From NCBI GenBank assembly GCA_021797635.1, contig JAJZZI010000113.1, positions 1-33,242 on the forward strand: a stretch of 33,242 nucleotides of DNA, given 5' to 3'. The translations under genes were made by a program, and so were the position numbers. The notes beneath the pieces are model-generated. The model made no database searches. It was given only the letters and a program-made list of their open reading frames with translations, and was not told the DNA's origin. Shown piece after piece: positions 1-33,242 of the stretch; the stretch's first letter is position 1, and each line of letters opens with the position of its first letter. Source of the stretch: Bacillota bacterium (GTDB taxonomy: Bacteria > Bacillota > Sulfobacillia > Sulfobacillales > Sulfobacillaceae).

Positions 1-1
1 A

Positions 2-1033
2 CAGGCACGCCAGCAAGCGTGGCAGGAAGCCTGGGACGAAAGCCGGAATGGTCGGCTGTCTGCACGCGGGGACCGCACGAAAAAAGGGAATCCCCTTCTT
101 CGCGTCCGCGAAGGGCCTGACCATTGGACCTTAGAAATTTCACTCGATTGTTTCAGACCGGGCAAACCCGGTGCGAAAGTCCATCGGTATGAGAAGTTGG
201 AAATCCCGCTTTATGTGGCGCGTAAGGTATCCAAGAAAACCGGCCGGATCAATGGACGTGACTATGAAGGATTGTTGCGTCGAGTCCTGGCCTCGGGCGA
301 TCCGTATCAGGTGGAAATCCTTCGGTGCCGAGGACGGTATCAGGTGCGGATTACCGTCGAAGAAGTGCCGGCGCCCTCACACACCGATCCCCCTAACGGC
401 TGGGTCGGAGTGGATACCAATGTCACGTTTTTCGCCCTTTGTCATGTACTGCCCGATGGGAATCCTCATGCCTTTGCCACGATTGGGAATTCGCGTCTCT
501 ACGATGTCCGATCCACCCAACGCGACGCGTTGGTGGGGTCACTGGCCATCGAGACGGTTCAGTGGGCGAAGGATCGTGGGGCCGGACTCGTCGTGGAGGA
601 TTTGCGATTCATCCATGATCGGGATGTCAGCGCCAAGTTTAACCGCGTGACGCACCAGTTTAATTACCGGGCCTTGCTGACGGCGATCGAACGGCAGGCC
701 GCGCGGGAAGGGGTCGCACTCCGTAAGGTTAAGCCGGCATATACCTCACTGATTGGACTGGTCAAATATCAACCGCACTATGGCATTAGTGTCCATCATG
801 CGGCAGCGTTGGTCATTGGCCGCCGAGGCGGCCTCAAAGTCTGGCGGGAGAACGTCCCCAAAGCCCTGCGGCAGTGGATGCAAGCGCATGGTCAGTGGAA
901 TGACGCGACCTATCGCCAAACCGACTGGAGCGCATGGAATCGACTCAAACGGGCCCTCACTGCCGCCCTGAAAAAACGACATCAGTATTTAAATGCCTGG
1001 TTAGGGTATCGCAAGACGTTATTCTCCGAATGA
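2..1033 (+). CDS. TnpB-family (IS200/IS605 OrfB-like) protein, 5' end outside window
   Basis: The reading frame is open from the first bases of the window to the TGA at 1031-1033, so the N-terminus is missing; a start at 197 would drop conserved sequence. At least 343 residues are present. RuvC-like motifs can be read: GVDTNVT (Asp near codon 138) and VVEDLRF (Glu near codon 199). The position where TnpB proteins carry a four-Cys zinc ribbon and a final D-x-N-A-A motif reads YTSLIGLVKYQPHYG then SVHHAAALVIGRR: no CxxC pairs, and Val/His at the third acidic position. TnpB is an RNA-guided nuclease of IS200/IS605/IS607 elements. A branch with an SVH[HQ]AAA-type end is, from memory, found in other bacteria, so this is probably an intact divergent member. 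No tnpA transposase is visible. Structured sequence follows the stop at once. Family call is firm; activity is unknown. Confidence 0.8.
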   Translation, partial: QARQQAWQEAWDESRNGRLSARGDRTKKGNPLLRVREGPDHWTLEISLDCFRPGKPGAKVHRYEKLEIPLYVARKVSKKTGRINGRDYEGLLRRVLASGDPYQVEILRCRGRYQVRITVEEVPAPSHTDPPNGWVGVDTNVTFFALCHVLPDGNPHAFATIGNSRLYDVRSTQRDALVGSLAIETVQWAKDRGAGLVVEDLRFIHDRDVSAKFNRVTHQFNYRALLTAIERQAAREGVALRKVKPAYTSLIGLVKYQPHYGISVHHAAALVIGRRGGLKVWRENVPKALRQWMQAHGQWNDATYRQTDWSAWNRLKRALTAALKKRHQYLNAWLGYRKTLFSE

Positions 1034-1039
1034 CCAACA

Positions 1040-1275
1040 TCTCATTTCCCCGTCGCCACCACGTGGCGAAAGGAGCGACGGGGCATCTTGATGAGGGCCC
1101 AGTAACACTGGGGCTCAGGGCACCACCGATGGGACACCGATGGGTGTTTTCTGCCATCTTTCTCCTACCGGGATCTTGAGCGGGGAACTGGGGAAACGCA
1201 TCCCGGCTCCATGGGGCGGAAGCCACCCCCGAGCAGACGAATCCTGTGAGGACTGCGGATCCCGTGAGGGATCGA
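1040..1275 (+). ncRNA. Candidate omega (guide) RNA / element right end after the TnpB-like gene
   Basis: This segment starts just after the tnpB-like stop and is rich in hairpins. CCCCGTCGC (1048-1056) pairs with GCGACGGGG (1075-1083), with an alternative inner stem CGCCAC/GTGGCG (1054-1068). CCCAGT (1098-1103) pairs with ACTGGG (1107-1112), flanked by GAG/CTC. GATCCC (1258-1263) pairs with GGGATC (1268-1273) around a GTGA loop, preceded by a smaller TCCT/AGGA hairpin. TnpB guide RNAs are known to overlap or follow the 3' end of tnpB and to end at the element's right end, so position and structure fit. The boundary of the element and any guide sequence cannot be placed by eye. It could instead be only the structured transposon end. 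Confidence 0.4.
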
Positions 1276-1547
1276 GAAAAACCGAAAGAGATTATTGTAG
1301 GTTTTTTAACCAGGCCCAGGCGAGTCACCGGACCTTGACAAGCGAATCATTACTGGAATTCCTCTCGGCATTTACGACGCATGCCAAATGTTAGTTTATA
1401 GCCAAAATGGTACATTAGACGAGGCAAGGGTGATTGCGGCCAAATACCGACGATCTCGACCCCATCTCCTAGCTCGATGGTCGGGTCCGTGCAGTAAGCT
1501 AGTGGGGGCTCATCCATACAACCTAAGGCATCTTGGGATGTATCTTC
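1276..1547. other. No gene recognised between the structured segment and the small membrane protein gene
   Basis: Only short overlapping open frames without ribosome binding sites were found here (for example 1388-1624 on the plus strand, which runs antisense into the next gene). No repeat, terminator or RNA gene could be recognised. A right boundary of the TnpB-type element may lie in this stretch. Confidence 0.4.
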
Positions 1548-1931
1548 TTATTCGTACTGGCCTTCCCCGTCATCTGGGGACCGCGGGGTCTCAAGCGGAT
1601 CAAGGGGCGTGGGGCGAGCTTTAAGCCAGTGATTTCCGAAGCTCATGACGAGCATGCCTAGGACGAATCCTCCGAGTCCAGACCACCAATTGAGTGGATG
1701 GACAATCAGGGGCCGATGCGATTGCACTGCCTGAATATCTCGGTGCAACTGGGCTAGTGCTTGCCCGACAGGACCTAAGGCAAGGACCCATCCGGCAAAG
1801 AAGGACGCTGCCATGAGGCCTAAGACGACCAGTGCCCCTGCCAGCCAAGGCCAACGAAGGGCCCTCAGCGCTGAGCCCAGAGCGGCCGGGCGCCGCGATC
1901 GGCGGGGAACTTGAGGCGGTTCAATGGCCAT
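1548..1931 (-). CDS. Small two-helix membrane protein of unknown function
   Basis: The 127-residue protein has a basic N-terminus (PRRSRRPAA), a long hydrophobic segment at about 31-52 (WLAGALVVLGLMAASFFAGWVL), a short polar stretch and a second hydrophobic segment at about 85-100 (WWSGLGGFVLGMLVMSFG), then an acidic proline-rich tail. The ATG is preceded at good distance by AAGGGAG, which supports this start. It faces the ABC exporter gene divergently, with about 270 bp between them. I do not recognise a family; a small inner-membrane accessory protein is as far as the sequence goes. Confidence 0.6.
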   Translation of the reverse strand: MAIEPPQVPRRSRRPAALGSALRALRWPWLAGALVVLGLMAASFFAGWVLALGPVGQALAQLHRDIQAVQSHRPLIVHPLNWWSGLGGFVLGMLVMSFGNHWLKARPTPLDPLETPRSPDDGEGQYE

Positions 1932-2141
1932 GTTGTTCTCCCTTGAAAAATTGGTGACCGGTGTCGCTTTGCCGACTTTTCTTGAGAAGGCATTGCCCTG
2001 CTGTCAGTGTAGCATGTGGCTAGGTCCGAAGACAGGGAAAGAATGCCCATTGCCATTGCCATCGAAGACATGGACGCGAGCTGTGCTCTAGCTGGTACGC
2101 CATGGATCATAACCTGAATAGAAGCAGCAAAAAACGGTCTA

Positions 2142-2170
2142 TTGAATAATTAACTAATTTAGATTATGGT
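2142..2170 (+). promoter_or_regulatory. Possible sigma-A-type promoter of the ABC exporter gene
   Basis: TTGAAT (2142-2147) and TATGGT (2165-2170) are separated by 17 bp. The spacer is very AT-rich and contains AATTAACTAATTT, a partial inverted repeat that might be an operator. It lies 28 bp upstream of the start codon. Assigned by eye only. Confidence 0.35.
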
Positions 2171-2198
2171 TGAGATGGCTCTATGAGGAGGATGCTTC

Positions 2199-4064
2199 AT
2201 GGGCATGGGAATGGGCATGGGCGGCGGAATGCGGCCCGTATGGCAGCAACAGAGAAGCCTTTCACAACTTAAAGATGGCCAAATTCCCGATGTTAAGAAG
2301 ACTTTAGGGCGTGTCTGGCGAGGCCTGCTGCAGCCCTATCAAAAAAATCTATGGATGGGACTGGGCCTAGTTGCCATAGGTGTCCTGATTGGCTTGGTTC
2401 CTCCCCTGCTTCTTCGCCAATTGATCGACCAAGCCATTCCTCAAGGGAATCTGGGACAGGTAGTGGCGCTGGCCGTGGGTATGCTGCTCTTTCCTATCGC
2501 CGGCAGCTTCTCGTCGATTGGGCAAAACTATGTCAATGCCGTGATCGCGCAGCGGGTCATGGCCGACCTGCGCAATCAGTTGTACATCCACGGGCACCGC
2601 CTCGGGCTCGACTTTTTTACCTGGTCTCGGGCCGGAGAGATCCATTCTCGCTTCATCAACGATATTGGCGCCTTGCAGCAGGTCCTTAATGGCACCTTTA
2701 CGGGAACGATCGCGAGCTCTTTCACGATGATCTTTACGCTGGCGACGATGCTCATCATTGACTGGAAGCTCGCCCTGATTTGTGCCGTGGCCTTGCCGTC
2801 GTTTGCCTTTCCCGTCTTGCACTTTGGTCGACGCCGCTATCAGGCCACGCTGCAAACACAAAGAGAACTATCCAGGTTGACGACCCTATTGGAGGAGACG
2901 CTATCACTTTCCGGAAGTATTGTCGTGAAAAGTTTTGGCGCTCAGGCGTATGAAATCGAGCGCTTTAAAGGAGCCAACGAGTCGCTTCGCCAGGCGCAGA
3001 TTCACCAGACGCTCGTTGGACAATGGCTGTCGGTGGTGGTGCAGGGGCTTTCCAGCCTGGGCCCGGCACTACTCTACGGCTATGGTGGATATTTAGCCGT
3101 GACTCATCAGATTCAAGTGGGCACCATTGTCGCGTTTGCTGCCTATCTGGCTCAGCTCTATGCTCCGGCCTCTAATCTTGCTGGTATTAACACCACCGTT
3201 CTCGGCGGCCTGGCTCTTTTTGACCGTATCTTTCAGTTTCTTGACGTCCCGGTGGCCGTGCCCTTGCCCGATCCGGGTTTGGAGATCCCTCCGCTCGCGC
3301 CTGATCAGGCTGTTATCCGCTTCGATGAAGTCGATTTTTGCTATCATGATAGCGTTCAGGTCCTTCATGGCGTGGACTTTTCCGTACATAAGGGGCAACT
3401 GGTGGCATTGGTCGGACCCAGCGGCGCTGGAAAGACGACCGTTTTGTCGCTGATGGCTCGGTTTTATGATCCGACACGAGGCCGTGTCTTGCTTCATGGC
3501 GAAGATCTTCGCCACGTGAATAACGACGCGTTCCGTAAGCTGACCGGACTGGTTACCCAAGAAGTCTTCCTGTTTCACGCATCGCTATTGGAGAACATTA
3601 GCTACGGCACGGTCGGGGTCAGCGAGAGCGGCATCGAGGCCGCGGTCGACGCGGCGCAACTGGGTGAATTGGTGGAACGATTGCCTGAAGGACTCGATAC
3701 CGTGGTTGGGGAGCGTGGCTATCGACTATCCGGAGGAGAGAAGCAGAGAGTCGCCATTGCCCGGGCCATCTTGCATAATCCAGAAATTCTTCTGTTGGAC
3801 GAAGCTACCAGTTCGCTGGATTCCCGTTCAGAACGTCTCATTCAAAATGCGCTAGGAAACCTGTTCCGGGATCGGACGGTCGTAGCGATTGCCCACCGCC
3901 TTTCCACTATCTTGGCCGCTGACCAGATTCTGGTGCTGGATCAGGGCCGGGTGGTGGCTCGAGGTCGCCATCATCAACTTTTGCACGAAGGCGGCCTCTA
4001 TCGAGTGCTTTACCAGGAGCAGTTTGGCGATCAGGTTGACGCCCGCCACGTGCCCATGAGCTAG
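2199..4064 (+). CDS. ABC exporter, fused permease/ATPase (LmrA/MsbA type)
   Basis: The 621-residue half-transporter has an N-terminal six-helix ABC exporter domain (roughly 45-340) and a C-terminal nucleotide-binding domain. Walker A is GPSGAGKTT (about 406-414), Q-loop VTQEV, signature LSGGEKQ (about 510), Walker B ILLLDEA (about 529-535), D-loop SSLD and H-loop AHRLST (about 565), so the ATPase should be active as a homodimer or heterodimer. A strong GAGGAG lies 8 bp before the ATG at 2199. Proteins of this kind export lipids, drugs or peptides; the substrate cannot be told. The N-terminus MGMGMGMGGGM is an odd Met/Gly repeat. The 3' end overlaps the convergent flippase gene by 158 bp. Confidence 0.93.
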   Translation: MGMGMGMGGGMRPVWQQQRSLSQLKDGQIPDVKKTLGRVWRGLLQPYQKNLWMGLGLVAIGVLIGLVPPLLLRQLIDQAIPQGNLGQVVALAVGMLLFPIAGSFSSIGQNYVNAVIAQRVMADLRNQLYIHGHRLGLDFFTWSRAGEIHSRFINDIGALQQVLNGTFTGTIASSFTMIFTLATMLIIDWKLALICAVALPSFAFPVLHFGRRRYQATLQTQRELSRLTTLLEETLSLSGSIVVKSFGAQAYEIERFKGANESLRQAQIHQTLVGQWLSVVVQGLSSLGPALLYGYGGYLAVTHQIQVGTIVAFAAYLAQLYAPASNLAGINTTVLGGLALFDRIFQFLDVPVAVPLPDPGLEIPPLAPDQAVIRFDEVDFCYHDSVQVLHGVDFSVHKGQLVALVGPSGAGKTTVLSLMARFYDPTRGRVLLHGEDLRHVNNDAFRKLTGLVTQEVFLFHASLLENISYGTVGVSESGIEAAVDAAQLGELVERLPEGLDTVVGERGYRLSGGEKQRVAIARAILHNPEILLLDEATSSLDSRSERLIQNALGNLFRDRTVVAIAHRLSTILAADQILVLDQGRVVARGRHHQLLHEGGLYRVLYQEQFGDQVDARHVPMS

Positions 4065-5250
4065 CTGTCCATACGAGCAGGGTGGCGGCCAGGGTGGATA
4101 TCGTGACCCAGTTGGTGACCTTGATAAATTGGGCCAGCGTGGTTTGCCTAGTAAGCATGATCAGCCAGATCAAAAACCCCAGCGCCATCGTCGTGATAAG
4201 TTGCCATCGGTTTAGAGCCACGGCAAAGAGCGCAAACATATCCAAAATACCTAGAGTGGCCATAGCCACGGCGTACGGAACGAGTTCGTGCTCTTGGCCG
4301 GAGAAGCCTGGACCCAACACGGCCGAGACCACTCGATGGGGGAACAGCGCAAACAGCGCGAGTGCCACCAGGGCTACGCCTAGGTATAGGACTATGCTGC
4401 GCCTGAGAACGGTCCGGGCCTGGCTTGGCCTGGCTAAAATGGTGGTAAACATCACCGTGGCTAGGGCGGTGGCGGCGTCTGGAAGGGTATGGACGAGGGT
4501 CGCCAAGCCGTTCAGTTGTCCAGCAGCGGTAGCGCTTAGATTAGCCTTAGCGATCAGCCCGTCAGCCGTAACGAAGCCCTGGCCGAGGGCGCCCGCCACA
4601 AAGACACCGTATAAAATGACCGCATTCACCGAACGACTGCCTAGACTAGCGGGCGACGCGCGGGGATGGCGGCGCTTAAGCAGCCATTGGCTGACCAGCA
4701 CCGTGGCCCAGGCGATGGCTAGCTCAAACACGCCTAGAACGATGAGAGACGCCGTCGCCGAGACTTGGGCTGCGCTCCAGGCGCCGAGATCCTGGCTGGC
4801 CTGGTTGCCAACGATGAGAAGACCCACTGGGAAAAAGTCGCGCTGGCGTTGCAACCAACCCATATTGGCAGCCAGCCAGAATTGAGGAACTAGGGTCATG
4901 CCATAGAGGGGAAAGAGATAACTGCTAATGTGCAGAGTTAGGGCCAAGGGAGGGGTCAGGGCTAAACCCGCTAAAAACAGCGTGATGCCTAGTCCGAGTA
5001 ACGTCCAACGGCGACGCGCGTGTGGCCAAATCCCGGTGCGCATGTAATAGAGGCCTACCAGGGGTGCTGGCAACATCCATAGCGAGAGCAGGTTAAAGAG
5101 AGAGGCTAAGGCGCCGTAACCACTCGGGCCCAGGTGATGCGCCATGATCGTATAAAAAAAGTACCCGAGGATGGCCGTAATGGCAGTCGCACTGCCGAGA
5201 ATGAGATTGTCAGTCCAAAAACGTGGTTGACCATCGCTATGTGTTGCCAC
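3907..5250 (-). CDS. Polysaccharide/lipid flippase-like membrane protein (Wzx/MATE-like)
   Basis: The 447-residue protein is hydrophobic throughout with about 12 likely membrane helices. It opens with LILGSATAITAILGYFFYTIMAHHLGPSGYGALASLF, shortened here to the recognisable pattern of a first helix followed by LGPSGYGALASL, which is typical of Wzx/O-antigen and related oligosaccharide flippases of the MOP superfamily. The C-terminus after the last helix is hydrophilic and Pro/Arg-rich. The GTG at 5248-5250 is the first possible start because an in-frame TGA lies two codons upstream. The last 53 codons are antisense to the ABC exporter's ATPase end, so a shorter true protein would need a frameshift; none was seen. 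Substrate is unknown; a cell-surface glycan or lipid-linked sugar is likely. Confidence 0.78.
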   Translation of the reverse strand: MATHSDGQPRFWTDNLILGSATAITAILGYFFYTIMAHHLGPSGYGALASLFNLLSLWMLPAPLVGLYYMRTGIWPHARRRWTLLGLGITLFLAGLALTPPLALTLHISSYLFPLYGMTLVPQFWLAANMGWLQRQRDFFPVGLLIVGNQASQDLGAWSAAQVSATASLIVLGVFELAIAWATVLVSQWLLKRRHPRASPASLGSRSVNAVILYGVFVAGALGQGFVTADGLIAKANLSATAAGQLNGLATLVHTLPDAATALATVMFTTILARPSQARTVLRRSIVLYLGVALVALALFALFPHRVVSAVLGPGFSGQEHELVPYAVAMATLGILDMFALFAVALNRWQLITTMALGFLIWLIMLTRQTTLAQFIKVTNWVTISTLAATLLVWTASSWARGGRQPDRQTAPGKALDRGRLRAKVDDGDLEPPPGPDPAPESGQRPR

Positions 5251-5308
5251 GGATCACGCGCCCTTCCAAGATCGTGCCTCCCTAGCCTTCCCGGCAGATG
5301 AATTCTCC

Positions 5309-5587
5309 ATGAAGTGGCAGTGTCTGCTAATGGTGCGCTTGGCCCCTTGGCAATCGGTGAACCTCAGGGCCATGGTAGGCCATAAGGACGGTTATGGGGC
5401 CTACTCTGATCGAAGGCCCTGGTTCACATCAAGTCCGGGCACTAGCTGGGGGTTTGGCTTGCCTCGAGGTTATGCGCTGGTCACGCGGGCCACCTTAAGC
5501 GATGATTCGGTGGTCATGTTCATGCCGCATAAGCCCTTTTGGAAGGAGCAGGCTATAGAAATCACAGGGCAGGTGGGATGCGGATGA
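5309..5587 (+). CDS. Possible small protein coupled to the Amidase_6 gene
   Basis: This 92-residue frame ends with TGA at 5585-5587, which overlaps the ATG of the next gene (5584-5586) in an ATGA arrangement, as expected of translational coupling. The start at 5309 lacks a clear ribosome binding site. The protein has no recognisable domain; it contains a Gly/Tyr/Pro-rich middle and no long hydrophobic segment. It may be a real small gene, a leader ORF or the worn-down remnant of a longer N-terminal region. Evidence is the overlap only. Confidence 0.35.
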   Translation: MKWQCLLMVRLAPWQSVNLRAMVGHKDGYGAYSDRRPWFTSSPGTSWGFGLPRGYALVTRATLSDDSVVMFMPHKPFWKEQAIEITGQVGCG

Positions 5588-6672
5588 ATGGTCTGGTGTT
5601 GGGATTCATTATGGGCTTGGGGCAGCGGGCTAAAGGGCCCGAGGCGCCGGCTTGGAGAGCGGCTTTTGAGGTGCACGCGATGGTAAATAGGCTGGTCAGC
5701 ACGGAGTACAGGGCGACTCTAAACGGCAATCGAGCGAAGTTGGCATCGGTATTTGTGCCCGGAAACCCTGGTGCTCAGAAGGTTTATCAAAAAGCCCTTC
5801 AGCGGATGGCCTACCTGCATCAATGGAGTCTGGCACGGCAAATCACTTGGGATGGGGTGAGGGTCAGCGTGGCCACGGGACAGCCAAAATGGCAAGGGCC
5901 TGCGCAAGTGGAAGTTTCCGGTGCCGATCAGGCTGCCTATCAGTACCATCACCTGGTGGGCAATGGCGATGAGAACGAATTTGGCATGGGCGTGTATCAT
6001 CGTTACGTGCTAAGGCGGGTCGGACCGACGTGGTACATTTTGGACGATCAATTTATCGATCCCCTCAACCAAGACACGCGCTTAAGCAAGGCCGCCCTAC
6101 CCGCCTTGGTGCGAGTGCGGCCTGAGCGGCGGCCGACAAAACCGATGAATCGCGGGGCCGAGCAAGCGATACGTTATGCACAGTCGTTTTGTGGGGCTGC
6201 ACCCGGTTGCCGGCATAACCATCGCTATCATCCCGCTTTTCGTGATTACAATGGGAATGGAGGCGATTGTACCAACTTTATCTCCCAGATCCTGCATGCC
6301 GGCGGGTTTCGCGAAAGTAAGACCTGGTCGGGAAGTGGGGATGGGACTCCGGCATGGGTGAACGCGGTCCTGCTTGGCCGCTATTTGACGCAGTCGTCGC
6401 ACGCGGTGATTTATGCACGAGGACGCCTGCCTTCCCTCATCGCCGCCCCGGCGAATGGTCGATCAGCCCTCGACCGCCTGCGCCTCGGGGATCTAATTGG
6501 CTATGAGGAGCATGGATGCCTGGCCCATTTTGCCGTGGTCGTTGGCTTTGACAGTGACGGCTATCCCCTGGTGATTAGCCATTCCGCAGACCGCTACCGT
6601 GTGCCCTGGGATTTGGGCTGGGATCATTCGACGCAATATGTCTTTTTCCACGTACGCTATCCCGATCGTTAG
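5584..6672 (+). CDS. Amidase_6-domain protein (putative cell-wall amidase)
   Basis: The C-terminal half (about 190-362) matches the Amidase_6 pattern: NRGAEQAIRYAQ, then GNGGDCTNFISQILHAGGF with the candidate catalytic Cys, W residues around the TW.. and PAWVNAV segments, and LAHFAVVVGF with the candidate His. Cys/His papain-like amidases of this type are found in Bacillota and often act on peptidoglycan or peptides. The N-terminal part (about 20-175) resembles the accessory region seen in such proteins. ATG 5584 is preceded by AGGTGGG and gives 362 residues; an in-frame start at 5539 is possible. No convincing signal peptide is present, although LVLGFIMGLG is weakly hydrophobic, so export is uncertain. 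Confidence 0.8.
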   Translation: MNGLVLGFIMGLGQRAKGPEAPAWRAAFEVHAMVNRLVSTEYRATLNGNRAKLASVFVPGNPGAQKVYQKALQRMAYLHQWSLARQITWDGVRVSVATGQPKWQGPAQVEVSGADQAAYQYHHLVGNGDENEFGMGVYHRYVLRRVGPTWYILDDQFIDPLNQDTRLSKAALPALVRVRPERRPTKPMNRGAEQAIRYAQSFCGAAPGCRHNHRYHPAFRDYNGNGGDCTNFISQILHAGGFRESKTWSGSGDGTPAWVNAVLLGRYLTQSSHAVIYARGRLPSLIAAPANGRSALDRLRLGDLIGYEEHGCLAHFAVVVGFDSDGYPLVISHSADRYRVPWDLGWDHSTQYVFFHVRYPDR

Positions 6673-6706
6673 AAGGTGGCGTCGCGAGGCAGGTGCCAGA
6701 CGACCG

Positions 6707-7273
6707 CTAGTAGGCATATTTGGCATGTCCTTTGGCCTTAACGTCGTGGACGCCTTCCAAATGGAGCAGGTGCTGCTTTAGCTCCAATCCCCCAGCGAAG
6801 CCCGTGAGCGTGCCGTTGGAACCGATGACCCGATGGCAAGGGATGACGATGGACACGGGGTTTTGGGACACCGCCGTGCCGACCGCACGGTATGCGCGAG
6901 GATGTTCAATGAGGGTGGCGACCTCCGCATAGCTTCGCGTTTGACCGTAGGGAATTTGGCGGAGCGCTTGCCATACCCTTCGTTGGAAGGCAGTGCCCGA
7001 CAAGATGGCCACGGGCAGATCAAAGGCCGTCCTTTCAGCAGAAAAATAGGCGTCGAGCTGCTCCAGGTATGGAGCTAACTGGCGGGAATTTTCCGAAGCT
7101 TGGCGGGCGGGGTGAGCTTTTAGAAACTCGCTGACCACGTTTTCTCGATCGTGGGGCAAGGCCAGCAAGGATAATCCGCGCTGGCTGGCGACGAGGGTGA
7201 ACACCTGATGCTTCCAATGGTAATCAGCCCAGTGCAGCCAGGGTTCCATGGGGCTAGGTGGGATGTCGGTCAT
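6707..7273 (-). CDS. ogt: Methylated-DNA--protein-cysteine S-methyltransferase
   Basis: The 188-residue protein carries the diagnostic IPCHRVI motif with the methyl-accepting Cys at about 146, preceded by YGQTRSYAEVA (helix-turn-helix region, RAYRAVGTA with the arginine finger) and followed by the GFAGGLELKQHLLHLE end. It repairs O6-alkylguanine by irreversible transfer of the alkyl group to its own cysteine. AGGAGG lies 7 bp before the ATG. It follows galK on the same strand after 48 bp that contain four CCAT repeats; co-transcription is possible. Length is usual for the Ogt/AdaB class. Confidence 0.95.
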   Translation of the reverse strand: MTDIPPSPMEPWLHWADYHWKHQVFTLVASQRGLSLLALPHDRENVVSEFLKAHPARQASENSRQLAPYLEQLDAYFSAERTAFDLPVAILSGTAFQRRVWQALRQIPYGQTRSYAEVATLIEHPRAYRAVGTAVSQNPVSIVIPCHRVIGSNGTLTGFAGGLELKQHLLHLEGVHDVKAKGHAKYAY

Positions 7274-7290
7274 CGGCGCGCCTCCTAACG

Positions 7291-7306
7291 ATGGATGGAT
7301 GGATGG
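7291..7306 (+). repeat. Tetranucleotide repeat (ATGG)4
   Basis: Four perfect ATGG units lie in the gap between galK and ogt, just upstream of the ogt ribosome binding site (CCAT on the coding strand). The same unit is repeated twelve times at the start of the LCP-like gene near 27.7 kb. Confidence 0.9.
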
Positions 7307-7321
7307 GTCAAGGGAGCGCGG

Positions 7322-8461
7322 TCATTCCGGCAGCAGACGTTTTAACCCTTCGCTGGCCTGGTCTACGGCTATCGCTACCGGCCGCTCGGCAGGCTCAAAC
7401 GCCCCTTGCAGGGCGTCTTGCAAGAGGGAACTGGCCGCTTCTGGTACAAGCGCCACCACACTGCCCCCAAAGCCAGCCCCAGTCAGGCGCGCACCCGCCT
7501 TGCCCCGGACAAGTCGGTTCTGAATGCCGAGCACGGCTTCGACGGTTCGGTCCAGGATGGCCGTAGAGACATCGTAGTCGTCCCGTAAAGATTGATGACT
7601 TTGGCTCAAAAGCTCTGCGACCTCTGCCCAATCGCTGCGGCCAGCGGCTTCGACAACCGCTTGCACCCTGAGATTCTCCGTGATAATGTGGCGCGCTCGG
7701 CGGAGTAATACGGGGTCGGCAATGCGCTGCCAGTCGCCTGGATTGGCCTGTCGAAGGTTTGGTAGGCCGAGCGCCTGACTAGCCCGCTGGGCTTCGTCGA
7801 CACGGGTATCATAGGCGCTTGCTGCCAGGGATCGAGGGGTCTTGGTGTCGATGATCCAAAAGCGGTAGCCAGCGCTGGCAAAATCAAAGGGAATGGTCTC
7901 TTGCGAACGCTGGCCGGCGTCAATAAGCACCGCTTGTCCCGCTTTAGCGTAGGTAATGGCCGTCTGATCCAAAATTCCCGTGCTAACGCCCAAATATTGA
8001 TTTTCCACCGCCTGCGCGAGAGGAATTAATCGGGCGGGAGGAAGGGTTTGAGGATAGGTTAAACAAGCGATCAGGCTGAGCGCTAACGCGGCTGAGGAGG
8101 AAAGTCCGCTTCCAGCAGGCAACGTAGAGGTGACGGAAAGGTTAAATCCGCGTTCGATGGAGAGGAGGTCGACTGCGGCCACGACGAAGCCATAGAGACC
8201 TTGAAGGGGTCGTTCTTGTGCTCGTTGATGCACTTCCAGCAACGAGCCCGACCAGCGCTCTGATTCGAATTCGCTGGTGATGGCTACCTGAGCATCGTCT
8301 CTCCAGCCTAAACAGACCGTGGTGGCCAGCGAAATGGCGATGGGCAAGGACAATCCACCTTGATAGTCGGTGTGATCGCCAATGCAATTGACGCGGCCGG
8401 GAGCGCGAAAGGCCACATCAGGCGAGCACTGATATAGCGAGCGAAAGGTGTCTTGGTCCAT
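7322..8461 (-). CDS. galK: Galactokinase
   Basis: The 379-residue GHMP kinase shows GRVNCIGDHTDYQGG (about 22-36; the usual Glu of GEHTDY is Asp), the phosphate-binding LPAGSGLSSSAA (114-125), GILDQTA with the likely catalytic Asp165, and the C-terminal GARLTGAGFGGSVVAL. It phosphorylates D-galactose to galactose 1-phosphate as the first step of the Leloir pathway. AGGGGG precedes the ATG. No galT or galE is nearby, so the rest of the pathway must be elsewhere. The Cys and Asp in motif 1 are conservative departures; a related sugar kinase specificity cannot be fully excluded. Confidence 0.92.
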   Translation of the reverse strand: MDQDTFRSLYQCSPDVAFRAPGRVNCIGDHTDYQGGLSLPIAISLATTVCLGWRDDAQVAITSEFESERWSGSLLEVHQRAQERPLQGLYGFVVAAVDLLSIERGFNLSVTSTLPAGSGLSSSAALALSLIACLTYPQTLPPARLIPLAQAVENQYLGVSTGILDQTAITYAKAGQAVLIDAGQRSQETIPFDFASAGYRFWIIDTKTPRSLAASAYDTRVDEAQRASQALGLPNLRQANPGDWQRIADPVLLRRARHIITENLRVQAVVEAAGRSDWAEVAELLSQSHQSLRDDYDVSTAILDRTVEAVLGIQNRLVRGKAGARLTGAGFGGSVVALVPEAASSLLQDALQGAFEPAERPVAIAVDQASEGLKRLLPE

Positions 8462-8493
8462 ATGTCCCCCTAAACCATTGGTTAATATTCGTC

Positions 8494-8787
8494 CTAAGCG
8501 CGCCCCGAGTCATCGCGGCCTTTGGCATGTGGGGGCTTTGGAAAGAGTCGCCGAGAGAGCGCGACACCCGTCCATGCGCTCATGGCGATAACCACCAGCA
8601 CGACCCAATACCAGGGGCCCCGGCTGACCACGTGGGTGAAGAGGAGCACCACTAAACCTAAGAAAATCAGCTCTGAGACGAAGATGGCGAACAAAACTCG
8701 TCGATTTATGCGGATGACCCCTCTCACCCCAACGCCATGTTTAAATGGCCAAGTCGCGACTACCGGCAAGGTATCGGCTTGCGGCAA
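8494..8787 (-). CDS. Small two-helix membrane protein, third gene of the acnA operon
   Basis: The C-terminal part has two hydrophobic segments, FAIFVSELIFLGLVVLLFTHVV and WYWVVLVVIAMSAWTGVAL, joined by a short loop, and a basic tail. The full frame uses a TTG start at 8787 and overlaps the Nudix gene by 47 bp; a GTG at 8727 would give a 77-residue protein starting just before the first helix. Neither start has a strong ribosome site. I do not recognise a family. Same strand as acnA and the Nudix gene. Confidence 0.5.
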   Translation of the reverse strand: MPQADTLPVVATWPFKHGVGVRGVIRINRRVLFAIFVSELIFLGLVVLLFTHVVSRGPWYWVVLVVIAMSAWTGVALSRRLFPKPPHAKGRDDSGRA

Positions 8788-9394
8788 TAAACACCCGTTG
8801 ATAATAGCGATCCTTACAAGGTACTAAATCCGAGGACTCCATTGTAACAAACTGTTCTTCGCCGGACCAGCGGCGAATCTCCATGGATGCCTTTTGGGCC
8901 CGCCCTTGGACGAGGTCCATGCCTTGCTCGATCCCAAGCCAGGCCAGCGCGGAGACTTCCTCGGGATTGGGGCGAAAGGCACCAAGAGCAAGGTCCAGTT
9001 GGGCTAAAAAGATATGCTGGAACTCGCGATCAATCCGGGTGGGGGTACGCGAGGTACATGTTCTTAGCCCCAACGGCACGAAGATATCCGCGGTTAGATC
9101 AAGGCCCAGTTCCTCTCGGGCTTCGCGCGCTCCGTCAAGAACGGTTTCTCCCGTTCGAATGTGGCCTCCGATGGATGCGTCCCACAACCCTGGGTGATCC
9201 AGTTTGTCTGAGCTCCTGTGCTGAAAAAGCACAGCGGGCTCGGGAACCCGCCGTACTATCCAGCAGTTGAACGTTTGATGCCAGTTGCCATCTACATGGA
9301 CGGCTCGCCTTGATTTGCTCCCCACCAGACGGAAGTTGTCGTCGAAGATGTCTAACCACTCTGAAGTCTCCGCCTCGGCAACAGCATTCATCAT
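8741..9394 (-). CDS. Nudix hydrolase (YfcD/IPP-isomerase-like)
   Basis: The 217-residue protein starts [14 protein letters not shown], typical of the YfcD-type Nudix group, and has the Nudix helix region [23 protein letters not shown]. The motif is G-x5-E then six rather than the usual seven residues before REAREELGL, a one-residue shortening worth checking. Such enzymes hydrolyse nucleoside or other diphosphates and need a divalent metal held by the EE pair. Its ATG overlaps the acnA stop codon by 4 bp (ATGA) and is preceded by GGAGG, so it is translationally coupled to aconitase. Substrate cannot be predicted. Confidence 0.85.
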
Positions 9395-12102
9395 CCTTCG
9401 TCCTCCACTAAATTGCCTAAGACCGTCTGCAGGATGCCCCCGGTCCGGTAGTAGTCTACGTCGACGGGCGTGTCCAAGCGCGCGATACAGGTGACTTTCG
9501 TGGTGCGCCCCTTAGCGTCTTGGATTTCTAGCTCCGCTTCGCATAAAGGGGACAGCGAGTTGGGCAGGTGGATACTCACCGTTTCCTCACCCAAAAGCCC
9601 TAGCTTGGGCCAACTGTCACCCTCGTGAAACTGTAAGGGCAGTACGCCCATCCCTACCAAATTGGACCGATGGATGCGCTCAAAGCTCTCGGCGATCACC
9701 GCCCGCACACCCAGTAGAGCGGTGCCTTTGGCGGCCCAGTCGCGAGAACTTCCCGTGCCATATTCTTTTCCTGCAAAAATGACAAGCGGGGTGGCCTGGC
9801 GGCGATACTTCATGGCGGCGTCATAAATAGGCATGACCGTATCCGAGGGAAGATGGCGCGTGACCCCACCCTCAGTGCCGGGAGCCATTTGGTTTCGAAT
9901 GCGAATGTTGGCAAAGGTGCCACGCATCATGACTTCATGGTTGCCACGGCGCGATCCGTATGAGTTGAAGTCCTTAGGGCTTAGCCCGTGTTCTTTAAGA
10001 TATTGGGCGGCCGGGGTACTCGAGCCGATCGCTCCCGCGGGGGAGATGTGGTCGGTGGTGATGGAATCGCCGAACAAGGCCAGGATCTTTGCCTCGGAGA
10101 TGGATTCTACCGCTTTGGGATGTTTCGACCAGTCGTCGAAAAATGGCGGCTCTTGGATGTAGGTAGACTCTGGATCCCATGCGTAGAGCTCGCCCTGAGG
10201 CGCATCCAACTGATTCCAGAGCGAGTTGGAAGCAAACACTTTTTCGTATTGCTTTTGGTAAAGCGCTGGTTGAATCGCCCGAGTGATGACGGCCTCTACG
10301 TGTTCGGAGGTGGGCCATAGGTCGCGGAGATAAACGGGCTGGCCCTTGGCGTCATGTCCGATGGGATCGGCGGCAAAGTCAATATCGACGGTTCCGGCAA
10401 GGGCGTACGCCACGACCAACGGGGGAGAGGCTAGGTAGTTGGCCTTTACCAATGGATGGATCCGTCCCTCAAAATTTCGGTTGCCGCTTAAAACAGAGGC
10501 GACGGTGAGGTCGTTCGATTGGATGGCCTCCGTAATTTCGTCGGACAAGGGGCCGCTGTTGCCAATACAGGTCGTGCATCCATAGCCCACGAGATTAAAT
10601 CCCAGGCTTTCCAGCGGCTTCATCAGCCCTGCCTGCTCCAAATAGGCCGTGACCACGCGCGATCCAGGGGCTAGGCTGGTTTTGACATAGCTAGCGACGC
10701 CAAGTCCGCGCTCGACCGCGCTCTGGGCTAAGAGCCCGGCAGCGACCATGACGCTAGGGTTGGAGGTGTTGGTGCAGCTAGTGATCGCTGCGATGACCAC
10801 GGATCCGGTGCCGATCGTCTGGCGACGGGAAGGCAAAGTGACCGTCCTTGCGATTTGAGCCTGATTGAGCCCAAATCCTCGCTGGTCGACAGGAGCGCTT
10901 AAGGCCTTTCGAAACGTCGTTTTCATGGCGGAAAGGGCGACTCGGTCCTGAGGACGTTTGGGGCCAGAGAGGGAGGGTTCGATGGTGCTTAGATCCAGGT
11001 GCAATACGTCTGAGTAGTCGATTTCTGGCAAAGCGTCGTCAGCAAACATGCCCTGTTCGCGGAGATACCATTCGACCAGGGCAACCTGCTCCGGGGACCG
11101 ACCGGTGGCGCCGAGGTATGCCAGGGTTTCTTCGTCGGTAGGGAAAAACCCCATGGTAGCACCATACTCCGGTGCCATGTTGGCCACGGTCGCGCGATCG
11201 GCGAGACTCATGTCCCGGACACCGGGTCCGAAAAACTCAACAAACTTGCCGACCACACCATACTGGCGCAGGATTTGGGTGATGGTTAGGGCTAGATCGG
11301 TCGCGGTGGCTCCGGCTGGCAGTTCTCCGGAGAGGCGAAAGCCGACGACTTCTGGCATCAAAAAGAACAGGGGCTGGCCCAACATGTTGGCTTCCGCCTC
11401 AATGCCCCCAACGCCCCAGCCGAGCACCCCTAAGCCGTTGATCATGGTGGTATGGGAGTCGGTACCAACCAGAGAATCAGGAAAAACTTCAGTGAGGTCG
11501 CCCTTCGTACGCGTGGCGACCACCGAAGCCAAATATTCTAAGTTGACTTGATGGATGATTCCCGTATCCGGGGGGACCACCCGAAAGTTATCAAACGAGG
11601 TCTGAGCCCATTTAAGCAACCGATATCGCTCCTGATTGCGCTCGAACTCGCGGGTCATGTTATGTTCAAAAGCCGAAGGCTGGCCGAACTGATCGACTTG
11701 AACCGAGTGGTCTACGACAAGATCCACGGGGATGAGGGGATTGATCTTTTGGGCATCGCCGCCGATCCTTGCCATTTTGGAACGCAGGGCAGCCAAATCG
11801 ACCACGGCCGGCACTCCTGTGAGATCCTGTAGGACCACGCGCGACGGCTTAAAGGGTATTTCCTTGCGGTCGGGGGATTTGGGGTTATAGTGCGCTAGAT
11901 TGACGATGTCGTCTCTACGAATCTGATAGTCGTCGAATTGACGCAACACGGCTTCTAACAGGATTTTAATGCTGATCGGCAGACGCGCGATGCGGCCGAT
12001 CCCCTGTTCCTCCAACGCTTTCAGCCGGTAGTAGGTTAATTGTTGACCGTTGCGTTCAACGGTCGTGCGAGCGTGAAATGGGTCTAGGGTTGGCTTGGTC
12101 AC
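9391..12102 (-). CDS. acnA: Aconitate hydratase A
   Basis: The protein of about 903 residues interconverts citrate and isocitrate in the TCA cycle. The [4Fe-4S] ligands are in [10 protein letters not shown] (Cys443) and [10 protein letters not shown] (Cys509 and Cys512), with the same spacing as in known AcnA enzymes; active-site segments [18 protein letters not shown] and [11 protein letters not shown] are present. Domain order and length are those of the AcnA/IRP1 class. A GTG at 12111 is possible, but AGAGGTG (12111-12117) overlaps that codon and sits 8 bp from the GTG at 12100-12102, so I choose the latter. First gene of a three-gene operon with the Nudix and small membrane protein genes. 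Confidence 0.96.
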
Positions 12103-12268
12103 GTTGATCACCTCTTACGAGTAGTCGTTAAGATACCTTCATTGTAATGCAAAGTCGTGCACATAGAGACATCGTAACCAAATAGGCGAACGCCGAGCGG
12201 GATGGAGTCCTCTACCGCTAGAACTCGGGGATTAAAGCGGCTTGCCAGGTTTTGAAAAAAGTGCCATT

Positions 12269-12317
12269 GTCTGAGTGAACGAGGAGAGTCCGCCCATGCG
12301 TCTTTAAGGACTCAGAC
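12269..12317 (+). promoter_or_regulatory. Leader inverted repeat enclosing a four-codon mini-ORF
   Basis: GTCTGAGT (12269-12276) and ACTCAGAC (12310-12317) form a perfect 8-bp inverted repeat 42 to 90 bp upstream of the sugar-acid cassette. Between them lie GAGGAG (12281-12286) and, 9 bp on, ATG-CGT-CTT-TAA (12296-12307). This could be an operator or a leader-type control element; a chance arrangement is possible. Confidence 0.35.
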
Positions 12318-12358
12318 TCAAATACGTTTAGCTCTGCTACGGAAGGGATGATGGTTCG

Positions 12359-13723
12359 TTGGTCACTTCGCCTGGTGATCCACTGGCGCACGTCAATACA
12401 TACTCTAGTCCATCGGATTTAAAGATCACCGATATCCGCTTCGCTGACATCCAAGGAGCACCCATGCATTGCTCGCTGATGAAGATCTACACCAATCAAG
12501 GATTGGTGGGATACGGGGAGGTGCGCGACGGAGCTAGCAAGACTTACGCCTTGATGCTGAAAAGCCGCCTGATTGGAGAGAATCCCTGTCAGGTGGACAA
12601 GCTCTTCCGTCGCATTAAGCAATTTGGCGGTCATGCTCGCCAAGGCGGCGGAGTGTGCGGAGTCGAAATTGCTCTGTGGGATCTCGCCGGTAAAGCGTTT
12701 GGAGTGCCCGTATACCAGATGCTGGGGGGCCAGTTCCGGGATCGGATTCGGATGTACTGCGATACCGACAACCACGGTCGGACCGATGGCATAGCCATGG
12801 GCGAGGCGCTAAAAGCGCGCATGGAGTTAGGCTATACCTTCCTCAAGATGGACCTGGGCATCTCGCTCATTATCGATGTCCCCGGCACCTTGTCGGCGCC
12901 GCTGGGATTCTTAGACGAGATGCGTGCTCATTCTCGCGGGTTAAGCCCGGATGCTTCACCGGAGGATCATCGTTGGCATCGCAACCGCTCCTATGATGTG
13001 TTTAACATCGCGCATCCCTTCACCCACATTCATGTGACCGAAAAAGGCTTAGACGTATTGGAGCAATACGTGGCAGACGTTCGCTCGGTGATTGGCTATG
13101 AGGTTCCGCTCGCTATTGACCACTTTGGCCATATTGGCGTGGATGACTGTATCAAGTTGGCCCGCCGCCTGGAGAAGTATAACTTGGCGTGGCTTGAGGA
13201 TATGGTGCCGTGGCAGATGACCGAACACTACGTCAAACTGTCAAGGGCGAGCACGACCCCGATCTGCACGGGAGAGGATATTTACCTTAAAGAGAATTTT
13301 CGCCCGCTGTTGGAAGCCGGTGGGGTTTCGGTGATTCACCCTGACATCTTAACCTCAGGCGGAATTCTGGAGAACAAGAAGATTGGTGACATGGCCGAAG
13401 AGTATGGCGTATCCATGGCGGTGCATATGGCCGAAAGCCCGATTGCCTGTATGGCCGCCGTGCATAGTGTAGCCGCGACGAATAACTTCATTGCGCTGGA
13501 ATACCATTCGGTCGACGTGCCTTGGTGGGACGAGCTCGTATCCGGATTGCCGAGACCCCTCGTCGACCACGGTTACATTACCGTCCCCAGCGGGCCCGGC
13601 CTAGGCATAGAAGGCTTAAACGACGAAGTGATCGCTCAGCATCTCGCGCCGCATATCCCGGGGCTATGGGAGAGCACAGAACATTGGGATGGAGATTGGT
13701 CGCATGACCGACTTTGGAGTTAA
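12359..13723 (+). CDS. Mandelate racemase/muconate lactonizing (enolase superfamily) protein, probable sugar-acid dehydratase
   Basis: The 454-residue protein has the N-terminal capping domain (MKIYTNQGLVGYGEVR...) with VCGVEIALWDLAGKAFGVPVYQMLGG, and the C-terminal barrel. Likely catalytic and metal residues are Lys163 (FLKMDLG), Asp254 (LAIDHFG), Glu280 (WLEDM), Glu306 (TGEDI) and His356 (MAVHMAESP). Superfamily members abstract the alpha proton of a carboxylate, and those with this ligand set are commonly acid-sugar dehydratases. The stretch from about 170 to 220, rich in His/Asp/Arg, is an insertion that probably shapes the active site. Start is TTG with GGAAGGG 11 bp upstream; an ATG at 12348 is out of frame. 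First gene of a five-gene cassette. Exact substrate unknown. Confidence 0.85.
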   Translation: MVTSPGDPLAHVNTYSSPSDLKITDIRFADIQGAPMHCSLMKIYTNQGLVGYGEVRDGASKTYALMLKSRLIGENPCQVDKLFRRIKQFGGHARQGGGVCGVEIALWDLAGKAFGVPVYQMLGGQFRDRIRMYCDTDNHGRTDGIAMGEALKARMELGYTFLKMDLGISLIIDVPGTLSAPLGFLDEMRAHSRGLSPDASPEDHRWHRNRSYDVFNIAHPFTHIHVTEKGLDVLEQYVADVRSVIGYEVPLAIDHFGHIGVDDCIKLARRLEKYNLAWLEDMVPWQMTEHYVKLSRASTTPICTGEDIYLKENFRPLLEAGGVSVIHPDILTSGGILENKKIGDMAEEYGVSMAVHMAESPIACMAAVHSVAATNNFIALEYHSVDVPWWDELVSGLPRPLVDHGYITVPSGPGLGIEGLNDEVIAQHLAPHIPGLWESTEHWDGDWSHDRLWS

Positions 13724-13747
13724 CCTGGCAGGAGGGGAACTAGCCAG

Positions 13748-14539
13748 ATGACATCGGCTCGAAAGTTGGCCTTCATCAGTGACGGCGCGGCAGCCGGCGC
13801 TCGAGCCATTGCCGAGCGGCTGGTCAGCCATGGCATGCAGGTGATGCTTAACCTAGGCCCAGGCCAGGATGAAGAGGGCGCCAAGACGGCGTTCGGCAAA
13901 GATTTGTGGGAGTCGGTGCTGTGGTCTCGTGGCGATCTAAGCCAAGGGGCCTCGGCAGGCCGCGTACTAAGCCAGACTATCGAGCAGTTCGGGACGGTCG
14001 ATGTCCTTATACACAACTCCCAGCGGATCGTTGCCACCAGCGTGGAACATGCTGATTGCCGCACGTACCAGGATAGTATGGCCGTCAATGTGAAGAGTGC
14101 ATTTTTCCTTACCCAAGCTTTCGCGCGGCAACCCACCCTTGAGGACAGCCGGATCATTTATGTCAGTAGTATTCACGCCGAGAAACCGACCGGCTCCAGC
14201 TTCGTCTATTCGGTAGGCAAAGGGGCACTAGGCATGCTGGCACGCGAGGCCGCCCTCGACCTCGGACGGCGCGGCGCATCCGTGAATGTGATCGAGATGG
14301 GTCCCGTTGAAGGCGACGATCAACGTTTCGCTAGCGAGATAAGCGACCTCTATCAGTATTACCGTTACAAGGTGCCGTCCGCGGTCTTAGGAACCTTTGA
14401 AGACTTGGCCCATCTCATCTGGTTTTTGAGTCTTCCCGAATCTCGTTTCATTAATGGATCGACGATCCGCCTTGATGGAGGGTTTAGCTTGCACTACATG
14501 AACCACAAGATGAAGTTGGGTCACGACCAAAACGCCTAA
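13748..14539 (+). CDS. SDR-family oxidoreductase with an atypical nucleotide-binding motif
   Basis: The 263-residue protein keeps the SDR core: LIHNSQR in place of the NNAG motif, the Asn of AVNVKSAFF, Ser in YVSSIHAEKP, and the YSVGK catalytic Tyr/Lys pair, then GPVEGDD and the C-terminal SRFINGSTIRLDGGFSLHY. The glycine-rich turn reads SDGAAAGARAIA instead of TGxxxGxG, so cofactor binding may be altered or weak. AGGAGGGG precedes the ATG and the gap to the dehydratase gene is 24 bp. A role as NAD(P)-dependent dehydrogenase of a sugar or sugar acid follows from context. It may work with the next SDR protein. Confidence 0.82.
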   Translation: MTSARKLAFISDGAAAGARAIAERLVSHGMQVMLNLGPGQDEEGAKTAFGKDLWESVLWSRGDLSQGASAGRVLSQTIEQFGTVDVLIHNSQRIVATSVEHADCRTYQDSMAVNVKSAFFLTQAFARQPTLEDSRIIYVSSIHAEKPTGSSFVYSVGKGALGMLAREAALDLGRRGASVNVIEMGPVEGDDQRFASEISDLYQYYRYKVPSAVLGTFEDLAHLIWFLSLPESRFINGSTIRLDGGFSLHYMNHKMKLGHDQNA

Positions 14540-14687
14540 CATCAGGCCTGGGCGTGGAGTTTGGTCTAACCGAGAGAAAGAGGGATGGCACGGTGAGCCG
14601 AAGGGCAATTGGGTGTGGTCCGTACGGTGCAGACATTGCATCATGGCTCCGCTTTGATCCCTGTCGCCAAATGGCTGGGGGTGCGTC

Positions 14688-15461
14688 ATGAGCCTAGCGA
14701 ACAAGATTGCCTTGGTGACTGGAGCAGGCACCGGCATCGGCCAAGGCATTGCCCTAGGCTTGGCCCATGCCGGTGCCCAGGTGGCGGTCAATTACTTCGT
14801 GGAACCCGAGCGAGCGGAAGAGACCGTGCGCCAAATTCACGAGGTGGGCGGCCAGGCGTTTAGCGTGCAGGCCGATGTTTCACAAGCAGATCAGGTTTTT
14901 GATATGGTGGGCCGGGTCACCGAGCACTTTGGCGGCATTGATATTTTAGTCAACAATGCGGCGCAACAGCCCAATCTAGGCCTGCTCGAATACGATGAAC
15001 AGACCTACGATCGGGTCATGAATACGAATTGCATGGGCTATTGGCTAACCATGCAAGCGGTTTTGCCAACGATGCGGGCGCGAGGCAAAGGCCGCGTGGT
15101 CAACATATCTTCCGTCCATGGCAAGCGGCCCACGGATTTCGATGTAGTCTATGCCATGTCCAAGGGCGGCGTGAAAATGTTGACGCGCGAGGCGGCTATA
15201 GAGCTGGCTCGTTACCATATTACCGTCAACATGATTGAACCGGGAGCGGTGGCGGTGGGCCCTAAAAGCGGGAATTCCCGTCCGATTGTTCCCCCTGAAG
15301 CCCGAAGCGAGCATCGTTTGCGCACTCGAAGTAAGTTTCCTTTAGGACGGGTGGGCCGGCCAGAAGACATCGCCAACGTCGTTTCGTTTTTAGCCTCGGA
15401 CCAAAGCGAGTTCATCACCGGGGCGTCCATCCGTGCTGATGGCGGCAGCATGCTGTTATAG
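14688..15461 (+). CDS. SDR-family sugar/polyol dehydrogenase-like oxidoreductase
   Basis: This is a canonical 257-residue classical SDR: TGAGTGIGQGIA cofactor motif at the N-terminus, NNAAQQPN, Ser in NISSVHGKRP, YAMSKGG with the catalytic Tyr and Lys, and the typical GRPEDIANVVSFLAS...GASIRADGG end. Proteins of this look include glucose 1-dehydrogenases and other sugar or sugar-acid dehydrogenases. It follows the first SDR gene after about 150 bp without another gene and has GGGGGTG before its ATG. The two SDRs are clearly diverged, so they probably catalyse different steps of the pathway. Confidence 0.9.
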   Translation: MSLANKIALVTGAGTGIGQGIALGLAHAGAQVAVNYFVEPERAEETVRQIHEVGGQAFSVQADVSQADQVFDMVGRVTEHFGGIDILVNNAAQQPNLGLLEYDEQTYDRVMNTNCMGYWLTMQAVLPTMRARGKGRVVNISSVHGKRPTDFDVVYAMSKGGVKMLTREAAIELARYHITVNMIEPGAVAVGPKSGNSRPIVPPEARSEHRLRTRSKFPLGRVGRPEDIANVVSFLASDQSEFITGASIRADGGSMLL

Positions 15462-15488
15462 TTCGATCTCAAGAAAGGGTGAAGCGTG

Positions 15489-16340
15489 ATGCAATTTCGT
15501 AACCGTGAAGACGTAATCCAGTTGACCCCGCTGTGGACCGGAGAAAGATCGGAAGACGGGCGTCCGCGAGTCGCTGACGATATTCTTGGCAGGATGGAAA
15601 AGATGACGACCGAAGAGGCGTGGGGAGTGCTTTGGCATCATGGATACAAGTATCAGTTCGAAGGCGATTTTCGTATGGTGCATACCGATAAGGTGCTGGT
15701 AGGCCGCGCAGTTACGGCGATGATGATGCCGATGCGTCCTGATTTGCACAACTACCTACTCGAATTCGGCCAAAAAAACGAGTCCAGGCACGGATTTTTC
15801 AACGTCTGGGTGGTGGATTCGCTACAAGATGGAGACGTCATGGTGGTGGACATGTTCGACAAGATATTCGAAGGGACCTTTTCCGGAGGAAATCTTTCGA
15901 CCACGGTGGCTTCGCGAACGAAACGCGGCCAGGTAATCTATGGAGGGATCCGCGATCTCCAGCAAATTGTGGACATCGAGAATTTGCAGACCTATTATCG
16001 CGGCATCGACCCCACACCCATTCGAGAGGTAACGATGACGGGAATGAACGTTCCCTGTCGCATTGGCAAGGCGGTCTGTATGCCTGGCGATGTTGTGCTA
16101 GGAACTAGCGCTGGTGTTTTGTTTATCCCGCCCCACTTGGCCGAGGAGTGTGTCGTGCAAGCGGAGAGGACCAGGCTTCGCGACCTTTTTGGGTTTGTGC
16201 GGATTCGAGAGGGAAAATACAGTTCCGCCGATATCGATGTGGCCAAGTGGACAGACGCGATTGAGCGCGACTTTACGAACTGGCGAAAGGACAACACGCC
16301 GGATGATTTGAAGCATCTTAGCTGGGACGAAGAGTCCTAA
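15489..16340 (+). CDS. RraA/HMG-aldolase-family protein
   Basis: The 283-residue protein matches the RraA-like fold family (4-hydroxy-4-methyl-2-oxoglutarate/4-carboxy-4-hydroxy-2-oxoadipate aldolases and relatives): DGDVMVVDMFDKI, GGIRDLQQI with the Arg-Asp pair that binds substrate and metal in the aldolases, and GDVVLGTSAGVLFIPP. It is longer than RraA itself (about 160 residues) at both ends. In this cassette a class II aldolase-like cleavage of a keto-deoxy acid, or another lyase step, is a reasonable inference. ATG 15489 is preceded by AAAGGGTG at 8 bp; a GTG one codon upstream is possible. Not expected to regulate RNase E here. Confidence 0.8.
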   Translation: MQFRNREDVIQLTPLWTGERSEDGRPRVADDILGRMEKMTTEEAWGVLWHHGYKYQFEGDFRMVHTDKVLVGRAVTAMMMPMRPDLHNYLLEFGQKNESRHGFFNVWVVDSLQDGDVMVVDMFDKIFEGTFSGGNLSTTVASRTKRGQVIYGGIRDLQQIVDIENLQTYYRGIDPTPIREVTMTGMNVPCRIGKAVCMPGDVVLGTSAGVLFIPPHLAEECVVQAERTRLRDLFGFVRIREGKYSSADIDVAKWTDAIERDFTNWRKDNTPDDLKHLSWDEES

Positions 16341-16408
16341 GCCAAGTTGGTCCAGAGTCGGACTCTTGGAGTTCCCAAAGAAAGCCGTGAGTACAGGAGG
16401 AATGGTTG

Positions 16409-17368
16409 GTGCAATATCGTCGATTGGGTCGTTCGGGTATTCGCGTTTCGGAAATCGCCCTGGGCAGTTGGCTGACTTATGGCACGGTGACGGAGCAAGA
16501 CGTCGGAGAGGCCTGTGTACGGACGGCCTATGAGCTTGGCGTGAACCACTTTGATTGCGCTAATGTCTATGGCAACCGGCCCCATGCTGCCGAAGAATTT
16601 TTAGCCAAGGCGCTTCGCCCCTTTGACCGGTCGAGCTATGTCTTAACCACCAAGGCGTTTTGGCCAGTCGGTGACGGAGTCAATCAACGCGGCCTGAGTC
16701 GCAAACATTTGCGTGTTGAGCTGGAGAGAAGCCTACGGGCGCTCGAAACTGATTTTGTGGATATCTTTTACTGTCACCGCTATGACCCCGATACGGAGTT
16801 GGAAGAGGTGCTAGATACCCTCAACGACTTCGTAAGCCAGGGCAAGGTGCTTTATGCCGGTATCAGCGAGTGGACGGTAAGCCAAATCGCAGATGCGGCT
16901 CGGGTGGGCGAGCGCTTAGGCTTACGTCCGTTACGGGCCAGTCAACCCATCTATAATTTGCTAAATCGCAATATTGAGCCTGAAATCTTGCCGCTATGCG
17001 AGAAGTTGGGAATCGGGGTGGTGGCTTTTTCACCTCTAGCTCAGGGACTGTTGACCGGTAAATATCGGGCAGGCGAGGTGCCTCCCCAAGGGTCTAGGGC
17101 GGCCACCCAGGAAATCAGCAACTTTGTCTCGCGATCGTTGAATCACGAGACGTTAGAAACGGTCAAACGCTTGGCCCAGGTGGCCGAAGAGGCTGGACTG
17201 AGTCTAGTCCAGTTGGCTTTGGCGTTCGTACTGCGGCAACGTGCAGTCTCTAGTGCGCTGATTGGCGCCTCACGGCCCGAACAAGTGCTGGAAAACGTCT
17301 CGGCGGTGGAAATTCGTCTCCAGGACGACGTGATTCAAGCGGTGGAACAGGCGCTTAAGTCAGCGTAG
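16409..17368 (+). CDS. Aldo/keto reductase
   Basis: The 319-residue protein begins QYRRLGRSGIRVSEIALGSW, as in the AKR group that includes YghZ and Kv-beta-like proteins. Catalytic residues are seen as Asp/Tyr in FDCANVYG, Lys in LTTKAFWP and His in YCHRYDPD; the cofactor-binding C-terminal IGASRPEQVLENV is present. It should reduce an aldehyde or ketone with NADPH, fitting the last step of the cassette, for instance reduction of an aldolase product. AGGAGG (16395-16400) sits 8 bp before GTG 16409; a TTG at 16406 is the alternative start. Gap to the RraA-like gene is about 70 bp. Confidence 0.9.
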   Translation: MQYRRLGRSGIRVSEIALGSWLTYGTVTEQDVGEACVRTAYELGVNHFDCANVYGNRPHAAEEFLAKALRPFDRSSYVLTTKAFWPVGDGVNQRGLSRKHLRVELERSLRALETDFVDIFYCHRYDPDTELEEVLDTLNDFVSQGKVLYAGISEWTVSQIADAARVGERLGLRPLRASQPIYNLLNRNIEPEILPLCEKLGIGVVAFSPLAQGLLTGKYRAGEVPPQGSRAATQEISNFVSRSLNHETLETVKRLAQVAEEAGLSLVQLALAFVLRQRAVSSALIGASRPEQVLENVSAVEIRLQDDVIQAVEQALKSA

Positions 17369-17401
17369 GGCAATTCACGACCTCGCATAGGCATAAAGCG
17401 T

Positions 17402-17436
17402 TGACCCCCTACCTAGAGTGATCAGGAAGGGGGTCA
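17402..17436 (+). promoter_or_regulatory. Inverted repeat covering the ribosome site of the CPBP-like gene
   Basis: TGACCCCCT (17402-17410) and AGGGGGTCA (17428-17436) form a perfect 9-bp stem with a 17-nt loop. The right arm contains the GGAAGGGGG ribosome site of the gene that starts at 17441, so a folded leader could hide it. No T-run follows, so it is not a standard terminator. Confidence 0.45.
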
Positions 17437-17440
17437 TGCT

Positions 17441-18178
17441 GTGCAACCATTGTGGCAAACCATGAACGTGAGCACTAAGCGCGTGGTGCTAGGGGTGATC
17501 CTAGGTCCGCTCGCTATCGTGTGGATTGGACGTTGGTCGGGTTCCGTGGTGACTGGCGATCTTTATGCGGCCGCGCTCCTCCTGTTTTGTTTATGGCCAT
17601 TGATACCTTTTGGAATCGTTGGCAACCAATGGCCCCAAAGGCTCTGGGCGCGAAGCTTAGGGCTCTATCTGGCGAGCGTGCTGATGGGCCGCGCGGCCAC
17701 GGAATTTTTGGGATTTAACCCCCAGGCTAACGTGCTATCTCATTGGAGTTGGTCGTTGGCGCGAGGATTGTTGTGGCAGTTCCCGATTGCCATTCCTGTC
17801 GAAAATTTGCTTCTCGTGGTGTTTGTGGTGGGCTGTCGCAAATTGTTTGGGCCTTCGCGCATGGCCGCGTCGGTCTTTCCTGCCCTGGCCTTCGGTTTGC
17901 TTCATGTTCCTTTTTGGGGAGCCTGGGCGTGGTTTTCGGTTGGTGCGTCCGTCCTTCCGTGGACGATTTACATGGTTTTTAGTGGGGACTTGTGGGCCCC
18001 GGTCATCGCTCACTTGGTGTTAGATATGACGGCCGTGTTCGCGCTCGTGCCCCTTTTGCTTAAATCTCCCTATGGCCCATGGCTTGCCGCCATAGGGCTT
18101 TGGGGCCTGGCTGGACTTGCCATGGCCGTTCTCCGCCAATTTGGCCGTTCTCGTCGTGCTTACCCGCCGTGGGCCTAA
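17441..18178 (+). CDS. CPBP-family intramembrane protease-like protein
   Basis: The 245-residue protein has about six to seven hydrophobic helices. Motif 2 appears as FGLLHVPFWG and motif 3 as SGDLWAPVIAHLVLD, both typical of CPBP (Abi/CAAX protease-like) proteins. Motif 1, usually EExxxR, is only VENLLLVVF, with a single Glu and no Arg, so protease activity is doubtful. GTG 17441 is preceded by GGAAGGGGG at about 7 bp, inside a hairpin arm. The last 4 bp overlap the convergent MaoC gene. The role of the protein is unknown; family members act in prenyl-protein processing, bacteriocin immunity or signalling. Confidence 0.65.
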   Translation: MQPLWQTMNVSTKRVVLGVILGPLAIVWIGRWSGSVVTGDLYAAALLLFCLWPLIPFGIVGNQWPQRLWARSLGLYLASVLMGRAATEFLGFNPQANVLSHWSWSLARGLLWQFPIAIPVENLLLVVFVVGCRKLFGPSRMAASVFPALAFGLLHVPFWGAWAWFSVGASVLPWTIYMVFSGDLWAPVIAHLVLDMTAVFALVPLLLKSPYGPWLAAIGLWGLAGLAMAVLRQFGRSRRAYPPWA

Positions 18179-18591
18179 CCATCATCCCTATCTCGCGGCG
18201 TGCTCGGTATCAACACCGCTTCGGCGACAAGGGCAGGCTTGACTTCGCCGACAATGGTGATGGTGACGGCTACCACCAAAGCGCCATCCGGATCGTGACG
18301 CTTCATCTTGCCGTCTAGGCGCACAGCTTGATCCGGTTGAACAAACCCTTTGAAGCGAGCCTTCCATTCTCGGGGGCGATAGCGGCCCTGCGTCATCATA
18401 TCGAGATAGCGGCCGACGACGGCCATGTTCAACATGCCGTGCACGACGATGCCCGGCAATCCGGCCGATCGAGCGCTCTCGCTATCATAATGGATGGGGT
18501 TGAAGTCGCCGGATGCGGCCGCGTAGCGAATAAGGTCCGAGGCACGATAGGTAAGGACATGAGAAGGCCAGGACTGAACCTCTGGGGGCAC
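18175..18591 (-). CDS. MaoC-family hydratase/dehydratase subunit (HadB-like)
   Basis: The 138-residue hot-dog-fold protein has the hydratase-2 signature YAAASGDFNPIHYD followed by GLPGIVVHGML; the Asp and His of this motif are the catalytic pair that hydrates or dehydrates acyl-CoA or acyl-ACP thioesters. It follows the FAS1-like dehydratase gene after 26 bp on the same strand, which matches the two-subunit HadA/HadB arrangement in which one subunit carries the catalytic residues. The pathway (fatty acid or CoA-thioester metabolism) cannot be told from the neighbours. Confidence 0.88.
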   Translation of the reverse strand: MPPEVQSWPSHVLTYRASDLIRYAAASGDFNPIHYDSESARSAGLPGIVVHGMLNMAVVGRYLDMMTQGRYRPREWKARFKGFVQPDQAVRLDGKMKRHDPDGALVVAVTITIVGEVKPALVAEAVLIPSTPRDRDDG

Positions 18592-18617
18592 AGGAAAGTC
18601 TCCTTTAGTGTTTCGCT

Positions 18618-19016
18618 TTATTGAACCTTGGCCAGCAACAGGGACTCTGATTCAAACACCATGGCCCCGTCCGCGGCTTTGCCCTGCGTCAGCAAGGTGA
18701 TAAAGGCGGTGTCACCACGTTCCTTGTAGCTTACGACCTCGCTGGTCACGGTCACTTCCATGCCGGCTTCAAGAACTCGGCCGTAGCGAAAACGCTGTTC
18801 GCCGTGAATTAATCCCGACTCCGGAAGAGAGAAGCCCTCGATCGGGTTGGCAGCTAAACTCACGGGGAAGGTCCACGGTAGGGAATCGGTGGGCCTGATT
18901 CCTTCAAAGCCGTCCCATAGGGGGATCGCTTCGTCAAACTGGCGGATGGCATGGCTATCAATCACGTGGGTCTTAGGCGGACTTTTCAGCCCGATAGGCG
19001 AGGTTGAAGACGGCAA
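18618..19016 (-). CDS. MaoC N-terminal-domain/FAS1-like dehydratase subunit (HadA-like)
   Basis: The protein of about 132 residues contains FSLPESGLIHGEQRFRYGRVLEAG, characteristic of the FAS1-like dehydratase domain, and lacks the catalytic Asp-His motif, as expected of the partner subunit of HadB-type enzymes. GGAGGG (19023-19028) abuts an ATG at 19020-19022 but is 6 bp from the TTG at 19014-19016, so I favour the TTG start. Together with the downstream HadB-like gene it should form a heterodimeric acyl-thioester dehydratase. It is divergent from the amidase unit. Confidence 0.83.
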   Translation of the reverse strand: MPSSTSPIGLKSPPKTHVIDSHAIRQFDEAIPLWDGFEGIRPTDSLPWTFPVSLAANPIEGFSLPESGLIHGEQRFRYGRVLEAGMEVTVTSEVVSYKERGDTAFITLLTQGKAADGAMVFESESLLLAKVQ

Positions 19017-19215
19017 GAACATCCCTCCAATGTTGTTCCTTATGCTACCAGAGCCATCGGCTCATGGCTAGTATGCGAACACCTGGTAAGATGTCATCGG
19101 CGTCGATTAAACTGGGGACGGTGGGGTTGACAACCGATCCAGCGGCCGCGGACGGGTGTGCTGAGTACCCGAACGCCACGTTTGACCCGCTGACAGGAGT
19201 TTTTGGGAAAGAGGG

Positions 19216-19407
19216 ATGCCTTTGGACGAGCACGACGAAGCACTGCGCAGATGGCTTCAAAGCATGCTGGGAATAGGGGTCAAGAGCCCGCTCAAGATCA
19301 GCGAGCCCGCTCGGCTAACCTGGGTAGCCGCGCGCTTGACTCCTGTTGCCTTGGACGCGCGCTCCCCCTTTGGCGATCGCCGCCAGGAGGGCGAAGAGAA
19401 TCCATGA
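19216..19407 (+). CDS. Short ORF translationally coupled to the amidase gene
   Basis: This 63-residue frame begins with an ATG directly after GAAAGAGGG and ends with TGA at 19405-19407, overlapping the amidase ATG (19404) as ATGA. The protein starts with an acidic helix-like part (LDEHDEALRRWLQSMLGI) and ends DARSPFGDRRQEGEENP. Small subunits of AtzG or GatC type are encoded just before some amidases, and this could be a distant analogue; I see no clear sequence match. The spacing from its possible ribosome site is short. Confidence 0.45.
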   Translation: MPLDEHDEALRRWLQSMLGIGVKSPLKISEPARLTWVAARLTPVALDARSPFGDRRQEGEENP

Positions 19408-20765
19408 ACATATCCGAACTTCATGGCCTCTTTGCCCAAAAAAAAGTATCGCCGCGGGAGTGGGCGCAATCGGTGCTCGATCGCGTGACGCGGGAAGCGG
19501 GGCCCTTTCACGCCTTTAGCTATCTTGATCCCGAGGCGTTTTTAGCCGAGGCCGCAAAGAGTGAGCAGCGCTATTTAAGGGGCTATCCACTCAGCGAGCT
19601 CGACGGGGTGCCCATAGGGCTGAAGGATCTGATTGAAACCAAGGATATGCCGACGACGGCAGCGTCGAAGATTTTAGATGGCTATCGGCCCGAGGAGGAT
19701 GCCGTGGTCGTGGGCCGACTGCGACGGGCGGGTGCGAACGTGTCACTCGGCAAACTAAACCTCCATGAGTTCGCCTACGGAACCACGGGTACGAGCTCGG
19801 CTTATGGGCCGGCGAAAAATCCCTGGGATCCCACTCGTATGGCCGGAGGTTCCAGCTCAGGTACCGCCATTGCCGTACAGAGGAATTGGGTGATGGCAGG
19901 ACTGGGTACGGATACGGGCGGGTCGATTCGGATTCCGGCTTCGCTTTGTGGGGTCACCGGTATCAAGCCGACCTATGGACGAATACCGGTGCAGGGGGTG
20001 ATTCCCCTTGCTTGGACGCTCGACCATGTAGGGCCGATGGCACGATGCGCCGCCGATGTGCGCTTGGTCCTGAACGCCCTGAGCGACCACCCCCAAGACC
20101 AAGCCTCGCCCCCCTCCTGGGGCCGTCGCTACCGGGCGCTGCGTCCCACCAACGTCGGTCACGCTTACCGTGCTGGCATCGAAGGTGTGCTCGACGTAGC
20201 CCTTGGCGAATTAGATCGGGCGGGCATCATTGAAGTCCAAGAAGGTCCTCTGCCGGGATGGGAAGCGTTGCAACTACTGCAACATGTAATCATCGGGGCA
20301 GAAGCGTCGACTTATCACTGGGCATGGCTTCGAGATCGCGCACACCTCTATCAACCCGATGTCCGCGAGCGGCTGGAAACTCGGGCCGCGTTGCTGGCCG
20401 TGCAATATATTGAGGCCCTCCGCCAGCGCCGTCGCTGGCAAGAGCGATATCGCGATGTATGGGGCCAAGTGGACGCCATTGCCCTTCCCACGGTGCCTAT
20501 TACAGCCCCCCCATGGGAGCAAGCGGCCATCCTCAATGAAGAGGGAGAGGTGGAAGATGTTAGGGTGAGCCTGGTGAAATTTACGGCTCCGTTTAACGTT
20601 TTGGGCCTTCCGGCGTTATCGCATCCGGTGGGATTTGACCAAGGCCTTCCCGTTGGCTTGCAATGGGTGACTCCGCCCGGACGCGAGAGTTGGTTGCTCG
20701 ACGTGGTCGAGCGCTATCAGGCGATCACCGATTGGCACGCTAGGGTTCCCCCTGACATGGCATAG
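19404..20765 (+). CDS. Amidase (amidase-signature family)
   Basis: The 453-residue enzyme has the Ser-cisSer-Lys triad of the amidase signature: Lys74 in GVPIGLKDLIET, Ser150 in MAGGSSSGTA and Ser174 in GTDTGGSIRIPA, with spacing close to that of GatA. It hydrolyses an amide to a carboxylic acid and ammonia. ATG 19404 is chosen because AGGAGG lies upstream (19385-19390, with GAAGAG nearer) and family similarity (NISELHGLF) begins there; an open extension to 19203 has no family character. No GatB is nearby, so a stand-alone amidase for a small amide or biuret/allophanate-type compound is more likely than tRNA amidation. Confidence 0.9.
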   Translation: MNISELHGLFAQKKVSPREWAQSVLDRVTREAGPFHAFSYLDPEAFLAEAAKSEQRYLRGYPLSELDGVPIGLKDLIETKDMPTTAASKILDGYRPEEDAVVVGRLRRAGANVSLGKLNLHEFAYGTTGTSSAYGPAKNPWDPTRMAGGSSSGTAIAVQRNWVMAGLGTDTGGSIRIPASLCGVTGIKPTYGRIPVQGVIPLAWTLDHVGPMARCAADVRLVLNALSDHPQDQASPPSWGRRYRALRPTNVGHAYRAGIEGVLDVALGELDRAGIIEVQEGPLPGWEALQLLQHVIIGAEASTYHWAWLRDRAHLYQPDVRERLETRAALLAVQYIEALRQRRRWQERYRDVWGQVDAIALPTVPITAPPWEQAAILNEEGEVEDVRVSLVKFTAPFNVLGLPALSHPVGFDQGLPVGLQWVTPPGRESWLLDVVERYQAITDWHARVPPDMA

Positions 20766-20794
20766 AAGATGGGTGCCCGGGAGATCCTGGGGCC

Positions 20795-21862
20795 ATGAAG
20801 CTTGTCCTTGGCCTAAAGAAAATGCTACGTTCCGTCACCGTGATGACGGCGGTCAAGACCGCCTTGGCGACCTCGGTAGCCTGGTGGTTGGCTGTACGCC
20901 TGGTCGGGCCAGCCAAGCCCTATATGGCCGCTTTAGCCGCCATTTTGTCGCTCAATGTGACCGTAGCCGATAGTGTTTCGCGTGGACTGCAGAGGATCCT
21001 CGGCGTCTTAGGGGGCATCGCGATGGCCGTGTTGATGGCTGCCTGGTGGGGGATGAACACTTGGACGGTAGGGCTCCTCGTGCTGTTTGGACTGGGCATG
21101 GGACGGATGCTAGGCATGGGAGCGCTGGGAACTCCGCAAGTCGCTATTTCAGGTCTCATGGTATGGTCAATGGGCCATCATCGCGAGTTGGGCTACGCCT
21201 TCGCGCGTTTCGCCGACACCGTCGTGGGTGCGACGGTGGCCGTCCTTATCAATGGGCTGATCCATCCGGTCGATTTGAGTCCTGACGCCATCGATGCGGC
21301 CGTGTCTTTGTTGGCCATGCTAGCCAAATCGCTGACAGAAACCAGCCAGGCCCTAGCCGAGACGTCCTCCTTAAAACCTGAAGACCTTCGACGGCACGGG
21401 CGCATGGGTGACCAAGGAATCGTTCGGTTGCGTCAAGCCATTGGGCAAGCCGAAGAGTCCTTGCGTTGGAATGTCTGGGCGCGGTCCGCACGAAATCGGC
21501 TCCGCCGGGTCAAGGCGGTGGAAGGCCTTCTGGAACGAAGCCATACGCAGGTCCGCGCCATGGCAAGAATGGTCGGCGATCTGCAAGGAGGGGGGGCGGG
21601 CCAGAGGATGCCAGAAAGGGCCTTGGCGGAAGTGATCAAGCAGGCCAGCGTGTCGTTGACGGCATTAGCTGAGTGGCTTAACGGGGAAAGGCTTATGCCC
21701 GAATGGGAGGCGCTAGTAGACACCGAACGCCGACTACAGGCCTATTGGGAGGAGGTCGACCAAGGCGTCGACCTCCTGCAACGGCAATTATGGGCAGTCG
21801 CCCTCACCTGTGGCCGAATGGTGGACGACCAAAGAACTTTCTTGCAAAAGTCGGAAGACTAG
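20795..21862 (+). CDS. Aromatic acid exporter-like (FUSC/ArAE) membrane protein
   Basis: The 355-residue protein has an N-terminal half with about six hydrophobic helices, beginning KTALATSVAWWLAVRLVG and including PYMAALAAILSLNVTVADSVSRGLQRILGVLGG and the RxxDTxxGxxxA-like segment RFADTVVGATVAVLIN, which is the usual pattern of ArAE/FUSC proteins. The C-terminal half (about 165-355) is cytoplasmic, rich in charged helices. Related proteins export aromatic carboxylic acids or are of unknown role. It follows the amidase gene after 29 bp and may be co-transcribed, so export of an amidase product is a possible link. Overlaps ppa tail-to-tail by 4 bp. Confidence 0.8.
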   Translation: MKLVLGLKKMLRSVTVMTAVKTALATSVAWWLAVRLVGPAKPYMAALAAILSLNVTVADSVSRGLQRILGVLGGIAMAVLMAAWWGMNTWTVGLLVLFGLGMGRMLGMGALGTPQVAISGLMVWSMGHHRELGYAFARFADTVVGATVAVLINGLIHPVDLSPDAIDAAVSLLAMLAKSLTETSQALAETSSLKPEDLRRHGRMGDQGIVRLRQAIGQAEESLRWNVWARSARNRLRRVKAVEGLLERSHTQVRAMARMVGDLQGGGAGQRMPERALAEVIKQASVSLTALAEWLNGERLMPEWEALVDTERRLQAYWEEVDQGVDLLQRQLWAVALTCGRMVDDQRTFLQKSED

Positions 21863-22338
21863 CCCTTTTTGTAGCGTTCCACACTTTCCGCTACCGTCTT
21901 TTCGGCAATATCCCGAGCCGCCCAGTTGCCAATGGCCGTAGCTTTGCCCTCGAGCGTCTTGTAGACCTCAAAGAAGTGCGAAATTTCCTTTAATGTGTGG
22001 GGTACGACATCGTCCAGCTCCTGAATGTGGCGAAAGCGGGGGTCGTCCTCAGCGACTGCCAGGATCTTGTTGTCGACGCCTTTTTCATCACTCATCGCTA
22101 GCATGCCAACCACGCGGGCCCGCAGCAAGCAGCCTGGGAAGGTCGGTTGGCTAATCAACACCATGACGTCAATCGGATCTTCATCCTCGCCTAAGGTGTC
22201 TGGAACATAGCCATAGTCGGTGGGATAGTGGAATGGCGAAAAGAGCACGCGATCGAGACGGATGCGCCCCGACTCGTGGTCCACTTCATATTTGTTTTGA
22301 CTACCTTGAGGAATTTCGACTAAGACTTCAACGACCAA
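21859..22338 (-). CDS. ppa: Inorganic pyrophosphatase (family I)
   Basis: The 159-residue soluble enzyme hydrolyses pyrophosphate to phosphate. It shows YPTDYGYVPDT, the signature DEDPIDVMVL (metal-binding Asp52, Asp54, Asp57), AEDDPRF and HFFEVYKTLEGK, all standard for family I. The TTG at 22336-22338 is the start because AGGAGG (22346-22351) lies 7 bp before it; the ATG nearer the ribosome site is out of frame and stops at once. A leader with two competing or pseudoknotted stems precedes the gene. Length and motifs are complete. Confidence 0.95.
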   Translation of the reverse strand: MVVEVLVEIPQGSQNKYEVDHESGRIRLDRVLFSPFHYPTDYGYVPDTLGEDEDPIDVMVLISQPTFPGCLLRARVVGMLAMSDEKGVDNKILAVAEDDPRFRHIQELDDVVPHTLKEISHFFEVYKTLEGKATAIGNWAARDIAEKTVAESVERYKKG

Positions 22339-22364
22339 TTTCCATCCTCCTGACTGTTAAAAAG

Positions 22365-22422
22365 GCTTCTCTTTGCTCAGCCCCTATCACGGTATGCCTG
22401 TGGCTGATAGAGAAGCGGGGCT
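22365..22422 (-). promoter_or_regulatory. Candidate structured leader RNA (pseudoknot or switch) of ppa
   Basis: On the ppa strand the order is AGCCCC (22422-22417), GCTTCTCT (22416-22409), a hairpin CTATCA/TGATAG (22410-22405 with 22389-22384), GGGGCT (22384-22379), then AGAGAAGC (22372-22365) followed by CTTTTTAA and the ribosome site. AGCCCC can pair with GGGGCT and GCTTCTCT with AGAGAAGC; these two pairings cross, giving an H-type pseudoknot or mutually exclusive forms, one of which resembles a weak terminator. All stems are perfect. Confidence 0.45.
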
Positions 22423-23032
22423 AAGAGACTGCTCCCGGATTCTCGGGAGGACACCTGTCATTAGTATGCAACATTTAAGGAAAATGGTGAACTCTCCCGC
22501 CAGCACTCGCGGTAAAGCTCGCCAGACGTTCCCGGTTCGAGAAAGGCTGTGCGTCGGCCGCTGGCATGCCGCCAATGGCGAACCTCGTCTTATACGATTT
22601 CCACCTGTATTCGCTGTAAAGCTCAACAGGCCTGACTTGGGACTGTTTCGGCCCGAGCTTCCGAAAAATTCCGGCGTGTTTGTGAGGGGTTGCGAGCGGA
22701 TCGCTTCAGCATGGTAAAACCCTCAAAAGAACGAACGTTCTGAGTTTAGTTTGTCATACTCTGAGCGTTATTCGGGAAGATGACGGACAGACGGAGGAAA
22801 AAATAGGGCCTTCCTCACGGGGGAGGTGGCAAGGGTTAGAGTATCGAGGTCATCCGGGCGTTTGCTAGATGGCCAGGATGTCGCGGTTACCCCACAAGGC
22901 AGGGGAGGAGGACGGGGAAGGTGGGTTTTCCCGTAAGAGGCCGTCACTCTCTACGCTCCGCTCGAGGTTCCTGGGCTTCTTGGCAATGATTGCTGGCTGC
23001 GCTAAGATAAGGAGAAGAGAGGGGCCGTTCGG
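22423..23032. other. Long gene-free stretch upstream of the DUF445 gene
   Basis: No convincing gene was found. A plus-strand frame at 22373-22717 has no ribosome site or family character. Visible small elements are a hairpin CTCCCG-GATTCT-CGGGAG (22432-22449), GAACGAACGTTC (22729-22740, GAAC-N4-GTTC as in Gram-positive LexA sites) and a stem ACGGGGAA/TTTTCCCGT near 22913-22937. It may hold the promoters of ppa and the DUF445 gene or a small RNA. Confidence 0.4.
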
Positions 23033-24268
23033 GTGCAGCGTCGATGGGCAAATGTCTCGCTGGCGATTGCGTTGGCGCTATTTTTGTTAGCGTTAGCGTT
23101 TCGCCATAATCCAGTAGCCGCCTATGTTTTAGCGGCGGCACTCGCCTCATTGGCGGGTGGGGTGGCTGATTGGTTTGCCGTTACGGCACTTTTTCGCCAT
23201 CCCTTGGGTCTTAAATGGGTGCCCCATACCTCGATCATCGCCAAAAATCGTGATCGGATTATTGAAGCCATCGTGGTGTTGGTTCAGCAAGAACTACTTT
23301 CCTTCGACTTTATCCAAAAGACCCTTAGTCGCTTTAGTGTCGTCGACCGCCTGATCCAATGGCTCCGGCCTGATGCCCAGGATGGTCCAAGTGCAACGGA
23401 CAAAATAATTCGGCGCCTTATTCCGGAAGTGATTGAACTTTTGCCGACGGGTGACTTGGGAACCTTGGTCTACGACTATTTTGACCGACAGTCGGAGGCC
23501 TGGTCAGCTTCCGATCTACTGGCTAATTTGATTAAGTGGCTGATTCAATCGGAAAAGGACCGCGAAGTGTTTTTGTTTTTGGGTAAAGAGGCGAAAGTTG
23601 TCCTCAACACGGTGGAATTTACCAGCGACATGGAGCAACGCCTTAAAGCGATGATTGACCAATACAGCAAAACGACCACCCAGAAGCTCCTTTTGGGTGT
23701 GCTGGAGTCGCTAGGCACGATTGACTACAAGGATCTGAGCGAAAGTGTGCGGAGCCACTTAATTGCCTGGATTGATTCGGATAAGGCTTTTGAACAATTC
23801 GAGCTGGCTTTGGTGCGCCTGCGTCACGGCCTACGCGACGACCCCAAGATTCGAGCCACGGTGGAGCAAATCAAGGCGGAAATGGTGCGCCAAGTACCTT
23901 GGCAGCAGCTTATCGATCGCCTGGTAGAGGAAGTAAAGCGTTCAGCCTTGGATGGGAGCCTCGCCGGTGAACTGGAAAAATGGCAGAGGGTCTTAGCGGA
24001 ACGCTTAGAATCCGACGCGGCCGCGCGCGAGCGTTTGGACGCCCTAATTAAGGAGGTGGCGGAAGCGCTGATTCGCCGTTACCATCCCATGATCGGCCGA
24101 TTGGTCCGTGACAATTTGCTGTCCATGGACGAGCGCGATTGGATTGACAAACTGGAGTGGTACGTAGGCCGAGATCTGCAATGGATCCGGATCAATGGCG
24201 CCATTGTGGGAGGAATTGTAGGGCTAGTCATGGAGGTTGTCCTTCGGCTGTTTCGGGTCGGGCTTTAA
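23033..24268 (+). CDS. DUF445-family membrane-anchored protein
   Basis: The 411-residue protein starts with two hydrophobic segments (ALALFLLALAF and AAYVLAAALASLAGGVADWFAVTALF), then GLKWVPHTSIIAKNRDRIIEAI, the hallmark of DUF445 (YjiN-type) proteins. A long, largely helical charged region follows (about 90-380), and a final hydrophobic helix ends INGAIVGGIVGLVMEVVLRLF. Such proteins probably sit in the membrane with a large helical domain; function is unknown. GTG 23033 is preceded by AGAGGGG at about 10 bp. The 3' end overlaps the convergent YihY gene by 45 bp. Confidence 0.87.
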   Translation: MQRRWANVSLAIALALFLLALAFRHNPVAAYVLAAALASLAGGVADWFAVTALFRHPLGLKWVPHTSIIAKNRDRIIEAIVVLVQQELLSFDFIQKTLSRFSVVDRLIQWLRPDAQDGPSATDKIIRRLIPEVIELLPTGDLGTLVYDYFDRQSEAWSASDLLANLIKWLIQSEKDREVFLFLGKEAKVVLNTVEFTSDMEQRLKAMIDQYSKTTTQKLLLGVLESLGTIDYKDLSESVRSHLIAWIDSDKAFEQFELALVRLRHGLRDDPKIRATVEQIKAEMVRQVPWQQLIDRLVEEVKRSALDGSLAGELEKWQRVLAERLESDAAARERLDALIKEVAEALIRRYHPMIGRLVRDNLLSMDERDWIDKLEWYVGRDLQWIRINGAIVGGIVGLVMEVVLRLFRVGL

Positions 24269-25102
24269 GCCCCTTTCGCTTAAGGCCGTGACTTCTGCCC
24301 CAATGACGAGGGCGAGACCGGCAAAATACAGGTACAGCATCAGCAAGATGATGGTGCCCAGGCTGCCGTAAACGCGAGCATAGGTGTTGAAGTGATCAAT
24401 ATAAAAAGAAAAGGCAAGGGACACGGCCAGCCAAATCAGGAGGGCGGCCAAGGTCCCCGGATTAAACCAGCGTAGCGGTTGAGGTCGATCGGGGAGTACG
24501 GCGTACAAGATGGTAAGGGTAAACCAGAGCAAAGAGACGAGCCCAATCCAGCGAACGGCCGTTACCGTTGCGCGGGACGGGATGTGATGCAAAATCAGAC
24601 CGAGCACCGACTGGATCAAGGTGGGTCCAACGATGACTAAAGCGACGGCCAAGCTCAGGATCAATCCCACTCCGAGTCCAGTGACCAACGAGAGTAAAAG
24701 GGTTTTCCAAAGCGGTCTTCGCCGGGGCAGCGGGAACTCGTAGGCGTGGTTGATGGCATCAATCAACTGCCGGAAGGCTCCGGACATTCCCCAGACAAAT
24801 CCCACCGCCCCCAGTGAGAGCAGCGTGGGATGCCGGGTGACAATCAGCTCCCGCCAGGCACTCGCCATGAATGTTAATAAGGTTTTGGGAAAGAGGTGGC
24901 TTAGGGGACCTGAAAAGACTTCACGGAGGTTCGGGGAGAGGTGCAGGAACCCGATTAGAGCGCTGACGAAGAGCAACAACGGGAAAAACGCAAAAAGCAA
25001 ATTGTAGGCCATGGCCGCAGCGTAGCTCATCAGGTCGTCACGGACGAGCCTATGGATCAAGACTTTACCCCAGGTAATCCACTTCTGTAGCGTTGGCGCC
25101 AC
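24224..25102 (-). CDS. YihY/BrkB-family membrane protein
   Basis: The 292-residue protein has six predicted membrane helices and the family features DDLMSYAAAMAYNLLFAFFPLLLF near the N-terminus and YARVYGSLGTIILLMLYLYFAGLALVIGAEV near the C-terminus. Family members are called virulence factor BrkB or, wrongly, ribonuclease BN; their real role is unsettled (transport or envelope function). GTG 25102 has GAGGAGG at 7 bp, which fixes the start. Divergent from the HesB-like gene; its leader region overlaps that gene's promoter. Confidence 0.92.
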   Translation of the reverse strand: MAPTLQKWITWGKVLIHRLVRDDLMSYAAAMAYNLLFAFFPLLLFVSALIGFLHLSPNLREVFSGPLSHLFPKTLLTFMASAWRELIVTRHPTLLSLGAVGFVWGMSGAFRQLIDAINHAYEFPLPRRRPLWKTLLLSLVTGLGVGLILSLAVALVIVGPTLIQSVLGLILHHIPSRATVTAVRWIGLVSLLWFTLTILYAVLPDRPQPLRWFNPGTLAALLIWLAVSLAFSFYIDHFNTYARVYGSLGTIILLMLYLYFAGLALVIGAEVTALSERGLKPDPKQPKDNLHD

Positions 25103-25121
25103 GATCGATCCTCCTCACGCA

Positions 25122-25150
25122 TTGCATCACTTCGCCCTTGGCGATATGAT
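25122..25150 (+). promoter_or_regulatory. Probable promoter of the IscA/HesB-like gene
   Basis: TTGCAT (25122-25127) and TATGAT (25145-25150) are spaced by 17 bp, about 50 bp upstream of the start codon. This is a good match to a sigma-A promoter. The site lies just behind the divergent YihY gene's ribosome site. Confidence 0.5.
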
Positions 25151-25198
25151 AATACAAGTGTCATTGCTGACGCGCTAGTTTGAAGGGAGGATGGACAG

Positions 25199-25522
25199 AT
25201 GCCAACCGTTGAATTGGAAATTACCGATTCCGCGCAGACCGCGTTGGAGCAGCTTCTGACCGACCGTAAGGCCGAGTACGTCAGGCTAAGCGCTGGCCAG
25301 GCGTGCGGATGTGGCCGCATCGGTTATCAGATGCAGTGGGAAGAGGCTAAAGCTTCAGAGGACGTCGTAGTCCCGACTCGTGGCCTGGACTTGGTGATCG
25401 GGGCCGAGAGCGTGCAATATTTGAATGGTGGTCGCATCGATTACCGCCGGGAGGACATGCAAGAGGGGTTCATCATCGAGAACCCCAACATTCCGAGCGG
25501 ATGTAGCTGCGGAAGCCACTAA
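25199..25522 (+). CDS. IscA/HesB-type (A-type) iron-sulfur carrier-like protein
   Basis: The 107-residue protein follows the A-type carrier pattern: DSAQTALEQLL, VRLSAGQACGCGRIGYQM, an internal LDLVIGAESVQYLNGGRIDY, and the end GFIIENPNIPSGCSCGSH. The three expected cysteines (one in the middle, two in the C-terminal CxC) are present as Cys36 or Cys38, Cys102 and Cys104; there is one extra Cys in ACGCG. Such proteins carry [2Fe-2S] or [4Fe-4S] clusters or iron to target proteins. GGGAGG lies 7-8 bp before the ATG, and a good terminator follows. It is a single-gene unit, away from suf or isc genes. Confidence 0.82.
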   Translation: MPTVELEITDSAQTALEQLLTDRKAEYVRLSAGQACGCGRIGYQMQWEEAKASEDVVVPTRGLDLVIGAESVQYLNGGRIDYRREDMQEGFIIENPNIPSGCSCGSH

Positions 25523-25563
25523 GATCCCTACCCAAGGGATTTAGGCCAGGCAATTTTCCGACC

Positions 25564-25604
25564 AGGACAAGGCGGGGAACCTCTTCCGTCTTGTCCTTGA
25601 TTTT
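25564..25604 (+). terminator. Intrinsic terminator after the HesB-like gene
   Basis: AGGACAAG (25564-25571) pairs with CTTGTCCT (25590-25597), extended by a G-T pair and CGG/CCG to a 12-bp stem with a 10-nt loop, followed by TTGATTTT. It lies about 40 bp after the stop codon. Confidence 0.7.
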
Positions 25605-25688
25605 GAGTTACCCAGACCGTCGCCATGGGGTACTTTTGGCTTACGGCTTCCTGGATATCACGCGGCTTGGCCCTCTGCCAAGACCAGG

Positions 25689-26909
25689 CTACGCCACCCA
25701 GTGGGAGGTTGCAAAGAGCGAGACGAATAGGGCACCTAAGACTAGTGAGACGGCGAAGTAGGGAAGCCGTAGCCGAGGATGTCGTTCCAGGAGAATTCCC
25801 GTACCGATGAAGACGGGAAAGGCTTCTAGGAGAAGGCGCGGCAGCGACATGAAGGGCTGGCCTGTGGCGGGATAGGTAAGAGGCAGGAGTAGAGCAAGAC
25901 CTTCGTACAGCCAAAGGTAGGTGGGCAGCCAGCGGAGCGTGAGGAGCATCACGACGAGACCATAAATCGCGAACCCAAAGTTGTAAAAGTTCATCAACAC
26001 CTGAGAAGGTTGGCCGCTATGGAAGAGAGCGGCAGGCGACAGGGCCGATCCGGCCGACTGGTATGCAGTGATCAGGCCTTGCCATAAGGTAATACCGAAA
26101 AACTGAGCCGATCCACGACTCCAATACTTTTGCGCCGCTTTAAAAACCAGTGGGTCCAAATAGTGCGGGGTGAGGTAGACCATGTAGAGAACCACACCCA
26201 GCGGAACAAGGAGCACGGGAGCTAACGGTTTTAGGCGAAGTCCCTTATCGCGCCAAATTGTCCAAGCCAAGGGAACGGCCAAAAAGACCCCGTAAATGCC
26301 GTCTAACGTGGCCAGCCCGCCTAAGGCTCCCGCGCCCACGTACCTTCGCGTGCGCACGCAATACAAAGAGCCAATGGCTAAAGCCAAAAAGACGCTTTCG
26401 GAGTAGACGGCCTGGGTGTAAAAACTCGTGGGAAACAGCAAAAGGACTAATACCGTATACCAAGCAATCCGGGATCCAAAGTCGAGGCGGACCAATAGGT
26501 ACAAAAACCAAACGGCGATGGCTAACGCACACCACGAAATGGCGACGGCGCCGACGACGGTACCGCCGCCCAAGAAATGAACCAGCATGGGATATAGGGG
26601 AAAAAACGCCGTCGACTGGATGCTTCCGTAGCCCCGACGGGCAATCAGCAAATACCATTGGCCGTCCCAATGCGACCATAGTCTCAAGAGCACGCGATAG
26701 ACGAGACTGGTGGGTCCAGCCAGCACGCCCGCCGGGTATTCCGCCCAGGCATGAGGGAAGTAGAGGTAGGCCAGCCCCGCGACCTCTGCAAAAAACAGCC
26801 GGGAGACAACGAAAATAAAGCCTAAGGCGCGTAAGGTGGATGCTTCCTCAGGGAAAATATGGCGCCCGCGATCCAGTTGGATCCCATGGCCCTCCTGGAT
26901 TTTAGCCAT
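25689..26909 (-). CDS. PIG-V-like (GT-C) mannosyltransferase
   Basis: The 406-residue polytopic protein (about ten helices) has the loop [17 protein letters not shown] early in the sequence and [10 protein letters not shown] and [16 protein letters not shown] further on, the recognisable features of PIG-V-related mannosyltransferases in bacteria. Such GT-C enzymes use polyprenyl-phosphate sugars and act on the outer face of the membrane; the Asp in HWDG is the likely catalytic base. The ATG at 26909 has AGGAGG 4 bp upstream and overlaps the end of the LCP-like gene by 8 bp, so the two are coupled. Acceptor is unknown. Confidence 0.83.
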
Positions 26910-27777
26910 GGCGCCTCCTAGGTTTTCTAAAACGGTGCAGGCTAGACAGCCGCGACATCTTCAACACGTCGCCTCGAACGTAATTGCCCAGGACAAACAA
27001 CTCATACTGACTGAGATTAAAAGATGACGAGATGGCCACCCCCATTAAGGAACTTGCATCAAGGGGCGTCATTTGCGGCAAAGAGGCCAGCAATTGGTTC
27101 AAAAGCGCCAACTCTCGACCCGGGCGGTCGGTGCCTTTGGGATAGCCCAAGATGTGCAGCGAGCGCGATACCGTGTCAGAAGTGGGCCAAGTGGAGGTGT
27201 CTTGGGCAAGCGTGCGAAAGACTGCTTTCAAGCCGGCGAGCGGCATGAAGAAGTAATGGCTGGCGTGAAACCCAGTCGCCTGGTCGATGGCTGCGTTGAC
27301 GATTTGCGGTGATGCCGACGAAACGCCTTTCCAGGCGGGAAGGGTTACGCTGCCGCCGGCCCCGTTGGGCAGGGTGATGTGGATCGAACCAGGTAGGGGG
27401 ACGATGGACAAGATGTTGGTGCGTGGATGGACCGTGGCGAGAAAGCCGACGAGGCCAGGGTGAGTGGACGTGCCCTCGACCACCACCGTCACTTCAAGGG
27501 GAGTCACTGAGCTCACCGGAAGGGTGACTTGCCGTGTCGTGACATTCGCGTGAAAAAACAGCGAGCCTGCCAGCGACAGGGCTCCCGCGAGCAAAATCCA
27601 TAGGAGCCAGACACCCGTGCGCTGGCTGATTCCTATCGGTTGGTGGTGGGCATGTGTTGAACTAATGCGATTTCCTCCCTCGTAAGCGACGATGATGGAT
27701 GGCGCATGGGGCCTCGGGCTACCATCCCGCCATCCATCCATCCATCCATCCATCCATCCATCCATCCATCCATCCAT
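26902..27777 (-). CDS. Membrane-anchored LCP (LytR/CpsA/Psr)-like protein with degenerate motif
   Basis: After one N-terminal membrane helix ([19 protein letters not shown]) the protein follows the LCP fold pattern weakly: [31 protein letters not shown], then [30 protein letters not shown], cut here to key parts. In LCP enzymes the segment after the strand reads IPRDT; here it is VPLPGS, so the key Arg and Asp are missing and ligase activity is doubtful. From the ATG at 27777 (AAAGGG 7 bp upstream) the reading frame begins with MDGW repeated four times from a CATC tract. A rarer start, ATT at 27664-27666 with GGGAGG 7 bp upstream, would give 254 residues without the repeats. Coupled to the mannosyltransferase gene. 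Confidence 0.68.
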
Positions 27778-27778
27778 C
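27731..27778 (+). repeat. Tetranucleotide tract (CATC)12
   Basis: Twelve perfect CATC units (GATG on the coding strand of the LCP-like gene) cover the possible start codon of that gene and encode MDGW four times. Tracts of this kind change length by slippage; each one-unit change shifts the reading frame when translation begins at the first ATG. Confidence 0.95.
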
Positions 27779-28111
27779 GACGCACCCTTTCCTCTACTTC
27801 TTTACGGTCATGCGCTCGCCGAAAGCAAGGTCTACAAAGGGGTCGCAATCGTCGACTAAATATCGGGACTAGGAGAGTGAAGGGCCTCGACTAAAGCATA
27901 AAGTCCATTCGCATCTCCCCGTGCCGCATGCAAACGACTCGATGGATCCAGGACTGGCTTGCCAACCGAGTTGATTGGGCGGGGCCGAAAAGACATGGCC
28001 AACCGCTAATGCCTTCAGGTTTGTGCTGCATTTCGCATCGCTTGCCAGCGTGGAATGGAGAAAGGCACCGAAAACTGTTTTTCGACAATCGGTGACCGTG
28101 GTTCCCAATAG
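27779..28111. other. Gene-free stretch between the LCP-like and phosphatase genes
   Basis: No gene is supported. It holds the ribosome site (AGGAAAGGG, 27785-27793 on the minus strand) just before the CATC tract. A minus-strand frame at 27869-28108 lacks a ribosome site and family features. No clear terminator was seen. Confidence 0.4.
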
Positions 28112-28621
28112 CTAGACCATTTTACCATGATCCGGCCCCTGCGTGTCCGAGCGCAGCTGGTGTTCTTCCGCAATAGCCTCAAGTAGCCGGTCTACCGCCG
28201 GGGTTATCAAGTCGTAAACCTCTTCGAATCGATTGGTGCCGTATGGGTCAAAGACCTCATCGTTGGGCGCGCGTCCAGGGGTCCAGGCCAAGAGCAGCTG
28301 GGACTTGGAGCGGCAAGCTGGCGGCAGCGATCTTTGGTGCGAACGATCCATGACGACAATATAGTCGGCCTCGCTATCGCGGGTCGTAATCTGCCGTGCA
28401 CGAAGTCCTTCGCCTGAGATGTCGTGCGTCGCCAGGACGGTCAAGGTCCCGGGGTCGGGCTCTTCCCCTTGGTGCCATCGACTGATTCCAGCGGAGTCCG
28501 CCACCACGTAGGGCGAAAGCCCTTTAGACGCAACGCGATGGCGAAGATAGGCCTCTGCCATGGGAGAACGGCAGATATTGCCGGTGCACACGAATAACAC
28601 GCGGATGGGCGACTTGGCCAT
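28112..28621 (-). CDS. Low-molecular-weight protein-tyrosine phosphatase-like protein
   Basis: The 169-residue protein opens with IRVLFVCTGNICRSPMAEAYLRHR: the P-loop C-T-G-N-I-C-R carries the nucleophile Cys12 and Arg18. The general-acid loop is FDPYGT near 131-136. It dephosphorylates phosphotyrosine or arginine-phosphate in proteins; in Bacillota some of these enzymes act on phosphoarginine (YwlE type), and the Thr after the catalytic Cys is the usual mark of that class. It follows the cyclophilin gene after one base pair on the same strand. Which substrate class applies here is an inference only. Confidence 0.88.
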   Translation of the reverse strand: MAKSPIRVLFVCTGNICRSPMAEAYLRHRVASKGLSPYVVADSAGISRWHQGEEPDPGTLTVLATHDISGEGLRARQITTRDSEADYIVVMDRSHQRSLPPACRSKSQLLLAWTPGRAPNDEVFDPYGTNRFEEVYDLITPAVDRLLEAIAEEHQLRSDTQGPDHGKMV

Positions 28622-28622
28622 C

Positions 28623-29285
28623 TTATTTCACCTGGATAGTGATGTTCTTAATCGTGTACGGATGAAGCGGTTTGCTAACCTCGCCATTCATGAGCGGATT
28701 AGCGGTCACCTTGCCCGAAGCGATCTTGTCCACCACGGAAAGGCCGTGGGTAATGCGGCCTACCTCTGTGTAGGTGTTGTAGGGCCTTTGGTTCAGTCCC
28801 GCACACTCTTGGCCTGTGCATATGAAGAACTGGCTGCCGTTGGAATTGGGACTCTGGGCGTGGGCCATGGCCACAATGCCGGGAGCGTAGGGGTAAGTCG
28901 GGGGGAGCTCGGCATTCCAGGAGTACCCGGGACCGCCCGTGCCGCGATTTAGGGGATCGCCCGTCTGCACCATAAAATGTTTAATCACTCGGAAAAAGGT
29001 ATCTCCGTTAAAGAAATGATGACGAGCCAAGAACACGAAATTGTTGGCGGCCACGGGGTCTTTTTTGGCGAAAAGGGTCATGGTAAAGTTGCCCGCCGTC
29101 GTGACAAAGTGGGCAAGATAGGTCTTGTTGACGTGAATGCTGAGCGGAGGTGCCTTTTTAAAGCGCAAATTCCGTCCGCTTACGATCGGGTGTTTGTGGG
29201 CGGAAGGGGATGCGCTGAGTCCGCAACCGCTAAACACGAAGCCTCCAAGGAGAATTCCAATTGACATCGTCCAACGTGATCGCAC
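28623..29285 (-). CDS. Cyclophilin-type peptidyl-prolyl isomerase, probable lipoprotein
   Basis: The protein of about 220 residues begins with a signal segment MSIGILLGGFVFSGC, whose Cys would be lipidated, so it likely acts outside the membrane. The cyclophilin core is clear: FFNGDTFFRVIKHFMVQTGDP, GTGGPGYSWNAELP, GIVAMAHAQSPNSNGSQFFI and VVDKIASG. It catalyses cis-trans isomerisation of peptidyl-prolyl bonds, helping extracytoplasmic protein folding. GTG 29285 is chosen because GGAGG (29293-29297) lies 7 bp upstream; an upstream ATG at 29306 lacks such a site. It heads a unit with the phosphatase gene. Confidence 0.9.
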   Translation of the reverse strand: MRSRWTMSIGILLGGFVFSGCGLSASPSAHKHPIVSGRNLRFKKAPPLSIHVNKTYLAHFVTTAGNFTMTLFAKKDPVAANNFVFLARHHFFNGDTFFRVIKHFMVQTGDPLNRGTGGPGYSWNAELPPTYPYAPGIVAMAHAQSPNSNGSQFFICTGQECAGLNQRPYNTYTEVGRITHGLSVVDKIASGKVTANPLMNGEVSKPLHPYTIKNITIQVK

Positions 29286-29305
29286 AGTGATGCCTCCACG
29301 ACTCA

Positions 29306-29368
29306 TTTAGGTCCCCAAAGGGGCACGGGGCTTATGATATTCCCGGCAGAAACGACGTTTAGGTCCCC
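29306..29368. repeat. Direct repeat TTTAGGTCCCC in the divergent promoter region
   Basis: The 11-bp sequence TTTAGGTCCCC occurs at 29306-29316 and 29358-29368, in the same orientation, 52 bp apart, between the divergent cyclophilin and quinone-oxidoreductase genes. The first copy continues as CCCCAAAGGGG, a small hairpin. A shared operator is possible. Confidence 0.45.
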
Positions 29369-29442
29369 CTTCATTTTACGGGAGTCGAGGGCAAATTCCA
29401 ACGCCGCGCATAAAGGGTACACTGGAGGGGGAGGGAAATGAG

Positions 29443-30417
29443 ATGAAAGCGGTGGTATTAAAGGGTTATGGGGGACCTGAGGTATTAGACTTCGACGAGG
29501 TTGACGATCCTACGATAGGTCCGGAAGAAATATTAATTAGCGTGCGGGCGGCAGGGATGAACCGCGCGGACTTGCTACAGCGAGAGGGCCTTTACCCGCC
29601 GCCGGATCCCAAGCCTCAACACGAGATCTTGGGCTTGGAATGCGCTGGCACGGTAGAGGCACTAGGCGAACGGGTGACTCTTTTTCGCAAGGGGCAGGCC
29701 GTAGCCGCCCTGGTTAGCGGAGGCGCCTATGCGGAGAAGGTTTCGGTGCACGAGCGCATGGCATTTGCCGTTCCGGAGAACCTCAGTTGGGCTGAGGCCG
29801 CCGCCATTCCCGAAGCCTTCCTGACGGCCTACGACGCCTTGCGAGACAAGGCGGCCGTGGGCGCCGGATCGCGGGTGCTGATTCACGCAGCTGCAGGCGG
29901 GGTCGGCTCAGTGGCCGTGCAACTGGCCCACTGGATGGGCGCCTTAGTCATTGCCACGGTGGGCACAGAGGAAAAGGCCAAATGGGTGCAGAGTCTCGGC
30001 GCAGATCAGAGTGTGGTCTATCGCAGCCAGCCATTTCTGGAGGCGGCCGAGGCGAAGGGCGGAGTCCATGCGGTGTTAGACTTTGTCGGCCAGGCCTATT
30101 GGGACGATAACATTAGCGCGCTGGTGCCTGGGGGTGTTCTCGTGATCATTGGTACCTTGTCGGGACCCATGGCCTCGGTCAACTTAGGCCGACTGTTGCA
30201 AAAGCGGTTGACGGTGCGCGGGACCGCGCTGCGAACGCGTCCCCTCGAGGCCCGGATGGCTTTGATGCAGGAGTTCTCTCAGCGCGTGTTGCCAGCCATT
30301 AGCCAAGGGGTATTACGACCTCTCTTGGATCAAACCTTGGCTTTCGATGAGGTTGCCGAGGCCCATCGCCATTTAGCCGCCGAACAGGCCCGCGGGAAAA
30401 CCATTTTACTTTGGTGA
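29443..30417 (+). CDS. Zinc-free MDR oxidoreductase (quinone oxidoreductase-like)
   Basis: The 324-residue protein belongs to the MDR superfamily: a GroES-like N-terminal domain (VVLKGYGGPEVLDFDEV..., AAGMNRADLLQREGLYPPP) without the zinc ligands of alcohol dehydrogenases, and a Rossmann domain with AAAGGVGSVAVQLA. The NRADLLQREGLYPPP segment is typical of the QOR/PIG3-like NADPH:quinone oxidoreductase group. It reduces quinones or other enones with NADPH. GGAGGGGGAGGG precedes the ATG at 29443. It ends one base before the convergent DHH gene; no further operon partner. Confidence 0.92.
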   Translation: MKAVVLKGYGGPEVLDFDEVDDPTIGPEEILISVRAAGMNRADLLQREGLYPPPDPKPQHEILGLECAGTVEALGERVTLFRKGQAVAALVSGGAYAEKVSVHERMAFAVPENLSWAEAAAIPEAFLTAYDALRDKAAVGAGSRVLIHAAAGGVGSVAVQLAHWMGALVIATVGTEEKAKWVQSLGADQSVVYRSQPFLEAAEAKGGVHAVLDFVGQAYWDDNISALVPGGVLVIIGTLSGPMASVNLGRLLQKRLTVRGTALRTRPLEARMALMQEFSQRVLPAISQGVLRPLLDQTLAFDEVAEAHRHLAAEQARGKTILLW

Positions 30418-30418
30418 T

Positions 30419-31294
30419 TCAGATGCGCTGCAGATGATTGGTGATCCGTGCGAGTAGGGGGTCTATGCCGTCTTCCGACGACGAAATCTCTTGTGGCCGC
30501 CTTCCGCCCGCCGCTCGTCGGTGCCCTCCTCCCTTAAACAGCGCGGACATCAGTTCAGAGGCATCGATGCGATGATCGGTTCGTACGGAGAGCCGACCGT
30601 CAGGCCTTGCCGCCATCACCAGTGCGTATCCTTTTTCCAATAGGCGATGACTCATTTCGTTGACCGAGCCCTCTTCGTCCATGAAGAGTCCCGCCAAATC
30701 CAGCGAACCGGTCGAAACGTGATGAATGCGAGCCAAGTTCCTGCGTAAAAAATGCGCTTCTTGTTCGATGAGCAGGGCCAGCTGGTCCGCTTCCAGGGCT
30801 TGATAGGGCACCCAGCCGTGGGCGAATCTTTGGTGATACCAAGAAAATCCAAAATGGCGAAATAGGCGCTCTAAGTCTTGTCCGAATTCATGGCGAGGTT
30901 GCCAAAGGTCGTAGCGTTCCACCATGCCGACTAAGCGATCCCAAGCGGGTGACGGGGTTAGCCATCCCGACGCCACGGCATAATCATAGAAGAGATGGGA
31001 TCCAGCTCGGCCAAGATCGACGGTGACGTTGTCTTGGCCGGCTAAGCTTAAGGCGGTGGCATGATGATCCAATATCGCAGAAATTCTCGCCTTCCAATCG
31101 GAAAACACCTCAGCTTCAAGCGACACGTCTGCGAGATAGATGGGCAGGGCGGGATCGCCAGCGGCGAGTGATGAAAGCGCCACGAGCGCACGATCAGGTT
31201 CCACAAAATGCGGTTGTAGGTCGCAGGCTAGACCGACTAGAGCCGCCGTAGCCCCGTCGAGACAATCTTGGTGGGTAATCAAATATCCTCGCAT
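30419..31294 (-). CDS. DHH-family phosphoesterase-like protein
   Basis: The 291-residue protein starts LITHQDCLDGATAAL, the first motif of DHH phosphoesterases (His and Asp ligands), has IYLADVS and the signature ILDHHAT with the DHH triad, and ends with GGGHRRAAGGR, the DHHA1-type substrate-binding motif. Related enzymes (NrnA, RecJ-like) degrade short oligonucleotides or cyclic-dinucleotide products using manganese. The middle part (about 120-190) is less usual, so the substrate cannot be named. Divergent from the CBS/CysK gene, with about 105 bp between the starts. Confidence 0.82.
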   Translation of the reverse strand: MRGYLITHQDCLDGATAALVGLACDLQPHFVEPDRALVALSSLAAGDPALPIYLADVSLEAEVFSDWKARISAILDHHATALSLAGQDNVTVDLGRAGSHLFYDYAVASGWLTPSPAWDRLVGMVERYDLWQPRHEFGQDLERLFRHFGFSWYHQRFAHGWVPYQALEADQLALLIEQEAHFLRRNLARIHHVSTGSLDLAGLFMDEEGSVNEMSHRLLEKGYALVMAARPDGRLSVRTDHRIDASELMSALFKGGGHRRAAGGRRPQEISSSEDGIDPLLARITNHLQRI

Positions 31295-31342
31295 GGTCTC
31301 ACCTCCACGGGTAATCCACCACGAGCCAGGCCAACGGTGGAT

Positions 31343-31370
31343 TTGGGTATTAGGACCAATTTGCTATAAT
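31343..31370 (+). promoter_or_regulatory. Promoter of the CBS/CysK-type gene
   Basis: TTGGGT (31343-31348) and a perfect TATAAT (31365-31370) are spaced by 16 bp, about 30 bp upstream of the start codon. The -10 box lies inside the palindrome at 31354-31375. Confidence 0.6.
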
Positions 31371-31375
31371 TGGTC
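31354..31375 (+). promoter_or_regulatory. Palindromic operator over the -10 box
   Basis: GACCAATT (31354-31361) and AATTGGTC (31368-31375) form a perfect 8-bp inverted repeat with a 6-bp spacer, TGCTAT. The right half and spacer contain the TATAAT box, so a dimeric repressor bound here would block RNA polymerase. The regulator is unknown; an Rrf2-type sulfur or iron-sulfur regulator would fit the gene. Confidence 0.6.
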
Positions 31376-31400
31376 AAAACGACGAGGTGGCGCCGCTGCT

Positions 31401-32333
31401 ATGAAGCCCTCGGACAAGCTCTTGCCAACCATCCTGGACGCGATCGGTCATACGCCCATGGTCCGCCTTTCCCGTATTATACCGAAATCTGGCGCTTCCC
31501 TTGCACTCAAACTTGAATCGTTGAACCCGGGGGGGAGTTCCAAAGACCGCATCGCTGTGGCGCTGGTCGATGCGGCCGAGCGCGAAGGCCGGCTGAGGCC
31601 TGGCGGCACGATCGTCGAAGCGACGGCCGGGAATACGGGTATAGCCTTGGCCATGGTAGCAGCGGTGCGGGGATATCGGGCAATTTTTTTTGTTCCCGAT
31701 AAAATGAGCAAGGATAAAGTGCGGCTATTGACCGCCTACGGCGCGGAGGTCCGGATCGTCCGGGATGTGCCTCGGGAGGATCCCGCCAATTATCAGAACC
31801 AGGCCCGTCGGACCGCCGAAGCCATGGATAATGCCGCCTACATGGGCCAGTTTGACCGAGAAGCCAACCCTCAAGCCCACTTTGACAGCACAGGGCCCGA
31901 GATTTGGCAGCAAACCGAGGGGAAGGTATCCGCCGTGGTGGCGGGCGCAGGAACTGGAGGCACCATTACGGGTATCGGCCGCTTCCTGAAAAGTCGCGAC
32001 GCCACCATCACGGTGGTTGGGGCGGATCCCGCGGGATCGATCTTTACCGGTGCCTACCATCCCTTTGAGATCGAAGGAATGGGCGAAGACTACTACCCTG
32101 AAACCTTAGACGTCTCCGTGGTGGACCGCTGGATTGCCGTGAGGGATGCCGAAGCGTTCCAGATGGCTAGAAGACTGGCCAGAGAAGAAGGCATCTTAGC
32201 TGGGGGATCCACGGGAGCCATGCTCGTGGCCGCCTTACAAGTGGCGGAGGAATTTGCGCCGGGTCAGCTCGTTGTGTCCATGGCGCCGGACACGGGACGC
32301 AACTATCTCAGCGGGTTTTTTAGTCGTACGTAG
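31401..32333 (+). CDS. PLP-dependent cysteine/cystathionine beta-synthase
   Basis: The 310-residue fold-type II PLP enzyme has ALKLESLNPGGSSKDRIA with the cofactor Lys48, EATAGNTGIALA, GAGTGGTITGIGRFLK (phosphate cup), and EGILAGGSTGAML with the pyridine-binding Ser. The segment EGMGEDYYPETLDVSVVD resembles cystathionine beta-synthase more than plain CysK, but the CBS regulatory domains are absent. It makes cysteine from O-acetylserine and sulfide, or cystathionine from serine and homocysteine. ATG 31401 follows GAGGTGG; a longer in-frame extension upstream crosses the promoter and is not translated. Single-gene unit under a palindromic promoter. Confidence 0.92.
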   Translation: MKPSDKLLPTILDAIGHTPMVRLSRIIPKSGASLALKLESLNPGGSSKDRIAVALVDAAEREGRLRPGGTIVEATAGNTGIALAMVAAVRGYRAIFFVPDKMSKDKVRLLTAYGAEVRIVRDVPREDPANYQNQARRTAEAMDNAAYMGQFDREANPQAHFDSTGPEIWQQTEGKVSAVVAGAGTGGTITGIGRFLKSRDATITVVGADPAGSIFTGAYHPFEIEGMGEDYYPETLDVSVVDRWIAVRDAEAFQMARRLAREEGILAGGSTGAMLVAALQVAEEFAPGQLVVSMAPDTGRNYLSGFFSRT

Positions 32334-32363
32334 GACGGATGTCTGGCCGATATCGAAGATTTC

Positions 32364-33242
32364 TCATTCGGTGATCCGCGTCTTCGGACCTTGAGCCCTT
32401 AAGTAACACCGCCAAAGATAAGTGGCTAAGTGTTCCACGCTGGCGTCGAGACCTTCATGGCGCGTGACGCCGCCCTGCATTTGCAGGTGACAGCCTGGAT
32501 TGTTGACCAGAATCCGGTTAGGCTCTACCGCCTCCAGCTTGCCCATCTTGTCATCCAAAATGGCCTGCGCCCACTCACGATGATTGATGTTGTACAAGCC
32601 ACCCGAACCACAGCACATTTCTTGATCCTTAAACGTTAGCACGAGGTCGCCTTCAACTTGAGCCAGCAACTGAAAGGGATGGGACGCGATGCGCTGTACG
32701 TTGGCTAAATGGCAGGAATTTTGCAGGGTCACCCGACTGTGATCGCCTTGGTAGCTTAAAGGAGTAGCGCGCTCATCCAATAGGAGCGTCGAAAAATCGC
32801 GCACGCGCTGCGAAAAGCGAAGGGCCCGATCGTGCCAAGAAGGCTCGCCAGCTAAGAGGTCGGGATACTCCTGCAACATGGCGCCACATCCCCCCGCCGT
32901 ATTGACGATGTAGTCCCACTGGCCCCGTTCGAAGGCAAAAATGTTGTGACGGGCCATCTCCTGGGCCGAAGAGCGTTCTCCAGAGTGTAAATGAATGGCT
33001 CCGCAACAGGTCTCATCGGACACCGTCTCCACGGTGAATCCAGCGGCTTGAAGGAGGTTTTTCGTCGCGCGATTGGCCTCGCCAAAGACGGATTCCATTA
33101 CGCAGCCGGCAAAAAAGGCCACACGGCCGGCGGACTGGGGGGGCTTTGGCCAGGCAGGGTTGCTCAGAGACTCTGGAGCGAGGCGACTGGGCAACATGGC
33201 CACAAGGTCTCGACCGACTCCGATATCAGGGACTATGTGTCG
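32364..33242 (-). CDS. glcF: GlcF-like (Fe-S)-binding CCG-domain protein, 5' end outside window
   Basis: The frame is open to the window's right edge, so at least 293 codons of a longer protein are seen (GlcF proteins are usually near 430 residues, with two ferredoxin-like 4Fe-4S motifs at the missing N-terminus). The visible part holds two CCG domains: VAFFAGCVMESVFGEAN with SDETCCGAIHLHSG and NTAGGCGAM, then TLQNSCHLANVQR with QEMCCGSGGLYNINH and NNPGCHLQMQGG. These are the hallmarks of the glycolate oxidase iron-sulfur subunit, which passes electrons from GlcD. The glcD/E partners would lie to the right of the window. Confidence 0.88.
   Translation of the reverse strand, partial: RHIVPDIGVGRDLVAMLPSRLAPESLSNPAWPKPPQSAGRVAFFAGCVMESVFGEANRATKNLLQAAGFTVETVSDETCCGAIHLHSGERSSAQEMARHNIFAFERGQWDYIVNTAGGCGAMLQEYPDLLAGEPSWHDRALRFSQRVRDFSTLLLDERATPLSYQGDHSRVTLQNSCHLANVQRIASHPFQLLAQVEGDLVLTFKDQEMCCGSGGLYNINHREWAQAILDDKMGKLEAVEPNRILVNNPGCHLQMQGGVTRHEGLDASVEHLATYLWRCYLRAQGPKTRITE

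What the first reader, a model, noticed from the sequence alone, without database searches (positions are those of the whole stretch)
2..1033. TnpB relative lacking the zinc ribbon and the third RuvC acidic residue
The Asp and Glu of the first two RuvC motifs are present, but the zinc-ribbon Cys pairs are gone and the final D-x-N-A-A motif reads VHHAA. Either an alternative residue completes the active site or the protein is a nuclease-dead, RNA-guided binder. TnpB-derived repressors without nuclease activity (TldR) are known, which makes this branch worth testing. It might be a whole uncharacterised clade.
Basis: partly seen in the sequence, partly recalled or inferred. Interest (0 to 1): 0.6.

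Follow-up and report, generated by a model that had tools for sequence, protein, structure and literature searches.

The report
IS607 TnpB with histidine third ligand
A mobile genetic element in an acid-loving bacterium carries a relative of the RNA-guided DNA cutter TnpB that has lost its zinc finger and uses histidine where one of three metal-binding acids should be; the gene and its guide RNA are strongly conserved, so it is more likely a (perhaps weakened) working cutter than a dead one.

Summary
The ORF is real (window 2-1033) but starts at a contig edge, so its N-terminus is missing. It is the 3' part of a ~2.5-kb IS607-type element (serine recombinase tnpA, overlapping tnpB of ~506 codons, structured 3' RNA, right end at 1314). 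The zinc ribbon is absent, as reported. In 101 non-redundant relatives the triad is D-E-H (79) or D-E-D (22) and nothing else. A single origin of His is rejected (p-AU 3.5e-5), so Asp and His have interchanged. The gene is under purifying selection (dN/dS ~0.12), copies are mobile with empty sites in relatives, and the 281-nt 3' RNA shows strong covariation. Thermus/Deinococcus RuvC resolvases with His for the third active-site Asp are active (PMC3834835, PMC9228767). Best reading: a catalytically competent, possibly attenuated, zinc-ribbon-less TnpB. A nuclease-dead TldR-like binder is not excluded but disfavoured. Nuclease activity could not be tested here. RuvC-III-rearranged TnpB clades (RIII-r) are already published; whether this is one of them could not be checked.

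The parts
2..1033 (+). tnpB-like CDS, 3' two thirds (343 codons + stop); 5' end lost at the contig edge
   Evidence: full-length relatives of 506 aa in L041, L038, L060
413..415 (+). RuvC-I Asp138 (GVDTN)
   Evidence: invariant in alignment A2; present in all 101 family members with the site complete; hhalign to canonical TnpB
596..598 (+). RuvC-II Glu199 (VVEDL)
   Evidence: invariant in A2 and in all 101; hhalign register with canonical EDLNV
743..769 (+). TSLIGLVKY: short conserved segment in place of the Cys4 zinc ribbon
   Evidence: TS-x-x-G-x-x-K(Y/F) conserved across the family; canonical TnpBs of the same family of bacteria have PSSK-CSxCG-...-CxxC here
794..796 (+). RuvC-III His265 at the catalytic-Asp position
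   Evidence: 79 His / 22 Asp / 0 other in nonredundant members; register by hhalign; the AlphaFold2 helix of L041 starts at 427, its His is 428
1034..1314 (+). structured 3' RNA region (putative omegaRNA scaffold)
   Evidence: 26 of 60 predicted pairs with compensatory changes; covariation score 0.400 vs 0.174 +/- 0.012 shuffled (0/500) and at most 0.108 when slid; no Rfam family
1308..1314 (+). right end of the IS607 element (AACCAGG)
   Evidence: similarity among copies stops abruptly after this sequence; empty sites in relatives of two other copies
1315..1334 (+). right flank, which would serve as the guide of this copy
   Evidence: inference from TnpB biology: the guide follows the right end of the element

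Best explanation
The locus is the 3' part of an IS607-type element. Its TnpB is an RNA-guided DNA endonuclease of a zinc-ribbon-less branch in which the third RuvC metal ligand is His (His265) instead of Asp. Shown by sequence: the IS607 recombinase with tnpB overlapping it, mobility with defined ends, purifying selection, a conserved structured 3' RNA, and strict Asp/His use at the RuvC-III position. Inferred: the 3' RNA is bound by the protein as scaffold, the flank after the right end is the guide, and the protein binds and cuts the empty donor site (GGAGG + guide; in the inserted state the guide is preceded by CCAGG instead), so that the element is kept after excision. Inferred: D138, E199 and H265 hold the metal, and the His makes the enzyme slower or more Mn-dependent than an Asp enzyme.
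For: D-E-H in 79 and D-E-D in 22 of 101 nonredundant members, no other residue; further members on plasmids of Klebsiella, Pseudomonas, Thermaerobacter, Mycobacterium and Streptomyces also read His (by eye). On the tree His and Asp interchange at least twice; one clade of His rejected, p-AU 3.5e-5. A degenerating site would be expected to collect Ala, Asn, Ser and others and would hardly exchange with the exact catalytic residue. dN/dS 0.09-0.15 against the window, median 0.12. IS607 TnpA 186.7 bits (cut-off 110) in L041, frame overlapping tnpB; IS607 TnpA on the same strand in 41 of 99 more distant loci (a lower bound because many loci are short). Near-identical copies at different sites in one genome, empty sites in relatives. 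RNA covariation. Model of L041: pLDDT 83; best fold matches Cas12f, then TnpB and RuvC. Precedent: Thermus RuvC has His as third active-site residue and is active, H143D raises activity (PMC3834835); Deinococcus RuvC has a third metal-chelating His, requires Mn2+, and loses activity when it is mutated (PMC9228767).
Against: No activity data. The RuvC precedents keep a further helix Asp (Asp142 in Deinococcus RuvC) that these proteins lack, so the parallel is not exact. The zinc ribbon/TNB is absent. Active-site geometry could not be measured, because model coordinates are not returned. Purifying selection, RNA conservation and mobility would also fit an RNA-guided binder that helps the element.
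Confidence: 0.68

Rival explanations
1. Nuclease-dead RNA-guided binder: RuvC-III lost its acid, and the protein binds guide and target without cutting, as TldR repressors do, to repress or to help transposition.
For: No acidic third residue and no zinc ribbon. TldRs arose several times by RuvC inactivation (PMC13418256). In 8 of 19 copies a start codon with an open frame follows the right end within 3-14 nt, against 21.5% background, so guides may cover gene starts.
Against: Strict H/D with interchange. Copies remain in mobile IS607 elements with tnpA, whereas many TldRs are described as associated with non-transposon genes (PMC13418256). Asp-type members of the same branch keep all three acids.
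Confidence: 0.17
2. The site is completed by another residue (for example an Asp of HDRDVSAKF after RuvC-II, or the invariant Glu283), and His265 has a different role.
For: Acidic residues lie nearby in sequence, and E283 is invariant in A2. RuvC catalytic rearrangements are known in TnpB, and one RII-r5 ortholog is active (PMC10278001).
Against: The position itself alternates only between His and Asp, which ties its function to the catalytic site. Asp-type members have the ordinary acid there.
Confidence: 0.08
3. Plain decay of a transposon gene.
For: Broken fragments of the family exist in this and related genomes; the window copy is cut by the contig edge.
Against: dN/dS about 0.12, many intact full-length copies, covarying 3' RNA, uninterrupted frame in the window.
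Confidence: 0.03

Closest known systems
Canonical IS605/IS607 TnpB (NCBIfam NF040570)
   Same: RuvC-I Asp and RuvC-II Glu, IS607 recombinase partner, structured 3' RNA ending at the right end, TnpB/Cas12f-like fold
   Different: No Cys4 zinc ribbon; His at the RuvC-III Asp; scores below the family cut-off (57.6-60.1 vs 100 bits)
TnpB clades with RuvC-III rearrangement (RIII-r, e.g. RIII-r4; PMC10278001)
   Same: Mobile TnpBs with an atypical RuvC-III motif; the authors state that inactivation should not be assumed
   Different: Motif details are not in the text held (the cited survey was not available), so identity with this branch could not be tested; the rearranged clade reported active there is RII-r5, not an RIII-r one
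IS200/IS605 family accessory protein TnpB-related protein (TIGR01766; e.g. Thermus plasmid and Thermaerobacter proteins)
   Same: Same branch by sequence; annotated family name
   Different: An annotation label without function; the Thermus members have Asp, the window branch His
Deinococcus-Thermus RuvC resolvase (third residue His)
   Same: His at the third RuvC active-site position, active enzyme
   Different: Holliday-junction resolvase, not RNA-guided; keeps one more helix Asp
TldR nuclease-dead repressors
   Same: TnpB relatives with altered RuvC and a guide RNA
   Different: TldRs have non-transposon gene partners; this family is in mobile IS607 elements

Membership tests
IS607-type TnpB | IS607 serine recombinase tnpA directly upstream | tested here: met
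   Missing in the window copy (contig edge); in relatives NF033518 186.7 bits (cut-off 110), overlapping tnpB
IS607-type TnpB | RuvC-I Asp and RuvC-II Glu | tested here: met
   D138, E199; invariant
IS607-type TnpB | RuvC-III Asp (DRDxN) | tested here: not met
   His265 at that position
IS607-type TnpB | Cys4 zinc ribbon between RuvC-II and RuvC-III | tested here: not met
   Replaced by TSxIGxxKY
IS607-type TnpB | Conserved structured RNA at the 3' end of the element | tested here: met
IS607-type TnpB | RNA-guided DNA cleavage | not testable with these tools
   Needs an assay
NCBIfam guided_TnpB NF040570 | Score above curated cut-off | tested here: not met
   57.6 (window) and 60.1 (L041) vs 100 bits
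TldR | Association with non-transposon genes (domestication) | tested here: not met
   Multi-copy mobile IS607 elements with empty sites
TldR | Inactivated RuvC site | tested here: inconclusive
   Asp to His, a known metal ligand; activity not assayed
RIII-r4 TnpB clade | Specific RuvC-III motif of that clade | not testable with these tools
   Named in PMC10278001; defining alignment not held
Cas12f | Associated CRISPR array | not tested
   No array search was run on the window; the partner is an IS607 recombinase

The most novel reading that the evidence does not exclude
A pan-bacterial branch of IS607 TnpB has dispensed with the zinc ribbon and runs RNA-guided DNA cleavage with a D-E-H site, and Asp and His have replaced each other there more than once, so that evolution tunes cleavage rate or metal preference at one position.
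Probability: 0.5. Interest if true: 0.7.

Novelty: new variant of a known kind. Interest (0 to 1): 0.5.

Why it matters
Calling TnpB or Cas12 relatives 'dead' from a missing third Asp is a natural shortcut; a conserved His/Asp alternation would show that rule to be unsafe. A TnpB without a zinc ribbon and with an exchangeable third ligand is also useful for understanding which parts of the Cas12 ancestor are needed for cutting, and a single His-to-Asp change makes it directly testable.

Tried and rejected
Decay: rejected by dN/dS and intact copies. The automatic profile comparison of the family with canonical TnpB stops before RuvC-III; only after removing the zinc-ribbon columns did the Asp-type profile align through it, and the His-type profile did not do so directly, so the register is a two-step chain. 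phmmer of the window protein against PDB gave nothing significant; the profile reached Cas12f (E 1e-10) but only up to the residue before the zinc ribbon. Rfam: no family. First viral scan with the single protein found no relative. Empty site for the window copy: its right flank is not found in relatives except for a 51-base stretch. First residue tally with hmmalign left many rows as gaps and was replaced by a MAFFT alignment. Paper searches for RIII-r details led only to PMC10278001.

Full report
What is there. The window is a whole contig (C214) of a ~3.06-Mb draft genome. The frame 2-1033 is open from the first base, so the gene is cut at its 5' end. Relatives in the same bacterial family (record titles name Sulfobacillus and unnamed Bacillota) give the full gene: 506 codons beginning MKTTIFGVLL, whose ATG overlaps the end of an IS607 tnpA. 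That recombinase scores 186.7 bits for NF033518, cut-off 110. Copies begin at (GG)AGGTTTAAGCTGCTT and end at TAACCAGG, about 2.5 kb in all; outside these ends similarity stops. One genome (G023) has three nearly identical full copies in different flanks. For copies in G029 and G010, relatives hold the uninterrupted site, with GGAGG at the junction. In the window the right end is at 1314.

The protein. RuvC-I Asp138 and RuvC-II Glu199 are present; the Cys4 zinc ribbon found in canonical TnpBs of the same bacteria is replaced by TSLIGLVKY. Against 101 non-redundant family members with a complete site, the third position is His in 79 and Asp in 22, with no third alternative; these come from Bacillota genomes (49 of 398 sampled carry the family at E <= 1e-25), viral contigs, plasmids and Thermus phages. 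Members on plasmids of Klebsiella, Pseudomonas, Thermaerobacter, Mycobacterium and Streptomyces also read His (read by eye, not in the count of 101). The register was checked in two steps: His-type against Asp-type profiles (hhalign E 4e-39, ungapped through the motif) and Asp-type against canonical TnpB without the zinc-ribbon columns (SKDVAAA with DRDINAA). The direct His-type to canonical comparison did not extend through the motif. The AlphaFold2 model of L041 (pLDDT 83, 32 sequences) puts this His (428) at the start of a helix (427-438), and its best structural matches are Cas12f, then TnpB and RuvC.

Evolution. A maximum-likelihood tree with the trait column removed needs at least two Asp/His changes within the family; holding the His rows together as one clade is rejected (log-likelihood lower by 45.8, p-AU 3.5e-5). 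The group was named by the trait, one lone Asp row (L155) is on a long branch, and the outgroup is distant, so whether His arose twice from Asp or reverted to Asp is open. dN/dS against the window is 0.09-0.15 where dS is not saturated.

RNA. The 281 bases between stop codon and right end are conserved among copies that diverge elsewhere. Twelve sequences give a 60-pair consensus with 26 pairs showing compensatory changes; covariation 0.400 against 0.174 +/- 0.012 in shuffles (0 of 500) and at most 0.108 with slid partners. No Rfam family matches.

How it probably works. By analogy with TnpB, the 3' RNA is processed as scaffold and the flank after the right end is the guide. The empty site reads GGAGG + guide whereas the inserted copy reads CCAGG + guide, which would suit a nuclease that cuts the donor site left after excision and spares the inserted copy. 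This is inference. That His can serve as third ligand is known from RuvC: Deinococcus-Thermus RuvC has His there and is active, H143D increases activity (PMC3834835); Deinococcus RuvC needs Mn2+ and its His is essential (PMC9228767); and His is among the residues listed for this position in the RNase H-like superfamily (PMC3985635). Those RuvCs keep another helix Asp, which is lacking here.

Novelty. TnpB clades with RuvC-III rearrangements (RIII-r) have been reported, with a caution against assuming inactivity (PMC10278001). I could not see their motifs, so this branch may already be one of them. What I did not find described in the papers held is the strict His/Asp alternation linked to loss of the zinc ribbon.

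Verdict. A conserved TnpB variant, ordinary in its IS607 setting, unusual in its active site. The dead-nuclease reading is possible but less likely than a competent, perhaps attenuated, D-E-H nuclease.

Noticed in passing
L059:2111-4200 (Thermus phage Lalka27b PQ109077; the gene also in Lalka27a and Lalka8): An Asp-type zinc-ribbon-less TnpB gene is followed within about 20 bases by an annotated CRISPR array (7 repeat copies with ...GTTTCTCCCGTGCGCGCATGGAGGCACCG, spacing 61-62, one 35). Possibly a phage-borne Cas12-like system derived from this branch. The array was examined in Lalka27b only.
   Followed up: partly
L011/L078 (G029): tnpA and tnpB are in one continuous frame of 726 codons, as if fused.
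   Followed up: no
L060-L079, right flanks: Copies sit at GGAGG; in 8 of 19 a start codon of a frame of at least 40 codons lies 3-14 nt after the right end, against 21.5% background, suggesting insertion into Shine-Dalgarno sequences (small sample).
   Followed up: partly
L055:624-3499 (Ammonifex degensii plasmid): A His-type TnpB gene lies 15 bases downstream of an iscB gene.
   Followed up: no
G000 C18, C215, C87: The window's genome holds broken fragments of the same family besides several canonical zinc-ribbon TnpB matches.
   Followed up: no
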